Shown piece after piece: positions 1-64,000 of a stretch of DNA of 64,000 bases. The stretch lies in NCBI GenBank assembly GCA_945271295.1, contig CALYPG010000001.1:124001-188000 (forward strand), written 5' to 3'. Every line of letters begins with the position of its first letter. Position 1 is the stretch's first letter. The notes beneath the pieces are model-generated. The model was not told the origin of the DNA, did not search any database, and saw only the letters and a list, made by a program, of their open reading frames with translations. The stretch comes from an uncultured Gilliamella sp. GTDB taxonomy: Bacteria > Pseudomonadota > Gammaproteobacteria > Enterobacterales > Orbaceae. A program made the translations under genes and the position numbers.

Positions 1-796
1 TGTCATAACCATCGGATGTTGCTGCGTAACCTACTAATTCACCATAAATATGAGCGCCGCGGGCTAGTGCATGTTCTAATTCTTCTACCACTACCATGCC
101 TGCGCCGCCGGCAATGACAAAACCATCACGATTGGCATCATAAGCACGTGATGCTTTTTCAGGATTGTCATTGTATTTAGTTGATAATGCGCCCATAGCA
201 TCAAATTCACATGACATTTCCCAACAAAGTTCTTCACCACCACCAGCAAAAACAATATCTTGTTTACCAAGTTGGATTAACTCAGCAGCGTGGCCAATAC
301 AGTGTACTGATGTTGCACAAGCAGAAGTCATTGAGTAGCTAACACCTTTAATTTTAAAAGGCGTTGCCAAACAAGCAGAAATTGCAGAAGACATTGATTT
401 GGTGACTGCATAAGGACCCACTCCGCGTAATCCTTTCTCTTTCATTCCAGCGACAACTGCATATTGGGTTTTAGTTGAACCACCATAACCAGCGATTAAT
501 CCTGTTCGAGGATTAGATACTTGTTCAGGTGTTAATTTAGCGTCTTCAATTGCTTGTTGTAAAGCAAGATAGCCATAAATAGAAGCATCATTCATAAAGC
601 GAACAACTTTACGATCAATAAGTCCTGTGGTATCTAATTTTACATTACCACATACATGGCTACGCATTCCACTATCTTTCATTTCTTGTGAAAAAGTAAT
701 TCCACTACGTCCAATTTTTAGCGATTCCAACACTTCTTTAGTATTATTACCTATACTTGAAAGAATCCCTAAACCTGTAATCACAACACGTTTCAT
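1..796 (-). CDS. fabB: Beta-ketoacyl-ACP synthase I, C-terminus cut by window edge
   Basis: Elongating condensing enzyme of type II fatty acid synthesis; it joins malonyl-ACP to acyl-ACP in the cytoplasm and is needed for unsaturated fatty acids. Reading leftward from the ATG at 796, the protein opens with [10 protein letters not shown] and carries the nucleophile context SACATS around residue 160, followed by the GGGEE and DANRDGF stretches typical of KAS I. About 265 of the usual ~405 residues are present; the catalytic histidines lie beyond the window. It is transcribed away from the radical SAM gene. I call FabB rather than FabF from the opening and active-site surroundings; the pathway role is certain, the exact paralogue very likely. 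Confidence 0.93.
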
Positions 797-1069
797 TTAA
801 TAACCTGCTCCTAAATTATCTGGCTTCATCTGAAAAATTGTGGAGATTATAGCGTACACTTGTAAGCTGAACAATAGCCGTTATCTATTTATTCAGGTTA
901 TACAGGACTATTTATTTCTTTTTTACGATAAATTGTATGTTGATTATTCATATTTTCGTAGCTCTATTTAAATTTTTCATGCTATATCATGCTTTTTTTA
1001 TTTACTTGCTTAGATAAATAATCCAGCTATAATGCTGTATATAAATACAGTTATTTAGGCGGAGTTAAA

Positions 1070-2335
1070 ATGAATGAGAACATAATGACTAAACTTGAAA
1101 TATTAGCCGAATCGGCCAAGTATGATATTTCTTGTGCTTCCAGTGGGACTTCACGAAGCAATAAAAGCAAAGGAATTGGTAGTGCATATGGTTGGGGAAT
1201 TTGCCATACTTTTACTGCTGATGGTCGATGTGTTTCATTACTTAAAATAATGCTAACAAATTACTGTATGTTTGATTGTGCATATTGCATAAACCGTCAA
1301 AGTAATGATATTCCAAGAGCAGGATTTACGCCCAGAGAATTAGCTGAATTAACTATTGAGTTTTACCGTCGCAATTACATCGAAGGCCTTTTTTTAAGTT
1401 CTGGTATTGTTAGAACCCCAGATCATACTATGGAAAAAATGATACGAGCGGTAAAAATATTACGTAACGAATACGCTTTTAATGGCTATATACATATGAA
1501 AGCGATTCCAGGGGCAAGCAATGAACTAATTAGCCAAGCAGGGCTATTGGTTGACAGAATGAGTGTCAATTTAGAAATCCCAACCGAAAAGAATCTAAAA
1601 TTACTTGCACCCGATAAAGATCATCAAAGTATCTATCAGCCAATGCACCATATTCAACAAAACTTGCTTGAGAATATAGAAGATCGTAAAAAAATAAGAT
1701 CGACACCAAAATTTGTACCAGCAGGGCAGAGTACCCAAGTTATTATTGGTGCAACTGACGAAACCGATAAGCAAATTCTACAATTAACTGCCAAACTCTA
1801 TAAAAGGCCAAGTATGAAGCGCGTATATTATTCAGGTTTCATTCCGGTTAACAGTTATGACAAAAGACTTCCAGTGTTAAAAGAAGTACCAAGAGTACGT
1901 GAAAATCGTTTATATCAAGCTGATTGGTTATTGCGTTTTTACGATTTTGATGTCAATGAAATAGTGAATGAACAGTACCCCGATTTGGATCTAACAGTAG
2001 ATCCCAAACTTTCATGGGCGATACGCAACCCACAATTTTTCCCGATTGACGTGAATCGTGATAGTTATCAAAAGATTTTACGGGTTCCAGGCATTGGAGT
2101 TAAATCAGCCAAATTAATCATTATGGCGAGAAGACATCGCAAATTAAATCTTGAAGCGCTTAAACGAATTGGTGTAGTGTTAAAGCGAGCGCAATTTTTT
2201 ATTGTTTGTCATGAAATGAGACGATTTAAATTACTTGATTCTTCGGCTGAATATATCCGACTTTCTTTACAGGAAAAGCCATTACTTGAGGACAAACCAT
2301 CGAATATGCCACAACAATTGGTCATGGGATGGTAA
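1070..2335 (+). CDS. Putative DNA modification/repair radical SAM protein
   Basis: 421 residues. A radical SAM cluster motif C-x3-C-x2-C is visible as NYCMFDCAYC near residue 67, so the protein should bind a 4Fe-4S cluster and SAM. The C-terminal half has a helix-hairpin-helix element (VPGIGVKSAK, about residue 341), a common DNA-binding motif. This matches the family annotated as putative DNA modification/repair radical SAM protein, which occurs beside a DUF4130 gene as here (3-bp gap). The substrate is unknown; DNA repair is inferred from the family. The start is supported by GGCGGAG eight bases upstream of the ATG at 1070. Confidence 0.85.
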   Translation: MNENIMTKLEILAESAKYDISCASSGTSRSNKSKGIGSAYGWGICHTFTADGRCVSLLKIMLTNYCMFDCAYCINRQSNDIPRAGFTPRELAELTIEFYRRNYIEGLFLSSGIVRTPDHTMEKMIRAVKILRNEYAFNGYIHMKAIPGASNELISQAGLLVDRMSVNLEIPTEKNLKLLAPDKDHQSIYQPMHHIQQNLLENIEDRKKIRSTPKFVPAGQSTQVIIGATDETDKQILQLTAKLYKRPSMKRVYYSGFIPVNSYDKRLPVLKEVPRVRENRLYQADWLLRFYDFDVNEIVNEQYPDLDLTVDPKLSWAIRNPQFFPIDVNRDSYQKILRVPGIGVKSAKLIIMARRHRKLNLEALKRIGVVLKRAQFFIVCHEMRRFKLLDSSAEYIRLSLQEKPLLEDKPSNMPQQLVMGW

Positions 2336-2338
2336 TTT

Positions 2339-3142
2339 ATGTTAGTTTTTTATTATGATAAAACCTTTGAAGGGTTATTTTGTGCAGTTTTTGATGCTTT
2401 CAAACTTAAAAAAATGCCGGAAAGTTTATTAGCCCAAGATGAGGTTGCTCCGTTATTTGCTACTGAAAGCCATCATGTTGAAATTCGTAATAATAAGTAT
2501 GAGCGGGTACAAGCAGCACTAAAAAAGAAGCTCAGCAAAATTACTCGCCAACAATTAGTGAATGTGTGGCTTTCAGAATTGCCAGACAGTGATTTAATTA
2601 TTTTCCGTTATGTATGTAAAGTATTTAGATCGCCACATTCGATAGAGACGGATTTTGCCGATCCCGATGTTCTCGCGGTGCGAGAAATATCGCGAAAAGT
2701 AAGCAAGGAACGTGAATATCTAATGCAATTTGTACGCTTTAATGTCATTGAAAATTTTGTTACTAAGGCCGATAAAGAAGTAAAAGAAAAAATCTATTTT
2801 GCTGTTATTGCTCCACTTTATAATGCGTTACCGCTGACACTCAATTTTTTTAAAGATCGTTATGCCGATCAAAAATGGGCAATATATGATGAAAAACGGC
2901 AATATGGGTATTTATATGATTTGGAGCGAATCAAACGTATATCACTTGGCGATAAAAATGATCTAATTATTGATAGTCAAATTAATCAAGAATATTTGAG
3001 CCCAGATGAAGTTATTTTTCAAACCATGTGGTATCGTTATTGTGAGGCATTAACCATTAAGGAAAGGATCAATCCTAAATTACAACGACAGCAAATGCCA
3101 AAACGATTTTGGCAATATTTGCCTGAAATGAAAAATAGGTAA
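2339..3142 (+). CDS. DUF4130 family DNA metabolism protein, partner of the radical SAM gene
   Basis: 267 residues, starting 3 bp after the radical SAM stop codon, so the two are almost certainly one transcript. The sequence fits the family called probable DNA metabolism protein (DUF4130): an N-terminal YYDKTFEGLF segment and a middle FRYVCKVFRSP stretch. In some bacteria this domain is fused to a uracil-DNA glycosylase-like domain; here the glycosylase part is absent. Known association: it travels with the radical SAM partner. Inference: the pair processes a modified or damaged base. No catalytic residue can be assigned. The gene ends just before the hairpin shared with mlaA. Confidence 0.8.
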   Translation: MLVFYYDKTFEGLFCAVFDAFKLKKMPESLLAQDEVAPLFATESHHVEIRNNKYERVQAALKKKLSKITRQQLVNVWLSELPDSDLIIFRYVCKVFRSPHSIETDFADPDVLAVREISRKVSKEREYLMQFVRFNVIENFVTKADKEVKEKIYFAVIAPLYNALPLTLNFFKDRYADQKWAIYDEKRQYGYLYDLERIKRISLGDKNDLIIDSQINQEYLSPDEVIFQTMWYRYCEALTIKERINPKLQRQQMPKRFWQYLPEMKNR

Positions 3143-3148
3143 CACTAA

Positions 3149-3174
3149 AAAAACCGTCGGTAAAAGCGACGGTT
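3149..3174 (-). terminator. Rho-independent terminator for mlaA
   Basis: Inverted repeat AACCGTCG/CGACGGTT (3152-3159 and 3167-3174) with a 7-nt loop, followed on the minus strand by a run of seven T. It lies between convergent genes and probably also slows transcription from the plus side. Confidence 0.85.
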
Positions 3175-3200
3175 ACGAGAATCTTTTAACAATACAAAAA

Positions 3201-3959
3201 TTATTGAGAATCTATATCATTTATAAAACTATTGATGCTCTCTTGCCGTTGTTCTTGTTTTTCTTCATCAACTTTACCACCAGATGCTACAAAATCATGA
3301 CGTTGGAAGTAAGCATTACGCATAAAATTATATGGATCATCACTATTTTTAAGTAAATCTTCGTACTCAATCGCCATAGCTCGCGCTTCTACACCGTCTA
3401 CTACACCACGCACTAATGCCCATTGCCAATCAAGCCAAACTAAAGGAGGATAAAGTGTGTCCACTATACTGCCTCCATCATCTCGTAAGGTTGCCGAACC
3501 ATAAAATGGTAAAACTGCATAAGGACCATAAGGAACATTGTAATGGCCTAATACATTACCAAAACTATATTTATTACCTTTTTGCAATTGAGGGTCAGAC
3601 ATACTTGCAACATCCATGATACCAGCAAAGCCAAAAACTGTATTTACAAAAAATCGTGCTAAGTGAACGCCAGCCTTATGTCCTTCACCTTGTAGTAAAT
3701 TATTAACCATTGAGGCTGGCTCAGAAAGGTTAGAAGAGAAATTCACAACACCTGTACGAACAGGAGATGGCACATAATCTTTCCATGCTACAGCTGCTGG
3801 TCGTAAGATATAGGGATCTAGTGCGTAGTAGTTAATATTAAACATAGCCTTATTGAATCCAGACAAAGGATCGCTATATGAATTGGATTCAGGTTCATAT
3901 GATGCACAACCAGTAAGTGTTATTATAGAAAATAACATACTAACAATTCTTTTTTTCAT
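3201..3959 (-). CDS. mlaA: MlaA/VacJ outer-membrane lipoprotein
   Basis: 252 residues. MlaA removes misplaced phospholipids from the outer leaflet of the outer membrane and passes them to MlaC in the periplasm, keeping lipid asymmetry. A lipoprotein signal peptide with lipobox LTGC (Cys18) is present; residue +2 is Ala, compatible with outer-membrane sorting. The MlaA domain fills the rest, with family stretches DPLSGFNKAMF, FSSNLSEPASMVNN and GPYAVLPF. Length matches E. coli MlaA (~250). Alone here, not with mlaBCDEF, as is usual. Confidence 0.95.
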   Translation of the reverse strand: MKKRIVSMLFSIITLTGCASYEPESNSYSDPLSGFNKAMFNINYYALDPYILRPAAVAWKDYVPSPVRTGVVNFSSNLSEPASMVNNLLQGEGHKAGVHLARFFVNTVFGFAGIMDVASMSDPQLQKGNKYSFGNVLGHYNVPYGPYAVLPFYGSATLRDDGGSIVDTLYPPLVWLDWQWALVRGVVDGVEARAMAIEYEDLLKNSDDPYNFMRNAYFQRHDFVASGGKVDEEKQEQRQESINSFINDIDSQ

Positions 3960-4083
3960 AATTTATTCAATTAAATCTATCTAATTATAATTAAGTTAAT
4001 TGTATCATGTTTAGCCAAAATAGAAAATTTTTCGTTATTTGGTTAGCATTATCTTTTTAAATTTATTAAAATGAATAGTCTAT

Positions 4084-4155
4084 GACCTCATAGTTAAATG
4101 GATATAACGAGCCCCTCCTAAGGGCTAGTTGCAGGTTCGATTCCTGCTGGGGTCG
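4084..4155 (+). tRNA. tRNA-Arg (anticodon CCU)
   Basis: Cloverleaf seen directly: acceptor GACCTCA/TGGGGTC with one G-T pair, anticodon stem AGCCC/GGGCT with loop CTCCTAA (anticodon CCT), T stem GCAGG/CCTGC. CCA is not encoded. Its 3' end is the prophage attachment site, and the copy is intact on the left side, so the host keeps a working gene. Confidence 0.95.
4141..4154. repeat. attL core
   Basis: TTCCTGCTGGGGTC, identical to 42095-42108. Flanking bases differ on both sides, so the shared core is exactly 14 bp and lies in the T arm/acceptor end of the tRNA. Confidence 0.9.
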
Positions 4156-4273
4156 AAATTACTTAAACTCAGAATCACTTTAATTTACTTTATTTCCCAC
4201 ACACCACAAGGCTTTCAAGAGATTTAATCACTCAGGTTAACTCTCTTTTACGTTTGACAACGCAAAGCTAATC

Positions 4274-4320
4274 ACGGTATATTTACGGTATATTTTAATC
4301 CCTCTCTCAAAAAATACCGT
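4274..4320. promoter_or_regulatory. Arm-type integrase binding sites, left end
   Basis: The heptamer ACGGTAT occurs at 4274-4280 and 4285-4291, and inverted as ATACCGT at 4314-4320, directly before the integrase start. The same heptamer occurs twice beside attR. Spacing of 11 bp, about one helical turn, fits arm-type sites bound by the integrase N-terminal domain. The site at 4314 nearly touches the start codon and could allow autoregulation (inference). Confidence 0.6.
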
Positions 4321-4324
4321 AAAT

Positions 4325-5494
4325 ATGTTAACTGTAAAAAACATCGAATCCGCTAAACCCAAAGAGAAGCCTTATAAGCTACCGGATTATGGTAGCTTAT
4401 ATTTATACATCACACCATCAGGTACCAAGTCCTGGCGTTTTGACTATCAATTCAAAGGTAAACGCAAAACGTTAACGATAGGTAAATACCCCCTCCTTAG
4501 TTTAACAGAGGCTAGGCAAGAAAGAGATCTTGCCAAAAGTATGCTTGCGCATGGACGAGATCCATCAGTGGAGCGGAAGAAGAAAACATTACTTTCTAAC
4601 ATAGCGCATGGTAGTAACTTTAGTAAGATAGCTATTGAATGGTTTGAAACCAAAAAAAGAAGTTGGTCATTAGATACCCGAAAGATGATAACAACTTATT
4701 TTGAAAAAGATATATTTCCTTATATCGGTGATATGGAAATATCGGAAATTAAACCTATTGAAGTGCTAAGTTGTTTGAAACTAATTGAAAACAGAGGGGC
4801 CTTAGAGATTGCTAAAAAGATGCGCCAACGGTGCGCAGAAGTATTTCAGTATGCAATCATTACGGAACGAGCGGAAAATAACCCGGCAAGGGAGCTATCA
4901 AAGGCGATGATATCTCGCACCTCGAAAAACTATGCATTTTTGATGGAAGATGATATGCGCGAATTCCTGAAAGCTTTACAATCTTATTCAGGTAATATAC
5001 TTGTAAGATATGCTACCGAGTTATTAATAATAACCGCAGTGCGTACAATGGAATTGTTACGGTGTAAATGGGAATATGTCAATTTTGAAAAACAATACAT
5101 TTTAATACCCGAGGAGTTAATAAAAAAAGGTAGGGTCCACTTAGTTCCGTTATCCGAACAGGCTATAAAAATACTGAAATTCTTACACCCGATAACCGGG
5201 CATTGCGATTACGTTTTTCCAGGCAGAAATAACCGCCAGTCTCATATGTCCAACGGTGCTATTCTGGGGTTGATAAAGCGGCTAGGGTTTGCCAACCGCG
5301 CAACAGGTCACGGTTTTAGGCATCAATTTTCAAGTGTGTTAAATGAACAAGGTTTCAACCGCGATTGGATAGAGAAGCAGCTAAACCATGAGGAAAGTAG
5401 TGTGCGTGGTATTTACAACCACGCACAGTATTTGGAGGGTAGGCGGGGGATGATGCAATGGTATGCGGACTATATAGATAGCTTAACCGCGTAG
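4325..5494 (+). CDS. int: Tyrosine recombinase integrase, P4 type
   Basis: 389 residues. It catalyses site-specific recombination between phage and tRNA-Arg attachment sites. The N-terminal ~85 residues are a DUF4102 arm-binding domain, then a SAM-like core-binding domain (about 100-200), then the catalytic domain. Catalytic residues visible: Arg240 (ITAVRTME), His329 and Arg332 (GHGFRH), and Tyr364 in a YNHAQYL context near the C-terminus, which ends with the MMQWYADY stretch typical of P4-like integrases. It lies 170 bp from the core site, reading into the prophage and convergent with the excisionase, which it overlaps by 12 bp. Confidence 0.97.
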   Translation: MLTVKNIESAKPKEKPYKLPDYGSLYLYITPSGTKSWRFDYQFKGKRKTLTIGKYPLLSLTEARQERDLAKSMLAHGRDPSVERKKKTLLSNIAHGSNFSKIAIEWFETKKRSWSLDTRKMITTYFEKDIFPYIGDMEISEIKPIEVLSCLKLIENRGALEIAKKMRQRCAEVFQYAIITERAENNPARELSKAMISRTSKNYAFLMEDDMREFLKALQSYSGNILVRYATELLIITAVRTMELLRCKWEYVNFEKQYILIPEELIKKGRVHLVPLSEQAIKILKFLHPITGHCDYVFPGRNNRQSHMSNGAILGLIKRLGFANRATGHGFRHQFSSVLNEQGFNRDWIEKQLNHEESSVRGIYNHAQYLEGRRGMMQWYADYIDSLTA

Positions 5495-5704
5495 CTGTTT
5501 TTCCTGGCGCTCTTGCTTTTTCTGCTCAAGGTAGGTGTTAATGGTGGATAGTCGCCACCTTGGGCTTCTGCCTAAGTATAGATCGGGTTTAGGAAATGCC
5601 TTAGATTTTACCCACCGATCTAGTGTTCTATCATCTATACTAATATACCCGCACGTTTGGGTTTTGTTGTAAAGAGGATCTTCTATTGTATAATTATTTG
5701 CCAC
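5483..5704 (-). CDS. AlpA-like excisionase/recombination directionality factor
   Basis: 73 residues beginning at a GTG with AAGGA eight bases upstream. The sequence YISIDDRTLDRWVKSKAFPKP followed by a SPRWRLSTINTYL segment is a MerR/AlpA-type winged helix-turn-helix. In P4-like prophages such proteins are the excision partner of the integrase. It is the last gene of the leftward operon and overlaps the hexapeptide-repeat gene by 11 bp upstream and the integrase tail by 12 bp downstream, so read-through of the early operon would oppose integrase mRNA. Excision role is inferred from family and position. Confidence 0.8.
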   Translation of the reverse strand: MANNYTIEDPLYNKTQTCGYISIDDRTLDRWVKSKAFPKPDLYLGRSPRWRLSTINTYLEQKKQERQEKQLRG

Positions 5705-7013
5705 TAGTAATATCCTTCTGGGATAGCGAAAATTTTATTAATTCAATAGCTCTCAGGTATTGCCCTTCGTATATATTACCTTTATGAGTTTTTAGTACCT
5801 GCTCCGTAAATTGCTCAACCGTGCCAAAGAAGCAGCCCACCACCACCCATGTAAGGCCTAATGCGCCACGGTAAGCCGTTAACACATCTGAACGAGAGCC
5901 AACCGGATACAAACACAGGTAATCTTTATTCGAAGATATCTGCGCGGTGCCACATACCCGTGCTTCGCCGGATACCTGCGCATCGCCGGATACCTGCGCA
6001 TCGCCGTATACCCGCGCTCTGCCGCTAACTTGTGCACCGCCGCTAACTTGTGCATTGCCGTATACCTGCGCATCGTCGTATGTTAATACGTCGCCGTATA
6101 CCTGTGCTTTGCCGTGTACCTGTGCTCTGCCAGCCGCGGAAACGTAGCCGTATACCTGCGCATCGCCGTATACCCGCGCATCGCCGAACACTTGTGCATT
6201 GCCGAACACTTGTGCATTGCCATATACCCGCGCATTGCCATATACCTGCGCATCGTCGTATACCTTTGCGGTGTCATACACCCACACTTCGCCGCTAACT
6301 TGTGCATTGCCGTATACCTGTGCCTTGCCGTAAACCTGTGCTTTACTGTATACTTGCGCATCGCCGAATACCTGTGCTTCGCCGTATATCCGTGCGCTGT
6401 TATGTACCCACGCTTCGCCGTATACCTGTGCCTTGCCGTAAACCTGTGCTTCGCCGAATACCTGTGTATCGTCGTATATTATTACGTCGCCGTATACCTG
6501 TGCTTTGCCGTATATCTGTGCGCTGTTATGTACCCGCGCATCGCCATATACCCGCGCATCGCCATATACCTGCGCATCGCCATATATCCATGCTTTGCCG
6601 TATACCTGCGCTTTGCCGTATACCTGCGCGTCGCCTCTTACTTGTGCTTTGCCTCTTACTTGTGCTTTGCCGCTTACCTGTGCTTTGCCGAATACCCGCG
6701 CATCGTCGTATATCTGTGCGCTGTTATGTACCCGCGCTTCGCCTCTTACTTGTGCCTTGCCGTAAACCTGTGCTTCGCCGTAAACCTGTGCTCCTCCGGC
6801 TATGTACGCACCTTCAAATACCTGTGCACCGTCACATACCCACGAACATCCTACAAAACTTAAATTAGCTTCTGACTCTATGAACCCGCCTTTGCTTCCT
6901 GCTTTTATCACCCCCAATGAGGTATTTATATCTATTAACGCCCTGATTCTGTAGAGTTTATGCCCCTTGACTTCTAGACTTTCGTCTGTTAATTCGTATT
7001 TAGTATTTTTCAT
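5694..7013 (-). CDS. Giant hexapeptide-repeat (left-handed beta-helix) phage protein
   Basis: 439 residues. After a ~60-residue N-terminal region (KYELTDESLEVKGHKLYRIRAL) come roughly fifty near-identical hexapeptides of the type A-Q-V-Y-G-D/K up to about residue 375, then an 80-residue C-terminal domain with a GLTWVVVGCFFG hydrophobic stretch. The period-six pattern with a small residue and Val predicts a left-handed parallel beta-helix. Shorter relatives with the same N-terminal domain are common in phages and are sometimes annotated as YdcK-like or acyltransferase-like; no catalytic residue is evident and function is unknown. SD AAAGGAAA precedes the ATG. The repeat tract creates long meaningless ORFs on the opposite strand. 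Confidence 0.85.
   Translation of the reverse strand: MKNTKYELTDESLEVKGHKLYRIRALIDINTSLGVIKAGSKGGFIESEANLSFVGCSWVCDGAQVFEGAYIAGGAQVYGEAQVYGKAQVRGEARVHNSAQIYDDARVFGKAQVSGKAQVRGKAQVRGDAQVYGKAQVYGKAWIYGDAQVYGDARVYGDARVHNSAQIYGKAQVYGDVIIYDDTQVFGEAQVYGKAQVYGEAWVHNSARIYGEAQVFGDAQVYSKAQVYGKAQVYGNAQVSGEVWVYDTAKVYDDAQVYGNARVYGNAQVFGNAQVFGDARVYGDAQVYGYVSAAGRAQVHGKAQVYGDVLTYDDAQVYGNAQVSGGAQVSGRARVYGDAQVSGDAQVSGEARVCGTAQISSNKDYLCLYPVGSRSDVLTAYRGALGLTWVVVGCFFGTVEQFTEQVLKTHKGNIYEGQYLRAIELIKFSLSQKDITSGK
5946..6850. repeat. 18-bp minisatellite encoding the hexapeptides
   Basis: Degenerate tandem 18-bp units, in minus-strand sense of the type GCGCAGGTATACGGCGAT, repeated about fifty times with no gap or frame break. 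Some longer blocks (several units) recur, which indicates copy-number change by unequal recombination or slippage. Because unit length is a multiple of three, gain or loss keeps the reading frame. Confidence 0.85.
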
Positions 7014-7024
7014 AATTATTTCCT

Positions 7025-7888
7025 TTAGATAATAGTATTCATGTGCTTTAAAATGTGGGCTATAACGTCAACAGTCCAACCATTGCCGAGAGTTTTATAG
7101 CGTTGAGTGTTGCTAATTCCTGCGGTGTGATTGTCTGGTAGTGTTTGAAGTCGTTCGCATTCGATTGGGGTTGCACGTCTATATTTATTTTCCGAAATTT
7201 GAATAAAATTACCATTCCAGCTCGCATATTGACGTGCTGTCATAGTTATAGCTTTACTGTTATCAGTGCATAAAGCGGAATAACATTTACTAATTTGATA
7301 ATCCTTGTTGATATTCCACCACTCAACCCAGCCGTCAGTGCATATATCTACATCTGAATAATCGGATTTAATATCTCCGAATAAAATTCCCTTATCTTCT
7401 GGCTGCTCTACATCCCAGTTACACCAGTAAAGGCGTTTTCTATCCTGCGCCGACACTAACGCGCTATTAATCATGATAGGCTCAACACCAACAACAGATG
7501 TAATTACACGTTCATAATCTTTTTTCATCCTGACATTTTCGAGTAAAAATTTAATGCCAGAATTGAGTGACTTAACATGTGACAGTATTTCAGCAAATCT
7601 GAAAAATAATGCTGAACGTTTATCATCAAATGCAAGTTGTTTGCCCGCAAATGAAAACCCCTGACATGGTGACCCCGCTAATATCAAATCAATATCGGAC
7701 CAGGGAATGCCCCAATCTTCCCAATTGTTTATATCACCAAGTCGGATTATGTCCGGGTAATTGTTTTGACTGACTTGGATTGCATATTTATCAATCTCGC
7801 TAGCGTAGTATGTTGTTACATTAATATTTGCGCGTTCGAGCGCAACTCGACCGCAACTTATGCCGTCAAATAAAGAAAGTACGTTCAT
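7025..7888 (-). CDS. DNA (cytosine-5-)methyltransferase, phage DNMT3-like type
   Basis: 287 residues. It methylates cytosine C5 in DNA using SAM. Motif I LSLFDGISCG is at the N-terminus, the catalytic Pro-Cys motif is GSPCQGFSFAG (Cys near 74), motif VI is LLENV, and SAQDRKRLYW and LGNGWTVD mark motifs VIII and X. The short form without a large target recognition domain resembles the phage enzymes related to DNMT3. No restriction endonuclease is next to it, so self-protection against host restriction or regulation is more likely than a complete R-M system. It is 36 bp downstream of the SNF2 gene in the early operon. Confidence 0.95.
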   Translation of the reverse strand: MNVLSLFDGISCGRVALERANINVTTYYASEIDKYAIQVSQNNYPDIIRLGDINNWEDWGIPWSDIDLILAGSPCQGFSFAGKQLAFDDKRSALFFRFAEILSHVKSLNSGIKFLLENVRMKKDYERVITSVVGVEPIMINSALVSAQDRKRLYWCNWDVEQPEDKGILFGDIKSDYSDVDICTDGWVEWWNINKDYQISKCYSALCTDNSKAITMTARQYASWNGNFIQISENKYRRATPIECERLQTLPDNHTAGISNTQRYKTLGNGWTVDVIAHILKHMNTII

Positions 7889-7922
7889 TTTTTTTAAAAA
7901 CCTTGGTGGGTTGAATAGGGCG

Positions 7923-9323
7923 TTAATACCCTTTCTTTTTCATGGATTCGAGTAGTATTTCTTGCATACTACGTTTAGTTTTTTTACGTTCGATAACGTC
8001 CTCGTCAACGGTACCGCGGGCTATAATTTCGTAAACAAAGACTGGCCTGTCGTAACCGGATTGCGCTTGGCGGGTGGGTCCTATGCGTTCGAGGATCTGA
8101 TCTGAACTTTCGAGGCCCCACCAGTGAGCGAAATATACAAGGATATTACCGCCGTCTTGTAAATTTAAGCCGTGCCCGGCACTGTCCGGGTGGGCTAGTA
8201 GTATTGGTATCTTGCCCGCGTTCCAATCCCGGATTGTTTTCGGGTCGTTATCAAGTAACCTTGCTTGCTTAAACGCTTTTAATAATCTAACTTTGTCATG
8301 CTCGAAGTGGTATGCAACCAATACCGGCATCCCGTTAGCCTCACTCACAATACTTTCTAGTGCTTGTATTTTTTGGTCATGCACTTCAGTAAAATTCTTT
8401 TGGGTGTCGGTATAAATTGCACCATTTGCAAACTGTAAACATTTAATAGTTTTGGATGCCGCATTTAGCGCTTCAATTTCGCTATCACCAATTTCTAAAA
8501 ACATTTCGCGCTCAAGCTGTTTGTACTGGCGATGTAGTTTATCCGGCAGATCAACATATACTTGGGTAATAATAGGGTCGGCAATATCAAACCAGTCTTT
8601 AGCATCTAGGGATATACATACATCTTTAAGCCTTTCTTGTATTTGTGGCTGTGCAAAGTCTGCGGGTATGATCTTGTGATAATCCCCATTAGGCACAACG
8701 TTAAACCACCTTTGGGTGAAAGCTTTAAATGTGCTCCCCAAACGTTTCCCTCCATCAACAAACCAATTTTGACCCCATAGATCAATCAACCCGTTAGGAG
8801 CAGGGGTACCTGTCAAATTTTGCCAACATTTAACCCTTCTAAATGCCACACGACGTAAGGATGCCGCGCGGACCCCCCCTTTACGTAACCTGAACGATTT
8901 AAGCTTAGTGCTTTCGTCGGCAACAACTTGTTGAAACGGCCAGCTATCTCCCAACGTTTCAACTAACCAAGGTAAATTTTCGTAATTAGTGGTGAAGATA
9001 TTCGCATGTTTGTTTCCTAACGCCTCTAATCTTCGTTCGGCTGTACCGACGATAGGCTGTATACCAATGTTTTTAAAATCCCACTTGTTCACTTCATCGG
9101 GCCATGTTGATTGCGCAACCCGGAGTGGTGCGATAACTAAAGTAGGTGATGTGTAAAGTCCGCTCATATATGCAATATCTAAAACGCATAATGTTGATGA
9201 TGTTTTCCCCATGCCCATGCCCGCCCACGTATTACCACGGGGTAAATCCAGTTGATGGCTTACAATTAGGCTTTGATAAGGGCGGGGGGTAAAAGGTTTG
9301 TTATTCATACAGAAATTTCCCAT
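7923..9323 (-). CDS. SNF2-type DNA helicase/translocase
   Basis: 466 residues, superfamily 2. Motif I GMGMGKTSST (Lys near 41), a DE-box as VVADESTK (about 135), and motif VI ERIGPTRQAQ with paired arginines in the C-terminal lobe are visible. The compact protein with a LTGTPAPN motif III matches the SNF2-like helicases often encoded with VRR-NUC, DUF2800, DUF2815 and family A polymerase genes in temperate phages. Role: probably replication or recombination of phage DNA, inferred from the module. The first residues MGNFC may be upstream of the true start; the ATG five codons in (MNNKPFTPRPYQ) is an alternative. Confidence 0.88.
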   Translation of the reverse strand: MGNFCMNNKPFTPRPYQSLIVSHQLDLPRGNTWAGMGMGKTSSTLCVLDIAYMSGLYTSPTLVIAPLRVAQSTWPDEVNKWDFKNIGIQPIVGTAERRLEALGNKHANIFTTNYENLPWLVETLGDSWPFQQVVADESTKLKSFRLRKGGVRAASLRRVAFRRVKCWQNLTGTPAPNGLIDLWGQNWFVDGGKRLGSTFKAFTQRWFNVVPNGDYHKIIPADFAQPQIQERLKDVCISLDAKDWFDIADPIITQVYVDLPDKLHRQYKQLEREMFLEIGDSEIEALNAASKTIKCLQFANGAIYTDTQKNFTEVHDQKIQALESIVSEANGMPVLVAYHFEHDKVRLLKAFKQARLLDNDPKTIRDWNAGKIPILLAHPDSAGHGLNLQDGGNILVYFAHWWGLESSDQILERIGPTRQAQSGYDRPVFVYEIIARGTVDEDVIERKKTKRSMQEILLESMKKKGY

Positions 9324-9379
9324 AGCAATGCACGATACGGGATTCCCCGTATCGTATTAGATTAACTAAATCGTTTGAG

Positions 9380-10096
9380 TTAATGGCTTTGTCTTAATGC
9401 TTCTTCTTGAATAAATTCTAATAGATCAAGCGATAGCGATTTACCGTAGGGATAGAAACTAAGCATTTGCGCGGTCTCTATAAACATACTAATATGCGCA
9501 AAAGTATCTTCTTTAGTAAAGCTACTTGGCAACAGGGTTTGTTTAGCTTTGGCTTTATTTGTGCGTGGTTTTTGAATTTGTTTAATTTCACCAGTTGAAG
9601 TAAATCTTTTTTGCGCTTCAAGGGCTTCGGTGATTGTCGGGAATACACCTACTTGGATCATCTCGCTACCATTCCATACGCATGCGCGATATGGGTTATA
9701 TTTGCTTTTGCAGTGGTATATGCCTTTAGGTAGTACTTCCCTATTTGGTTTAACAACGATAGGGGGGTTGCCCACTTCTTTGTCCAGTATATCTAACACC
9801 CATTTACGAAAATCTTCCGCAACTGGGGTACGCGCAAACATGGCGATTAGATGTACCCCTCTAAGTGAAAAGATACGGGTTCGAGCCTTTAAATTCAACG
9901 AGGTACTCGAATCAAGTACGTTGGACATACCCGGTTTAAATTCTTTTTTGTAATTGGCATAAAGCCCCGTAACGGAACGGCTATTAGCATACCCTAACGC
10001 ATTAGCGATATCTTTTGATTCAAACCAGATTTGATTATCAATATAGTGCGCTCTTAACTGGTGGTTGTTGAATGTAAAAATAGATTGATTAGACAT
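9380..10096 (-). CDS. BRO-N antirepressor with AP2-like domain
   Basis: 238 residues. Residues ~5-107 are a BRO-N domain (IWFESKDIANALGY, then FSLRGVHLIAMFARTP), typical of phage antirepressors that counter the prophage repressor. Residues ~123-168 (KGIYHCKSKYNPYRACV, QVGVFPTITEALEAQ) look like an AP2 DNA-binding domain, a domain also found in phage homing endonucleases; the usual KilA-C type C-terminus is missing. SD AAGAGGA is 7 bp before the ATG and lies in a leader that can fold to hide it. Probable role: lysis-lysogeny control by binding DNA or the CI-like repressor (inference). Confidence 0.85.
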   Translation of the reverse strand: MSNQSIFTFNNHQLRAHYIDNQIWFESKDIANALGYANSRSVTGLYANYKKEFKPGMSNVLDSSTSLNLKARTRIFSLRGVHLIAMFARTPVAEDFRKWVLDILDKEVGNPPIVVKPNREVLPKGIYHCKSKYNPYRACVWNGSEMIQVGVFPTITEALEAQKRFTSTGEIKQIQKPRTNKAKAKQTLLPSSFTKEDTFAHISMFIETAQMLSFYPYGKSLSLDLLEFIQEEALRQSH

Positions 10097-10340
10097 GATT
10101 ATGTCCTCTTATGGTAATTTTCGATATTAACCCAATTTCGACATTGGGTGCCAAGAGGTTCGAAAGCCCACCATAAGCAGGGCTGGAGTTATTCCCGTTA
10201 CCGGTCTTTTATTCCTCGCCCTCTCGGCATAGATTTTGAGCATAAAAAAAAATCACGCTAACGGGGCGATTAATCCGCTTATGGCTATAGGTTTCGACAC
10301 CTCAATAGCCAATATATCGCAACATGATATTTGATGTCAA
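10097..10340 (-). promoter_or_regulatory. Structured leader and promoter of the antirepressor gene
   Basis: A minus-strand promoter TTGACA/TATATT (18-bp spacer, about 10307-10336) sits at the right edge. A hairpin GGCTAT-AGGT/ACCT-ATAGCC (10283-10310) lies at the expected transcript start. Near the gene, CTTATGGT (10170-10177 on minus) can pair with ACCATAAG (10108-10115), while CCTCTT (10153-10158) can pair with the SD AAGAGG (10105-10110); the two pairings are mutually exclusive. A third hairpin CCCAAT/ATTGGG is at 10131-10148. All pairings read from sequence; regulation is inference. Confidence 0.5.
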
Positions 10341-10610
10341 TTAGTCATATAAAAATCTCACATCGTGGGAGTCTAAAACCTCAACACGAAAACCTAGTTT
10401 GCGTAAGCGTTCGTGCTCCCTTATTTGCCCCATCCGAGGCCTTTCTCCTGGGCGTTTACATTCAACAAAAATAAGTTTTCCACCCGGTAGCATAACTAAA
10501 CGGTCGGGCTTGTTTACCCGCCCGATAGGGGAAAGCTTATAAGTTATTCCGCCTAGCTCCTCAACCCTGCGGACAAGGTTGCTTTCTATTACGGATTCAA
10601 GCGGTTTCAT
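10341..10610 (-). CDS. VRR-NUC domain nuclease
   Basis: 89 residues, essentially one VRR-NUC domain of the PD-(D/E)xK superfamily. Visible: Glu near the N-terminus (ESVIESNLVRRVEELGG), the PDRLVM aspartate, and the catalytic FVECK motif about residue 51. Such stand-alone phage VRR-NUC proteins are predicted structure-specific (Holliday-type) nucleases acting in replication or recombination with the SNF2 helicase of the same operon. Its ATG overlaps the upstream gene by 4 bp, showing translational coupling. Confidence 0.9.
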   Translation of the reverse strand: MKPLESVIESNLVRRVEELGGITYKLSPIGRVNKPDRLVMLPGGKLIFVECKRPGERPRMGQIREHERLRKLGFRVEVLDSHDVRFLYD

Positions 10611-10840
10611 TCTTCATCCCTATCAATTAGTGGTATTACTTCTAGTTTAATGGGCTCCACCGCATCAGATAGCTTAATTCCTTGGACGATGTTTCCGTTG
10701 ATAAGTCTTACTGCGCAAAACCCTTCAACTCTCCCCAAAGCTTTAATGCATATATCCCCGTTGTGTATAAATGTATCGCCCGGGGCTAAATCATCAAAAG
10801 GCTTGGTTTTCTCAAAAATTGTATTGCTAATTTTCATCAT
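10607..10840 (-). CDS. Hypothetical early phage protein
   Basis: 77 residues, not recognised. It contains an SH3-like or beta-rich stretch (DDLAPGDTFIHNGDICIKALG, then FCAVRLINGNIVQ) and is acidic at its end. SD GGGAGG overlaps the end of the upstream gene, and its stop overlaps the VRR-NUC start, so it is a cotranslated member of the replication operon. Two adjacent ATG codons (10840 and 10837) are possible starts. No function proposed. Confidence 0.7.
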   Translation of the reverse strand: MMKISNTIFEKTKPFDDLAPGDTFIHNGDICIKALGRVEGFCAVRLINGNIVQGIKLSDAVEPIKLEVIPLIDRDEE

Positions 10841-11090
10841 GCACCTCCCATAAAATTTTATTAACTTCTTCGTCGGTTAAAGGCTCTATTAATAGGCTAT
10901 CCGGTAGCCATTCTCTTGCTGCGGATATTCTTGTGTATATGCCAATCTCTCTAACAGGGCGTTGTTCTGTAGGATCATCGGAAAGCGTGATAATGTGTAC
11001 AAGTACACCGTTATCGAATTTGAAATAATCAACGTTTTCTTGTCCCTTCTTTTTACGTCGGTATTTAAGCAACGGTTCTGAGTATTGCAT
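10827..11090 (-). CDS. Hypothetical early phage protein
   Basis: 87 residues when started at the ATG at 11090 (MQYSEPLLKYRRKKKG), which has SD AAGGA eight bases upstream, immediately after the DNA polymerase stop. A longer frame reaches 11138 but would begin inside the polymerase gene without a ribosome binding site. The protein has a basic N-terminus and an acidic C-terminus (LTDEEVNKILWEVHDEN). Not recognised; the tight packing says it belongs to the replication operon. Confidence 0.65.
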   Translation of the reverse strand: MQYSEPLLKYRRKKKGQENVDYFKFDNGVLVHIITLSDDPTEQRPVREIGIYTRISAAREWLPDSLLIEPLTDEEVNKILWEVHDEN

Positions 11091-11094
11091 GCTA

Positions 11095-13194
11095 TTAATC
11101 CTTCTTATATCTGTAGGCTTCAAATCCTGCCGCGGCAAGCGGTAGGCCTTTTGCCCATTGGGGTGGGGTTGATAACATTTGGCTTAGATATTCATGCGAG
11201 TATTCAGGGGTGTCCGGCGCTTCGGTGATTATTTCATCATGTACGGTTAATACGATGTTAAAACCAATTTCATCTATACATGGCATGGACCAAGCCATGA
11301 CATCACGCGCTACCGCTTGGGTAATGTTTTCGGCAATCTTACCGCCGTAGGTGTTAATACGTTCCCATTTTCGGGAATAGGTATTTAATCCCATATAGCT
11401 AATTTTGCCGTTTTCATCGATACGCGCGCCGGGATAGCACAGATACCTCCCCGACGGTAATTGAATGCGTAGCCATGCGCCTACCTTGTCTATAACTAGC
11501 TTATCGTTTACGTTGGTGGTTCGGGCTCCTCCTGTGATTACGGAACGCATATCACAATCTAACGATTTCCATAAATCAACTATATTTGGGTGAGCTTGTC
11601 GCCAAGAACGCTTAAACGCATCGCATACAATGTAAGCCTTATCTGATAGGCCGTAAGTACGTTTATTTTTTAGCGCCCATTCGTAAGCGTTTTTAGCTGA
11701 AAATAAGATATCTTCATCTACATTATGTAGCGCGGCATCCGCCATCGCGTCTAAGTCGATGCCGTATGCGGTGCTGAATGTAATAAAAGCGCCTACGCCG
11801 CCCTCGTAGCCGAGGGCTAACTCTTGGACTTTACCGATCTGGCGTTGGTCTTTTGTGACGCTTTCCGGTGATACGCCAAACGATTTAGAATAAGACAACT
11901 TGTAAAGGTCGTGACCTTCGCCGTTGTCGTAATCGTGAAACGCTTTTATTTTCCAACTTTCACCTGCAAGCCACGCCAGCACGCGCCCCTCAATATTGGA
12001 TAAATCAGAAACCACAAGCTTTTTACCTTCCGGGGCGCAAATGCAACCCCTTAAGGTGTTACTGGTTAGCTTCATGATGTTATCGGTTAGCAGGTCGGCG
12101 TTACCTGATTTAATAGCTTCAATGCCTAGATCGATTTGCCATTGCGGTAGTGTAGGCCGCGTTAAGTTTTGGGGTTGAAATCCCCGACCCGCCCAGCGCC
12201 CTGTACGTGGGGCACCCATGAATTGAAGGGTACCGCGCAACCTACCGTCGCTATTAACACGATTAAGTAACGCTTTGTATTTACTGGTACTTGTGGTGCT
12301 TGCTTGTTGCCTGACGGCTAGTAGTTCTTTTAGCCCATCCGGTAAATCTGGGTCGCCTAACCGGCGTTCTATCGTAGCCGCGGTTAAGTCACTTAGCGTA
12401 ATGCCGTATGCTCCTGCGATATGCTTTAGCATGGCATCACGTTGGGTTGCTGTTTGTACTTCGCCATCGGTCATGGTGTGGGTTTCATCAGCTAATCGCT
12501 GCTGTTCAACGTCGATACATTCAACAGCTTTTTCGGCCAAATCAACATCAATACAAACACCTCTATCGTTAATACGCTGATCTAAGTGCCAAAGTTGTAA
12601 CTCTGTGCTACCTTCTTGCATGTTCCAATTGGGCATCCTTTTGACCACTTCGCGCATAGATACGATATCTTGTGTAGCATAGTGTTTAAATTTATCCCAG
12701 TCGCCCGGGTGAGTTTTGCGCGTAGCCCTGCGGATCTTGCTTGTTTTCGGGCGAGGTTTACAAAAAAGTTGAACTAAGGCTTTTCCTTCCTTATCCTTTG
12801 CTTGGTCGTTATCCAATTTGAATATTTCACATAGATCACCCAGCCCACCTTTTAAGCTGTGAGCGTAGGCAATGACCATGCTATCCCGCCAGCGATTAGG
12901 GTCGCTAATCGCTTTTACAATATCGGGCCTGCCTTTAAATAAATTGCCCCTTGCTAATACTGTTCGATCAAACATTGAATTTTGAGCAAATAGAATTACT
13001 TTAGGGTTTAACAAAAGGTTAATTACTTCCTGAGGGAAGGCATCCCCGTTTGCCAAATCAACAACATAAACTGGGCTATCGTTAAATGCATATTGAAATA
13101 ACATGGTTTCAACGGTTTCGGCATAAGCGTAAACACCTTTACTTATAGGTTGCTCGTTATATGTTTCAGTGTCTAGATAAAGGATCGATTGCAT
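11095..13194 (-). CDS. Family A DNA polymerase
   Basis: 699 residues. The N-terminal 3'-5' exonuclease domain shows YLDTETY (Exo I) and a HYATQDIVSMR Exo III-like segment. The polymerase domain has motif A (VVSDLSNIEGRVLAW, about 390), a motif B region (QIGKVQELALGYEGG) and motif C (VLTVHDEII, about 660) with the catalytic His-Asp. This is the phage-type Pol I without a 5' nuclease domain and should replicate prophage DNA after induction with the primase-helicase at 17.4 kb. Its 5' end overlaps the upstream gene by 29 bp. Confidence 0.95.
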   Translation of the reverse strand: MQSILYLDTETYNEQPISKGVYAYAETVETMLFQYAFNDSPVYVVDLANGDAFPQEVINLLLNPKVILFAQNSMFDRTVLARGNLFKGRPDIVKAISDPNRWRDSMVIAYAHSLKGGLGDLCEIFKLDNDQAKDKEGKALVQLFCKPRPKTSKIRRATRKTHPGDWDKFKHYATQDIVSMREVVKRMPNWNMQEGSTELQLWHLDQRINDRGVCIDVDLAEKAVECIDVEQQRLADETHTMTDGEVQTATQRDAMLKHIAGAYGITLSDLTAATIERRLGDPDLPDGLKELLAVRQQASTTSTSKYKALLNRVNSDGRLRGTLQFMGAPRTGRWAGRGFQPQNLTRPTLPQWQIDLGIEAIKSGNADLLTDNIMKLTSNTLRGCICAPEGKKLVVSDLSNIEGRVLAWLAGESWKIKAFHDYDNGEGHDLYKLSYSKSFGVSPESVTKDQRQIGKVQELALGYEGGVGAFITFSTAYGIDLDAMADAALHNVDEDILFSAKNAYEWALKNKRTYGLSDKAYIVCDAFKRSWRQAHPNIVDLWKSLDCDMRSVITGGARTTNVNDKLVIDKVGAWLRIQLPSGRYLCYPGARIDENGKISYMGLNTYSRKWERINTYGGKIAENITQAVARDVMAWSMPCIDEIGFNIVLTVHDEIITEAPDTPEYSHEYLSQMLSTPPQWAKGLPLAAAGFEAYRYKKD

Positions 13195-13474
13195 CAGGAC
13201 CCCTTTTTATACTAAACACCTCGTCAAATACGGAGGATATCCCATCATATGCAAACTCTTGGATTTCAGATTTTAACTTTTCGATATCCACACCCCCGAA
13301 TGCATCGAGTTGCATAAAAACTTTCGCTAGTTCTAAAAATACGTTAGGTCTTGCGTTTTCTCGGGGGGCGTCTTTATGCAACCCGAACCCCTCACGGAAT
13401 TTCCCATCAAGGTTTAAAAGCACCGCCATAGTGATAAGCTTTTTAGCGTCTGTATAAGTATCTAATTTAGACAT
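13166..13474 (-). CDS. Hypothetical early phage protein
   Basis: 102 residues, mostly helical by composition (KLDTYTDAKKLITMAVLLNL, then NVFLELAKVFMQLDAF). Not recognised. It overlaps the polymerase start by 29 bp and follows the DUF2815 gene by 28 bp, a position where related prophages also carry a small gene of unknown role. A polymerase accessory role is possible only from position. Confidence 0.65.
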   Translation of the reverse strand: MSKLDTYTDAKKLITMAVLLNLDGKFREGFGLHKDAPRENARPNVFLELAKVFMQLDAFGGVDIEKLKSEIQEFAYDGISSVFDEVFSIKRGPDAIDPLSRH

Positions 13475-13502
13475 GTTTGATCTCCCCTTAATTTGTTGTG
13501 TA

Positions 13503-14054
13503 CTAACCGACTAAATCGTCAACGGAATCGTCAACCGATAAATCGTCGAAATCTTCATCTGATGCGATACCGCCACCTGTAAACGCATCGCCATCTTTGT
13601 AAAATTGAACCCCGGATAACGAAGCGCAAATACGTTTACCGAATTTGTTATCCATTGCCCATATGTCTATAACTGCATAAACATAACAACCTGCGTAAAT
13701 TACGCCGTCGTCAGGGTTTAATTGGGTTTTATCCCTGTTGATAACATACGGCCGGGTTTTATTGTTTGCATTCAAAAAGTAGTTACCCTCAAAGCCTTCG
13801 ATTTCGGCTTTTAAATCACCATCTTTTAAACAGCTTTTCAACTCGGCGTTGATTTTTTTTAGTACGACCTCGGCTTTATCCGCCCATTTTTCTTTTGCAA
13901 CTTGTTCGATTGCTTTTTCGATATCTTTTACATTGGGATGGTTCCGTGGTAATAAAAACGTTGCATTGAATTGCGGATCACCTTCACCATTCACCTGTTC
14001 GGCTTTGAATAGTTGGGGAAATGCTAAACGTACGTTTTGTAGTTTTACTTTCAT
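13503..14054 (-). CDS. DUF2815 family, predicted single-strand DNA-binding protein
   Basis: 183 residues. It begins MKVKLQNVRLAFPQLF, diagnostic for DUF2815, a family predicted to have an OB-like fold and to act as the phage SSB. The C-terminus is strongly acidic (DDLSVDDSVDDL), as in SSB tails that recruit partner proteins. Conserved neighbours DUF2800 and family A polymerase flank it with 2- and 28-bp gaps. SSB function is inference from family and tail. Confidence 0.88.
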   Translation of the reverse strand: MKVKLQNVRLAFPQLFKAEQVNGEGDPQFNATFLLPRNHPNVKDIEKAIEQVAKEKWADKAEVVLKKINAELKSCLKDGDLKAEIEGFEGNYFLNANNKTRPYVINRDKTQLNPDDGVIYAGCYVYAVIDIWAMDNKFGKRICASLSGVQFYKDGDAFTGGGIASDEDFDDLSVDDSVDDLVG

Positions 14055-14056
14055 TA

Positions 14057-15295
14057 TTAAATTTCCTCTTGTGTTAAGTCTGTAAAATCGTCCGCGTGTG
14101 AAATAGCGGAGCGTTTATCGGATTCTGGTACTATTGTTGGTTTACCCTCGGGGCGGGTTATGATCCCTTCAAGTTTTTTGATTCGTATTTCCGAACCTTT
14201 TAAAACCTTAAGAGCTTGGGTTGGGTTTATAAGTTTGCGGTTGTACATTTCATCTTGTTTTAGCCTAAAGCTTTTCAACGTATTTTCTGCATCTTCTTCG
14301 CTAGTCCATGATCGATTACCTTGTCGGCCTATAACAAGCTTGTACCCAGGTACGGGGTTGCCTATTTGTAACTGGGCTTGTACTTGGGTTTCAACCGCTT
14401 TTATCCATGACTTGATCATGTCTACGGCTTTAAACTTATTTGCTAAGTTTTCGCCTTCCTCGTTACTAATCTGCTCAATTAACGATTCATCTAAATTGGT
14501 AAAATCAGCGCCGACAGTTTTCACTACTTCATTGGCTAGTGCTTCGCATTTACCTGCGGCTTTACAAAAGCGGCATTGTGATTCACCTGCACAAAAATCG
14601 GTATCACTTTGCGGGCCGTTTAAGTATAAGTTATATGCACGACCGGCCTTTTCTTTTAGCTCTTTACCAAATTCGAGTAGTTCATCGGGGGTAACGCTGA
14701 ATTCTGAGTAGTGGTTTAAACGCGGTTGATGTATGTGAATTGATACCTTGTTAATATCGTTTATCAGACTGTAATAATAATATGCGGCTAATGCATAAAT
14801 AAGTAACTGCTTGTTATTTTCTGCACTGACGCGTACGCCTTTGCCGTATTTTAAATCGTGGATTTGTAACTCATTGTCACCCAGTAAAACGACATCCGCA
14901 GTGCCAAAAGCTTTTTCCACTTTATATTCAGTATTCATTACGTTTATGTTGTCACTGATATCTAATAAATCCGTAAAATCTAGCCTTTGTTCCACATCAA
15001 ACACAATTACCTTTGACATTGAATCCCTGATACCGTTTACTGTGTCAACGTACTCTTGAATTGAGTCGGCCATTTCTTCATCAACGTCAATATCGTTGAC
15101 AACGGTTTTCATACCTATTAAATTTTCAGCCCGTTTATTAAACTTAAAGCAGTATTCAGCTAATGCGTGGGCCGTTGTGCCTTCCGCTGCATAAATCGAT
15201 GCTTTGTCGGGTTCATCTTTACCTAACCAAAGTGAAGCGGGGCATGAAAACCACATATTGGCCCCTGATGGTGATAGTATCGCGTGACCTGTCAT
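14057..15295 (-). CDS. DUF2800 family RecB-like nuclease
   Basis: 412 residues. DUF2800 proteins belong to the PD-(D/E)xK (RecB/Cas4-like) nucleases. Visible: an N-terminal H-x-LSPSGANMWFSCPAS motif like the Cas4/RecB opening, TAHALAEYC, the active-site region ADVVLLGDNELQIHDLKYGKG (about 130-150), and a cysteine cluster (CAGESQCRFCKAAGKC, ~235-250) suited to an Fe-S cluster. It likely resects DNA ends for phage recombination, working with the SSB-like protein next door. ATG overlaps nothing; the upstream gene ends 2 bp before. Confidence 0.88.
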   Translation of the reverse strand: MTGHAILSPSGANMWFSCPASLWLGKDEPDKASIYAAEGTTAHALAEYCFKFNKRAENLIGMKTVVNDIDVDEEMADSIQEYVDTVNGIRDSMSKVIVFDVEQRLDFTDLLDISDNINVMNTEYKVEKAFGTADVVLLGDNELQIHDLKYGKGVRVSAENNKQLLIYALAAYYYYSLINDINKVSIHIHQPRLNHYSEFSVTPDELLEFGKELKEKAGRAYNLYLNGPQSDTDFCAGESQCRFCKAAGKCEALANEVVKTVGADFTNLDESLIEQISNEEGENLANKFKAVDMIKSWIKAVETQVQAQLQIGNPVPGYKLVIGRQGNRSWTSEEDAENTLKSFRLKQDEMYNRKLINPTQALKVLKGSEIRIKKLEGIITRPEGKPTIVPESDKRSAISHADDFTDLTQEEI

Positions 15296-15296
15296 G

Positions 15297-15689
15297 CTAT
15301 ACCTCGGATATTTCCGCTAGTTTATCTTTAATCGCTTTGAGGAAGTCTCGCCATTGGTTTTTAGGCACATCAACCGCTTTAGCAGCTTTAAATTGAGCTA
15401 GTACAACAACGGCGGCCTCTCGTTTTATCTTTGCAAGTTCTACGAAACTCTTGATGACTTCCTGTTCGGTGGGTTCGGTTGTTGTTGTTGTTGGTATATT
15501 CGCGGATTTGGTTGGTGCCGTTTCTGGCTTATCTTCCACCATTACCGATTGCGTTTTTTTAGTCGGCTTAGGTGGGGCGTTGTTTGTAACTTCATTTTCA
15601 GGAGAGGCGGGGGTGTTTCTAGAAAGAAGTAGTTCCCTGATCGAAACTAATACCGCGGTATTTTCGATGATAGCTTGTTCTAATGACAT
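15297..15689 (-). CDS. Hypothetical early phage protein, Thr/Pro-rich linker
   Basis: 130 residues when started at the ATG at 15689 (MSLEQAIIENTAVLVSIREL), which has GGAG nine bases upstream; a TTG five codons earlier is less likely. It has a helical N-terminus, a long Thr/Pro/Lys-rich disordered middle (TTTTEPTEQ) and a helical C-terminal domain (KIKREAAVVVLAQFKA, then FLKAIKDKLAEI). Similar small proteins precede DUF2800 in related prophages; no function is known to me. Confidence 0.7.
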   Translation of the reverse strand: MSLEQAIIENTAVLVSIRELLLSRNTPASPENEVTNNAPPKPTKKTQSVMVEDKPETAPTKSANIPTTTTTEPTEQEVIKSFVELAKIKREAAVVVLAQFKAAKAVDVPKNQWRDFLKAIKDKLAEISEV

Positions 15690-15693
15690 TTTC

Positions 15694-15843
15694 TTATACT
15701 CCAATTATGCTTATTAATATAAAGGTTATGCCAGAGGCAAAAAATAAAGGGATATCCCATTTTGACGGTGTATGACTTTCTGTATATCGTGGGTTGCGTT
15801 TAGCTTGTTCCCTCTTTAGTTTTTTAGCATTTAAGTCGATCAT
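15694..15843 (-). CDS. Small membrane protein, first gene of the leftward early operon
   Basis: 49 residues from ATG at 15843 with AGGAAA upstream. A basic N-terminal half (NAKKLKREQAKRNPR) is followed by one transmembrane helix (IPLFFASGITFILISIIGV). The predicted topology is N-in. Its stop codon lies inside the ribosome binding region of the next gene, so the two are coupled. As the first product after induction it could affect the membrane or host division, but this is speculation. Confidence 0.55.
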   Translation of the reverse strand: MIDLNAKKLKREQAKRNPRYTESHTPSKWDIPLFFASGITFILISIIGV

Positions 15844-15866
15844 GTTTTATTTCCTAATTATTTAGA

Positions 15867-15903
15867 GAAAAGCTAGCTAAGCCATATGGGGAACCTAGCT
15901 AGC
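15867..15903 (-). terminator. Intrinsic terminator upstream of the early operon
   Basis: On the minus strand, GCTAGCTA pairs with TAGCTAGC (15896-15903 with 15872-15879), the stem continues with weaker pairs, the loop is CCCCATAT, and TTTTC follows. It lies between the early promoter and the first early gene, so early expression would require read-through. Confidence 0.6.
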
Positions 15904-15910
15904 CTTAGAG

Positions 15911-16027
15911 TGGTGGATTATTACAAGTAAGAGTTTTCGCGTATGGAGCGAGGTATTATCAGCCTCTACGCGCATACCTAAGGGATAGGGTAACACTGGT
16001 TTCCCTACTTGCTGGCCCCATCCACCA
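15911..16027 (-). ncRNA. Branched structured RNA in the early-operon leader
   Basis: A perfect 8-bp closing helix TGGTGGAT/ATCCACCA joins 16020-16027 to 15911-15918. Inside, CAAGTA/TACTTG (15924-15929 with 16006-16011), CGCGTA/TACGCG (15938-15943 with 15967-15972) plus GAGG/CCTC, and AGGGA/TCCCT (15981-15985 with 16002-16006) give a nested branched fold of ~117 nt without an ORF. It sits between the leftward promoter and the terminator at 15867-15903. Strand is inferred from the promoter. It may be an antiterminator, attenuator or independent small RNA. Confidence 0.5.
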
Positions 16028-16085
16028 AGGGTTGAGAAAAAAAAAGGGAGTTTTTTAATCCTCGTGATTTTAGTTAGTTTTTCAT

Positions 16086-16142
16086 CAAGCTATATGGTTC
16101 TCTTTGAAAGCCTTATAGCTTGAAGGCCGCCCGGTGGGCGGC
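16086..16142 (-). promoter_or_regulatory. Two tandem hairpins in the early leader
   Basis: Perfect inverted repeats CAAGCTATA/TATAGCTTG (16086-16094, 16114-16122) and GCCGCCC/GGGCGGC (16126-16132, 16136-16142) stand back to back. The second is followed by TTTGTTATTT on the plus strand and could also act as a weak rightward terminator. Confidence 0.5.
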
Positions 16143-16173
16143 TTTGTTATTTGGATTTTGCTTAATTCGGCGT

Positions 16174-16203
16174 ATATTATGTATCCTGATTTTTAAAGAG
16201 CAA
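16174..16203 (-). promoter_or_regulatory. Leftward early promoter (PL-like)
   Basis: Minus-strand TTGCTC (16198-16203), 18-bp spacer, TAATAT (16174-16179). Transcription would start near 16167 and run through the hairpins, the branched RNA and the terminator into the early genes. Confidence 0.5.
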
Positions 16204-16336
16204 TTGCGTTAAAGAAATTAAATTTCTTATTTGCAATGGATACAGTTTACATAAACGAAATTATCGATGCAAATTTATTTTCCAATTTGCAATCTAATTG
16301 GTTAATATTTGAGCTAAATACGGTTTCTTACCGATG

Positions 16337-16362
16337 TAAAAAAGCCCGCGGGGAAGCGGGCT
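16337..16362 (-). terminator. Repressor gene terminator
   Basis: Stem AGCCCGC/GCGGGCT (16356-16362 and 16343-16349) followed on minus by six T. It separates repressor transcription from the early operon. Confidence 0.85.
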
Positions 16363-16422
16363 GCGAACATGTTTGTAATATTTATGGTGTAGGTACGTTT
16401 TTAGAGGTTACATACCTTGGCG

Positions 16423-17097
16423 TCATCCATATCTATTGAATTTGTGGGTTTGACTGAGCAAAACTTTACCTTGTATAAAAAACTGGTCCATTTCACCGTC
16501 GGATATCTCCCATTGTGAATAGTGTTTATTATCTGAAATTACTAACAGCCTATCCTTAACCCTTTGTAATCGCTTTACAAAGAGAGTATCACCGTAAACA
16601 AAAATATAAATACCGTCACCATCGTAGTAACTTTTTGATACATCAACAAAAACTAGATCGCCGGCTTCGATGGTTCCGGACATGCTATCCCCCCTTACCG
16701 TTAAGATCTTAACGTTATTAGCTGGTAAACTCCCGAAAATTTGATGTGCCCTCTCATTACTGTATTCTATCGCGCGTACTGAATCTATGGATTCGGTATC
16801 AACAAGGGTGCCCGCTCCGGCACTAACTTGAACATTTAACACCTCCACTAAAAACCCTTTAACCTGGTTTGGCGTGGGTTCTTTATCCGTTTTTATATCT
16901 CCTGTAGATGTTATTGTAAACTCGCTGATATCAAGATTTTTTAACACCTCGATCATCTCTATTGCTGGGGGTACCCTGGTTCCTGAGATCCAATGTGATA
17001 CCGTGCTGGCTGGTTTTTTAATTAATGTGCTTAGCTCCACTTGGTTTATTTCCCTTTTGTTCATTTCTATTTTTAGTAAGTTGCTCCAGGCTTTCAT
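16423..17097 (-). CDS. CI-like phage repressor with S24 autoprotease domain
   Basis: 224 residues from the ATG at 17097, preceded by SD AAGGGGGG; an upstream frame to 17139 lacks a ribosome site. N-terminal helix-turn-helix (NQVELSTLIKKPASTVSHWI, ~20-40), then a linker with the Ala-Gly cleavage site context VSAGAGT (~95), then the LexA/CI peptidase with Ser in VRGDSMSG and catalytic Lys in GDTLFVKRLQR. It should maintain lysogeny and self-cleave with RecA during the SOS response. It faces the mini-HTH gene across an operator region. Confidence 0.93.
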   Translation of the reverse strand: MKAWSNLLKIEMNKREINQVELSTLIKKPASTVSHWISGTRVPPAIEMIEVLKNLDISEFTITSTGDIKTDKEPTPNQVKGFLVEVLNVQVSAGAGTLVDTESIDSVRAIEYSNERAHQIFGSLPANNVKILTVRGDSMSGTIEAGDLVFVDVSKSYYDGDGIYIFVYGDTLFVKRLQRVKDRLLVISDNKHYSQWEISDGEMDQFFIQGKVLLSQTHKFNRYG

Positions 17098-17166
17098 GTT
17101 ATCCCCCCTTATATAACAGTCACTTAATACTATCATCACTTGTAAAATATCTAAAAAAAGCTAAGG

Positions 17167-17244
17167 TTTCGTTTTTGCGGTTGTTATTTTCTATTTTTAA
17201 TATTAAAATTGCAAAAACGAAATTTTAAAGAGGACAAAAACGAA
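17167..17244. promoter_or_regulatory. Repressor operators between the divergent genes
   Basis: TTTCGTTTTTGC (17167-17178) and its exact inverse GCAAAAACGAAA (17211-17222) are 32 bp apart; a third copy ACAAAAACGAA (17234-17244) runs into the start codon of the mini-HTH gene. Three copies of one element in a repressor/cro-type intergenic region are best read as operators. Confidence 0.65.
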
Positions 17245-17441
17245 TGAAAAACCCGCAGGAAATTATTAGAATATTAATAGGGTTAGGCTTCACTCAGCGT
17301 GAAATTTCCGAGCATACGCAAGTACCTGCATCAACAATATGCAAAATACTAAAGGGTGATCAAAACCCACGATGGCAAACTGCCGCCGCTTTACAGTCTT
17401 TTCTAGATACCGTTAAACAATTTGATGACGAGAATATTTAA
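17244..17441 (+). CDS. Mini helix-turn-helix protein (Cro position)
   Basis: 65 residues. GFTQREISEHTQVPASTICKIL is a clear helix-turn-helix; the tail is short. It is the first rightward gene opposite the repressor, with an operator over its start, so it occupies the Cro position. It resembles in length and layout the products at 19870 and 22400. SD AGAGGA lies 8-13 bp upstream. Function as an early repressor or activator is inferred. Confidence 0.75.
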   Translation: MKNPQEIIRILIGLGFTQREISEHTQVPASTICKILKGDQNPRWQTAAALQSFLDTVKQFDDENI

Positions 17442-17442
17442 T

Positions 17443-19596
17443 ATGAAAATATATGGAGCATCTCCGTGTGATTGGTTACATTTTGATTTAGCGCTAGGGT
17501 TGACTGAAGATCTGTTACCTGTGGTATCAAATCCTAATGCGGTTATTTCAGATAATAGTACATTAAAATCACTAGGTAAAACACCATCGCGTTATAACCG
17601 GGAGGGTAAAGCGGTGGGTTTTCCGAGTTGGACTAATCACATCACAAACTCAAAGCAAATAGAAACTTGGTCAAAGAATCCCGATTACGGCATTTGTATT
17701 CAGACGCGGAATATACGCGCAATTGATGTTGATGTGTCCGATCCGGGGTTAGCTAGTAATATAAAGAGTTTTATAATTTCTCATACCGGGATAGATTTTC
17801 CATGTAGGTTTCGCGCTGACAGTAGCAAATTTTTATTAATGTTCTGTATGCCCGGTGAATTTTATAAGCAAATTATCTGCCTCGAGACTCATGGAATTGT
17901 CGAATTTTTAGCAAACGGGCAACAATTTGTTGCTGCAGGTACGCATCCGAGCGGGGGTCGTTATCAATGGGAAAATGCTTTACCGTACAGGGTTCCTACG
18001 CTATCAATAGAAATTTTTAATAAGGTATGGGAGGGTATATCCAAAAACTTTAACGGTAAAATAATTAGTTCTCGAGTAAATAGAAATAGAGATATTACTA
18101 AAAATCAAGGTATTGCAGAAGACGAAATTACTAAATACTTAGATGAAAACTGGAATGTATTAAGCATCGGTGATGTAGGTGAGCGTTATATTGAATGCCC
18201 TTTCGCCGAAACCCACACCACCGAATCAAACGAAACCGCGACCGCGTATTTCCCTGCTGGGACTGGTGGGTTTAGCCAGGGCCATTTTAGATGCTTACAC
18301 GCGCATTGCATGGATAAAGACGACGGGGATTATTTAAACGCTATCGGCTATCGCTCCCAAGACTTTGATGTTATCCCGGTACCTGAGGGGGAAAAGCCCC
18401 TACCAGCTTTTAAACGAGATAAAAACGGCAAGATAGAATCAACCATTAATAATGTTTATCTTGCCGTACAGCGCGCCGATATTTGTCAAATTAATATTAA
18501 GTTTGATCAGTTCCGCGATGAAATCATGTTTACTCCGTTGGGTAGCGACCAATGGCAAACGTTCACCGATGCGGATTATTCACGACTACGTATAGGGTTA
18601 GAAAAAGGGGGGTTTAAACCAATTGGGCGCGAACTAATACGCGATATCGTTTTACTCGTTGCTGATGAAAGCCCTTTCGATTCTGCTACAGAATGGCTAT
18701 CACGCTTAAAGTGGGATGGTGTACCGCGTATCAAAACGTTTTTATCTGATTATTTTAATGCGGATGCAAACGAATATACCGAAGCGGTATCGCAATACTT
18801 GTGGACTGCGCTTGCCGGCCGCGTTCTGGAACCCGGGATCAAGGCGGATATGGTACCAATTTTAGTTGGTGAGCAGGGTTGCGGTAAATCAACCGGGGTG
18901 GCGGCCATATCGCCAAGCCCGGATTATTTCTGTGAAGTCTCGTTTGCTGAAAAGGATGATGATTTGGCCAGAAAGATGCGGGGGCGTTTGGTGGGCGAAA
19001 TAGGGGAGTTACGCGGGTTGCATTCTAAAGAATTGGAAACCATCAAGGCCTTTATTACTCGCACACATGAAAACTGGATCCCTAAGTATAGAGAGTTTGC
19101 GACCCAATTCCCTAGGCGTTTAGTTTTCGTTGGTACCACAAATCAAGATGAATTTTTATCAGATGATACGGGCAATCGTCGTTTCTTACCCGTGCGGGTG
19201 AGTAACGTTAATGTAAAAGGCGTCAAAGCTAATCGTGATCAGCTATGGGCGGAAGCCAAGCAAGCATTTGCTGATAGTGGTATTCAGTTCAGCGCGGCGG
19301 AGCGTTTAGCGGCAAGCGAACACGATCAATATATGATTAAAGACGTTTGGCAAGAAACGGTTAGCAGATGGCTAAATGAGCCGGATATAACAACCGGTGA
19401 AAAGCCAATTGATAAAAATTATCTAACAGCTAGCGAGGTGTTGAGGTGGGCTATCGGGCTTGACCTAAAAAATATAGGTCGCCGTGAGGAAATAAGGATC
19501 AGTAAAAATTTACAAGAATTGGGGTATAAAAAAACCGTAACAAAAGTGGAAGGGAAAAGTTTAAGGGTGTTTGCGAAGTGTAGAAATCTACACTAA
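17443..19596 (+). CDS. Primase-helicase: Prim-Pol-like N-terminus fused to VapE-type ATPase
   Basis: 717 residues from ATG 17443, one base after the mini-HTH stop. The N-terminal ~230 residues look like a bifunctional primase-polymerase domain (IRAIDVDVSDPGLA, GTHPSGGRYQW), followed by a Cys/His-rich segment (ECPFAE, FRCLHAHC) and the virulence-associated E helicase domain with Walker A VGEQGCGKSTG (~470) and Walker B-like LVGEIGELR, then FVGTTN sensor and RRFLPV arginine finger region. It should prime and unwind phage DNA. The gene end carries the first iterons. Confidence 0.92.
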   Translation: MKIYGASPCDWLHFDLALGLTEDLLPVVSNPNAVISDNSTLKSLGKTPSRYNREGKAVGFPSWTNHITNSKQIETWSKNPDYGICIQTRNIRAIDVDVSDPGLASNIKSFIISHTGIDFPCRFRADSSKFLLMFCMPGEFYKQIICLETHGIVEFLANGQQFVAAGTHPSGGRYQWENALPYRVPTLSIEIFNKVWEGISKNFNGKIISSRVNRNRDITKNQGIAEDEITKYLDENWNVLSIGDVGERYIECPFAETHTTESNETATAYFPAGTGGFSQGHFRCLHAHCMDKDDGDYLNAIGYRSQDFDVIPVPEGEKPLPAFKRDKNGKIESTINNVYLAVQRADICQINIKFDQFRDEIMFTPLGSDQWQTFTDADYSRLRIGLEKGGFKPIGRELIRDIVLLVADESPFDSATEWLSRLKWDGVPRIKTFLSDYFNADANEYTEAVSQYLWTALAGRVLEPGIKADMVPILVGEQGCGKSTGVAAISPSPDYFCEVSFAEKDDDLARKMRGRLVGEIGELRGLHSKELETIKAFITRTHENWIPKYREFATQFPRRLVFVGTTNQDEFLSDDTGNRRFLPVRVSNVNVKGVKANRDQLWAEAKQAFADSGIQFSAAERLAASEHDQYMIKDVWQETVSRWLNEPDITTGEKPIDKNYLTASEVLRWAIGLDLKNIGRREEIRISKNLQELGYKKTVTKVEGKSLRVFAKCRNLH

Positions 19597-19820
19597 TTTA
19601 TACTACTAGTGTAGAAATTTAGTTAAGTGCGCGAAAGGCTTTCTACACTTTCTACACTTTCTACACTAGTTATATAAATGGACACCTACAAACGACATAT
19701 ATAGTGCCTTAAAAGTATATATAGGAGAAGAACGGTAGAAAGTGTAGAAAGTTGGAGGGGGCACCCTTTAAAAATCCTTTATCAATAAGGGTTAGCCAAC
19801 GGTTATAAGCTTTCTACACT
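19577..19820. repeat. Iteron cluster, candidate prophage replication origin
   Basis: The 9-mer TTCTACACT occurs in tandem at 19641-19649, 19650-19658 and 19659-19667 and again at 19812-19820; the inverse AGTGTAGAA occurs at 19577-19585, 19608-19616 and 19741-19749; an 8/9 match at 19587-19595 makes a palindrome with the first. The tract is otherwise non-coding and AT-rich, directly after the primase-helicase gene. Iteron-type initiator or helicase loading is the likely role; binding by the small HTH proteins is the alternative. Confidence 0.65.
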
Positions 19821-19836
19821 TCTATTAAAATTATAT

Positions 19837-19858
19837 GACTTGCAAAAATTTGCAAGTC
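19837..19858. promoter_or_regulatory. 22-bp palindrome upstream of the second mini-HTH gene
   Basis: GACTTGCAAA and TTTGCAAGTC separated by AA, a perfect inverted repeat 11 bp before the ATG at 19870. It likely binds a dimeric helix-turn-helix protein, perhaps the adjacent gene product. Confidence 0.6.
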
Positions 19859-19869
19859 GAGGATGAAAG

Positions 19870-20049
19870 ATGCAAAAAATAGATTGGTTTACGATTATTA
19901 GCGATTTAAAAAAAGCCGGAATTTCCGGGCGGGAGATAGCCAGACGGCTAAACGTCAGCGTGTCAACCGTTGTTATGTGGAAAAACGGATCATCACCAAG
20001 TTACGAAAAAGGGGTTAAGTTGATGCAAATGTGGGAGAGCGTAAAGTAA
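19870..20049 (+). CDS. Mini helix-turn-helix protein
   Basis: 59 residues: MQKIDWFTIISDLKKAGISG, then REIARRLNVSVSTVVMWKNG (helix-turn-helix), then SPSYEKGVKLMQMWESVK. The layout IDW, two helices, and a Tyr-x-x-Gly-x-x-Leu-x-x-Trp end matches the 22400 product. SD GAGG precedes the start and a perfect palindrome sits just upstream. The stop codon abuts a strong terminator, so it is a monocistronic regulatory gene. Target unknown; the palindrome or iterons are candidates. Confidence 0.75.
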   Translation: MQKIDWFTIISDLKKAGISGREIARRLNVSVSTVVMWKNGSSPSYEKGVKLMQMWESVK

Positions 20050-20075
20050 AAAGCCCAGCTAATAGTTGGGCTTTT
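20049..20075. terminator. Bidirectional terminator
   Basis: 12-bp stem AAAAGCCCAGCT/AGTTGGGCTTTT with loop AAT and one wobble pair; T runs on both strands. It ends the mini-HTH gene from the left and the hairpin-array RNA from the right. Confidence 0.9.
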
Positions 20076-20309
20076 CCACTTATTCAGCGGTTTTTATCCT
20101 AAAAGGAACAGAATTAAATATTTCTAAACAACCTATTCGGTTGTAAGGTTTTAAAATAAAGACAAAATTTAATGTTTCTAAACTACTTATTCAGTAGTAA
20201 TTTTTTAAAAAGAAACTAAATTTCATATTTCTAAACAACCTATTCGGTTGTAAGTTTTCAAACTATCTAAAATAATTAGATTTTCTAAACCGCTTATTCA
20301 GCGGTAGCT
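20068..20309 (-). ncRNA. Array of five type I-F CRISPR-repeat-like hairpins, candidate RNA anti-CRISPR
   Basis: Read on the minus strand, five 28-nt units begin at 20309, 20255, 20202, 20148 and 20095, a 54/53/54/53-nt period. Each has a 5-bp stem at positions 6-10/16-20 and the invariant loop GAATA at 11-15; units 1-4 end in TTTAGAAA. Stems are CCGCT/AGCGG, CAACC/GGTTG, CTACT/AGTAG, CAACC/GGTTG and CCGCT/AGTGG (one G-U pair), so they covary. The C6-G20 pair, G11 and A15 are constant, as in type I-F repeats recognised by Cas6f/Csy4 (stem CTGCC/GGCAG, loop GTATA, tail CTAAGAAA or CTTAGAAA). The 25/26-nt interspaces are AT-rich and resemble one another, unlike acquired spacers. Unit 5 lost its tag. 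No cas genes are present. The structure is certain; the anti-CRISPR role is inference. Confidence 0.7.
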
Positions 20310-20311
20310 TT

Positions 20312-20340
20312 AATTTATGCTTTTTCTTATATGTTGTCAA
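20312..20340 (-). promoter_or_regulatory. Promoter of the hairpin-array RNA
   Basis: Consensus -35 TTGACA (20335-20340, overlapping the stop codon of the upstream gene), 17-bp spacer, -10 TAAATT (20312-20317). The start would fall near 20305, at the first hairpin stem. With the terminator at 20049-20075 this defines an independent transcript of about 255 nt. Confidence 0.55.
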
Positions 20341-20684
20341 TTAAAATTGAATATATCTATACCCGCTTCTGACATTTCATTTCTATAATCAAAAAACATA
20401 GCTATTACATCTTCTATAAAATCATCTTCAAAGTCAAAAACTTTAACCCCCTTTGATTGTTGTATCCTAATATAACCAAGCAAACCTCGAACAAATCCAG
20501 CGAAAACCTGATCGGGCATAATCTCGTAACCCGAACTTTCGGGATTTATTTTAGACCAGCGCCCAATTTTATTTTTATTTACGTTCGGGTACCCCCCGAT
20601 TGCCAGTATATGACTTGTTACCTCAGATTTTTTGCTTAATCCAGTTAATTGTAGAAATCTATTAAATATAAAATTAGTATTCAT
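20337..20684 (-). CDS. Unknown accessory protein with degenerate HTH-like start
   Basis: 115 residues. The N-terminus (FLQLTGLSKKSEVTSHILAI, then KIGRWSKIN) resembles the helix-turn-helix of CI-like regulators; the C-terminal half is acidic (FDFEDDFIEDVIAMFFDY). Its ATG lies inside the end of the upstream gene, so it is cotranslated as the last gene of the Aca2-like operon. I do not recognise a family. Candidates: a second regulator, or an anti-CRISPR or other counter-defence protein, both inferred from location only. Confidence 0.65.
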   Translation of the reverse strand: MNTNFIFNRFLQLTGLSKKSEVTSHILAIGGYPNVNKNKIGRWSKINPESSGYEIMPDQVFAGFVRGLLGYIRIQQSKGVKVFDFEDDFIEDVIAMFFDYRNEMSEAGIDIFNFN

Positions 20685-21018
20685 TTGTTAACCACGCTTT
20701 TAAGCATGTAGCATCACGAGCTACACCGCGACTGGAAACATTAAAAGTGCCCACATACACACGGGAGTTATCAATATATTCAAACACTTGAAAAATAGTA
20801 ACAGATTTACCCTTAAGTTTGGCGGTTTCTTTTGCCTCAATTGAATATTCTTTTTCAGCTTTTAAATCTTCATTTGTTCTTTCAAAAGCTACAGAATGTT
20901 TATGCCACCCAAAATCACCTAAAGCGCCTGGTTTAAGATGATAGGTTGTTACAAGATTACCTTTTTTTCCGTTTAAGATAACTGCTTTTTTCTCACTGCG
21001 AAAAGTTTCATTTTCCAT
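20674..21018 (-). CDS. Unknown small protein, anti-CRISPR candidate
   Basis: 114 residues, not recognised. Beta-rich by pattern (GNLVTTYHLKPG, SVTIFQVFEYI, RVYVGTFNVSS) with a central charged helix (TNEDLKAEKEYSIEAKE). The end DATCLKAWL resembles the end QDCLQKWL of the 21647 product, so the two may be distant paralogues. It is directly downstream of the Aca2-like gene (9-bp gap, SD AGGA) in the same transcript. Anti-CRISPR is a guilt-by-association proposal. Confidence 0.65.
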   Translation of the reverse strand: MENETFRSEKKAVILNGKKGNLVTTYHLKPGALGDFGWHKHSVAFERTNEDLKAEKEYSIEAKETAKLKGKSVTIFQVFEYIDNSRVYVGTFNVSSRGVARDATCLKAWLTNEY

Positions 21019-21027
21019 TTTTATATC

Positions 21028-21375
21028 CTATGCTATTAGTATTTTAATTCGACCTTTGATATATAGTTCATATATAACAGATACCTGTATCTTAAATTCT
21101 ATCGGGTCGGTTTCTTGTAATTCGTACGGTATCTTTATTTCTTTAGTCCCGCGGTCGAGATGATAAGCTAATATCTCAGCGCGGCGTTTTTTAACGTTTT
21201 CAACATTTTGTTCGATACCCTCCGGGATATTAAACTCCCCTTTTTCCCAACGTTGCCAGCTCCGGCGGTTCACACCGTTAGGGTGTTCTTCATCTGCTGC
21301 AAGAAGCCTTGCGGCTTCTGCGTCTATGTCTAAGTTTAAAAAATTTCTTATTGCAATCAATTCTTCATTATTCAT
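21028..21375 (-). CDS. Aca2/YdiL-like helix-turn-helix regulator
   Basis: 115 residues. The pattern EELIAIRNFLNLDIDAEAA, then RRSWQRWEKGEFNIPEGIEQ, and a C-terminal FKIQVSVIYELYIKG segment matches the YdiL (DUF1870) family that includes Aca2, the anti-CRISPR-associated autorepressor (~116 residues). An extra ~8 residues (ADEEHPNG) sit between the two halves of the helix-turn-helix. Aca2 binds promoter inverted repeats and is also known to bind hairpins in its mRNA. Here two inverted repeats lie in the leaders at 21579 and 22015. It overlaps the J-like gene by 8 bp. Family call is from remembered sequence patterns, not a search. Confidence 0.72.
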   Translation of the reverse strand: MNNEELIAIRNFLNLDIDAEAARLLAADEEHPNGVNRRSWQRWEKGEFNIPEGIEQNVENVKKRRAEILAYHLDRGTKEIKIPYELQETDPIEFKIQVSVIYELYIKGRIKILIA

Positions 21376-21553
21376 TTAAAATCCTCAAAAGTTTAACGAT
21401 CATCTCTCGATCTATTTTAACCGAAAAGGTATAAAGGTTTTGGTTAAAAAGGTGAAATCTTAAAGATGCTGTTTTATAAGCTTTTTTGATTTCTGTTTGT
21501 GTAGCACTAGATTGTGATATGTTTAATACGTTGAATGCTTCGTTGACGTTCAT
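21368..21553 (-). CDS. Truncated J-domain-like protein lacking HPD
   Basis: 61 residues. NEAFNVLNISQSSATQTEIKKAYKTASLRFH follows helices I and II of a DnaJ J-domain, but the invariant HPD is replaced by HLF, and the end (REMIVKLLRILNE) looks like a distorted helix III-IV. Without HPD it should not stimulate DnaK ATPase. It is first after promoter 21609-21637 and overlaps the Aca2-like gene. It may be a decayed J-domain, a frameshifted copy, or a decoy that binds DnaK unproductively. Confidence 0.6.
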   Translation of the reverse strand: MNVNEAFNVLNISQSSATQTEIKKAYKTASLRFHLFNQNLYTFSVKIDREMIVKLLRILNE

Positions 21554-21578
21554 AGTTTAGCCCTCTTGTTTGACTGTA

Positions 21579-21637
21579 ACCGCGGACCTTTCCGCGGTAT
21601 GTAAGTTTATTATGCCCCATAATGAGACGTTAGTCAA
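21579..21637 (-). promoter_or_regulatory. Promoter A with leader inverted repeat
   Basis: TTGACT (21632-21637), 17-bp spacer, CATAAT (21609-21614). About four bases after the expected start is a perfect inverted repeat ACCGCGGA-AAGG-TCCGCGGT (21579-21598), which would form an 8-bp hairpin in mRNA and a 20-bp operator in DNA. Same layout as promoter B. Confidence 0.75.
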
Positions 21638-21646
21638 TAGTTATTT

Positions 21647-21991
21647 CTAAAAGTTTTTGTTAACATTTTTATCTAACCATTTTTGTAAACAATCTTGTAT
21701 TTCTTCGATCGGATAATGATGATCTCTAACACACGCGACTGTCTTATCTTTTAACTTGAACAAGCGTTTGATGCGAAACATTTCATTAGTTTCAATGTGT
21801 GTATCAACGCGCTCTACGCACCATTTTTCGCTGAAAGTATTAATACGAACCCACTCCAAAAACTCACCGACCCCCCGGCTTGTTTTAATAATGAATTTAA
21901 TCGCGCCACAATTTTGATAGTCGCTAAACTCTGTTTCAAATTCTTTTACATGCATTTCAAAGCTGTTCATAAATTGATTTGTTACTTTCAT
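21647..21991 (-). CDS. Unknown small protein, anti-CRISPR candidate
   Basis: 114 residues, not recognised. N-terminal helical segment (NSFEMHVKEFETEFSDY), a central aromatic and acidic stretch (GVGEFLEWVRINTFSEKW), and the end EIQDCLQKWLDKN. It has its own strong promoter (22048-22076), nearly duplicated from that of the Aca2-like operon, including the leader inverted repeat, so both units should be under the same regulator. Counter-defence function is inferred only from this shared control. Confidence 0.65.
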   Translation of the reverse strand: MKVTNQFMNSFEMHVKEFETEFSDYQNCGAIKFIIKTSRGVGEFLEWVRINTFSEKWCVERVDTHIETNEMFRIKRLFKLKDKTVACVRDHHYPIEEIQDCLQKWLDKNVNKNF

Positions 21992-22014
21992 TTTTAAGTC
22001 CTCATTTTGACGTT

Positions 22015-22076
22015 AATCGCGAACCTTTTCCGCGATTTGTTGAGATCATTATGTCACATCACGGGACGTGTGTCAA
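22015..22076 (-). promoter_or_regulatory. Promoter B with leader inverted repeat
   Basis: TTGACA (22071-22076), 17-bp spacer, CATAAT (22048-22053). An inverted repeat AATCGCG/CGCGATT (22031-22037 and 22015-22021) with a GAAAAGGTT loop starts about five bases into the transcript. Arm bases differ from promoter A while complementarity is kept. Confidence 0.75.
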
Positions 22077-22399
22077 TATCTATTTTTAACATTTTGTGCT
22101 GTTATATTTTATTATTCATGTAGATGATACAATTTAACTCTCTTTTATCTCGCGCGTGCGCGCGTTTACGCTATGAATGCATATTATTAAAAGTTAATTG
22201 AGTTTGCTTATTTTTTAACCTTAAATTGCGGTATTAATACAGTATTTAATAAAATAGCTAATCGCATCTTGTTGATTTATATTTACATTTATTCTAAGTT
22301 AAATTCTTTATAGAAACTTCAATCATCAAATGATCGGGATTGTGAACACGTGTTCATGCTATAAACGACGTGCATTTTTTTACAAAAAAAATATAGGTT
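22077..22399 (+). promoter_or_regulatory. Non-coding region before the late operon
   Basis: No gene seen. It holds CGCGCGTGCGCGCG at 22151-22164, unusual in this AT-rich DNA and alternating purine-pyrimidine, a small inverted repeat ATCAT/ATGAT at 22322-22334, and a perfect 14-bp palindrome TGAACACGTGTTCA at 22343-22356, followed by TATAAA (-10-like, 22360-22365). The palindrome is probably an operator at the late promoter. Confidence 0.45.
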
Positions 22400-22645
22400 A
22401 TGGCAAATAAAATCGACTGGACACGATTAATTAACGAGATACTGAAAAGTGATAAGTCACTATCGTTAGCGCTGATTGCTAAAAGCATCGGCTTAGCGAA
22501 AAGCTCAGTTGTTCGTATGCGTCTACTCGAAATTGAGCCCAAGTACCACATCGGTGATGCGTTGATCACGCTCTGGCGGCGGTCCACCAACCAACCCGAT
22601 ACTAACCCCCCCCAGCTAAAAGATAGGTGCAAACATGGCAACTAA
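22400..22645 (+). CDS. Mini helix-turn-helix protein, first late gene
   Basis: 81 residues. IDWTRLINEILKSDKSLSLA, LIAKSIGLAKSSVVRMRLLE (helix-turn-helix) and YHIGDALITLW match the 19870 product in order, with an added Pro-rich tail. It starts the rightward structural operon and overlaps the next gene by 11 bp. It could be a late regulator; a small terminase is possible but the gene before the large terminase fits that better. Confidence 0.7.
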   Translation: MANKIDWTRLINEILKSDKSLSLALIAKSIGLAKSSVVRMRLLEIEPKYHIGDALITLWRRSTNQPDTNPPQLKDRCKHGN

Positions 22646-23078
22646 GAAGAAAATCGAAACTCCGGGCGCGGCTAATACTGAATTAGATACAGCATTAGGT
22701 ACCGCATTAGATACAGCACAAACAAACGTAACAACGATTGAAACTAAAGCTAAAAATATCGACGAAGCAATAGCCCAGAATCAAGCGGTTATTGATGATG
22801 CTAACGCGCTTGAAGATGAAAAAGCGCAAGCACAGCTAAAACTTGACGCGTTACTTGAAACAAAAACTTTAATCGATGCTACGTTGGTATCGGCTAAATT
22901 AGCGCTAGAATCTATTCAAAACCAAGTACAACAACAAGCCGCAACAGTTCGTAAAACGGACATGTCAGCGGTAAATGTTCAGAGTAACAGCGCTAACCCT
23001 TTAGCGAGCCCGCATGTTGAACTAACAGAGGCCGGGTATGTTATCAAAGCACGTACGCAGCAGGGGGCTAAAGAATGA
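22635..23078 (+). CDS. Hypothetical coiled-coil virion-operon protein
   Basis: 147 residues, Ala/Thr/Gln-rich with long predicted helices (NVTTIETKAKNIDEAIAQNQ, then LEDEKAQAQLKLDALLE) and a C-terminal segment HVELTEAGYVIKARTQQGAKE. Not recognised. It overlaps both neighbours by a few bases, so it is a true cotranslated gene. Position before the connector suggests a morphogenesis or decoration role; nothing stronger can be said. Confidence 0.7.
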   Translation: MATKKKIETPGAANTELDTALGTALDTAQTNVTTIETKAKNIDEAIAQNQAVIDDANALEDEKAQAQLKLDALLETKTLIDATLVSAKLALESIQNQVQQQAATVRKTDMSAVNVQSNSANPLASPHVELTEAGYVIKARTQQGAKE

Positions 23079-23359
23079 GCGGAAAAGGGATAGGTAAAGC
23101 TCTCGGCGGCGGGTTGCTCGGCGGCGGCGTTACAAAAGCTGTAAGTGGTTTACTTGGGGGCGGGCAAAAACCCGCTAAAATCGTTGACAATACTAAGCCT
23201 GCGCAAGATACAGCGCAAGAAGAAGTCGATAAGAAACAACAAATTGTAAATACTGCTAAAGCTCGCAAAAAAAATCGAAGTATATTGAGTACTGGCGCGA
23301 TTAGTTCTGACGCCGGAGCAGCTAATCAAGCACAATCTAAAAGATTACTTGGTGAGTAA
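23075..23359 (+). CDS. Small Gly-rich protein before the connector gene
   Basis: 94 residues. The N-terminus is very Gly-rich (KALGGGLLGGGVTKAVSGLL), followed by a charged helix (DTAQEEVDKKQQIVNTAKA) and an RSILSTGAISSDAGAA tail. Similar small Gly-rich proteins often precede the head-tail connector in podovirus-type prophages; role unknown. ATG overlaps the upstream stop; its stop codon abuts the connector GTG. Confidence 0.65.
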   Translation: MSGKGIGKALGGGLLGGGVTKAVSGLLGGGQKPAKIVDNTKPAQDTAQEEVDKKQQIVNTAKARKKNRSILSTGAISSDAGAANQAQSKRLLGE

Positions 23360-24958
23360 GTGAACGATAAAGTAGCAGATAAAGTCATTGAACGGGCTAA
23401 CAAAATGCGTAGCGAGCGCGCGTCACTTGAAGAAGTTTGGCGCGATTGCTACGACCACACGTTTCCAATTCGCGCGTCGGGCTTGCTAGGTAATAAGATT
23501 ACAGCAGATCAAGCTAAAAACAAAACAGCGGATCTACTGACAACAGAGGGCACGCGTGGCACGCGAGATATCGCATCAATCATCGTCGGCGGAATGACGC
23601 CAGCAAATGCAATTTGGTTCGATCTTGTTATTGATGATGCAGATAACGACGAATCTGATGCACTTAAAAAAGCGTCAGAGATCATATTCAAAAAGATTCA
23701 TTCATCAAATTATGATAGTGAAGCCGTTGAAAGCATGATTGATAACGTTGTGGCGGGGCAGTCAGCAACGTACATCACAGATAACGAAGACGGCACCGGA
23801 TACAGTTTCGAGCAATGGAATCTAGCAGACGTGTTAGTATCATCAACACGACGTGACGGTGTTATCGATACCGTTTATCATTGCTACTCAATGACGGCAG
23901 AGCAAGCTGTTACAGAGTTTGGCGATAATGTTAGTGCTAAAATTAAAACGGATGCAGAAAAGCAACCGAACACAATCTATAAATTTATTCATTACATCGC
24001 ACCGCGCACGAACTATTTACCGGGTTCACCTTTTCAAAAAGACTTACCCTTTCTTAGTTATCATATCGATGTAGATAACAAGTCAATCATTCGTGAAAGT
24101 GGGTATCACGAGTTCCCGGTGTGCTTCCCGCGCTGGCAAAAACAAAAAGAGAGCGCGTACGGTGTAGGGCTTGTTTATGATGCGCTGCCGGCCATCAAAG
24201 AGCTTAACGAGCTTAAGCGCTTAGAAAAGCTTGGTTTAGGTATCGCCGCCGCGGGGATGTATGTAGTTGCTGATGATGGGATACTCAACCCCAGCATGAT
24301 AACAGTTGGTCCGGGCGTAATTGTGCAAGCAGCATCAACTACTACAAGTATCGCGCCGCTGGCATCTTCTAGTAACTTTAATGTGACATTTTCACAAGAA
24401 GACAGATTACAAAATGAAATTCGCGCAACGCTGATGGCTGACCAATTACCGCCAGTTGATAGCGGAGTGCGAACCGCCACAGAGTTTCATGTTAGATTGC
24501 AATATCTACGCCAATTACTCGGCCCCGTGTTTGGTCGATTAAATTCAGAATGGTTGCAAGTTCTAGTTTTACGTTGCTTCGGTATTGCGTTCCGAAACGG
24601 CTGGATCGAGTTGCCCGAATCCTTATCAAACCGTGCATATAACATCAAATACTTATCTCCGCTAGCGCAAGCGCAACGTGAATCTGAAATAGCATCAGTT
24701 GAGCGCTTTATACAACAACTTGGCGTAATTATGCAAGTATCGCCCAACGTTATTGATAATGTCGATACTGATGAAGCGGTGCGGCAATTAGCTGAAAAGC
24801 AGAACATTGTTGATATTATAAGACGTCCGCAGGAGGTTAAACGCATGCGTGAAAACCGGGCAAAAGAAGCTGAAGCGCAACGGCAACAGGATATGCAAGA
24901 TCAGGTTAATCTAGTAGGTGCAACAGAGCATGCAAAGGTAATGGCTAATGAAAAATAA
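23360..24958 (+). CDS. Head-tail connector (portal) protein, T7 gp8-like
   Basis: 532 residues, starting with GTG immediately after the previous stop. It fits the bacteriophage head-to-tail connecting protein family: WRDCYDHTFPI near the start, TTEGTRGTRDIASIIVGGMTP, then PVCFPRWQKQKESAYGVG and a long helical C-terminus rich in Glu, Arg and Gln. It forms the dodecameric portal at one vertex of the head and the docking site for terminase and tail tubes. Size matches T7 gp8 (536 residues). Confidence 0.93.
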   Translation: MNDKVADKVIERANKMRSERASLEEVWRDCYDHTFPIRASGLLGNKITADQAKNKTADLLTTEGTRGTRDIASIIVGGMTPANAIWFDLVIDDADNDESDALKKASEIIFKKIHSSNYDSEAVESMIDNVVAGQSATYITDNEDGTGYSFEQWNLADVLVSSTRRDGVIDTVYHCYSMTAEQAVTEFGDNVSAKIKTDAEKQPNTIYKFIHYIAPRTNYLPGSPFQKDLPFLSYHIDVDNKSIIRESGYHEFPVCFPRWQKQKESAYGVGLVYDALPAIKELNELKRLEKLGLGIAAAGMYVVADDGILNPSMITVGPGVIVQAASTTTSIAPLASSSNFNVTFSQEDRLQNEIRATLMADQLPPVDSGVRTATEFHVRLQYLRQLLGPVFGRLNSEWLQVLVLRCFGIAFRNGWIELPESLSNRAYNIKYLSPLAQAQRESEIASVERFIQQLGVIMQVSPNVIDNVDTDEAVRQLAEKQNIVDIIRRPQEVKRMRENRAKEAEAQRQQDMQDQVNLVGATEHAKVMANEK

Positions 24959-25181
24959 CAATGATATTTGTTTTGAATATGAAAAGCTATTTGGTTTACA
25001 AGATCCGATAGGTGGTCTAGTTATACAAGATTTGATGAATAATTTTGGGCACGCTACGGGTGAATTCGTGGTTGAAGACGAAAGCGGTCGTCGTACTGCA
25101 TATAATTTAGGCCAATCGTCAGTAATAAAATATATCATTGCTCAAATTAATATTGCTAGAAATAAAGCTAAGGAAAACTAA
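24948..25181 (+). CDS. Hypothetical late protein
   Basis: 77 residues, begins inside the end of the portal gene. FGLQDPIGGLVIQDLMNNFG, then VVEDESGRRTAYNLGQSSVI and a helical C-terminus. Equivalent small genes occur between connector and scaffold in related prophages. Not recognised further. It ends on the first base of the scaffold start. Confidence 0.7.
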   Translation: MKNNNDICFEYEKLFGLQDPIGGLVIQDLMNNFGHATGEFVVEDESGRRTAYNLGQSSVIKYIIAQINIARNKAKEN

Positions 25182-26089
25182 TGTTTACAGGTATTAAATA
25201 TGTATTACTTAATCTCGATAATGTTGGTGGTAGCGATGGCGGCAACGGCGCCGCATCTACTGAACAAACGGCGGCATCCGTGGCGGATGCGTTATCAGCT
25301 TCCGATGTTGGCGAAGGGGAAGGCGCGAAAAACCCTGAATCGTCTTTACTTGCTAGTGCTCAAAGTACGGCAGAAGGCACAAACTCAGGTCAAGAGGGTT
25401 TATCGTTTCCCGAAAAATATGCTGTAAAAAATGAGGACGGCACGGTAAACGTTAGCGAATCAACGCGCAAGTTGCTCGATGGGTATAATAACCTTGCTAA
25501 AAAAATGGGCGAAACAGGTGGTGTTGTACCAGATAGTGCAGAGGGTTACAAGATTGATTTTAACCCACAGGAATTAGGGTTACCGGAAAGCATAACGCCC
25601 GAAGTTTTAAAAAACGATGCGGATTTCAAGCAGTTTGCAGAAGAAGCACACAAAGCGGGTTTCACTAATGAGCAGGTCAATCTAGTAGCAACTAAATACT
25701 TAAACGTAGTCCAGAGCGTGCTTGACCGTCGAGATGAAAACGACATGGCGGCATGTAAAGAAGCGTTACTGCAGACATGGAAAACCCCGGCGGAGTTGGA
25801 TGTAGGTATAAAAAATGCATATAAAGCTTTTAACCATTTCGCATCGGATGAAGACAAAGCGCTATTAGATACGATCGGTAATAACCCTCTAATCGTTCGT
25901 GTATTGGCTAATGTTGGTGCGATGATGCGTGAGGATTCGCCTGTACGCAATGCCCAACCTACTGAATCAAGGGAAACGATCACCGCACTAATGAAATCCG
26001 AGGCGTACCTAGATTCCAAGCACCCGGATCACGAAAGGGTTAGCAATCAGATATCACAGTACTACCGAGATACGGTAGGCGAGGATTAA
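25181..26089 (+). CDS. Scaffold/capsid assembly protein
   Basis: 302 residues, acidic and Ala/Ser-rich, with a low-complexity N-terminus (GGSDGGNGAASTEQTAAS) and helical middle (PEVLKNDADFKQFAEEAHKA), then LDSKHPDHERVSNQI at the C-terminus. Composition, length and position between connector and capsid match T7 gp9-type scaffolding proteins, which template the procapsid and leave it before packaging. Followed by a strong terminator, so scaffold and capsid amounts are set separately. Confidence 0.82.
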   Translation: MFTGIKYVLLNLDNVGGSDGGNGAASTEQTAASVADALSASDVGEGEGAKNPESSLLASAQSTAEGTNSGQEGLSFPEKYAVKNEDGTVNVSESTRKLLDGYNNLAKKMGETGGVVPDSAEGYKIDFNPQELGLPESITPEVLKNDADFKQFAEEAHKAGFTNEQVNLVATKYLNVVQSVLDRRDENDMAACKEALLQTWKTPAELDVGIKNAYKAFNHFASDEDKALLDTIGNNPLIVRVLANVGAMMREDSPVRNAQPTESRETITALMKSEAYLDSKHPDHERVSNQISQYYRDTVGED

Positions 26090-26106
26090 ACGTTATTTTT
26101 TTTTAC

Positions 26107-26137
26107 ATAGCCGCTACAGAAGCGGCTATTTTTTTTA
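26107..26137 (+). terminator. Terminator between scaffold and capsid genes
   Basis: Perfect 9-bp stem ATAGCCGCT/AGCGGCTAT (26107-26115, 26121-26129) followed by nine T. Confidence 0.9.
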
Positions 26138-26152
26138 TCACTTTTACAAACA

Positions 26153-26310
26153 GTGCAAAAACGCACCAAGATCAATGTTATATTCCGCATAAACGGACCC
26201 AACGGCGGTTGGATACTCCATCACTGCACATAACGTCAAGCCGACAGCGTTATGTTTTATAGAGCCGTATTCGCGATAACTCTTTCGGTGTATAACAGGA
26301 TTTACAAAAA
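26153..26310 (+). promoter_or_regulatory. Structured leader of the capsid gene
   Basis: Hairpins CCAAC/GTTGG (26199-26203, 26208-26212) and ACATAACG/CGTTATGT (26228-26235, 26248-26255) precede the capsid ATG. A GTGCAAAAACGCACCA element (26153-26168) is repeated exactly at 38704-38719. TTATAT at about 26178 may be a -10. Probably a separate promoter with a stabilising 5' leader for the most abundant protein. Confidence 0.45.
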
Positions 26311-27207
26311 ATGACTTTTGCAGCTAATCAAAACAAAATTACAGCGGCATATGTAACACAGTTTCACGACACGTTTGAAATTAACTGTCAGCAAAAAGAA
26401 TCACGTCTTTTAAAAACCGTGCATAATCGCGGTAAGATCACAGGTAGCAGCTTTACCATTAATGATATGGGTTCTCTCGAAATGAAAGAGCGTACACGTT
26501 ATGGTAACACTGAATGGGATTTACCAGATGCCGGAACGCGTCGAGTTTATTTAGCCGATAAAGATTTGGCAGTGCCTATCGAAAAAATGGATATTCCTAA
26601 ACTTTTGGCAGATATCCAAGGCCCATATATGAAAGCGTGCGTTTATGCATATCAACGCAAGGTTGATGATGTTATCTATAACGCTTTAATCGGCGGTATA
26701 GATCGGGTGGATGCCTACAATGGTGCGGTAACCAAAGTTCAATTGCCGAACACTCAGATTATTACTCACAGCGGTACTGGCATTACAAAAGATAAGATTT
26801 TAGTAGCAAAATCTATTTTTAGAGCAAATGAGTGCGACGAACAGAACGGCGAAACCATTTACATGACATATGATGCCGCCATGATGGTCGAACTTCTAGG
26901 AGACACTACGCTCACAAGCGCTGACTTCATGAGTATTAAAATGCTTCAAGCGGGGCAAGTCGGCGTGAACTGGTGTGGCGTAACTTGGATCCCTTACGAA
27001 AAACTAGCTAAGAGTACCGATGGCGCTTATAAAAAAGCGGTTATGTATACAAATTCCGCGGTACATTATGGACAAGGTTCTGCGTTTGATGTTGATATCT
27101 CGAAACGACCAGATAAGAACAATACGCTACAAATATATGTCGATGCGTCTATGGCTGCGGGTCGTGCAAACGAACAGAAGGTAGTAGAGGTTCAAATCGC
27201 AGCGTAA
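26311..27207 (+). CDS. Major capsid protein
   Basis: 298 residues. AYVTQFHDTFEINCQQKESRL near the start, MKERTRYGNTEWDLPDAGTR and YVDASMAAGRANEQKVVEVQ at the end match the phage capsid family found in temperate podoviruses with this gene order; an HK97-type fold is expected. Neighbours are scaffold upstream and tail tube genes downstream. Own leader and terminator isolation suggest high expression. Confidence 0.9.
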   Translation: MTFAANQNKITAAYVTQFHDTFEINCQQKESRLLKTVHNRGKITGSSFTINDMGSLEMKERTRYGNTEWDLPDAGTRRVYLADKDLAVPIEKMDIPKLLADIQGPYMKACVYAYQRKVDDVIYNALIGGIDRVDAYNGAVTKVQLPNTQIITHSGTGITKDKILVAKSIFRANECDEQNGETIYMTYDAAMMVELLGDTTLTSADFMSIKMLQAGQVGVNWCGVTWIPYEKLAKSTDGAYKKAVMYTNSAVHYGQGSAFDVDISKRPDKNNTLQIYVDASMAAGRANEQKVVEVQIAA

Positions 27208-27225
27208 TGTATAAAAGGGCGGCAT

Positions 27226-27789
27226 ATGACAACAAAAATTAAAATTTGCTCGGATGCAGCCCTTTTAGTGGGTTGCGCCCCTATAGCTGATTTTTCAGAT
27301 GATAATACTCAGGCGCGTTTAGTATATAATTTGTTTGAGGATGTTAAAGATAGTTTATTAAGATCACACCCTTGGAATTTTGCGATTAAAAGGACGAAGC
27401 TATCCCCTTTAGCCGACGTTCCTGCGTACGGCTATAAATATAAATTTAACACACCATCAGATCTAATCCGCCTCCTTAGTATTGATAGCCCGGCTATCGG
27501 GTTGGATTTTAAGCTAGAAGGTAGCCACATTTTGACGAACATCAATTCGCTTAATCTCCGTTATGTGTTTAGAAATGATGATATTTCTACTTGGCCGTCG
27601 GATTTTATTTCAGCAGTCAAGTATGAATTAGCCTCGCAAATTGCATTTCCTATAACAAAATCGGATTCGATAAAACAAAGCCTAGAACAAAAAGCACAGT
27701 ATAAACTTACCATTGCCAAACTTGCTAATTCTTTAGAGAACCCATCGCAACGTTTGGTCAGCAACCCTTTGCTATATGCGAGGTATTAG
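27226..27789 (+). CDS. Tail tubular protein A-like (T7 gp11)
   Basis: 187 residues. KIKICSDAALLVGCAPIADF and LLRSHPWNFAIKRTKL are characteristic of the gp11-type adaptor that binds under the portal and forms the upper tail ring. Length matches T7 gp11 (196). It begins 18 bp after the capsid gene and is followed 3 bp later by the gp12-like gene, the same order as T7. Confidence 0.88.
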   Translation: MTTKIKICSDAALLVGCAPIADFSDDNTQARLVYNLFEDVKDSLLRSHPWNFAIKRTKLSPLADVPAYGYKYKFNTPSDLIRLLSIDSPAIGLDFKLEGSHILTNINSLNLRYVFRNDDISTWPSDFISAVKYELASQIAFPITKSDSIKQSLEQKAQYKLTIAKLANSLENPSQRLVSNPLLYARY

Positions 27790-27792
27790 CTT

Positions 27793-29805
27793 ATGCCTTC
27801 TCAGTTTAGACAGGCACAAACAAGCTTTTCATCTGGTGAAATATCTCCGGAAATGTATGGGCGGACGGATACCGCTAAGCACCAAAACGGACTTAAAAAA
27901 GCGGTTAATGCTTTTATTTCACCCTTTGGCGGCGTTGTTAGGCGTCCGGGGACAAGGTTTGTTAGCCAAGCTAAATATCCAAATAAAGACGTAATATTAA
28001 TTAAGTTTGTATATGGTGTAGATCAATCTTACATGATCGAACTGGGCGAATATTATATGCGATTTTATATCAATAGCCATGTAATTAGAGATCAAAACGG
28101 TGATATCTATGAAATATTGACACGATACAACGAATCTGATCTGCACGATATTAAGTACACACAACGCCAAGATACTATGTTTTTAGTTCACGAAAACTAC
28201 CCGATATTAGAGTTGAAAAGGTATGGCGATGCTAAATGGTCTTTAAAGGAGGCTGTGTTTGACCCGATGCCGTTTGAGGAAACCACACCAACTCCGTATG
28301 CATATTTAAAAATTACTACAGCGGATAAAGAAATTGGTAAACGTATTACTGTAACCTGCTATAACAACGAAGCGGCAACAAGTAAGCACTACGGGTTTAC
28401 TCATAACGATATTGGTGCTCGGATATCCGTTAACAGTGGGGTTATGCTTATAGAGGGCGTCAATGATGCATCCGATGGTAAATATTGTACGGCAACGGGT
28501 AAGGTTGTGTACGCTTTATCCTCAACAATTACGGCAATACCTCAATCATGGACGCTACTGCACCCCGGTTGGAGCGCGGAACTTGGGTACCCATCAGCAA
28601 CATATATACACCAACAACGGTTAATCTTTGCAGCATCTAAAAAGTTTCCGCGAAAAATTTGGATGTCTACCACGGGTAATTCATACAACTTTGATACTGC
28701 GGATAGTAGCGATGATGACGCGTTATCCGTTAGTATAGATGATAATCAGGGCAATAAAATAGTTCACTTGACGCAAGACCAAGTATTGCTTGCCCTTACC
28801 GCTGGAAATGAATTTTCTATTACAGGCGGGTATGAAAGTGGTATAAAACCTAGCAATATTAACATCCGCTTACAGTCCGCTTTTGGCTGTTCTAATGTTC
28901 GCCCTATAAATATAGATTCCTCCATGTTTTTCGTGCAGCGGGCGGGGAAACAAATAAAAGCGATAACAAACGGCGGTTATTATGGCACGGACGTTGAGTG
29001 GTCAACGTTATCGGAAATGTCGAGGCATTTACTGACAAGCGGTATTAAATCTATGACATATCAACAAGATCCTAACTCTATGATATTTGTTGTATGTAAT
29101 GACGGAAAAATCGCGGTTTTAACCTACAATTCTGAGCAAGAGGTAGCCGGTTGGGGATCGTTTGAAACCCAAGGACAATATTTATATGTGTGCTGCATCC
29201 CTGAAAAACATAAGGATGTCGTTTACACCGCGGTCAAACGTTATATAGATGGTGAGCCTGTGGTATGTATAGAAGTGTTCGACCCGGATTTAAATACCGA
29301 TTGTGCTATACCAGGAAAGGATACGGAGGGCGCGGATGTTTGGACCGGCTTTGACCATTTGAACGGGCATACCGTTGCTATTGTTGCCGACGGGGTCGTA
29401 ATGCCGGAACAAAGGGTAACAAACGGATCTATAACCCTTACTAGAAATGCAAAGGATATTGAGGTTGGCATTAACTACGAAACGCATATTGACTTATTAT
29501 TTCAAGATTTCCCAACTGCTACAGGATCGACAGTCGGCACACGTCTAACGTTAAGCGATGTCACCTTTAAATTTCATAAGACTAAAGGTGCGAGTGTGTA
29601 TTTATATGGTGCAAACAGCAAACAAATACTGACATCCAGGAAGTTCGGTACCGAATTACTAGATAAGGGCCCCCAATACCTTAGTCCTTCGATAAAACTG
29701 GATTCTTTGGGGTGGAATATTAACGAAATTAATTTAACTATAAAACAAACACAGCCATTACCCTTCCATTTAATGTCTGTGTCTTATGTGGTGACCGCGG
29801 GATGA
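27793..29805 (+). CDS. Tail tubular protein B-like (T7 gp12) nozzle
   Basis: 670 residues. QFRQAQTSFSSGEISPEMYG at the start and FISPFGGVVRRPGTRFV about residue 40 are family marks, followed by beta-rich repeats typical of the nozzle propeller. It forms the lower part of the short tail and helps tail-fibre attachment. Somewhat shorter than T7 gp12 (794). Its stop overlaps the acetyltransferase start (ATGA). Confidence 0.9.
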   Translation: MPSQFRQAQTSFSSGEISPEMYGRTDTAKHQNGLKKAVNAFISPFGGVVRRPGTRFVSQAKYPNKDVILIKFVYGVDQSYMIELGEYYMRFYINSHVIRDQNGDIYEILTRYNESDLHDIKYTQRQDTMFLVHENYPILELKRYGDAKWSLKEAVFDPMPFEETTPTPYAYLKITTADKEIGKRITVTCYNNEAATSKHYGFTHNDIGARISVNSGVMLIEGVNDASDGKYCTATGKVVYALSSTITAIPQSWTLLHPGWSAELGYPSATYIHQQRLIFAASKKFPRKIWMSTTGNSYNFDTADSSDDDALSVSIDDNQGNKIVHLTQDQVLLALTAGNEFSITGGYESGIKPSNINIRLQSAFGCSNVRPINIDSSMFFVQRAGKQIKAITNGGYYGTDVEWSTLSEMSRHLLTSGIKSMTYQQDPNSMIFVVCNDGKIAVLTYNSEQEVAGWGSFETQGQYLYVCCIPEKHKDVVYTAVKRYIDGEPVVCIEVFDPDLNTDCAIPGKDTEGADVWTGFDHLNGHTVAIVADGVVMPEQRVTNGSITLTRNAKDIEVGINYETHIDLLFQDFPTATGSTVGTRLTLSDVTFKFHKTKGASVYLYGANSKQILTSRKFGTELLDKGPQYLSPSIKLDSLGWNINEINLTIKQTQPLPFHLMSVSYVVTAG

Positions 29806-30254
29806 TTAAAGAAGCTACGTTATTAGATTTGCCTAAAGTGTTTGAGATTAGTAAAGAGGTTTATAGTGCAGCGGTAAACCACCGCAATATATATGCATGG
29901 GATGATAGCAAGGCATTGTTGATGTTGAAACATTACATAGCCAGCGATAACGCAGCTATCATTATCGATGAAAATAGTCAAAAGTTAAAGGGTTTTATTA
30001 TTGTGGAACTAGTAACACCCGCCGCGGGGTTAGAATTGATAGCATCAGAGGTGGCGTTCTTCGTAAGGCCTGAGTTTCAAGGAAGTATTACAGCCTTTAG
30101 GTTAATAAAGGGGTATGAATCTTGGGCCAAGCAAAAAGGCGCCAATCACATCGAATTAGGGGTGTCCTCAGGTTTGAATCAGGAAAGAACATTATATATG
30201 TATTCTGCTTTGGGGTACCGCCCTTCATCTGTGACTTATATTAAGGAGGTTTAG
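29802..30254 (+). CDS. GNAT-type N-acetyltransferase in the tail module
   Basis: 150 residues. LLDLPKVFEISKEVY at the start, the beta-strand run LELIASEVAFFVRPEFQGS (~80-98) and MYSALGYRPSS near the end give the GNAT fold; the acetyl-CoA loop region reads RPEFQGSITAFRLI, lacking the standard Q/RxxGxG. Such genes regularly sit between tail tube and internal core genes in podovirus prophages. The target is unknown; modification of a virion or host protein is possible. Confidence 0.82.
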   Translation: MIKEATLLDLPKVFEISKEVYSAAVNHRNIYAWDDSKALLMLKHYIASDNAAIIIDENSQKLKGFIIVELVTPAAGLELIASEVAFFVRPEFQGSITAFRLIKGYESWAKQKGANHIELGVSSGLNQERTLYMYSALGYRPSSVTYIKEV

Positions 30255-30257
30255 CGC

Positions 30258-30740
30258 ATGGCTTGGTGGTATTGGGTTGCAAAAGGTACAGCCGATACGG
30301 CTAACTATTTAGCGGATTTTGTAGATTATAAAACGCAGCGAGGGCTACTAAAAGCACAAGCAAAGATGTACCAGATGAATGCGAAAAACACGCTTTGGGA
30401 AGGGCAGCAAAATGCTGATAAAATTTCGCGTGAGGGTGAACAGGCTCAAGGAACGGTTATACAAGATTTCGGTGCGTCTGGTGTAGATGTTAACGATTCG
30501 CAAACCGTAGCTAGCTCGCAACGGACTTTGCAGAAAAACATTAACGATGATGTGTTCGCAACAATGTATAGCGCGGCTAAAGAAGCCAATCAACAGACTA
30601 TTAACGCTAAGATGGCTAAATATAACGCTAAACAACTTAAGAAAGGCTTTATATTTAGATCTATTGGTACGTGGGCTAACAATGCAGCTAAAGCTATGTC
30701 GGCATCTAGTATGATGGGCGGTGGTGGTGGGGGTAATTAA
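30258..30740 (+). CDS. Internal virion core protein (T7 gp14-like position)
   Basis: 160 residues. Helical and polar, with VIQDFGASGVDVNDSQTVAS in the middle and a GGGGGGN end. In T7-type phages the protein at this place is ejected into the host envelope to form a channel. Sequence resemblance to gp14 is weak but the motif GxSGVDVNxSQT is recurrent in such phage proteins. SD AAGGAGG is strong. Stop overlaps the next ATG. Confidence 0.75.
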   Translation: MAWWYWVAKGTADTANYLADFVDYKTQRGLLKAQAKMYQMNAKNTLWEGQQNADKISREGEQAQGTVIQDFGASGVDVNDSQTVASSQRTLQKNINDDVFATMYSAAKEANQQTINAKMAKYNAKQLKKGFIFRSIGTWANNAAKAMSASSMMGGGGGGN

Positions 30741-32818
30741 TGGCTAAGATCCCTTCATTCGGTAATCTGCAATTAGGTGGGGTCAATACAACGCTTCCCG
30801 GTGTTGTTTCCATTGCCCCTGATGTGCATAAGCTTGGTGACGGCTTGAACGCGGTTGCCGATATGATGTTACAAAAGAAACGTGAAGATGACCAGCTCCA
30901 ATACCAAAAGGCCTTACTGGATTTGGATGCGTTTGGAAATGACGAATTAAATAACCCAGAGAGCGGGTATCGTAATCTTAAAGGCGAAAATGCGTTAAAC
31001 GAAGCTGGCAACTATAACCAACGCTATACTGATAAGATTGCTGAAATTAGAGAAGGTTTAAAGGGTAACTCATTTTTAGATAAATTTGATTTACAAACCA
31101 AAGACATGCAAACCTCTTACACCAGGCAATTAATGGTGCATGAAAGTCAGGAGCAATCAGCTTTAGCTTTAAAGACCATGCAAGCCAGCATGGATGTGGC
31201 CATGGTTAACGCTCAAAATCTGTATGGGGATCAAACATCCCTAGCAATGGGGTTTGATAACCTTTTAGCTCGTATGGATCAGTTTTCCCAAGAGCAAGGG
31301 ATGCCCGAGGAAATACGACAAGCTCAAAAAGAACAAATTACACAACAATATTTTTCTTCTGCATTGGATGGGTGGATTGCACATACAGAATTAACTAAAG
31401 GTAGTTTTGCTAGCCTTGCCGGGCGTATGAAAAAATCATTAGCATATAACAAGCTTAGTGAAATCAATAAAGCAAAGTATATGCTAAAACTTGATAGCAT
31501 GATTAAGCACCAAGGAAACGTAAACAAAGATAGCTTAGCCTTAGATTTGACTAATGCATGGGCAATGCAACAAAGGGGGATAGAAGCTGAAAACATCCCG
31601 CTTGCTAGATTCAATGCGGTATACGGATCGAAAGGGCAAAGGGAGTATGATGCCTATCAAGATAAGCAAGCTATGGCGCGCAATATCGGTGCTATGCAAA
31701 ATATGCCGACTAGTGAAATTATTAAATTTACCCAAGAGGATATATCGAAGGGGGGGAACTCGACAGCAGATTTAACCGCGGACATTAGCCACCCTAATAA
31801 CTTTGCCGAGAGGGTGTACCTGCAATCAATAAGGGCCAAGGCCGCCGTTGCTTTGCTAAAGCAAAGGGGGCAGGACCCTATAGCAGCAGCTTACCAAGCC
31901 GGGGAAGTCGAGGACTTAGATTTTAGCCCAGAATCGTTAGAAAAACGCGCAACACAGGCGGTGAGAATTAGCCAGGATTACCAAACCCCCATGAGGGTTT
32001 TCTCAGATGCCGAGGCTAAAAAGATTTCCGAAATGGTAGACAATTCTGGATACGCCCAGCAATTGAATTTATTACAGGTTTTAGAGAAAGCATCGAACGG
32101 CAATGATGATGCATATAACGCTATGCTTAACGACATAGGAATGCCTAACCCAGCCTTTGCGGTTGCCGGAAGCATATTAAATAGCCCGAGTGGTAGGACT
32201 GTAGACGTAAATAATCATTGGTTTAAGGCAAATGATAAGCTAGATAAGCAAACAATCGCCGGTTTTATTTTGAAAGGTGCGGAGGCTTTAAAACCCACGG
32301 GTAGAGGCGATTCCTCTGTTAAAGGGGTATCCTTACCTGGTAAATGGGTTGAGGATTTCGACAGCCAAGCAGGCGCATACTTTGCCGATGATCCAGAATC
32401 AAAGCTAGTGCTTCAAAGCGCGGTAATGAATTACTATGTTGGTAAATCGATTTCTATGGGAAACTATGTTGATACACACACTATAAATTCAGATTTGCTC
32501 AAGGAATCCATTAACGCCGTAACTGGTGAAAAATCCCAACGGTATAACGTTCGCATGCCGTGGGGGATGGATGAACAAACTTTCACAAGTAACGTTGAAT
32601 CCCAATATTTACAGATAGTGAAAGCTAACGGTTGGGGTGAAACACACCCCTATCTTGAAAACCGTTTTCAATTAATACCTGCTACAAATAAAAACGGTTT
32701 ACCAGACGGTCGATACTTTTTTAAAGTAGGTAATGGGTTTCTTGCGGATAAAGACGGCCAAACCGTTGTTATAGATGTTTTAAGAGGTGTTAACAGCATT
32801 AAGGACATACCGGAATGA
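30740..32818 (+). CDS. Internal virion protein (T7 gp15-like position)
   Basis: 692 residues, mostly helical: N-terminal GNLQLGGVNTTLPGVVSI, then MLQKKREDDQLQYQKALLDL and DGWIAHTELTKGSFASLA. No catalytic motif found. Size, order and lack of signal peptide fit the second ejected core protein (T7 gp15, 747 residues). Overlaps the next start (ATGA). Confidence 0.75.
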   Translation: MAKIPSFGNLQLGGVNTTLPGVVSIAPDVHKLGDGLNAVADMMLQKKREDDQLQYQKALLDLDAFGNDELNNPESGYRNLKGENALNEAGNYNQRYTDKIAEIREGLKGNSFLDKFDLQTKDMQTSYTRQLMVHESQEQSALALKTMQASMDVAMVNAQNLYGDQTSLAMGFDNLLARMDQFSQEQGMPEEIRQAQKEQITQQYFSSALDGWIAHTELTKGSFASLAGRMKKSLAYNKLSEINKAKYMLKLDSMIKHQGNVNKDSLALDLTNAWAMQQRGIEAENIPLARFNAVYGSKGQREYDAYQDKQAMARNIGAMQNMPTSEIIKFTQEDISKGGNSTADLTADISHPNNFAERVYLQSIRAKAAVALLKQRGQDPIAAAYQAGEVEDLDFSPESLEKRATQAVRISQDYQTPMRVFSDAEAKKISEMVDNSGYAQQLNLLQVLEKASNGNDDAYNAMLNDIGMPNPAFAVAGSILNSPSGRTVDVNNHWFKANDKLDKQTIAGFILKGAEALKPTGRGDSSVKGVSLPGKWVEDFDSQAGAYFADDPESKLVLQSAVMNYYVGKSISMGNYVDTHTINSDLLKESINAVTGEKSQRYNVRMPWGMDEQTFTSNVESQYLQIVKANGWGETHPYLENRFQLIPATNKNGLPDGRYFFKVGNGFLADKDGQTVVIDVLRGVNSIKDIPE

Positions 32819-34356
32819 TTTTTGAAAAGTTGTACCAAGAAGCACAAGCCAACCCGGTAGACTTCTTTGATTATGAGCCTACACTATCGGAAAGTATTAA
32901 AAATGGAGTAGATAGCGTGCTGTCCGGGGCATATACAGGATTATTGGCCAAGCCTTCAACTTTAATGGGTGGCTTCATGGTTGCTACTATGGAAAAATTA
33001 GATGATATCGCGGGGCTTGAAGGGGACAGTAATGTTACACAATACCTTAAAAACTCGTTAGCGGCAACGGTAAAACAAACTCAACTAATGGAGGAGACCG
33101 CACAAAACTCGGGGCGCTTAAATGCTACCCTTTACTCTATGTCGGATGTACTGAGTACGTTTGTCGGCGCGGGGAAATTTGCTAAAACCGTAGGCGGCGT
33201 TTCAGCTACAGCGGGAGCGGTACAAGGTTATGCCGATTATGAACAAGGGTTAGCTGATGGCCTAGATAAAAACACCTCGGCGGAAAAAGCCCTTGTATCC
33301 GGCGGATCGGTTGCCCTTGGGGGTTACATCCCTTTAACCATGGGGTTTAAATTTACCCCTACAGCTAAAGCCTTTATTGAATCACAATCTAAGCTATCTA
33401 AAGCCTTTGCGTATACAAATCTGGTATTGCAAGATGTTACCTACACCGCAGGCGCGAATATCGCAATTGGCGCAGGGCAAAGGGGCTTCACAAAAGAAAT
33501 ACTTAAAGCGAACGGCTATGGTCAAATGGCGGATCAATATAACGCTCTCGATAGTGAGGCCATGATGGTTGATGCTGCTTTCGGTTTAATATTCGGCGGC
33601 GTGGCCAAGTATGCGGAATTAAGGCAACAAAGGTTTGTAGATGCTTTACTTGCAAAGAATAACCAGCTACACCAGAACGATGCGGCTATGGGTATACCTA
33701 CAGATGTAGCATCATTAAACATGCACGACAAAGCCTTAAATAAGGCATTTGAGGATATGGTCAACGGCCGCCCGGTTGATGTTGCATCCATACTTAAAGA
33801 TAGCAATTTTATTTTAAAGCACGATGCTGATTGGCAAAACGCTTTAACTCACGCAATCGCTAAACACTTTCCAGGTGAGGCCTTGTACTATACCAAAAAC
33901 GGTACCCCGATACCAAACAGCGTTATCGATGAAATTAAAAGCGATATTGTATCCAAGAAAAAATTAACCAGGCAGGATAAAAAAAATATTGTTAATTTAA
34001 ACAACGGTATTATTCCTAAATACCTAACCCAAAAGCTAATCGATAAAGTAGGGCTAAAAGCTAGTGATGTTAAAGAATCTTTTGACATATACCAGCGCCC
34101 GGAAACCGTTAACGATTCTGAATTTAACACCATGAAGAAAAATGCTGTGCCAGATGAATTAACCGACCAAGATGTAATTAACCAAATACTAGAAGGTAAG
34201 CCAGATATGCAAATTAAGCATATTGATGAAAACGGTATAGAAAGCACGGTAAAGGCATCCGACCTGTTAAAGTTGTTAAGCGATGAAGTGTCCCAAGCCC
34301 AAGCAGATAAAAAACCCTATGCTGCTGCGGTGGCCTGTATGTTAAGGAATTCGTAA
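32815..34356 (+). CDS. Internal virion protein, N-terminal part of a gp16-sized unit
   Basis: 513 residues. Has hydrophobic Gly/Ala-rich stretches (TLMGGFMVATM; VALGGYIPLTMGFKF; AAFGLIFGGVAKYAEL) that could insert in membranes and a charged C-terminus ending VACMLRNS. It stops at TAA 34354-34356, and the next gene begins at the following codon in the same frame. Together they equal 1339 codons, close to T7 gp16 (1318). Either two proteins by design or one reading frame interrupted by a stop. Confidence 0.75.
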   Translation: MIFEKLYQEAQANPVDFFDYEPTLSESIKNGVDSVLSGAYTGLLAKPSTLMGGFMVATMEKLDDIAGLEGDSNVTQYLKNSLAATVKQTQLMEETAQNSGRLNATLYSMSDVLSTFVGAGKFAKTVGGVSATAGAVQGYADYEQGLADGLDKNTSAEKALVSGGSVALGGYIPLTMGFKFTPTAKAFIESQSKLSKAFAYTNLVLQDVTYTAGANIAIGAGQRGFTKEILKANGYGQMADQYNALDSEAMMVDAAFGLIFGGVAKYAELRQQRFVDALLAKNNQLHQNDAAMGIPTDVASLNMHDKALNKAFEDMVNGRPVDVASILKDSNFILKHDADWQNALTHAIAKHFPGEALYYTKNGTPIPNSVIDEIKSDIVSKKKLTRQDKKNIVNLNNGIIPKYLTQKLIDKVGLKASDVKESFDIYQRPETVNDSEFNTMKKNAVPDELTDQDVINQILEGKPDMQIKHIDENGIESTVKASDLLKLLSDEVSQAQADKKPYAAAVACMLRNS

Positions 34357-36834
34357 ATGAAGCAATGTTATCAAGCTGTTATCAATGCCGCAACCGGGCG
34401 TAATTTATCTAAAGCAGAAGTGCAAGAAATTATTAATAACATTTTAAAAAATCAGCAAAAACTAGCCCGGCAAGATCCTAACTGGCAAACACTACCTGCA
34501 GAAGAAAAACTACGTCAGGCGGCCGAATACAGTGTTAACGAAGCCATACACAAAAAAGAGTTAAAGCGGCATAGGGTAGCCTTAACAATTTTGGCACGGG
34601 ATCGGATTGAAAACCAGATCGCGGATATGGTAAAAAGAGGCGTTGCTAAAAATCAACTGGAAGGTTTAAACAGGTTATTAGCGTATAACCCGGATAATAA
34701 AACGGGTTACCAAGCCTTAGATACTCGGGCTACTGCAACAAGGAATTGGGCGGTGGGGCAAACTTTAGACGCCTTTGATCAATCTAAACTCTTAGGATTA
34801 TTTGAGGATGAAAAAGGTATAACAGATCTAGTCCACGAAATGTTTGGCGAGGATACGGGCAATCAAAAAGCCAAGTTGGCCGCGGAACATTGGAAACAAC
34901 AAACCGACTTACTACGTGAAACTTTTAACAATGCTGGTGGGGATATTGGCCATCTTAGAAACTGGAACTTACCGCAAGAACATTCGCAAATAAAAATATC
35001 TAAAGTGGGGCCAGAGGAGTGGCTCAATGACATAATGCCAGCGCTAGATCGTTCTCAATACGTCCACCCGGACGGGCAACCAATGACGGACCATGAGGTA
35101 CGAGAATTATTTTCACATATATACGATACGGTATCCACAGGCGGAGTAAATAAACTGACTGCGAGTGGACAAAAGATATCTAGTATGACAGCTAACCGTA
35201 GAAGTGATTCCCGTCAAATATTCTTTAAAGATGCGGATAGCTTTTTACAGTACCACCAGAAATACGGCGATCACGGTATCTTTGATATCATGATGGGTCA
35301 CATATCCGGGGTGAGCCGCGATATCGCCGCTATCGAAACTTTCGGCCCTAATCCTAACCTGATGTTTAGATCATTGTTAGATGAAGCGCGCCAAAATGCA
35401 GTAATGTCTGATAGGTCTAATACTTCACAAATTAACGGTTATGCTCAAAAAACTAGTAACCTATTTGATTATGTAACAGGTAATTATAGTCCAGTAGTTA
35501 GACCACGTTTTGCCGGGGTTATGGATAGCTTGCGCAATCTGCTAACAGGGGCACGTCTTGGAAGTGCTACCATCACATCCATAACCGATCAGGGTACCTT
35601 ACTTTTGATGGCTAAAACTAACGGCATGGCGCTTGGCCCTGCTTATAAAAGTATGATGTCCTCTCTTAACCCTTTAAGCCATAGTGATAAACGCTTTGCG
35701 CAACGTAACGGGTTAGCGCTAGAAAGTACATTAGCCAGTCTTAACCGTTGGGGTGTCGATAATATGAAAACCAACTGGTCAAGTAAAGCAGCATCTACCG
35801 TGCTACGCTTATCTGGGCTAATGAAAATTTCAGACGCGGCAAAGGAAGGCTATGCTACTTCGATGATGTCCTCTATCGGTCATGTGGTTAGCACGAATTC
35901 AGACTTAGCGACACTTACTAAAACTAGCAAATTTGATGCGGAGTTAATAAAGCGCCATGGCGTGAGCGATACCGATTTTGCTATTTGGAAACATGCAAAA
36001 CTTGACGAATGGTCCGGGGTTAATAATTTGTTAACACCTGAAAGTATTATGGCGGTACCAGATAGCAAGATAGCACATTTAGGAAATCCGCAACATATTA
36101 AGTTTGATGCAGCAAGAAAGTTAATAGGTATGCTATCCGAGGAGGCGGACATGGCCGTAATCACTCCGGGCACCCGTGATCGCTTACGAATGGGGGCGAA
36201 CTTACAAAGAGGTACCGCAGGGGGTGAGATTATGCGATCAATTACCCAGTTTAAAGCCTTTCCTTTTGCGTTGGTCGCCCGGATGTGGGCGCGGGGTACC
36301 GCACTGCCAACCCGGTTGCAAAAAGCCTATTTTGGCGGTTCACTTCTTTTAGCTACCACTCTTTTTGGCGCCGCGGCTTTGCAAACAAATAATATTGCGT
36401 CAGGAAGAAAACCACAGGATATGAGCGATGCCAATTTTTGGTTGGAATCCATGTTAAAGGGCGGCGCGTTAGGTGTTTACGGCGACTTCATTTTCTCAGA
36501 TAAAAACAGCTACGGCGCCACTATGGGTGAAATGGCTATAGGACCGTTAGGATCTAGCCTAGCACAATTTGCAGATTTGACGCTAGGTAACGCTAGACGG
36601 GCTATTGCTGGGGAGGATACCCACGTTGGCGCCGATGCGGTCAGGTTTGTTAAGGGGGTAACGCCGGGTGCTAACCTTTGGTATACAAAAGCGGTTACAG
36701 ACCACTTGTTGTTTAATCAGTTACAAGAAGCGGTTAGCCCTGGATACTTGCAAAAATATATGAATCGTCAGCGAAATGTTTATGGTCGCGAATATTGGTG
36801 GCGGCCTGATGAAATTATACCGGGGGATATGTAA
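34357..36834 (+). CDS. Large internal virion protein, C-terminal gp16-like
   Basis: 825 residues. Begins MKQCYQAVINAATGRNLSKAEVQ, with SD AAGGA eight bases before its ATG inside the preceding gene, so independent initiation is plausible. Features: long helical body, GEIMRSITQFKAFPFALVAR about residue 625, and hydrophobic YFGGSLLLATTLFGAAAL (~655) typical of ejected channel proteins. No lytic transglycosylase motif was found in either half. Confidence 0.75.
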   Translation: MKQCYQAVINAATGRNLSKAEVQEIINNILKNQQKLARQDPNWQTLPAEEKLRQAAEYSVNEAIHKKELKRHRVALTILARDRIENQIADMVKRGVAKNQLEGLNRLLAYNPDNKTGYQALDTRATATRNWAVGQTLDAFDQSKLLGLFEDEKGITDLVHEMFGEDTGNQKAKLAAEHWKQQTDLLRETFNNAGGDIGHLRNWNLPQEHSQIKISKVGPEEWLNDIMPALDRSQYVHPDGQPMTDHEVRELFSHIYDTVSTGGVNKLTASGQKISSMTANRRSDSRQIFFKDADSFLQYHQKYGDHGIFDIMMGHISGVSRDIAAIETFGPNPNLMFRSLLDEARQNAVMSDRSNTSQINGYAQKTSNLFDYVTGNYSPVVRPRFAGVMDSLRNLLTGARLGSATITSITDQGTLLLMAKTNGMALGPAYKSMMSSLNPLSHSDKRFAQRNGLALESTLASLNRWGVDNMKTNWSSKAASTVLRLSGLMKISDAAKEGYATSMMSSIGHVVSTNSDLATLTKTSKFDAELIKRHGVSDTDFAIWKHAKLDEWSGVNNLLTPESIMAVPDSKIAHLGNPQHIKFDAARKLIGMLSEEADMAVITPGTRDRLRMGANLQRGTAGGEIMRSITQFKAFPFALVARMWARGTALPTRLQKAYFGGSLLLATTLFGAAALQTNNIASGRKPQDMSDANFWLESMLKGGALGVYGDFIFSDKNSYGATMGEMAIGPLGSSLAQFADLTLGNARRAIAGEDTHVGADAVRFVKGVTPGANLWYTKAVTDHLLFNQLQEAVSPGYLQKYMNRQRNVYGREYWWRPDEIIPGDM

Positions 36835-37151
36835 TGAATCAGCTTGAAAAATTAAAACAGTTATCTGATAAGATGGTCGGTATAGTTATCGCAGAAGCCG
36901 ATCCGGATACATGGGCGGGGGCCAATAAAAAACTAGATGAAATGTCAGAAGACGAGCGTGGTGATCGCTACTGGTGTAAGAAAAACGCTAATCAAGTTAT
37001 CACAACGGCGGTTAAGCTTGAAACCTTAATTGCGTTATATGAACGTAAAGGAAGCCAGCCAAAAGATAATAAAGTGACCGAGTTAAGCGATAAAGTAATC
37101 CAGTTTGAACAAGCAGCCAAAGAAAGGTTGGAACGTTTAGCAAATGGCTAA
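36834..37151 (+). CDS. Probable small terminase subunit
   Basis: 105 residues, starting on the last base of the previous stop and overlapping the large terminase by 8 bp. Helical and charged: QLEKLKQLSDKMVGIVIAEA, WAGANKKLDEMSEDERGDRYW, then a coiled-coil end. T7-type small terminase genes lie near the large one and have such a helical layout. No sequence motif proves it. Confidence 0.6.
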   Translation: MNQLEKLKQLSDKMVGIVIAEADPDTWAGANKKLDEMSEDERGDRYWCKKNANQVITTAVKLETLIALYERKGSQPKDNKVTELSDKVIQFEQAAKERLERLANG

Positions 37152-38787
37152 GATATCAACTGCCGCCTTTTTAATGATGTGGAATGATCACCTAAACAGA
37201 GATACTCCGGATTGTCATATTCGAATAGCTGATTGGCTGGATAAACCAGCACCGACTAAAGTGTTGCTATGCCACCGAGGGATAGGTAAATCAAGTACGC
37301 TAGCGCCTTATAACGCGTGTAAATTCTATAACGATTCCGGCTACCAGATTTTGCATCAATCGGAATCTGACCCATCCGCCCGTAAAATAAGCAGGGCTAC
37401 ACAAAGTATTCTACGTCGTCACCCCTTGACTAAAGATATACTCCCTCCGTGTAAGATGGATGTTGAAAGGTGGAATATTAACTATATTGATGATTTACCT
37501 GATCCTCTACATAGTAGTATGCTTGCAAAGGGTATCATGTCCAACGTAACTGGGTCGCGTGCTGATCAGGTGCAAAATGATGATATAGAAGTACCTAGAA
37601 ACATCACTACCCCAGAACTTAGGGGGAAACTACGCGAACGCTTAGACGAACAAACCCACATACTTAAGCCTGGGGGGGAACGGCTTTTTGTAGGAACCCC
37701 GCACACCTACGATTCAATATATACCGAACTAATAGAAAATGGTGCGGATGTGTTAATCATCCCGCTGTTTTCTAAGGAAAAAAGATTTGACAGCGTCAAA
37801 GCGGGTGAAAGCTATCATGTAGGGTTTGCACCTGAGACGGTATTTATAGGGATACATAAAGCCACTGAACTGTTAGAAGAAGGTATTCACTACCAAATAA
37901 CGGGGGAAAACATCATCTTCGCCTCGGATTACGACGGCATTATAGATTGTTATGCGGACGTTTCGTGGCCTGAAAGGTTTACTCCGGAAGATATACTAAC
38001 ACGTAGGAAAGAAACCCGAACAATAAACGCATGGGACAGCCAGTATCAGTTGCATGCAAAACCTGTGGTAGAAAGCCGATTGGATCCTGATCGTATCCGA
38101 TTGTATGAGGTAGAACCTAACATCATAGAAGCAAACGGGGAGGTGACCATGATGTTAGGTAATACTCGTATTGTTGGCGCGACAGCCATATGGGATCCGT
38201 CTGCGGGTAAAATTAAATCCGATGCAAGCGCGTTCACGCTGTTGCTAACGGATGCTAAGGGGCATTTATATTGGCATGTTTGTAAAGGCCTTACCGGTGA
38301 TCTAGCGGTGTTTGGTCATAATGATCAGATAGTAGGGGGGCAGGTTACCCAAATATGCGATCTGGTTATCAAATACAATATACCGTCAGTAGTCATTGAA
38401 ACCAATGGAATAGGCGGATTCGCGCCTAACATATTGCGTCAAGCTTTTAAGAGCCGGGGTATATCGTGTGGTGTAATCGAAAGCCACGAAACTAGAAATA
38501 AACAAATGCGCATATTAGAAGCGCTTGAAGCCCCTTTACAATCACGTTTCTTATGGGCGCATGTCAGTATTGCGGATGAAGATAATAGCCCCGTATTCGG
38601 ACAAATGCGGGATTTTAATCCGGAGGTGAGCGATCAGCCAGACGATTACATCGATTCCCTTGCTGGCGCAATTCTCCGTACACCTATTCGTATTGCTAAA
38701 TCGGTGCAAAAACGCACCACAACATCAGATACAATCACCTCATGGCGACCTAACAACGCCCAGATAAAAGCAAAAATAAAATATTAA
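37144..38787 (+). CDS. Large terminase subunit, T7 gp19-like
   Basis: 547 residues. ATPase Walker A as LLCHRGIGKSSTLAPY (Lys near 48), Walker B-like VQNDDIEVP (~142), and nuclease domain with the acidic start IWDPSAGKIKSDASAF (~345) and a later PDDYIDSLAGA. It packages phage DNA through the portal with ATP and cuts it. The T7-type enzyme implies packaging from concatemers. Followed by the lysis genes 35 bp later. Confidence 0.93.
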   Translation: MAKISTAAFLMMWNDHLNRDTPDCHIRIADWLDKPAPTKVLLCHRGIGKSSTLAPYNACKFYNDSGYQILHQSESDPSARKISRATQSILRRHPLTKDILPPCKMDVERWNINYIDDLPDPLHSSMLAKGIMSNVTGSRADQVQNDDIEVPRNITTPELRGKLRERLDEQTHILKPGGERLFVGTPHTYDSIYTELIENGADVLIIPLFSKEKRFDSVKAGESYHVGFAPETVFIGIHKATELLEEGIHYQITGENIIFASDYDGIIDCYADVSWPERFTPEDILTRRKETRTINAWDSQYQLHAKPVVESRLDPDRIRLYEVEPNIIEANGEVTMMLGNTRIVGATAIWDPSAGKIKSDASAFTLLLTDAKGHLYWHVCKGLTGDLAVFGHNDQIVGGQVTQICDLVIKYNIPSVVIETNGIGGFAPNILRQAFKSRGISCGVIESHETRNKQMRILEALEAPLQSRFLWAHVSIADEDNSPVFGQMRDFNPEVSDQPDDYIDSLAGAILRTPIRIAKSVQKRTTTSDTITSWRPNNAQIKAKIKY

Positions 38788-38822
38788 CGCTTTCTTTAAA
38801 CAGCCTCAAACGGAGGCACATT

Positions 38823-39149
38823 ATGAAGATTAAACGTATGCCTATAAGAGACCCCGATAATGTCAACTGGTTCGTTGTCATTTATCTATTCATCATAACA
38901 TCGCTTGGCTCACTAGCTAGCTACTGTTATCACGTTCTGAACGGTGACCAATTCCGAATAGGAACGTTGATAGCGCAAATATTTATTTCCACATTTGCTG
39001 GTGCGTTGGTCGTGCTTGCAGCTAGTTATTTCAACTGGGCTTTTGAGTTTGCAGGTGGTATTGCTGGTTTAGCCGGTTGGTCCGGTGCAACCTTGATTAA
39101 AGCATTGGAAGAACGATTAATAAAAAGAGCCAAAGGAGATGGACAATGA
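38823..39149 (+). CDS. Holin
   Basis: 108 residues with three hydrophobic segments: FVVIYLFIITSLGSLASYC (~18-36), LIAQIFISTFAGALVVLAA (~50-68) and FAGGIAGLAGWSGATLI (~75-92), then a basic tail. Class I-like holin that forms the inner-membrane lesion releasing the endolysin. SD GGAGG upstream; stop overlaps the endolysin ATG. Confidence 0.85.
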   Translation: MKIKRMPIRDPDNVNWFVVIYLFIITSLGSLASYCYHVLNGDQFRIGTLIAQIFISTFAGALVVLAASYFNWAFEFAGGIAGLAGWSGATLIKALEERLIKRAKGDGQ

Positions 39150-39586
39150 AGCTTACCGAACATTTTACGCTAGAAGAATTTACACGCTCAACGACTGCGG
39201 ACAGCTTAAAGATTGACAACTCAGTGCCGACCGAATTAATGCAGAATGTACAATTAACTGCCACCAAACTTGAATCTGTCAGAAAAGCACTAGATAAGGC
39301 GATTAATATCACGTCTGGTTATCGTTGTCCGGCTTTAAATGCACGAGTAGGCGGAGTATCAACTAGTGCCCATACTAAAGGGTTAGCGGTTGATTTTCAT
39401 TCTCCATTTGGTACACCTAAAGAAATATGTCAACGATTAATTGATGCAGGCGTCCAGTTCGACAAACTCATTCAAGAGCATAATCAATGGGTGCATATTG
39501 GCTTTAGTCCTAATAATAATCGTCAAATAGTATTAACAGCAGTTAAGCAAGACGGTAAGACGGTTTATAAGAGTGGTCTAGTATGA
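39146..39586 (+). CDS. Endolysin, M15-type peptidoglycan peptidase
   Basis: 146 residues forming one peptidase M15 domain. Zinc-binding and catalytic motifs: SAHTKGLAVDF (His and Asp near 75-82) and WVHIGF (His ~112), with SGYRCPALN before them. It cleaves the peptide stem or cross-link of murein, as in T5 or phage relatives. No signal peptide, so it needs the holin. Overlaps holin and spanin genes by 4 bp. Confidence 0.92.
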   Translation: MKLTEHFTLEEFTRSTTADSLKIDNSVPTELMQNVQLTATKLESVRKALDKAINITSGYRCPALNARVGGVSTSAHTKGLAVDFHSPFGTPKEICQRLIDAGVQFDKLIQEHNQWVHIGFSPNNNRQIVLTAVKQDGKTVYKSGLV

Positions 39587-40068
39587 TGGATAAATTAAAG
39601 CTCATTCATAAGCTATTACCGATACCTTTAGCCATTATTACCGCCTTTGCTATCTACTTTGCTTTCAACTGCTGGCAAGATGAAAAACTTGCAGCAGCAA
39701 GAGAAAATCAAATCAAAACAGAATACGAACAGTATAAACAAGATAACAACGCAGTTAAGCAAATTGAAACAAACATTATCGAGGCAATAAAAGATGGTCA
39801 TGCTAAAACAGATGCTTTGCGCAATGATGTTGATAATGGTCTTGTCGAGTTGCGCGTCCAAGTTGAAACCGTCGAGCGAGATAGTACCGCCACCAGCGAT
39901 ATTGCTTACCGAGCCTTACGACTTGCAAGGACTTCTCAACAAGATTATTACAATCTCTCCAACGCAATCGAATACAACAAAGCAATAATTAGCGGTTGGC
40001 AGGAATACTACTGCAAAGAGATTGCACCTAAAAACAAAACAGAGTTTATGTGTAAAGGGGGTGGTTGA
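39583..40068 (+). CDS. Inner-membrane spanin (Rz-like)
   Basis: 161 residues. One N-terminal transmembrane helix (LLPIPLAIITAFAIYFAFNC, residues ~10-29) followed by a long periplasmic coiled coil (ENQIKTEYEQYKQDNNAVKQ onward). This is the i-spanin layout; it joins the outer-membrane lipoprotein coded in a second frame inside the same gene to fuse the two membranes at the last stage of lysis. Confidence 0.85.
   Translation: MMDKLKLIHKLLPIPLAIITAFAIYFAFNCWQDEKLAAARENQIKTEYEQYKQDNNAVKQIETNIIEAIKDGHAKTDALRNDVDNGLVELRVQVETVERDSTATSDIAYRALRLARTSQQDYYNLSNAIEYNKAIISGWQEYYCKEIAPKNKTEFMCKGGG
39800..39988 (+). CDS. Outer-membrane spanin lipoprotein (Rz1-like), nested in +1 frame
   Basis: 62 residues from ATG 39800 (an ATG two codons earlier is an alternative). 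Signal MLKQMLCAMMLIMVLSSC ends in a lipobox LSSC; the mature part is short, with a PPP run and an LLNKIITISP end, as in lambda Rz1. It lies entirely inside the i-spanin gene in the +1 frame, the classic nested Rz/Rz1 arrangement. Confidence 0.85.
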   Translation: MLKQMLCAMMLIMVLSSCASKLKPSSEIVPPPAILLTEPYDLQGLLNKIITISPTQSNTTKQ

Positions 40069-40811
40069 TGGCCGTCAATAGACAACGAACAAGATACGAA
40101 TATGTCGCGGATGGTAATACCACCGTTTTTCCCTTCTCGTGCAGGGTTGTGTATGAGTCGGATTTATGCGTAATGATCGACGGTGATCGCGTTACCAGTT
40201 ATACGGTAACTGGGCTTAATGTGGCATCTGGTGGTAATGTGGTATTTTATAGTCCGCCCCCTACTGATAGCCGGGTGTTAATAACACGCAAGATCCCCCT
40301 TAGGAGGGAAACCGACTATCAAACGAACGGGGATTTTTTAGCATCAACGGTAAATAGCGATTTTGATCGCATTTGGATGGTACTGCAAGATTCAAATGGC
40401 GAAAACGAACGCGCTTTAATGTACCCCTTGGGCGGATACCATTATGATGCAGAAAATCGTAAAATCGAAAATTTAGCAAATCCGCAATTCCCTACAGATG
40501 CAGCGACTAAGCGCCTAGTGGATGATAGCTACCGATCACTGTACAATCAAATTAACGTACTTGATCATCTGCAAGGCCCTCCAGGTCCGAGAGGCGAGCA
40601 GGGGGTACCGGGTCCCCGCGGGCCCCAGGGGGAGAAAGGGGAAAAAGGCGACCCTGGGGATAGGGGGGAGAGTGGAGTAGTAACGCCTATCAATAATGGT
40701 TATATCGCGTTTTCGATTTCGGACGAGGGGGATCTGTTAGTCCACTGTAGCAATGATACTTCTCCTCCAAATTTTGCTATTGTTGATGGCGATTTAATTT
40801 ATAGTTTTTGA
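40065..40811 (+). CDS. Tail fibre with T7-type N-terminal domain and collagen-like repeats
   Basis: 248 residues. [20 protein letters not shown] to about residue 130 is the T7 tail-fibre N-terminal domain that anchors to the tail tube. Residues ~169-200 are Gly-X-Y repeats ([20 protein letters not shown]), followed by a small C-terminal domain ([20 protein letters not shown]). Much shorter than T7 gp17 (553), so receptor binding is probably carried by the next protein or partners. Confidence 0.88.
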
Positions 40812-40820
40812 GGAAAAAAA

Positions 40821-41576
40821 ATGGCACAAATTATTAATTTAGGTCGTGTAGTTGGCAGAACAGGACCACGGGGTCCACAAGGTGAACAAGGTATCGAGGG
40901 GCCACAAGGGCCACAAGGCGAACAAGGCCCGCAAGGCATTCAAGGTCAACGGGGTTTAATAGGCCCGCAAGGGGAGCCGGGGCCTCGCGGTTTAACCGGT
41001 CCGCAAGGAGAGCCGGGGCCAGCAATTAAGTTAAGTTCTTCAATATACAGCGATGCCGAAAATGTAGCAGCCACATCGAAGGCGGTAAAAACCCTTAACG
41101 ATAAGGTTTCACCTATATATAATCACATGTGGTCCGTTAGTAACCCTCAAGATGGGCGTACGGAGATTATATCAGCAAACGGAAACTCGTGTTTTAGCAT
41201 CCGTGATGACGGTCGCTGTGGGCTTTGGTATGGGCCTGAAAATCGGTGGAAGTTTTTATTTGATCAGAGTGGAAATTTAGTAGCGGGCCGCGCGCCATCC
41301 TCAGCAGGGTTGGGGGTAGGTCAGAACTGGCAGTCTAGATTGAATAAAAGCGCCAGCGGAGTTACATTTACCAACACTACGGGCAGGCCTATCTTCGTTT
41401 TGGTGGTTACCGGGGCGGATGGAAACGGCTTGACAAGGGATATTCTGATTGTGAATGGCCTCAGTTTATTAACGGCCCCACAAACGTCGGGCTATACTGT
41501 ATGCGCAATTGTACCTGCTGGCGGAACGTACCGTTCGGAGGCTAGCAAAATTTTAAGTTGGCGTGAGTTAAAATAG
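40821..41576 (+). CDS. Second collagen-like tail protein, probable receptor-binding subunit
   Basis: 251 residues. Residues ~13-69 are uninterrupted Gly-X-Y repeats ([18 protein letters not shown]), then a linker ([19 protein letters not shown]) and a beta-rich C-terminal head ([17 protein letters not shown]). The collagen part should trimerise with or next to the collagen part of the preceding fibre. AGGAAAAAAA precedes the ATG. Receptor binding by the C-terminal head is inferred. Confidence 0.8.
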
Positions 41577-41586
41577 GGGTTACATT

Positions 41587-42009
41587 ATGAAATATTATAA
41601 AAATGGTAGTGATCAAGTTTTTGCATACGAAGCGGACGGCTCACAGGATGAATTCATCCCCGACGATCAGATATTGATATCGGAAAAAGTAGCGCAGGAA
41701 TTAATAAAAAAAATGCTGGACGCTAATTACGGGGAGTTTGTCCCGGATTCTGTTAGCAGATTTCAAATGATATCTATATTAAAAATAACAAAGTTTGAAG
41801 ATGGTACACCTATGTTTCAAGTAGTAGATGAATATATAAAATCGCTACATGATGAAACCGACGAGAATATTATCCTCAAAACCGCATGGGAGACCGCAAT
41901 GAGTTTTAACCGGGATTCGCTACCGGTACTAACCGCACAGCGGTTGTTAGGTTTGACGGATGCACAGGCGGATGAAATATTTAAAAAAGCATATGAAATA
42001 ACAACATAA
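41587..42009 (+). CDS. Tail fibre assembly-type protein
   Basis: 140 residues. KYYKNGSDQVFAYEADGSQD with an FIPDDQILISEKVAQE segment is the opening typical of phage tail-fibre assembly/tail accessory proteins that follow fibre genes. It is the last gene of the prophage, 86 bp before attR. Possible chaperone for the collagen-like fibre; distant similarity only. Confidence 0.65.
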   Translation: MKYYKNGSDQVFAYEADGSQDEFIPDDQILISEKVAQELIKKMLDANYGEFVPDSVSRFQMISILKITKFEDGTPMFQVVDEYIKSLHDETDENIILKTAWETAMSFNRDSLPVLTAQRLLGLTDAQADEIFKKAYEITT

Positions 42010-42018
42010 ATGCGTATA

Positions 42019-42038
42019 ACGGTATTATCTACGGTATT
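42019..42038. promoter_or_regulatory. Arm-type integrase sites, right end
   Basis: ACGGTATT occurs at 42019-42026 and 42031-42038 (12-bp step), the same heptamer as at 4274-4320 near attL. Placement on both prophage ends supports arm-site function. Confidence 0.6.
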
Positions 42039-42094
42039 TTATATAGATTTGTTTAAAACTTATAATAAATTAAAGTCATATATCTGCTGTTAGT

Positions 42095-42108
42095 TTCCTG
42101 CTGGGGTC
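42095..42108. repeat. attR core
   Basis: TTCCTGCTGGGGTC, the exact second copy of the tRNA-Arg 3' segment; marks the right prophage boundary. Confidence 0.9.
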
Positions 42109-42424
42109 AAGTTTCAATAAGTCCATAACGATTATGTTATGTGTAAAAAACGGTTTTTCCAACGTTAATATAAAAACCACAGGATAAATAAGGGCTATTT
42201 TTAGTTGTTTATTTTTGTGAGTATCATTAACAGTATTTTATTCGTATCATATATAATTCTTCTAAAATATATTATCTATCATGAAAATTAAAGCAGCTAA
42301 CGCATAAGATAAGTCTTATCACGTACTTTATTTTATAGTTTATTGCCCTAAAAGCTGTAACTTAATTAAAATTAATTGAATAAAGTGGGTATTAAACCTG
42401 TTATTACTAGATTTGATGAATAAA
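42109..42424. other. Intergenic region right of the prophage
   Basis: About 316 bp of very AT-rich DNA. I see no gene or convincing regulatory element in it. Confidence 0.6.
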
Positions 42425-42438
42425 ACCGCCGAAGCGGT
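42425..42438 (-). terminator. Terminator of the SPFH gene
   Basis: Stem ACCGC/GCGGT with a TTCG tetraloop on the minus strand, followed by TTTTATT. Confidence 0.85.
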
Positions 42439-42445
42439 GAAAATA

Positions 42446-43324
42446 TTATTTTTTTGTATCAATAAATGGTAGTGTCGAATTAGGTAATACTGTTTCTGGT
42501 AACTTACCATCCCATTTTTCAGCTTTAGTCAATTCAACTAGTGCTGAATTAGCTTGTAATGCCTGAGTTTTTGCTGTAATAGCTTTAGCTTCTGCTTCAC
42601 CTTTTAATATCACGGCTTCAGCCTCAGCTTTAGCTTGTGCTAGTGTACTATCTGCAATTGCTTGAGCCTTTGTAACTGCAATTTCTGCTGTGATTTTTTC
42701 TTTCTCCAGATTCTGTTTTTGTGTTTGAACTTCAACTTCAGCCTTCATTCTATCTTCTACGGACTGTTCATAAGCTCGTGAAAAATCGATATCCTCAATT
42801 TGTACAGACTCAACAATAATAGGGTAGTTTTCTAATGATTGTTTAATTGCATCATTCACATCTTTGGTTAGTTGTGCACGTTTTTGGACTGCCTCGATTG
42901 CGCTATAGTGACCAAATACGTTTTCTATTTGATTAGGTACTTGACGTTCAATTGTGTTAGATGACAATCCTTTTATATCTTTGAAGTTTAAATAAACACT
43001 TTCAACTTCACCGCTAGGCACTTTAAACGTTACAGATGCTTTAATTTTTGCCGGTTGCTGATCTTTACTGTAAGTCGATAATTCATTAAATGTTTGATTT
43101 TGGGTACGAGTGCTAATATATTTTACTGTATCAATAAAAGGCATTTTAAAATATAATCCAGCATCCACAGATCGGCAAATTGCACCATTGCGTAATTGAA
43201 TAGCTTTTTCACCTGCATCTACGGTATACCAACCAGAAAAGGCAATGTATACCCCAATTATAATAATAATTGCTATTAAAAAAATTTTACTCGGTGATAT
43301 CTTAGCAGCAATGGTTCCTTTCAT
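42446..43324 (-). CDS. SPFH/prohibitin-family membrane protein
   Basis: 292 residues from ATG 43324, which has AGGA six bases upstream; an ATG four codons earlier is less likely. One N-terminal membrane helix (IFLIAIIIIIGVYIAFSGW) then the SPFH domain (VDAGEKAIQLRNGAICRSV) and a long Ala/Glu/Lys coiled coil (AQAKAEAEAVILKGEAEAKA). Resembles HflC/prohibitin-like proteins that form large membrane rings and often modulate FtsH-type proteolysis or lipid microdomains. No partner gene (such as an NfeD) is adjacent. Confidence 0.88.
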   Translation of the reverse strand: MKGTIAAKISPSKIFLIAIIIIIGVYIAFSGWYTVDAGEKAIQLRNGAICRSVDAGLYFKMPFIDTVKYISTRTQNQTFNELSTYSKDQQPAKIKASVTFKVPSGEVESVYLNFKDIKGLSSNTIERQVPNQIENVFGHYSAIEAVQKRAQLTKDVNDAIKQSLENYPIIVESVQIEDIDFSRAYEQSVEDRMKAEVEVQTQKQNLEKEKITAEIAVTKAQAIADSTLAQAKAEAEAVILKGEAEAKAITAKTQALQANSALVELTKAEKWDGKLPETVLPNSTLPFIDTKK

Positions 43325-43336
43325 TTTGTTCCTCAT

Positions 43337-43804
43337 TTTTTATATTTTTACATAAGAATTAATAAAATAATAATTAGTAGCGCAAAGGTTACTTTGTTTA
43401 AAGACTATAGATTGAAATCCAAGTCAAAAATAAAAACGCTACATAAAGTCGTTAAGTCTATAACATATTGATTTTAAAATTTAATTTATTAAGCTGCAAG
43501 CTGTTTAATAAATTCTACACGTTCATAGCCATTAACTTTTTAATCAAACTATTTTTGTTTGATGTTAGGATTGATATAGTTGGTTTTATAAGGAATTGAA
43601 TCAGGCTAAGGCTGATAGGCGAAATACGTACTGTTCACTTACAGCATTTCATAAATGCCGATCGCATTATCAATCTGGTTGTTGCGCAGACTTTGCTACC
43701 CAGCTTAATTGCATGTAAAATAAGTTAATTTCTCTATAATAATCAATTAATTAACAGCAAAATTGCAAAGAAAATAACCAATAGGGAATATATAAAAATA
43801 AGAT
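43337..43804. other. Intergenic region between SPFH gene and tRNA-Val
   Basis: About 470 bp. It includes an AT-rich promoter zone. A part near 43600-43720 has higher GC and a faint coding look in minus frames with several stops; it may be a decayed fragment, but no gene can be supported. Confidence 0.4.
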
Positions 43805-43881
43805 TGGTACGCCCGGGTGGACTCGAACCACTGACCCCCACCATGTCAAGGTGATGCTCTAACCAACTGAGCTACGGGCGT
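43805..43881 (-). tRNA. tRNA-Val (anticodon GAC)
   Basis: 77 nt on the minus strand. Acceptor ACGCCCG/CGGGCGT, D loop AGTTGGTTAGAG, anticodon loop TTGACAT (GAC), T loop TTCGAGT, and an encoded CCA end. Confidence 0.95.
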
Positions 43882-44172
43882 ATATTTGAAACACGCAAAT
43901 ATTAGCTTCCAAATGACTTTCTATCAAGTAAAAAAATTAAAAATAGCCTGTTTTTTAGTCTATTAAACAAAATTGATTACAAAACAAGCGTTATCTCATC
44001 TTCGATTTGTTTTCTTTCGCAGTTATCTAATTTTTTTGAGACATTCTTTTATTTGTTTGGATTGAAGCCGTTTTAATATTTAATTGTAAATAAATATAAG
44101 TTCTCGGTGGTTTGTTTAGGTTAATTTAGCTATACTCAATCTATCTGTTAAGCATTTAGTGTTTAGGTTAGT

Positions 44173-46002
44173 ATGTCAATAAAAGATCGGATTGATGATG
44201 TTTTGCATAATGTTTTTGGCTATAAATCATTCCGGAATCAACAAAAAGAAATTATAGAATCAATTATTGATGGGCGAGATACATTAACAATTATTCCAAC
44301 AGGAGGCGGTAAATCATTATGTTATCAAATTCCTGCTGTTATTTTACCTAAAACTGCTTTGGTAATTTCTCCATTAATTTCATTAATGAAAGATCAGGTT
44401 GACCAATTATCCGCTAATGGTATTCCAGCAGCTTATCTTAATGCTACCCAGTCGTCTGATGAACAACATCGGGTTATTGAGCAGTACTTAAATCATACAA
44501 TAAAACTGTTATATATCTCGCCGGAACGATTAGCTGTTGCATCATTTTCGGCATTAATTGAGCAACATCATCCTTCATTAATAGCTATTGATGAAGCTCA
44601 TTGTATTTCTCAATGGGGACATGATTTTCGACCTGATTATCGTCAATTAGGGCAACTTTCACTGCGCTTTCCAAATTTGCCTATTGTTGCGTTAACGGCA
44701 ACTGCCGATAAAATGACACAGACAGATATTATTCACCAACTCAACTTAGTCGATCCCTTAATAGTGGTGCGAAGTTTTGATCGTCCTAATATTCGTTACA
44801 CAGTTGTGGAAAAATTTAATCCTACTGAACAACTGGTTTCTTTTATTGAAACCCAAAAAGGCAATAGTGGCATTGTTTATTGTTCAAGTCGTTCTCGAGT
44901 TGAAGATATGACTACCCGATTAGCTGCGCGGGGGTTTTCGGTCATTGCTTATCATGCAGGATTAACTAACCATGAACGTCAACAAGCACAAGAATCTTTT
45001 TTAAAAGATGATGTACAAATTATTGTAGCAACGGTGGCTTTTGGTATGGGTATTAATAAACCCAATGTTCGTTTTGTGGTTCATGCTGATTGCCCTCGAA
45101 CTATTGAAGCTTATTACCAAGAAACAGGGCGAGCAGGGCGTGATGGTGTGCCAGCTGAGGCGCTGTTGTTATTTAATAGCCAAGATCTCAATTGGTATCA
45201 TCGGCAAATCGCCGAAAAAATGGATGGTGCACATAAAGATGTTGAATTGCATAAGATTAATGCAATGGAATCATTTGCACAAAGCTTGACTTGTAGAAGA
45301 ATAGTATTACTAAATTATTTTGGTGAAAATCGTACTGAACCTTGTAATAATTGTGATATTTGTCTTTACCCACCAGAACTCTATGATGGTTTAATTGATG
45401 CACAAAAAGTCCTATCATGTGTTTATCGGGTAGAACAATGTTATGGTGCCCAATATATTGTAGATGTTCTGCGAGGGTCTGCGCGTTCACAAATTAAAGA
45501 CAATGGACATGATAAATTATCTGTTTATGGTATTGGCAAAAAAAATTCATCTGATTATTGGTTAAGTGTAATTAGACAATTAATTCATCTTGGTTATTTG
45601 AGTCAAAATATCGCGACTTACACAACACTACAGTTAACCTCTAACGCTCGCCGAATACTACGTGGTGAAATTAACTTAACGTTGGCTAAACCACGCTTGG
45701 AAATTGTTAAGAAAAGCCGCTTAAATCGTTATGCTAGAGCAATTAATTTGACCACTATTTTATCTTATGAAGAGCGAATCTTATTTAATAACCTAAAAAG
45801 GCTTCGAAAAGATATTGCAGATGTTGAAGATATTGCTCCTTATATTATCTTTAGTGATGCTACATTACTTGAAATGGTACAAACTATGCCGGAAAATAAA
45901 AAAGAATTACTCAATATAACAGGTGTGGGTAATATTAAACTAGAAAAATATGGATCACTATTTTTAGACGAGATTAATAATTTCATTATCAAAAATATAT
46001 AA
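44173..46002 (+). CDS. recQ: ATP-dependent DNA helicase RecQ
   Basis: 609 residues, the same length as E. coli RecQ. Unwinds DNA 3'-5' in RecF-pathway recombination and fork repair. Motif [13 protein letters not shown] (~50-61), [15 protein letters not shown] (~145-160), motif [12 protein letters not shown] (~317-326), a zinc-binding cysteine set (CRR...CNNCDIC, ~373-400), winged helix, and a C-terminal HRDC domain ([20 protein letters not shown]). Isolated gene with its own AT-rich promoter region. Confidence 0.97.
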
Positions 46003-46009
46003 TCATTAA

Positions 46010-46039
46010 AAATTAAATTAAATTAAATTAAATTAAATT
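46010..46039. repeat. (AAATT)6 microsatellite upstream of the permease gene
   Basis: Six exact tandem AAATT pentamers between recQ and the permease gene, about 80 bp before the start codon. Slippage here could change promoter spacing. Confidence 0.9.
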
Positions 46040-46120
46040 TAAGTATTAGCATTTATATCTAAATAGGTATAATTTTTCTAAGCAAATAAGTAATTAACAA
46101 CTATAAAAATGGAGTTTTTT

Positions 46121-47371
46121 ATGTCATTAATAAACGACATGCCACAAATGTTAGCATTAGTGCTATTATTGATCATCCTTTATCTTGGCGATATTGTCTC
46201 TACACGAACCAAAGCATGGATTCCTTCCGTATTTGTTTGTGCGGTACTATTTTTATTAGGCTATTGGACTTTTTTCCCAGTTGATATTGTGGCACGAGCT
46301 GGCATACCTAATGTCGTAGCTGTCATGTTTATGTACCTACTAATTGTCAATATGGGTACATTGCTATCAGTAAAAGAGTTATTACGCCAATGGAAGACAA
46401 TTTTAATCTCACTTGCTGGCATTATCGGTATAATCATTATTACAATTATTATCGGATATTTATTCTTTGACCGTAATACGATAATAGTGGCCATTCCACC
46501 GTTAGTAGGTGGTATTGTCTCTGCTATTATTATGGCTAAAGGTGCAGCTGATGCCGGATTAGATAACTTAGCGGTGTTTGCCATTATTATCTATGTAATG
46601 CAAGGATTTATTGGTTATCCCCTTACATCAATTATGCTTAAACGAGAAGGGCGTAAAGTCTTACAAAAATATCATGCTGGAACTTGGTCATCAAAGGAAG
46701 ATGCTAAAGCTAGCTTAGAAAGCAAAGAAGAAGTTACAACTGACGAAAATCCAATGCCACATTTATTTGCTAGCATTCCAGCTCGTTATAACTCCTCTTA
46801 TTTCATCTTTTTACGTATTGCAACTGTAGGCTTTTTAGCTTATTTTTGTTCAGAAGTTCTAAAACCGATTGTTAGTGTTAGTCCTTTCGTTTTGTGTTTA
46901 TTATTTGGTGTCATTGCCTCATCATTTGGTTTTTTGGAACGTCATCCTTTAAAAAAAGCAGGTGGTTTTGGTCTGGCAGTAATGGGATTAATGCTGTTTA
47001 TTTTTAACACCCTTAGCAAAGCTACCCCACAGATGTTAATTGATCTTATTACTCCTCTTGTTGTCTTCATTTTAGCTGCTGTTGTGGGAATGTTTATTTT
47101 TTCTATCATCGTAGGATGGGCACTAAAAGTAAGTAAAGAAATGGCTTTTTCCATCGCATTGACTGCGCTATATGGCTTCCCTGCTGATTATATTATCACC
47201 AACGAAGTGATTAATAATTTGACCAACGATCAGACTGAAAAAGATATTCTTACCAGCCACATGTTACCGCCGATGTTAATTGGTGGATTTATATCAGTGA
47301 CGATTGTATCAGTTGTACTTGCTGGGGTAATGGTTAACATGATTGTAGGGCCTTTAACCCCTATCAATTAA
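46121..47371 (+). CDS. Multi-pass membrane transporter, likely partner of the M20 hydrolase
   Basis: 416 residues from ATG 46121, which has GGAG six bases upstream; the frame extends four codons further but without a ribosome site. About ten to twelve hydrophobic helices (such as MLALVLLLIILYLGDIVS, LISLAGIIGIIIITIIIGYL, FILAAVVGMFIFSIIVGWAL) with a charged cytoplasmic loop near 190-215. Gly-rich PPLVGGIVSAIIMAKGAADA could line a substrate path. Layout is reminiscent of GltS-like symporters. The hydrolase follows 38 bp later, so import of an N-acyl amino acid or peptide is inferred. Confidence 0.7.
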   Translation: MSLINDMPQMLALVLLLIILYLGDIVSTRTKAWIPSVFVCAVLFLLGYWTFFPVDIVARAGIPNVVAVMFMYLLIVNMGTLLSVKELLRQWKTILISLAGIIGIIIITIIIGYLFFDRNTIIVAIPPLVGGIVSAIIMAKGAADAGLDNLAVFAIIIYVMQGFIGYPLTSIMLKREGRKVLQKYHAGTWSSKEDAKASLESKEEVTTDENPMPHLFASIPARYNSSYFIFLRIATVGFLAYFCSEVLKPIVSVSPFVLCLLFGVIASSFGFLERHPLKKAGGFGLAVMGLMLFIFNTLSKATPQMLIDLITPLVVFILAAVVGMFIFSIIVGWALKVSKEMAFSIALTALYGFPADYIITNEVINNLTNDQTEKDILTSHMLPPMLIGGFISVTIVSVVLAGVMVNMIVGPLTPIN

Positions 47372-47409
47372 ATTGGACTTGAACTAATTGAAATATAAAA
47401 GGTATAAAA

Positions 47410-48591
47410 ATGATAAATCAAGAAATCAAAACATTAATCAAGCAAAATGTTGCTGATATGATCGCTTTTCGTCGTGACTTACACCGCCATCCAGAATTGC
47501 CATGGGAAGAGTTTAGAACTACAGATAAAATTGCTGAACAGCTCGATAAAATTGGTATTCCTTATCGCCGTACTAAACCAACAGGTATTATAGCTGAAAT
47601 TCAAGGTGGTAAACCAGGCAAAAGGATTTTATTAAGAGCAGATATTGATGCCTTACCAGTACAAGAATTAAGTAAAAATATTGATTACAAATCTACAATT
47701 GATGGCAAAATGCATGCTTGTGGGCACGATACTCATGCTTCTATGTTACTTAATGCTGCTAATGCACTCTATGCAATTCGTGATCAATTAAAAGGTAATG
47801 TTAGATTGGTATTCCAACCAGCCGAAGAAATTGCCCAAGGTGCAAAAGGTATGATTGAACAAGGCGTTCTTGAAGGTGTTGATAAAGCCTTTGGTATGCA
47901 TATTTGGTCATTAATGCCAGTAGGTAAAGTTTCTTGTGTGGTGGGTTCAAGTTTTGCATCTGCTGACATACTAACTGTTCGTTTTAAAGGCAAGGGGGGG
48001 CATGGTTCAATGCCACACGATACGGTTGATGCGGTGATGGTAGCATCAGCGTTTGTGATGAATGTGCAAGCGATTGTCTCGAGAGAAATTGCCCCACTCG
48101 ATCCAGCAGTTGTAACGATTGGGCGGATGGAAGTGGGTACACGTTTTAATGTTATTGCCGAAAATGCAGTGCTTGAAGGTACAGTACGTTGTTTCAATGT
48201 TGCAGTACGCGATAAAATTGAAGCAGCAATCCGACGTTATGCTAATCAGGTTGCTTCTATGTACCGCGCAACTGCTGAGGTAGAATACGTTTATGGAACC
48301 TTGCCAGTCATTAACGAGAAAGAAAGTGCATTATTAGCTCAAAAAGTCATTGTAGAATCATTTGGTGAAGATACACTATATTTCGAACCACCAACTACAG
48401 GTGGTGAAGACTTTAGTTATTATACTGAAAATATTCCCGGTGCATTTGCTTTAGTTGGTTCAGGTAATCCAGATAAAGATACGCAATGGCCACATCATCA
48501 TGGTTGTTTTAATGTTGATGAAGATGGCATGAAAGTAGGCGCAGAGCTTTATGCACAATATGCATGGGCATATTTGAACGAGCAGAACTAA
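47410..48591 (+). CDS. M20-family amidohydrolase (hippurate/IAA-amino acid hydrolase type)
   Basis: 393 residues. Metal-dependent hydrolase of N-acyl amino acids. Metal ligands appear as HACGHDTHASML (~98-109) and FQPAEEIAQGAKGMIEQG (~136-153), the dimerisation-domain motif GKGGHGSMPHDTVDA, and the last ligand in TTGGEDFSYY. Typical length for the family. Forms a likely two-gene operon with the preceding transporter; the native substrate cannot be told. Confidence 0.92.
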   Translation: MINQEIKTLIKQNVADMIAFRRDLHRHPELPWEEFRTTDKIAEQLDKIGIPYRRTKPTGIIAEIQGGKPGKRILLRADIDALPVQELSKNIDYKSTIDGKMHACGHDTHASMLLNAANALYAIRDQLKGNVRLVFQPAEEIAQGAKGMIEQGVLEGVDKAFGMHIWSLMPVGKVSCVVGSSFASADILTVRFKGKGGHGSMPHDTVDAVMVASAFVMNVQAIVSREIAPLDPAVVTIGRMEVGTRFNVIAENAVLEGTVRCFNVAVRDKIEAAIRRYANQVASMYRATAEVEYVYGTLPVINEKESALLAQKVIVESFGEDTLYFEPPTTGGEDFSYYTENIPGAFALVGSGNPDKDTQWPHHHGCFNVDEDGMKVGAELYAQYAWAYLNEQN

Positions 48592-48600
48592 ATTATAATT

Positions 48601-48636
48601 AAACCAATCGCTAAATTGGTTAATAGTGATTGGTTT
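48601..48636 (+). terminator. Possible terminator after the amidohydrolase gene
   Basis: AAACCAATC pairs with GATTGGTTT (48628-48636); followed by a broken T-rich stretch. Moderate support. Confidence 0.5.
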
Positions 48637-48718
48637 GGAATATTAATTTTCTTTAAGCAGCTTTTTTATTTATTAATTTAGTTAATCAGATATTCATATG
48701 GAAATTTAAATAAAATTG

Positions 48719-48754
48719 AACCCGATAATGCCTCGCATACCGGGTTTATTTTGC
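48719..48754. terminator. Intergenic hairpin, probable terminator
   Basis: AACCCG/CGGGTT (48719-48724, 48741-48746) with inner ATGC/GCAT; TTTATTTT follows on the plus strand and an AT-rich run on the minus strand. Located between convergent transcripts. Confidence 0.6.
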
Positions 48755-48816
48755 AAAGTAAATTAATACGTTATAATATGAGAACAAGTCATTTTTACTA
48801 AGTACTTCTTATTATT

Positions 48817-50172
48817 CTATAACAGCCGTTTAATAATTCTGTCAACTTTAATACGACTTAATCGTTTGATTAGTTTGCGTACATTTTTTGGGTAAAATTG
48901 GCTGGCTTGAATTTGTTGAAAGTGTGTAACTAACGTAGTCTTGTCGCGTATTGTGTTCAGTTCTTGGATAAATTGATGTTGTAATTCCTGTTTAGGATCG
49001 TGGACTAAAATTCCATTTTCTAGATCTAATCGCCAAGCTCTTGGATTGAGATTATTACCAGTTATCAATACCCATTCATTATCAACCCAAATACCTTTTA
49101 AGTGATAAGTCTGTTCTTGGTCTTTCCATAACCGAATGATCAGTTGTTGTTTATCAACAAAAGATTGTAATCGTTCAATGAAGTTCCTTAAATTGATCTC
49201 ATATAGATAAGGTAAGCCACCAGAAATATTAAATGGTTTATCTTCCGGAATATAAAAATCATTAGCAACTTTATCCCCAATTATAATTTCAACTTGGCAA
49301 CCTTTACGAAGTAATCGAATAATATCTCGTATCAAAATATTAGGTAGATTAAAATATGGAGTACACAATATTATTTTTTGTTGGGTTGTGTTAATCAAAT
49401 GATGAATGATTTTATTTAGTTGATTATTACGACCTAATCCCGAAATTGGTGATACTGATAAGACATCATTATCAGCATCACCAGTATATTGATATTTAGC
49501 ATCCATAAGATGTTGGCGTAACGCTTTGATCTCGGTTTTAATCTGTTTGCGAGTTTTGTGTTCAGCAATATCTAATCGTTGTAACCCATCGAATGGTAAA
49601 AAGTGATTATTTACATAGGTCACCATGCTGTCGGCTAAAACTTTATTGGTGATAAAGTGATAACGATCATAACGATATTTATCAAGTTTATGTAAATAGA
49701 CATTATTGATACTGGCACCGCTGTAAATTACAGTGTCATCAATGATATAGCCTTTAAGATGTAACACGCCAAGAACTTCACGGCGATTAACCGGCACACC
49801 ATAAATCGGGATATCAATATCGGGGTGTTGTTGTTTAAGTTGGTAATAATAACGCGCATTGGTTTGAGTTTTGTCATCACCAATTCTGCCACGTTGCGCT
49901 CTATGCCAGTCAACAAATATTTTTATATCTAGATTTGGTCGCTGTTGTTTGATTTGATAAAGCGCGTCGAGTATTTCTTTTCCAGCTTCATCGCGTTCGA
50001 GGTAGAGCGCAACGATATAAATTCGATGTTGTGCTTGATAAATATTTTCTAATAAAGCTAAACGATAAGCCTTGGCATCATAGACAATACGATATGAATT
50101 GGCATTTTGCTGAATTTTAGCCAATTCATTAAGATGCTTTTGATGATTATATTTTATAAATGGTATTCGCAT
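48817..50172 (-). CDS. pssA: Phosphatidylserine synthase (CDP-diacylglycerol-serine O-phosphatidyltransferase)
   Basis: 451 residues, identical in length to E. coli PssA. It makes phosphatidylserine, the precursor of phosphatidylethanolamine, at the membrane surface. Two phospholipase D-type motifs: HLKGYIIDD (~136) and HLKGIWVDNEWVLITGNN (~355-372). Conserved blocks VDWHRAQRGRIG and GDADNDVLSVSPISGLG are also present. Basic, membrane-binding C-terminus (RKLIKRLSRIKVDRIIKRLL). Confidence 0.97.
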   Translation of the reverse strand: MRIPFIKYNHQKHLNELAKIQQNANSYRIVYDAKAYRLALLENIYQAQHRIYIVALYLERDEAGKEILDALYQIKQQRPNLDIKIFVDWHRAQRGRIGDDKTQTNARYYYQLKQQHPDIDIPIYGVPVNRREVLGVLHLKGYIIDDTVIYSGASINNVYLHKLDKYRYDRYHFITNKVLADSMVTYVNNHFLPFDGLQRLDIAEHKTRKQIKTEIKALRQHLMDAKYQYTGDADNDVLSVSPISGLGRNNQLNKIIHHLINTTQQKIILCTPYFNLPNILIRDIIRLLRKGCQVEIIIGDKVANDFYIPEDKPFNISGGLPYLYEINLRNFIERLQSFVDKQQLIIRLWKDQEQTYHLKGIWVDNEWVLITGNNLNPRAWRLDLENGILVHDPKQELQHQFIQELNTIRDKTTLVTHFQQIQASQFYPKNVRKLIKRLSRIKVDRIIKRLL

Positions 50173-50388
50173 AATTCATTATTATTGTAACTAGCTTAAT
50201 TTTGTAGAATAGCACACTTTAAGCCAGAAAATAACCTCATTTTTATACAGTTTGTGATAATAATTACGCATAAAACACAACAATGAAGTACAGGTGAAAA
50301 GTTAGTTTTCTGAAATAATTAAAAGAAATTATAATTTTCTTTCATATTATTTATTATCACATCAATATAAACAAAAAAATATTAACTA

Positions 50389-50703
50389 TCATGGTAAATC
50401 TTTATAATCAATATTATCTAATCCATCATGGTACCAACGGAGAATCTTGAAATCAATAATATCATCAGGGACTTCCGCTATTGTTCCTATCATTCCTTTT
50501 TTCTCATCTCCGACAAAAATATATTCATTTTCCTCTTCTTCAATTTTTCTATAAAATTCAGCTAATAATGCTGTGTTTTCTCCCGGTATCCACTTACCAA
50601 AATAAAAAAAATTATCAATTTGCCCATTTAATAAATAACCAATAAATTGTTTTTTCCAAAAAACTTTTTCTTTATCCATTTCATTTACCTTTTCTTTTGA
50701 CAT
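50389..50703 (-). CDS. Small acidic protein, orphan immunity-like
   Basis: 104 residues, not recognised. Acidic with DNFFYFGKWIPGENTALLA and DDIIDFKILRWYHDGLDNI. Size, charge and setting among other small unrelated AT-rich genes resemble immunity proteins of contact-dependent or T6SS toxins, but no toxin gene is present. SD and ATG at 50703 are plausible (an ATG nine codons in is the alternative). Confidence 0.55.
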   Translation of the reverse strand: MSKEKVNEMDKEKVFWKKQFIGYLLNGQIDNFFYFGKWIPGENTALLAEFYRKIEEEENEYIFVGDEKKGMIGTIAEVPDDIIDFKILRWYHDGLDNIDYKDLP

Positions 50704-50804
50704 CCATTATTTCAAATCCAGACTTACTTTTTCTTTACCTTTTGCTGCTATATAGAGATCTTTTATTTCATTTATAAAAAAACGAACAACTTAAATCTAA
50801 ACAT

Positions 50805-51287
50805 CTAAAACTTTTTTGGAATTGCACCTTTTTTTATTGGATCAAACCCTTTAGGCCATTTTGTTTGTTGATCAAAAATTGCATTTTTAAAGGAAGCATT
50901 TTCATAACTTAAAAATAATAAACTGGCACCACATACATCTGTATCATCAAAGCTAGCGCCGGAAACGTTTGCATCATTAAAATTTGTATATCTTAATATC
51001 GAATTATTAAATTTAGCAGCTATAGGTAAAGATCGAGTAAAAATGCTACCAGAGAAATTAGAATTTCTTAAATAAGCATTCATTAACGCTACTTCTGTAA
51101 AATCAGCATTGATACATGATGTGTTTTCAATATTTACATTTCGCAAATGAGATTTATTAAAGACTGCTTTATCAAGACATATTCCATTAAAAATAGCTCT
51201 ATGTAAATTTTGAGAACGAAAGTCCCAACCAATTAATGAATTAGTAAAGAATTCAATAGATTCTCCTGTTTCAAACTTTATTATCAT
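50805..51287 (-). CDS. Pentapeptide-repeat protein
   Basis: 160 residues. From about residue 22 the sequence follows the A(D/N)LXX pentapeptide pattern (FRSQNLHRAIFNGICLDKA, then ADFTEVALMNAYLRNSNFSG and TNFNDANVSGASFDDT), predicting a right-handed quadrilateral beta-helix. Such proteins act as DNA mimics against gyrase poisons or as effector or immunity components; here function is unknown. Surrounded by small orphan genes on the same strand. Confidence 0.75.
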   Translation of the reverse strand: MIIKFETGESIEFFTNSLIGWDFRSQNLHRAIFNGICLDKAVFNKSHLRNVNIENTSCINADFTEVALMNAYLRNSNFSGSIFTRSLPIAAKFNNSILRYTNFNDANVSGASFDDTDVCGASLLFLSYENASFKNAIFDQQTKWPKGFDPIKKGAIPKKF

Positions 51288-51399
51288 TGATGATTACCTT
51301 AGGAATTTTATCAATAATCAAATACTCAACAGATTTAGTGCTTGCCAACTTACGAGGAACAAATTGATTTGGTATTATTTCTGGTACTACTTTATACAA
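51271..51399 (-). pseudogene. Possible remnant of a longer gene
   Basis: A 42-codon open frame from TTG 51399 to TGA 51271, preceded at once by an in-frame TAA, reads YKVVPEIIPNQFVPRKLAST then EYLIIDKIPKVIIN and overlaps the start of the pentapeptide gene in another frame. It looks like the C-terminal end of a lost protein. Support is only composition and protein-like sequence. Confidence 0.3.
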
Positions 51400-51485
51400 T
51401 TATGATTCTTTATATCATTGATTTAAAGATAAATAATACTATTATCAACTTTTATTGATGTTAGAATGTTGTTTGCTAAAATTAA

Positions 51486-51890
51486 CTAAAAATCAATAAA
51501 TGGAAAGGTTTCTCTAAAGCGTTTTTCGATCTCGGGATGTTGTTGCAAGGCATTTAAAGCTTCTTCATCAGAAATGTGATCATCATCTGTTATATCATCA
51601 TTTGTTAATCTATACCCCCTCCCTCTCTTTATGGCAATTGCATATAATGCGATGGACTGTTTTTTAGAATGTTTCCAGTCAGGAACAAATCCTATTACTT
51701 CATAAATATCCTTGAGATAACTATCAAAATCCATCAGATCAATAATATACATTGGTAATTCATCAACATTATTGTTTATTACTATATTAATCGCCCAATC
51801 ATTTAACTCTTTTATGTCTATTGCTCGTTCATACAAAGCATCAACAACGAACCCTATAACATCATCATTTTCACGTGTTAATCCTTTCAT
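51486..51890 (-). CDS. Small acidic protein, orphan immunity-like
   Basis: 134 residues. NVDELPMYIIDLMDFDSYLK and VPDWKHSKKQSIALYAIAI, with an acidic end (DDITDDDHISDEEALNALQQ). The LPMYIIDLM segment and acidity are common in toxin immunity proteins. No toxin is near. AT content is high, in line with horizontal gain. Function not assigned. Confidence 0.55.
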   Translation of the reverse strand: MKGLTRENDDVIGFVVDALYERAIDIKELNDWAINIVINNNVDELPMYIIDLMDFDSYLKDIYEVIGFVPDWKHSKKQSIALYAIAIKRGRGYRLTNDDITDDDHISDEEALNALQQHPEIEKRFRETFPFIDF

Positions 51891-52168
51891 TTATCATCTC
51901 CGTTTTGGATTTGCTTTATCACCTATAGATCAGTATGTTAGGTTGATCTATCGGTGCAAGTTATATTCTAATTTTGTTTTCGATGGGTCCATTTAAAAAC
52001 GTAAATTTATAGGGACTAACTCTAATTCGTTTTAACTGTTCTAAAATAAATCTATTCATTTACTACTATTATCGATAGGACTATGCTGAATGCTTAAGTA
52101 GTCATTTTTAACTCGTTATTTATTTTAAATTACATAGATTGTCAAAGATAGATACTTTTTGGATATAC

Positions 52169-52468
52169 TTAAGAAGTAACAACGATGCGAAAATTAGTCA
52201 TAAATGTTAGGGCCTTTACAACTTTTTCTATCAGATTTTGCCTATCTTTATCACTCAAAATAATCAGATTTAGGTTTTCATCATAGATTAAATTTATATA
52301 GATATACATAATGCCTTTTTCGAAAGGTATATCCCATCCAAATTCATAATATATTTTGTATGTTGAACAAGCATCTTTATAACCGATATAATCTCTTCCC
52401 GCAGAATAGACTTCATAACCTGAAATATGACGAACACTTTGTTCCGTTATTTTAGTAAATTCAGCCAT
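52169..52468 (-). CDS. Small hypothetical protein
   Basis: 99 residues. ITEQSVRHISGYEVYSAGRD, IYYEFGWDIPFEKGIMYIYI, LIEKVVKALTFMTNFRIVV. Looks like a compact alpha/beta protein; family not recognised. Setting suggests another member of the orphan immunity-like patch. SD AGGAAA upstream. Confidence 0.55.
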   Translation of the reverse strand: MAEFTKITEQSVRHISGYEVYSAGRDYIGYKDACSTYKIYYEFGWDIPFEKGIMYIYINLIYDENLNLIILSDKDRQNLIEKVVKALTFMTNFRIVVTS

Positions 52469-52619
52469 TTTATTTCCTTTGTTATAATATTTGAAACTTC
52501 AATATTGATTCCTAATTTAAGGAAATGTGTTGTATTAAAATTAGAATCAGATTTGCATTTAATTATAAGAACAAATAAACTGATAAAATACCATAGAATT
52601 AAAGCAAATAGGTGAATTT

Positions 52620-52985
52620 ATGAATAATAAAGAATTAGTTATTAATTTTTATAAAGATATTTTTGAAAAAGGAGAGTTGGCTAAAGTTGCTAATTATATT
52701 GCGGATGATTATATTCAACATAATCCAAGAGTTGCTACAGGTCGAGTCGGTTTTATCAAATTTATTGAAGAATTTATAAAACTACAACCTAAAATAGAAT
52801 TTATCAATGTAAGTAGTGAAAATAATTTTGTTTATGTTTTTTTTAAATGCACTCTTGCTAATGGTATTATTAATAAAGTATGTGACATTTATCGTATTGA
52901 AAATTCAATGTTAGTTGAGCATTGGGATGTTATTGAACATAATGTAGAAATAATCAAAGCTGTACATAATAATGGCATTTTTTAG
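52620..52985 (+). CDS. SnoaL-like (NTF2-fold) protein
   Basis: 121 residues with the NTF2/SnoaL-like pattern: NNKELVINFYKDIFEKGELA, then YIADDYIQHNPRVATGRVGF and CDIYRIENSMLVEHWDVIEH. Homologues are common, often annotated as ester cyclase or nuclear transport factor 2-like; the substrate is usually unknown. The His-Asn and HWD residues line the pocket in relatives. Single gene, opposite in strand to its left neighbours. Confidence 0.82.
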   Translation: MNNKELVINFYKDIFEKGELAKVANYIADDYIQHNPRVATGRVGFIKFIEEFIKLQPKIEFINVSSENNFVYVFFKCTLANGIINKVCDIYRIENSMLVEHWDVIEHNVEIIKAVHNNGIF

Positions 52986-53230
52986 CGTTTTATTTGCTGT
53001 TTAACAATTTATTAATTTTTTCTGATATTCAGATGACTTTTAAATTCATTTTATCAACTATTTTTTAGCTAACTATCAGCTACCAAGTGTATTAATATCT
53101 TCACCATCAATTTTATTCCACTTGCCTTTTTACGACTTTGGCGTAATTTCATTTTGCGATATTTAGCTATAATGACGTCATAATTGTTTATAACTTTGAG
53201 TTTTTCCTTTATTGGGTACAAAATATTCGC

Positions 53231-53264
53231 TTGACAAAACACTATCGAACTAGTTTAATAGTAC
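53231..53264 (+). promoter_or_regulatory. trp promoter with TrpR operator
   Basis: -35 TTGACA (53231-53236), 17-bp spacer, -10 TTTAAT (53254-53259). The stretch GAACTAGTTTAATAGTAC (53247-53264) is a near match to the E. coli TrpR operator and overlaps the -10, so TrpR-tryptophan should repress here. Confidence 0.9.
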
Positions 53265-53291
53265 AAAATTAATTACCTAGTTTAACTTATC

Positions 53292-53369
53292 ATGAAACGA
53301 CAATACCTAGTCACTAAATTTATAAAAACAACTGTTTTTGGTTGGTGGCGTATCACTGTTGGCGGGTGA
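53292..53369 (+). CDS. trpL: trp leader peptide
   Basis: 25 codons, MKRQYLVTKFIKTTVFGWWR and five more residues, with tandem Trp codons 18 and 19. Ribosome stalling there when tryptophan is scarce would favour the antiterminator. Lies between the promoter and the attenuator. Too short for normal gene callers. Confidence 0.92.
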   Translation: MKRQYLVTKFIKTTVFGWWRITVGG

Positions 53370-53395
53370 GGTGAAGTCGTATTGTCTGTTTCACA

Positions 53396-53419
53396 AAACC
53401 CGCTGACTGCGGGTTTTTT
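53396..53419 (+). terminator. trp attenuator
   Basis: AAACCCGC/GCGGGTTT stem (53396-53403, 53409-53416), loop TGACT, then a T run. The segment GCGGGT at 53362-53367 can pair with ACCCGC (53398-53403) as the competing antiterminator. Confidence 0.92.
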
Positions 53420-53477
53420 AGTTTGTGGATAATAATCAAAAACAATGTGATAAAAATTAAAAAGCAGAGAGTTAACA

Positions 53478-55040
53478 ATGAATAAGCCAACATTAACACA
53501 GATAACCAAATCAATGGGGTATTATCAAGATCCGACTCAGGTTTTTAATCAATTATGTGCAAGTCGCCCGGCAACGTTGTTGTTGGAATCTGCCGAAATT
53601 GATAATAAACAGGGCATTAAAAGTGTAATGATTGTTGATAGTGCGCTTCGTATTTCCGCAATTAATAATCAAGTAACCATAAGTGCATTAACCAGCAATG
53701 GTGAAAAATTATTACCATTATTGCAGCAAGCACTGATTGAAAAAGTCGCTGATAGCCAACTGGCGCAGCAACAACTTATTTTAGTGTTTCCTGCAATAGA
53801 TAACCTGCAAGATGAAGATTCAAGGCTTAAGTCAGTATCTGTTTTTGATGCCTTAAGAACCTTGTTACACGTGGTTAATGTACCTACCGATTGTAGTCAA
53901 GATGCTTTGTTTGTGGGTGGCTTATTTAGCTATGATTTAGCGGCTGGTTTTGAACATTTGCCGGTATTACCAACCGATCAACGTTGTCAAGATTATTGCT
54001 TTTATTTGGCCGAAACCTTATTAGAAATAAATCATAAAGATCATACTTCTATTTTAAAAACTACGGCTTTTACCTCCGATGCTAATGACATTGCTCGTTT
54101 AAAACAAAGATTAGACGAATTACAAACAATTTTACAGCAACCCAGCAAACCAATTAATAAGCAGTCACTGGCAAATGTGCAAGTCACTTGTAATAAAAGT
54201 GATGATGATTTCAACACCATTGTTAAAAAAATGCAAGATGCCATACAACAAGGCGAAATTTTTCAAGCAGTGCCATCACGGCGTTTTAGCTTACCTTGCC
54301 CGCAACCGTTGGCGGCTTATCAAGTGTTAAAGACTAATAATCCCAGCCCATATATGTTTTACATGCAAGATCAAGATTTTGTCTTGTTTGGTGCTTCTCC
54401 GGAAAGTGCGCTTAAATATGCTAAAGCTACTAATCAAGTGGAAATTTACCCCATTGCTGGTACCCGACCTCGTGGCATAACCGCTAATGGTGAGATTGAT
54501 CATGATTTAGATAGCCGTTTAGAACTCGAAATGCGCACTGACAAAAAGGAACTGGCTGAACATTTAATGTTGGTTGATTTAGCACGTAATGACTTAGCCC
54601 GGATTTGCCAGCCTGGTAGTCGTTATACCAAAGAATTATTGAAAGTGGATCGCTATTCTTTTGTGATGCATTTGGTTTCACGAGTAGTAGGGCAGTTGCG
54701 GGATGATTTAGATGCGTTGCATGCCTACCAAGCAACTATGAATATGGGGACGTTAACGGGGGCACCTAAAATTCGTGCCATGCAGTTAATTGCAGAAACC
54801 GAAAAGTGCAAACGCGGCAGTTATGGTGGAGCGATAGGTTATTTTACCGCCAATGGTGATTTGGATACGTGCATTGTGATTCGTTCGGCTTATGTAGAGG
54901 AGGGCATCGCCACGGTACAAGCTGGTGGTGGTGTGGTGTTGGACTCGGAACCACAATCTGAATCAGATGAATCACGCAATAAGGCGCGCGCAGTAGTGCG
55001 GGCAATTATGGCAGCACATAATGTAGAAGGTGTATTCTAA
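53478..55040 (+). CDS. trpE: Anthranilate synthase component I
   Basis: 520 residues. Makes anthranilate from chorismate with ammonia from the TrpG domain. The feedback element LLLESAEI (Ser near 39) for tryptophan binding is present, and the catalytic C-terminal domain shows [31 protein letters not shown]-type region ([15 protein letters not shown]) and [14 protein letters not shown]. coli TrpE has the same length (520). Its stop overlaps the next ATG (translational coupling). Confidence 0.97.
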
Positions 55041-56680
55041 TGGCTAATATCTTATTTATTGATAATATTGACTCGTTTACCTATAACTTAGTCGATCAAT
55101 TACGTAGCAGCAAACATCATGTGACTGTTTATCGTAATACCCTTCCTGCTGATGTGATTATCGAAAAATTAGCGCAGATGCAAAATCCGATTCTATTCTT
55201 ATCACCAGGCCCCGGCGCGCCAAGTGGAGCAGGGTGCATGCCGGAATTGCTTAAACGCTTAAAGGGTAAGTTGCCAATTATTGGTATTTGCCTTGGGCAT
55301 CAGGCTATTGTTGAGTCTTATGGTGGCAGCATTGTGCCAGCAGGTGATATTTTACATGGTAAAGCCTCACTAATTGAACATGATGGGCAAGCTATGTTTC
55401 AGGGGTTACCTAATCCGTTACCAGTCGCGCGTTACCATTCATTAAAAGGTGAAAATATCCCAAAATCACTCACTATTAATGCAATCTGCAATAATATTGT
55501 TATGGCAGTACGTAATGATCAAGATCGCGTTTGTGGTTTCCAATTTCATCCGGAATCAATTTTAACTATTTATGGTGTGAAATTATTAGAACAAACTATT
55601 GAATGGGCGCTTAATCCTCCTGAACAACAATTACCATCACAATCGCAACCAGAAGCCATTGTCGATAAGCAAGAATACAATATTCAACCGATTTTGAATA
55701 AACTGTATCTTGGCCAAGTTTTAACTCAGGAAGAAAGTAAAATACTATTTAACTTGATTATTCAAGGAAAGATTGAACCAACGGTTTTAGCCACAGCAAT
55801 AATTAGTATGAAAGTCCGCGGTGAACAGCCAGACGAAATTGCCGGCGCGGCTTTAGCTTTACTCGAAAATGCCGATCCTTTTGCCGCCCCAAGTTATGAC
55901 TTCACTGATATTGTCGGTACCGGTGGTGATGGCACTAACAGTATCAATATTTCAACAGCCAGTGCCTTTGTAGCGGCGGCTTTAGGTTATAAAGTGGCTA
56001 AGCATGGTAATCGTGGCGTTTCCAGTAAATCGGGTTCATCTGATGTACTTTCTGCACTAGGCATTAAATTGAATATGTCTGCGGAGTCCTCTCGTAAGGC
56101 CTTAGACGAATTAGGTGTATGTTTCTTATTTGCTCAGCAATATCATTCAGGGTTCCGTCATGCCGCACCTGTTCGCCAACAATTAAAAACACGTACCATT
56201 TTTAATGTACTTGGGCCATTAATTAATCCATCACGACCTAAACGTATTTTATTAGGGGTATATCATCCTGATTTAATTAAACCGATTGCCGAAACTTTAA
56301 CAATGCTTAACTACACTCACGCTTATGTGGTGCATGGTGCTGGTATGGATGAAGTCGCCATTCATGGTGACACCCAAGTTGCTGAAGTTAAAAATGGTGA
56401 AATTCGTTACTTTAACCTTACTCCGGATGACTTTGGCTTGCAAACATTCACTTTAAAAGATATTGAAGGCGGAACACCCGAGATGAATCGTGATATGTTA
56501 GTGGCTATTTTACAAGGTCATGGCAAGTTAGCCCATGAGTCGGCTATTGCAGCTAATGTAGCTATGTTAATGAGCTTGTTTGGTGAGCCAGATTTAAAAC
56601 ACAATGCTAAACAAGCAATTGAGATGATGCGCAGTGGTAAAGCCTATCAACTCTTACTTCAATTAGCGGCAAGGCAGTAG
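55040..56680 (+). CDS. trpGD: Fused anthranilate synthase glutaminase / anthranilate phosphoribosyltransferase
   Basis: 546 residues. Residues ~1-195 are the class I glutaminase with [12 protein letters not shown], nucleophile [11 protein letters not shown] (Cys ~84) and FQFHPES. Residues ~210-546 are TrpD with the PRPP-binding [17 protein letters not shown] and [15 protein letters not shown]. Fusion as in Enterobacteriaceae. Supplies ammonia to TrpE and transfers phosphoribose to anthranilate. Confidence 0.97.
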
Positions 56681-56692
56681 AGGGACAATAAT

Positions 56693-58075
56693 ATGGCAAT
56701 TGCAGCACTAACTAAAAATGTTGAAATGGCAACAGTATTAAAAAAGATTATTGAAGACAAACAAGTCTGGTTAGAAGGTCGCCAAGCACAACAACCTTTG
56801 GCAACATTTAAATCAGCCATAACCGCCAGTGATCGTGATTTTTATCAAGCCTTAACAAAACCTAAAACGGTATTTATTTTAGAATGCAAAAAAGCCTCGC
56901 CGTCAAAAGGTTTGATTCGTAACGATTTTGATCCAGCCAGCATTGCTAGAGTTTATAAAGATTATGCTTCGGCTATTTCAGTATTAACCGATGAAAAGTA
57001 TTTTCAAGGTAGTTTTGATTTTTTACCTATAGTCCGTAACGAAGTCACTCAACCAGTGCTATGTAAGGATTTTATCATCGATGAATATCAAATTTATTTG
57101 GCCCGTTATTATCAAGCTGATGCAATATTATTGATGTTGTCCGTGGTTACAGACGAAGAGTATCAACGCTTTAGCCAACTTGCTCATCAGCTAAAAATGG
57201 GAGTATTGACCGAAGCCAGTACCGCCGATGAAGTCGAGCGTGCAATTAAATTAGGCGCTAAAGTAATTGGCATTAATAATCGAAATTTGCGTGATCTCAC
57301 CGTGGATTTAAATCGGGTAAAAACCTTAGCTAAGAGCATACCGAATGATCGCATTATTATTAGCGAATCGGGTATTTATACTCACCAACAAGTTAAAGAA
57401 CTGAGTAACTATGCTAATGGTTTCCTAATTGGTAGTGCGTTAATGTCGGAAAATAATTTAGCTTTAGCTATTCGTAAGGTCATGCTTGGTGAAAATAAAG
57501 TGTGTGGTTTAACTCGAATCGAGGATGCACTAAGTGCTTATAAAGCTGGAGCTGTTTATGGTGGCTTAATTTTTGTTAATAATTCCCCGCGGTATATTCA
57601 GCCGGTTAAAGCTCGTACGGTTATTGCGGCCGCACCATTAAATTGGGTGGGAGTATTTAAAAATGCCGAAGTTGATGAAATATCGCAAATAGCTAAACAG
57701 CTGTCATTGTATGCGGTGCAACTTCATGGTAGTGAAGATGAAGACTATATACAAACATTGCGCCGTAACTTGCCTGAAAAATGCCACATATGGAAAGCGT
57801 TAAGTATTGCTGACAACATTCCTGAACATAATAATCCATTAATTGATCGTTATGTGTTCGATAATGGTTCTGGCGGTAGTGGTAACAGTTTTGATTGGTC
57901 ATTATTAAATGACCAAAATCTTGAAAATGTGATTTTAGCTGGTGGTATTAATCCACAAAATATTAAAGCAGCGTTAGCAAGCGGTGTGATAGGTGTTGAT
58001 CTTAACTCTGGAGTGGAACTGTCACCGGGGATAAAAGATCCACAAAAAATAACAGCTGTATTTGCACAAATTTGA
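56693..58075 (+). CDS. trpCF: Fused indole-3-glycerol-phosphate synthase / phosphoribosylanthranilate isomerase
   Basis: 460 residues. N-terminal IGPS (~1-260) with FILECKKASPSKG, CKDFIID, GINNRNLRDL and ISESGI; C-terminal PRAI (~262-460) with VCGLTRIEDA, GLIFVNNSPR and QLHGSED, LAGGINPQN. E. coli TrpC is the same fusion (452). Third gene in the operon; 12-bp gap upstream. Confidence 0.97.
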   Translation: MAIAALTKNVEMATVLKKIIEDKQVWLEGRQAQQPLATFKSAITASDRDFYQALTKPKTVFILECKKASPSKGLIRNDFDPASIARVYKDYASAISVLTDEKYFQGSFDFLPIVRNEVTQPVLCKDFIIDEYQIYLARYYQADAILLMLSVVTDEEYQRFSQLAHQLKMGVLTEASTADEVERAIKLGAKVIGINNRNLRDLTVDLNRVKTLAKSIPNDRIIISESGIYTHQQVKELSNYANGFLIGSALMSENNLALAIRKVMLGENKVCGLTRIEDALSAYKAGAVYGGLIFVNNSPRYIQPVKARTVIAAAPLNWVGVFKNAEVDEISQIAKQLSLYAVQLHGSEDEDYIQTLRRNLPEKCHIWKALSIADNIPEHNNPLIDRYVFDNGSGGSGNSFDWSLLNDQNLENVILAGGINPQNIKAALASGVIGVDLNSGVELSPGIKDPQKITAVFAQI

Positions 58076-58105
58076 TCGAATAATTTTAATTAAAAGGTAA
58101 TAATT

Positions 58106-59299
58106 ATGTCTAAATTAAATCCGTATTTTGGCGAGTTTGGTGGGCAATATGTTCCCCAAATATTAATGCCTGTACTTGAGCAGCTTGAGCAAGCCTTTTT
58201 AGCCGCTAAAGACGATCCTGATTTTCAAAAAGAGTTTAACGATCTACTAGTCAATTATGCTGGTCGCCCTACAGCGCTAACCTTATGTAAAAATCTAACA
58301 GCCGGTACTAAAACTAGGCTTTACTTAAAGCGTGAAGATTTAGTGCATGGTGGTGCCCATAAAACTAATCAGGTATTAGGGCAAGCATTACTAGCCAAAC
58401 GCATGGGTAAAACCGAAATCATAGCTGAAACTGGCGCTGGCCAACATGGGGTTGCTTCGGCGTTAGCTTGTGCTTTATTGGGATTAAAATGCCGCATTTA
58501 TATGGGTGCTAAAGATGTTAAACGGCAAGCACCTAACGTATTTAGAATGCGCTTAATGGGCGCAACGGTGATCCCGGTAGAAACAGGTTCCGCAACGTTA
58601 AAAGATGCCTGTAACGAAGCCTTACGTGATTGGTCAGGTAGTTATGAAAAAGCACATTATATGTTAGGTACTGCTGCTGGTCCGCACCCTTTCCCAATGA
58701 TTGTGCGTGAATTTCAGCAAATGATTAGCCGTGAAGCCAAGCAACAGATCCTCGAAAAAGAAGGGCGCCTGCCAGATGCCGTCATTGCTTGTGTGGGTGG
58801 TGGCTCAAATGCAATTGGCATGTTTGCCAATTTTATTGATGATAAATCGGTGAAGTTAATTGGGGTTGAGCCAGGTGGTCATGGCATAGAATCGGGACAA
58901 CATGGCGCCTCACTTAAACATGGTAAATTAGGCATTTATTTTGGGATGAAAACACCAATGATGCAAACTGACGAAGGGCAAATCGAAGAATCTTATTCTA
59001 TTTCTGCCGGACTTGATTTCCCGGCAGTTGGGCCACAGCATGCTTACTTAGATAGTATTGGACGTGCCGATTATGTGTCAATTACTGATGATGAAGCCTT
59101 GAATGCGTTCCAAGCATTATCACGTCATGAAGGTATAATTCCGGCACTTGAATCATCCCACGCTTTGGCTTATGCCTTAAAGATGATCAAACAAAATCCG
59201 AATAAAGAACAGTTATTAATTGTTAATCTATCCGGTCGGGGAGATAAAGATATCTTTACCGTTTATGATATTTTAAAAGCAAGAGGAGAAATAGAATGA
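58106..59299 (+). CDS. trpB: Tryptophan synthase beta chain
   Basis: 397 residues, same as E. coli. PLP-dependent joining of indole and serine. PLP lysine in HGGAHKTNQ (~87), [10 protein letters not shown] with Glu in AETGAGQ (~110), and the phosphate-binding GGGSNAIG (~233). Stop codon overlaps the trpA start, coupling alpha and beta for the tunnel complex. Confidence 0.98.
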
Positions 59300-60102
59300 A
59301 CCGTTATCAACAACTGTTTAATCAATTAACAGCCAAAAATGAAGGTGCATTTGTTCCTTTTGTGCCAGTTGGCGATCCTAATTCCGAACTGTCCTTGCAA
59401 ATTATTCAAACTATGGTGGATGCAGGGGTGGATGCTTTAGAGTTAGGTATTCCATTTTCTGATCCTATGGCCGATGGACCAACCATCCAAAACGCCAATA
59501 TCCGCGCCTTTAATGGTGGGATCAGCGTAGAAAAATGCTTTGCAATCTTAACCAAAATTAGGGCTAAAAATGCTGATATTCCAATTGGATTACTGATTTA
59601 TGCTAATTTAGTGTTTAAAAATGGCATTGACAATTTTTATGCTAAATGTGCTAAAGCGGGTGTCGATTCGGTATTGATTGCTGATCTTCCGGTGCAATAC
59701 TCACCAGAATTTACCGGAGCGGCCAATAAATATGGTATTGCACCGATTTTTATTTGTCCGCCTAATGCTGATGATAATGTAATTAAAAACATCGCCAAAC
59801 ATGGCCAAGCCTATACCTATTTAGTGTCGCGAGCTGGTGTTACCGGCACCGAAAATCGCGCCAATAAACCATTAACTCATTTGCTCGATAAATTAACGCA
59901 ATATGGTGCCCCGCCAGCAATTCAAGGATTTGGTATTTCTGAACCTTGTCAAGTAACAGAAGCAATCAAAGCTGGCGCGGCTGGCGCAATTGCCGGTTCA
60001 GCAACAGTTAAAATTATCGAGAAAAATCTCAACAATCCAGAAAAAATGTTAAGTGAGTTAGCTGAATTCGTAAAAACTATGAAAGCAGCGAGTAAAAAAT
60101 AA
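59296..60102 (+). CDS. trpA: Tryptophan synthase alpha chain
   Basis: 268 residues, same as E. coli. Cleaves indole-glycerol phosphate to indole. Catalytic Glu in [10 protein letters not shown] (~49) and Asp in ADGPTIQ (~60); phosphate site GFGISEP and [10 protein letters not shown]. Last trp gene, followed by a terminator. Confidence 0.98.
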
Positions 60103-60111
60103 GATATTAAT

Positions 60112-60135
60112 CCGCTGATTATTCAGCGGTTTTAT
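60112..60135 (+). terminator. trp operon terminator
   Basis: CCGCTGA/TCAGCGG stem (60112-60118, 60123-60129) with a TTAT loop, then TTTTATT. Confidence 0.9.
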
Positions 60136-60262
60136 TAATTATGATGACATGAATTTGGTCGTTGAATATAAAAAATCATTATTTACAAATAAAGATTAAA
60201 AATACTATTTGAAATTTATCAATAACTTCTAGAATAGTTAATAAAATTTGTACTCTTTCCAG

Positions 60263-60290
60263 TTGCATTTTATTCAAAATACAGTATACT
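60263..60290 (+). promoter_or_regulatory. Promoter of the metY-rimP-nusA-infB operon
   Basis: TTGCAT (60263-60268), 16-bp spacer, TATACT (60285-60290), 15 bp before the tRNA. Confidence 0.65.
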
Positions 60291-60304
60291 CCTCACCCAT
60301 CTAG

Positions 60305-60381
<77 letters not shown>

Positions 60382-60468
60382 CTTAAATTTTCATCAACAA
60401 ATCAATCTACCCTGTTATTGTATGAAAGTTCGAATCAAGTGGCTTCATTATATTAGTTTTGAATGTAG

Positions 60469-60490
60469 CCTCGCTTGTCGAGGTTTTTTT
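60469..60490 (+). terminator. Terminator between metY and rimP
   Basis: CCTCG/CGAGG stem (60469-60473, 60479-60483), 5-nt loop, seven T. Probably partial, allowing read-through to rimP as in E. coli. Confidence 0.8.
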
Positions 60491-60565
60491 GTGTAAATTT
60501 AAGCGTAAGTTTAAAAGGAATATTGGGCTTTATGCCCTTTTTTATTTTCTGCGATGGAGGTTTGT

Positions 60566-61030
60566 TTGGCTAATATAGAACAGCAATTAACCAATATTAT
60601 TCAAGAGCCAGTTAATGCACTAGGTTTTGAATTTGTCGGGCTTGAATATATTCGAGGTCGTTATCCGGTATTACGTGTTTATATTGATAGTGAAAATGGT
60701 ATTACTGTGGATGATTGTGCAGATGTTAGCCGACAAATTAGTGCCGTACTTGATGTCGAAGATCCGATAAAAGATGCCTATAATCTTGAAGTATCCTCTC
60801 CAGGTATGGACAGACCTTTATTTACGCTTGAACATTACCTGCGTTTTGTTGGTGAAGAAATTACGGTAAGTTTACGTATTCCTGTTGCTAATCGTCGTAA
60901 GTGGAAAGGAAAAATTAAGTCAATCGACAATGAGATGATTACTTTGACAGTTGATAATAATGATGAGGTATTTGCTTTTAGTAATATTCAAAAAGCAAAT
61001 ATTGTACCTAATTTTAATCTAAATAAATAA
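60566..61030 (+). CDS. rimP: Ribosome maturation factor RimP
   Basis: 154 residues. Needed for 30S subunit maturation. I choose TTG 60566 ([10 protein letters not shown]) as start because GGAGG at 60556-60560 is correctly spaced for it, whereas the ATG at 60554 overlaps that SD and has none of its own. Conserved: [55 protein letters not shown]. Close in length to E. coli (150). Confidence 0.95.
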
Positions 61031-61047
61031 AATACGGGTGTAAAAGG

Positions 61048-62523
61048 ATGAATAAAGAAATTTTAGCTGTGGTGGAAGCAGTATCAAATGAAAAAGCGTT
61101 AACTCGAGATAAAATCTTTGAAGCGTTAGAAACCGCATTAGCGACCGCCACCAAAAAAAAGCACACTGTTGATATTGATGTTACGGTAAAAATTGACCAT
61201 AAAACTGGTGATTACGATACATTCCGTCGTTGGCTAGTAGTTAATGACGTGACCCAACCAACCAAAGAAATCACCTTAGAAGCAGCTCAATATGAAGATC
61301 CATCTAAAAAAATTGGTGATTATGTTGAAGAACAAATAGAATCAGTGGCATTTGACCGTATTACTACGCAAACAGCTAAACAAGTGATTGTGCAAAAAGT
61401 TCGTGAAGCAGAACGGGCGATGGTTATTGATATGTTCAGAAACCGAATTGGTGATATCGTAACGGGTATTGTTAAAAAAACCAACCGTGAAAGCGTTATT
61501 CTTGATTTAGGTAATAATGCGGATGCGATGATGTCACGCCATGATATGTTACCACGCGAAAATTTTCGTATTGGTGATCGCGTACGCGGTATACTATACT
61601 TAGTAGAACAAGATAATAAACCTGCGCAACTGTGTATTAGTCGTTCTAATCCTGAAATGATGGAAGAGTTATTTCGTATTGAAGTGCCTGAAATTGGCGA
61701 AGAGATGATTGATATCAAAGGTGTCGCTCGTGATCCTGGATCTCGTGCTAAAATTGCGGTAAGTAGTAATGACCGTCGCATTGATCCAGTTGGTGCTTGT
61801 GTCGGTATGCGCGGTGCTCGTGTGCAAGCTGTATCAAATGAATTTGGTGGTGAACGCATTGACATAGTGTTATGGGACGACAACCCGGCACAATATGTAA
61901 TTAATGCGATGGCGCCGGCTGATGTTGTATCAATAGTAGTTGATGAAGATAAACATACAATGGATGTCGCTGTCAATGCTGAAACTTTACCACAAGCAAT
62001 TGGTCGAAATGGCCAAAATATTCGTTTAGCTTCGCAGCTAACGGGTTGGACATTAAATGTCATGAGTACTGAGGATTTGCAAGAAAAGCATCATGCAGAA
62101 TCCTTTGCGGCAATTACTAATCTAATGAAACATTTAGATATTGATGAAGGGCTTGCTCAACTATTAGTTGAAGAAGGCTTTACATCATTAGAAGAACTTG
62201 CTTATGTACCTGTTGATGAGCTACTTGAAATTGAAGATCTTGATGAAGAGTTGGTTGAAGCATTAAGGAATCGAGCCAAAGATGCATTAACCACTCTAGC
62301 ACTTGCACATAGCGGTGATAAGAGACCAGCACAAGATCTATTGGATTTATCAGGTATGACACAAGAATTAGCTTATCAATTAGCGCAGCATGATGTTATT
62401 ACCTTGGAAGATTTGGCAGAACAAGGTACCGATGATCTAGCAGATATTGAAGGTTTAACAAGTAAACAAGCTGGCGATTTTATTATGGCTGCACGTAATA
62501 TTTGTTGGTTTGCAAATGAATAA
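61048..62523 (+). CDS. nusA: Transcription termination/antitermination factor NusA
   Basis: 491 residues (E. coli 495). Binds RNA polymerase and RNA to control pausing, termination and antitermination. N-terminal RNAP-binding domain (~1-125), S1 ([20 protein letters not shown]), KH1/KH2 with [12 protein letters not shown] and [14 protein letters not shown], and two acidic C-terminal repeats ([20 protein letters not shown] region and a second copy). 17 bp after rimP. Confidence 0.98.
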
Positions 62524-62540
62524 TTGAGGGATAGTAATAC

Positions 62541-64000
62541 ATGACCAAAGTATTAATAGAAACACTGGCTCAAGAGATAAATACTCCAGTGCAAACACTT
62601 TTGCAACAGTTTGCTGATGCAGGGATAAAAAAGACTGCATCTGATACTGTCAGCCAAAAGGAAAAAGAAGCTTTGCTTGCCCACTTGAATCCTCAGCAAG
62701 GCCCAACAAAATTAACGCTACAGCGTAAAACTCACTCAACACTTAATGTGTCTAGTGGTGGTGGTAAAAGCAAAGAAATTAAAGTCGAAGTCCGCAAAAA
62801 ACGTACTTTTGTTAAACGCGATCCTGCTGAGCTCATTGCTGAGCAAGAAAAGGAAAAAGCACGTCAAGAAGCTGAGCAAAAAGCTAAACAAGAAGCCGAA
62901 CTCAAAGCACGTCAAGATGCAGAAGAAAAGGAAAAATTAGCAGCAGAAAAGGCGAAAAAACGTCAAGAAACTCAAGCTAAGAAACGTGCTCAAGAAGAAA
63001 AGGAAAAACAAGCACAAGTACAAGAACAGCAAGTTGATCCTAAAGTGAAAAAAGCACAAGAGGAAAAAGCGCGTTTAGAAGCGGAAGCACAAGAGATTAA
63101 ACGTAAAGCTGAGGAAGAAAATCGTCGCAAATTAGAAGCCGATGCCAAACGCATGGCTGAAGAAGCACGTAAGCTTGCGGAACAATATAGTGATGTTGAT
63201 GATAATGAACATAGTGATGACGAAGACTATCATGTCACCACTTCTAAATATGCAAGAGCTGCCGAAGATGATACCGATCGCGAGGTGGAAAGTGCCCGCG
63301 GTCGTGGACGCAATGCAAAACAAACCAAGCAGAAAAAGAGTAGTAAATTATCAGAAGGTAAAGCAGAGCGTGAAGAAGCGCGTGCTGCTACCCGTAGTGG
63401 TCATAAAAAGAAAGGTAAGAGTACCTTACAGCAAGGTTTTAATAAACCTGTACAAGCAGTTAACCGCGATGTGGTCATTGGTGAAACCATCACCGTTGCT
63501 GAACTCGCTAACAAAATGGCAGTAAAAGGTTCGGAAGTAATTAAAACCATGATGAAAATGGGCGCAATGGCGACGATTAATCAGGTTATCGATCAAGAAA
63601 CTGCACAATTAGTTGCTGAAGAGATGGGCCATAAAGTAGTACTGCGCCGTGAGAATGAACTTGAAGAATCACTCATGAGCGATCGTGACACTGGGGCTGA
63701 AAAAGTATCGCGTGCGCCGGTGGTTACCATCATGGGGCATGTTGACCATGGTAAAACATCGCTACTAGACTATATTCGTAAAGCTAAAGTTGCTTCCGGT
63801 GAGGCTGGTGGGATTACACAGCACATTGGTGCATATCATGTGAAGACACCAAATGGCAAAATAACATTTTTAGATACACCGGGTCATGCTGCATTTACCT
63901 CAATGCGAGCACGTGGAGCTAAAGCGACCGATATTGTGGTACTCGTTGTTGCCGCTGATGATGGTGTAATGCCACAAACCATTGAAGCAATTCAGCATGC
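62541..64000 (+). CDS. infB: Translation initiation factor IF-2, 3' end beyond the window
   Basis: Open from ATG 62541 ([13 protein letters not shown]) to the window edge, about 486 codons. N-terminal IF2N domain, a long Lys/Glu/Ala/Gln-rich helical linker (~100-260), a second IF2N-type domain ([18 protein letters not shown]), then the GTPase domain with G1 GHVDHGKTS (~402), G2 region GITQHIGAY and G3 DTPGHAAF. Places fMet-tRNA on the 30S subunit. Domains G4-G5 and C-terminus lie outside. Confidence 0.97.

Follow-up and report, generated by a model that had tools for sequence, protein, structure and literature searches.

The stretch of DNA analysed here (the window, 64,000 nucleotides) belongs to a 2.80-Mb Gilliamella genome, G000. 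Inside a prophage, five hairpins stand in a row on the minus strand, at the end of an Aca2-like operon (Table 1). They lie on the same contig as the cas locus, about 84 kb away from it and not at the locus itself. Judged from their sequence, all five have what Cas6f requires of a type I-F repeat.

Table 1 Features of the hairpin array, the neighbouring operon and the protospacers of host spacers, in positions of the window.
Feature	Position	Strand	Remarks
Sigma-70-like promoter TTGACA-17-TAAATT	20312..20340	-	10/12 to consensus; weak; overlaps 3' end of ORF 20337-20684
Unit 1 (u1)	20282..20309	-	Stem CCGCT/AGCGG, loop GAATA, handle TTTAGAAA; 23/24 identical to host C3/C5 array repeat
Guide 1 (26 nt)	20256..20281	-	Contains 6-bp inverted repeat; cas-promoter target not significant
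Unit 2 (u2)	20228..20255	-	Stem CAACC/GGTTG, loop GAATA, handle TTTAGAAA
Guide 2 (25 nt)	20203..20227	-	15 5' nt identical to host CreR guide; 22/25 to L023 cas-promoter site, CC PAM
Unit 3 (u3)	20175..20202	-	Stem CTACT/AGTAG, the stem of host CreR hairpin 1; loop GAATA; handle TTTAGAAA
Guide 3 (26 nt)	20149..20174	-	11 5' nt identical to L042 CreR guide; 20/25 to L042 cas-promoter site, CC PAM
Unit 4 (u4)	20121..20148	-	Stem CAACC/GGTTG, loop GAATA, handle TTTAGAAA
Guide 4 (25 nt)	20096..20120	-	13/15 5' nt shared with L035/L036 CreR guide; promoter target not significant
Unit 5 (u5)	20068..20095	-	Stem CCGCT/AGTGG, loop GAATA, handle lost; would close fourth crRNA-like RNA
Terminator-like inverted repeat	20049..20075	-	Array end; arms 20049-20061/20063-20075, 92% complementary
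ORF 115 aa, last gene of Aca2 operon	20337..20684	-	No family above cut-off
ORF 114 aa	20674..21018	-	No family above cut-off; only in G000 among 44 Orbaceae genomes
Aca2-like regulator	21028..21375	-	Pfam Aca2_YdiL 45.1 bits, cut-off 23.8, E 1.3e-11
ORF 61 aa, weak J-domain similarity	21368..21553	-	DnaJ 22.6 bits, below cut-off 27.8
Perfect 8-bp inverted repeat ACCGCGGA-4-TCCGCGGT	21579..21598		Upstream of part of Aca2 operon
ORF 114 aa	21647..21991	-	AcrF10_fam 13.3 bits, cut-off 28, E 0.094
Protospacer of host spacer C3_3	36440..36471	-	32/32, PAM CC
Protospacer of host spacer C1_17	36873..36904	-	32/32, PAM CC

The units start at 20309, 20255, 20202, 20148 and 20095, in steps of 54, 53, 54 and 53 nt. 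Ten positions are invariant in all of them (A5, C6, C9, G11, A12, A13, T14, A15, G17 and G20), and the 5-bp stem, 6-10 against 16-20, pairs in 25 of 25 cells. Both sides have changed in three of the five stem pairs; the resulting covariation score of 0.76, for five sequences only, was reached by 1 of 500 shuffles. The two-unit short-step pattern occurs three times in the window and never in 100 dinucleotide shuffles. The 262-nt array RNA has a predicted folding energy of -69.3 kcal/mol (z -5.74), with 0 of 200 shuffles as good; in the minimum-energy fold u1 pairs with u5, and local hairpins are formed by u2, u3 and u4 only.

The places and spacing of the five minus-strand units, the GAATA loop common to all, the handle on four of them, the compensating stem changes and the adjoining Aca2-like operon had all been put forward in the original prediction, and all are confirmed here. 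Its promoter and terminator stand in part. The TTGACA/TAAATT boxes are present, but the region has no more sites of this kind than its shuffles do (5 found against 7.3 +/- 3.1); the terminator arms are complementary and fold in the RNA prediction, although the terminator is missing from the list of the consensus scan.

Next to the array, the perfect inverted repeat upstream of part of the operon is a possible Aca operator. An AcrF10 identity was considered for the ORF at 21647-21991 and rejected, the similarity being below threshold and the single-sequence AlphaFold model useless (pLDDT 38). Among IMG/VR proteins we found two distant relatives of the Aca2-like regulator and none of two other ORFs of the operon. 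A sister prophage in G028, a genome in which csy1 was not found, lacks the 2.3 kb that hold array and operon but retains the primase, the small HTH gene and a gene resembling window positions 22400-22645. A related prophage in the csy1-bearing genome G020 is organised differently in the corresponding region and shows no array in 10.5 kb, which argues against a simple rule. Elsewhere in the window, a 439-aa ORF adjoining the integrase (5694-7013) is built from numerous near-copies of a short motif of the 'AQVYG' type.

The host carries its own type I-F system. G000 encodes cas1, csy1, csy2, csy3 and csy4 (Pfam), and an open frame of 1111 codons in the cas locus is read as cas2-3 from its position. 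In named genomes the relatives of its Cas6f are mostly from Gilliamella, the best being 97% identical (Gilliamella sp. wkB178). Type I-F is also present in the wider host clade, with csy1 found in 23 of 44 Orbaceae genomes. The C1 array of G000 holds 38 repeats, and two more arrays, on C5 and C3, use the repeat GTTCACCGCTGCATAAGCGGTTTAGAAA, to which u1 is identical at 23 of 24 positions; this supports the earlier claim that the units mimic type I-F repeats. Guide 1, in turn, is identical in register to the penultimate spacer of the C1 array (G000:C1:235303-235336) at 27 of 32 positions, which suggests exchange between the phage array and the host array.

We matched the 62 spacer slots of the three host arrays against the prophage and found two perfect protospacers with CC PAMs. 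Because these two spacers target the cell's own prophage while the cas genes are open, CRISPR is presumably inhibited in the lysogen; the self-targeting does not tell which element inhibits it. A third spacer, C5_4, matches the window at 7140 (minus strand) at 29 of 32 positions; this site, whose PAM is AC, falls within a putative DNA methyltransferase gene (7025-7888) and is possibly an escaped target.

We collected the regions upstream of csy1 (cas8f) from 36 Orbaceae loci, 23 of them distinct. In 19 of the 23 a two-hairpin, crRNA-like CreR (Cas-regulating RNA) lies there; the other four are L027, where an ordinary array stands, L028, L050 and L045 (559 nt only of sequence). In G000 the two hairpins lie between cas2-3 and csy1 (G000:C1:228316-228660, the same as L011:3317-3660). 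Hairpin 1 has the handle CTTAGAAA, followed by TATGAAATTTAGTTT; hairpin 2 has no handle. Across loci the hairpin-to-hairpin steps range from 48 to 66 nt.

In the csy1 promoter region of G000, the CreR guide has a matching site just before a TTGACA; of its 15 5' positions, 6 and 12 are mismatched. In all 19 loci the guide finds a matching site in its own promoter region, preceded by CC in 17 and by CT in two (G000 and L018). With CC only, own CreR-promoter pairs match on average at 13.00 of 15 positions, against 8.48 for 332 swapped pairs, six of which reached 13; none of 20000 permutations was as good as the own pairing. With sites chosen by total match, the 17 distinct pairs agree at a rate of 0.97 over positions 1-11 without 6, of 0.65 at position 6 and of 0.18 at position 12; of 105 position pairs, 6 and 12 rank lowest. 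In type I Cascade every sixth guide base is flipped out, so this pattern of mismatches is the one that binding by Cascade should leave.

Upstream of csy1 in 29 loci outside Orbaceae we found no CreR-like element, only one chance hairpin with no fitting target. The type I-F CreR-like element of Orbaceae is apparently undescribed in the open-licence literature, preprints aside. Between the putatively CreR-repressed promoter and csy1, several Orbaceae loci have a 107-aa ORF that matches no Pfam family (L011:3660-3983 and homologues); by eye it is absent in the L017/L020/L021/L025 type. The repeat of the G000 C1 array has A6 against G20 and thus four paired bases; C6-G20, as found in G000 CreR hairpin 1 and in every phage unit, may make a stronger Cas6f site.

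The four phage guides were compared with 16 native CreR guides, one of which (L036b) belongs to a second copy whose full hairpin went undetected. Over the first 15 nt, the score is 15 for guide 2, 13 for guide 3, 13 for guide 4 and 10 for guide 1, with shuffle p values of 0/20000, 0.00065, 0.00045 and 0.18, respectively. On this comparison three of the four interspaces, guides 2, 3 and 4, carry CreR-like seeds, and three CreR lineages are represented in one phage array. When 25 nt with a CC PAM were matched against 19 promoter regions, the L023 site of guide 2, which adjoins a -35-like TTGACT, was equalled in 0 of 1000 shuffles and the L042 site of guide 3 had p 0.001; for guides 1 and 4 no cas-promoter target was significant (p 0.59 and 0.15), all these p values being per-test values for four guides and several scorings. 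As a control, 1500 AT-rich prophage 25-mers were scored in the same way: one reached 20 and none 22. Shorter scoring agrees, with p 0.0025 to 0.02 for guide 2, 0/400 to 0.004 for guide 3 and no significance for guides 1 and 4.

In the host itself, guide 2 fits the G000 cas promoter at positions 1-15 except 6 and 12, and the match fades past 15. This site is preceded by CT, not CC, as is the native G000 CreR site. Guide 4 has a 12-nt match in csy4 with a CT PAM, found only in G000 and L028 among 13 loci. Guide 1 was tried as a proven cas guide and rejected: CC with its 15-position seed has no match in 35 genomes of the genus.

Guides 2 and 3 keep the seed, with a stem and tail that differ from native CreR. 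For guide 2 this pattern, a seed shared with the host CreR beside a different stem and tail, reads as the reverse of what a pure decoy would keep. The array steps of 53/54 nt fall inside the native CreR range, and u5, with no guide after it, is without a handle, like native CreR hairpin 2. Altogether, the array has crRNA-like anatomy, with four handle-guide-hairpin units whose repeats have diverged from the array repeat. Instead of the near-identical repeats and unrelated 32-nt spacers of an adaptive CRISPR array, it has diverged stems and interspaces of 25-26 nt with CreR-like seeds. The earlier conclusion against acquired immunity is supported.

The original prediction had also called the array unusual in being multi-copy, which has to be softened: short-step I-F-like arrays occur in 13 other distinct IMG/VR sequences and in one Orbaceae mobile element. 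From 86 IMG/VR stretches a filter kept 15; L060 was dropped (mostly 60-nt steps) and the identical L110 and L130 were counted once, which leaves 13. Each has at least two well-paired I-F-like units at short steps, mostly of 44-50 nt. These viral arrays (L064, L065, L071, L076, L087, L088, L098, L110/L130, L115, L118, L133, L135 and L138) hold two to six units, L135 having six at 44-nt steps. The handle of the last unit is degraded in L064, L088 and L133. The Orbaceae case, in the csy1-less G043, is a five-unit array (L149, G043:C1:1537737-1537530, minus strand) whose last unit has no handle; the genes around it look like conjugation genes of a mobile element.

Of the 35 genus genomes searched, G000 alone has the whole array, and a DNA search of named phages gave no convincing close relative (7 records, best E 0.03). 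Matches to the short-step array pattern occurred in four of 44 family genomes: G000, G043, G011 (a degenerate array) and G026 (the end of an ordinary array). Among 369 genomes of the class they occurred in three: G000, G099 (an ordinary array with irregular spacing) and G192 (repetitive coding sequence by eye). Ten proteins beside other short-step arrays gave no NCBIfam match and one Pfam match, DUF6876, with no link to Aca or Acr. When 21 guides of these arrays were tested against the sampled cas promoters, with 60 shuffles each, one of 42 tests reached p 0.05; at 16 nt, those of L135 are too short for promoter scoring. Because none of the 29 non-Orbaceae loci shows a CreR-like element, the arrays of other phages are at present not explicable as CreR mimics. 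The short-step arrays may be decoys or may have targets beyond the sampled cas promoters.

That the G000 array engages the host type I-F system in some way is very likely. From computational evidence we propose, with a probability of roughly 0.6, that it is a multi-guide phage mimic of CreR which works, in part or wholly, through guides that lead Cascade to cas promoters. Host Cas6f would cut the array transcript after each G20 and release up to four crRNA-like RNAs, each with an 8-nt handle, a 25-26-nt guide and a 20-nt 3' hairpin, about 53-54 nt long instead of 60. Cascade loaded with these phage RNAs would bind cas promoters by partial complementarity and repress the cas genes with no cutting. 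A set of guides would reach the promoter alleles found in several Gilliamella lineages. Cas6f and Cascade would also be occupied by RNAs of no antiviral use, an added dose effect of the kind seen with Racrs; such titration is likely a second effect of the array. The proteins of the Aca2 operon may likewise inhibit CRISPR. We lean slightly towards a fuller form of the proposal, in which the tandem CreR-like guides are tailored one by one to the cas promoters of different host lineages and make Cascade repress its own genes, together with a type I-F CreR that is specific, within the loci sampled, to Orbaceae.

The matches of guides 2 and 3 to cas promoters with CC PAMs, beyond shuffles, suggest that the guides serve to repress cas genes, a decoy effect perhaps being added. 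The G028 sister prophage without the cassette also favours this reading. Several observations weigh against it: guides 1 and 4 lack a significant cas-promoter target; the host site of guide 2 has a CT PAM and a match that fades past position 15; the csy4 match of guide 4 is limited to two of 13 loci; u1 pairs with u5 in the predicted fold; and CreR-like guides are so far seen in one phage only. Moreover, the operon proteins alone could silence the self-targeting, and the CreR-like seeds could be a functionless relic of capture.

In the passages of reviews that concern such RNAs, CreR, Acr relief of CreR, mini-arrays and Racrs are described (PMC12737573, PMC13131331, PMC11656645), and CreR is named for types I-B, I-E and V-A, with Liu et al. 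2023 cited (PMC13131331); a phage-borne CreR goes unmentioned there. As CreR is presented in these passages (PMC12737573, PMC13131331), the array shares with it a crRNA-like RNA from degenerate repeats and a guide partly complementary to a cas promoter. It differs in being encoded by a phage rather than the cas locus, in having four tandem guides and in belonging to type I-F rather than the types named in PMC13131331. We found neither a phage-encoded CreR nor a type I-F CreR in Gilliamella in the open-licence literature, preprints aside.

To our knowledge, the phage RNA anti-CRISPRs described so far are decoys. The original prediction read the array in the same way, as decoy RNA for Cas6f and Cas7f. 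Repeat mimicry and CRISPR inhibition are supported; the reading is incomplete, since three of the four interspaces resemble CreR guides and two match cas promoters beyond shuffles. As an alternative to the CreR mimic, a multi-copy decoy would have hairpins that only titrate Cas6f/Cas7f and Cascade, interspaces that guide nothing and a CreR likeness due to capture from the host. We regard it as possible, if rather unlikely. According to the parts of Camara-Wilpert et al. 2023 (PMC10651486) on these RNAs, experiments have established lone mimics of type I-F repeats as anti-CRISPRs, which act by sequestering Cas6f and Cas7f; RacrIF1, a substrate for cleavage by Cas6f, captures both proteins and is largely functional with no handle. 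The lack of targets for guides 1 and 4 also fits a decoy, as does the failure of the guides of other phages' short-step arrays to match any sampled cas promoter. However, units 1-4 retain the handle and unit 5 alone has lost it, although the handle of RacrIF1 is largely dispensable. Furthermore, the seeds of guides 2 and 3 still fit cas promoters despite divergence in stem and tail, and one array holds three CreR lineages.

With Racrs, as these are characterised in the same parts of PMC10651486, the array shares a prophage-encoded small RNA that copies the type I-F repeat, the C6-G20 stem, the lack of adjoining cas genes and a place near anti-CRISPR-type genes. It differs in having five units instead of one, with a handle and CreR-like guide between units, and likely loads full Cascade. 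The Racr survey, as described there, retained only repeats unassociated with other repeats. Since only solitary repeats were kept, it would pass over arrays such as this one, with its five units.

A degenerate host CRISPR array or CreR, captured by the prophage and devoid of function, is improbable. The near-identity of unit 1 to the host repeat and the in-register likeness of guide 1 to a host spacer speak for it. Against it stand the compensating stem changes, the regular spacing, the promoter-like and terminator-like ends, the preserved C6-G20 and handles, and the position in an accessory cassette with the Aca2 operon.

We consider it very improbable that the array regulates a gene other than cas, either as a CreA-like antitoxin guide or through targets of guides 1 and 4 elsewhere in the host. 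CreA guides repress toxins via partial complementarity, as summarised in part of PMC12737573, and guides 1 and 4 are free of cas targets; yet no toxin gene was recognised beside the array, and the guide 1 seed with CC matches nothing in the 35 genus genomes. The CreTA system, in the excerpts that describe it (PMC12737573, PMC9458426), resembles our proposal in that one or two ectopic repeats guide Cascade to repress a promoter. It differs in its toxin gene; here the targets would be cas promoters.

Finally, we give hardly any weight to a phage mini-array that arms host Cascade against rival phages: archaeal viruses do carry mini-arrays against related viruses, according to the relevant passage of PMC11656645, but the CC-plus-seed matches of guides 1 and 4, the two searched in IMG/VR (11 and 2 stretches), are by estimate about chance, the guides of 25-26 nt are alike in composition and two match cas promoters. 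As portrayed in passages of PMC11656645 (see also PMC6858448), such viral arrays share with ours the repeat-spacer form, the lack of cas genes and the use of host Cas proteins; here the repeats are not identical to those of the host, and the short guides fit host cas promoters rather than other viruses.

If the CreR-mimic reading is true, counter-defence here hijacks CRISPR self-regulation: the phage would write to the control input of the immune system itself, instead of blocking Cas proteins or offering them decoys. A class of multi-unit phage RNAs may have escaped surveys restricted to solitary repeats. The same reading would explain how the lysogen tolerates a prophage that its own spacers match perfectly. 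It also predicts that CreR guides and cas promoters diversify in an arms race, and across Gilliamella both do so.
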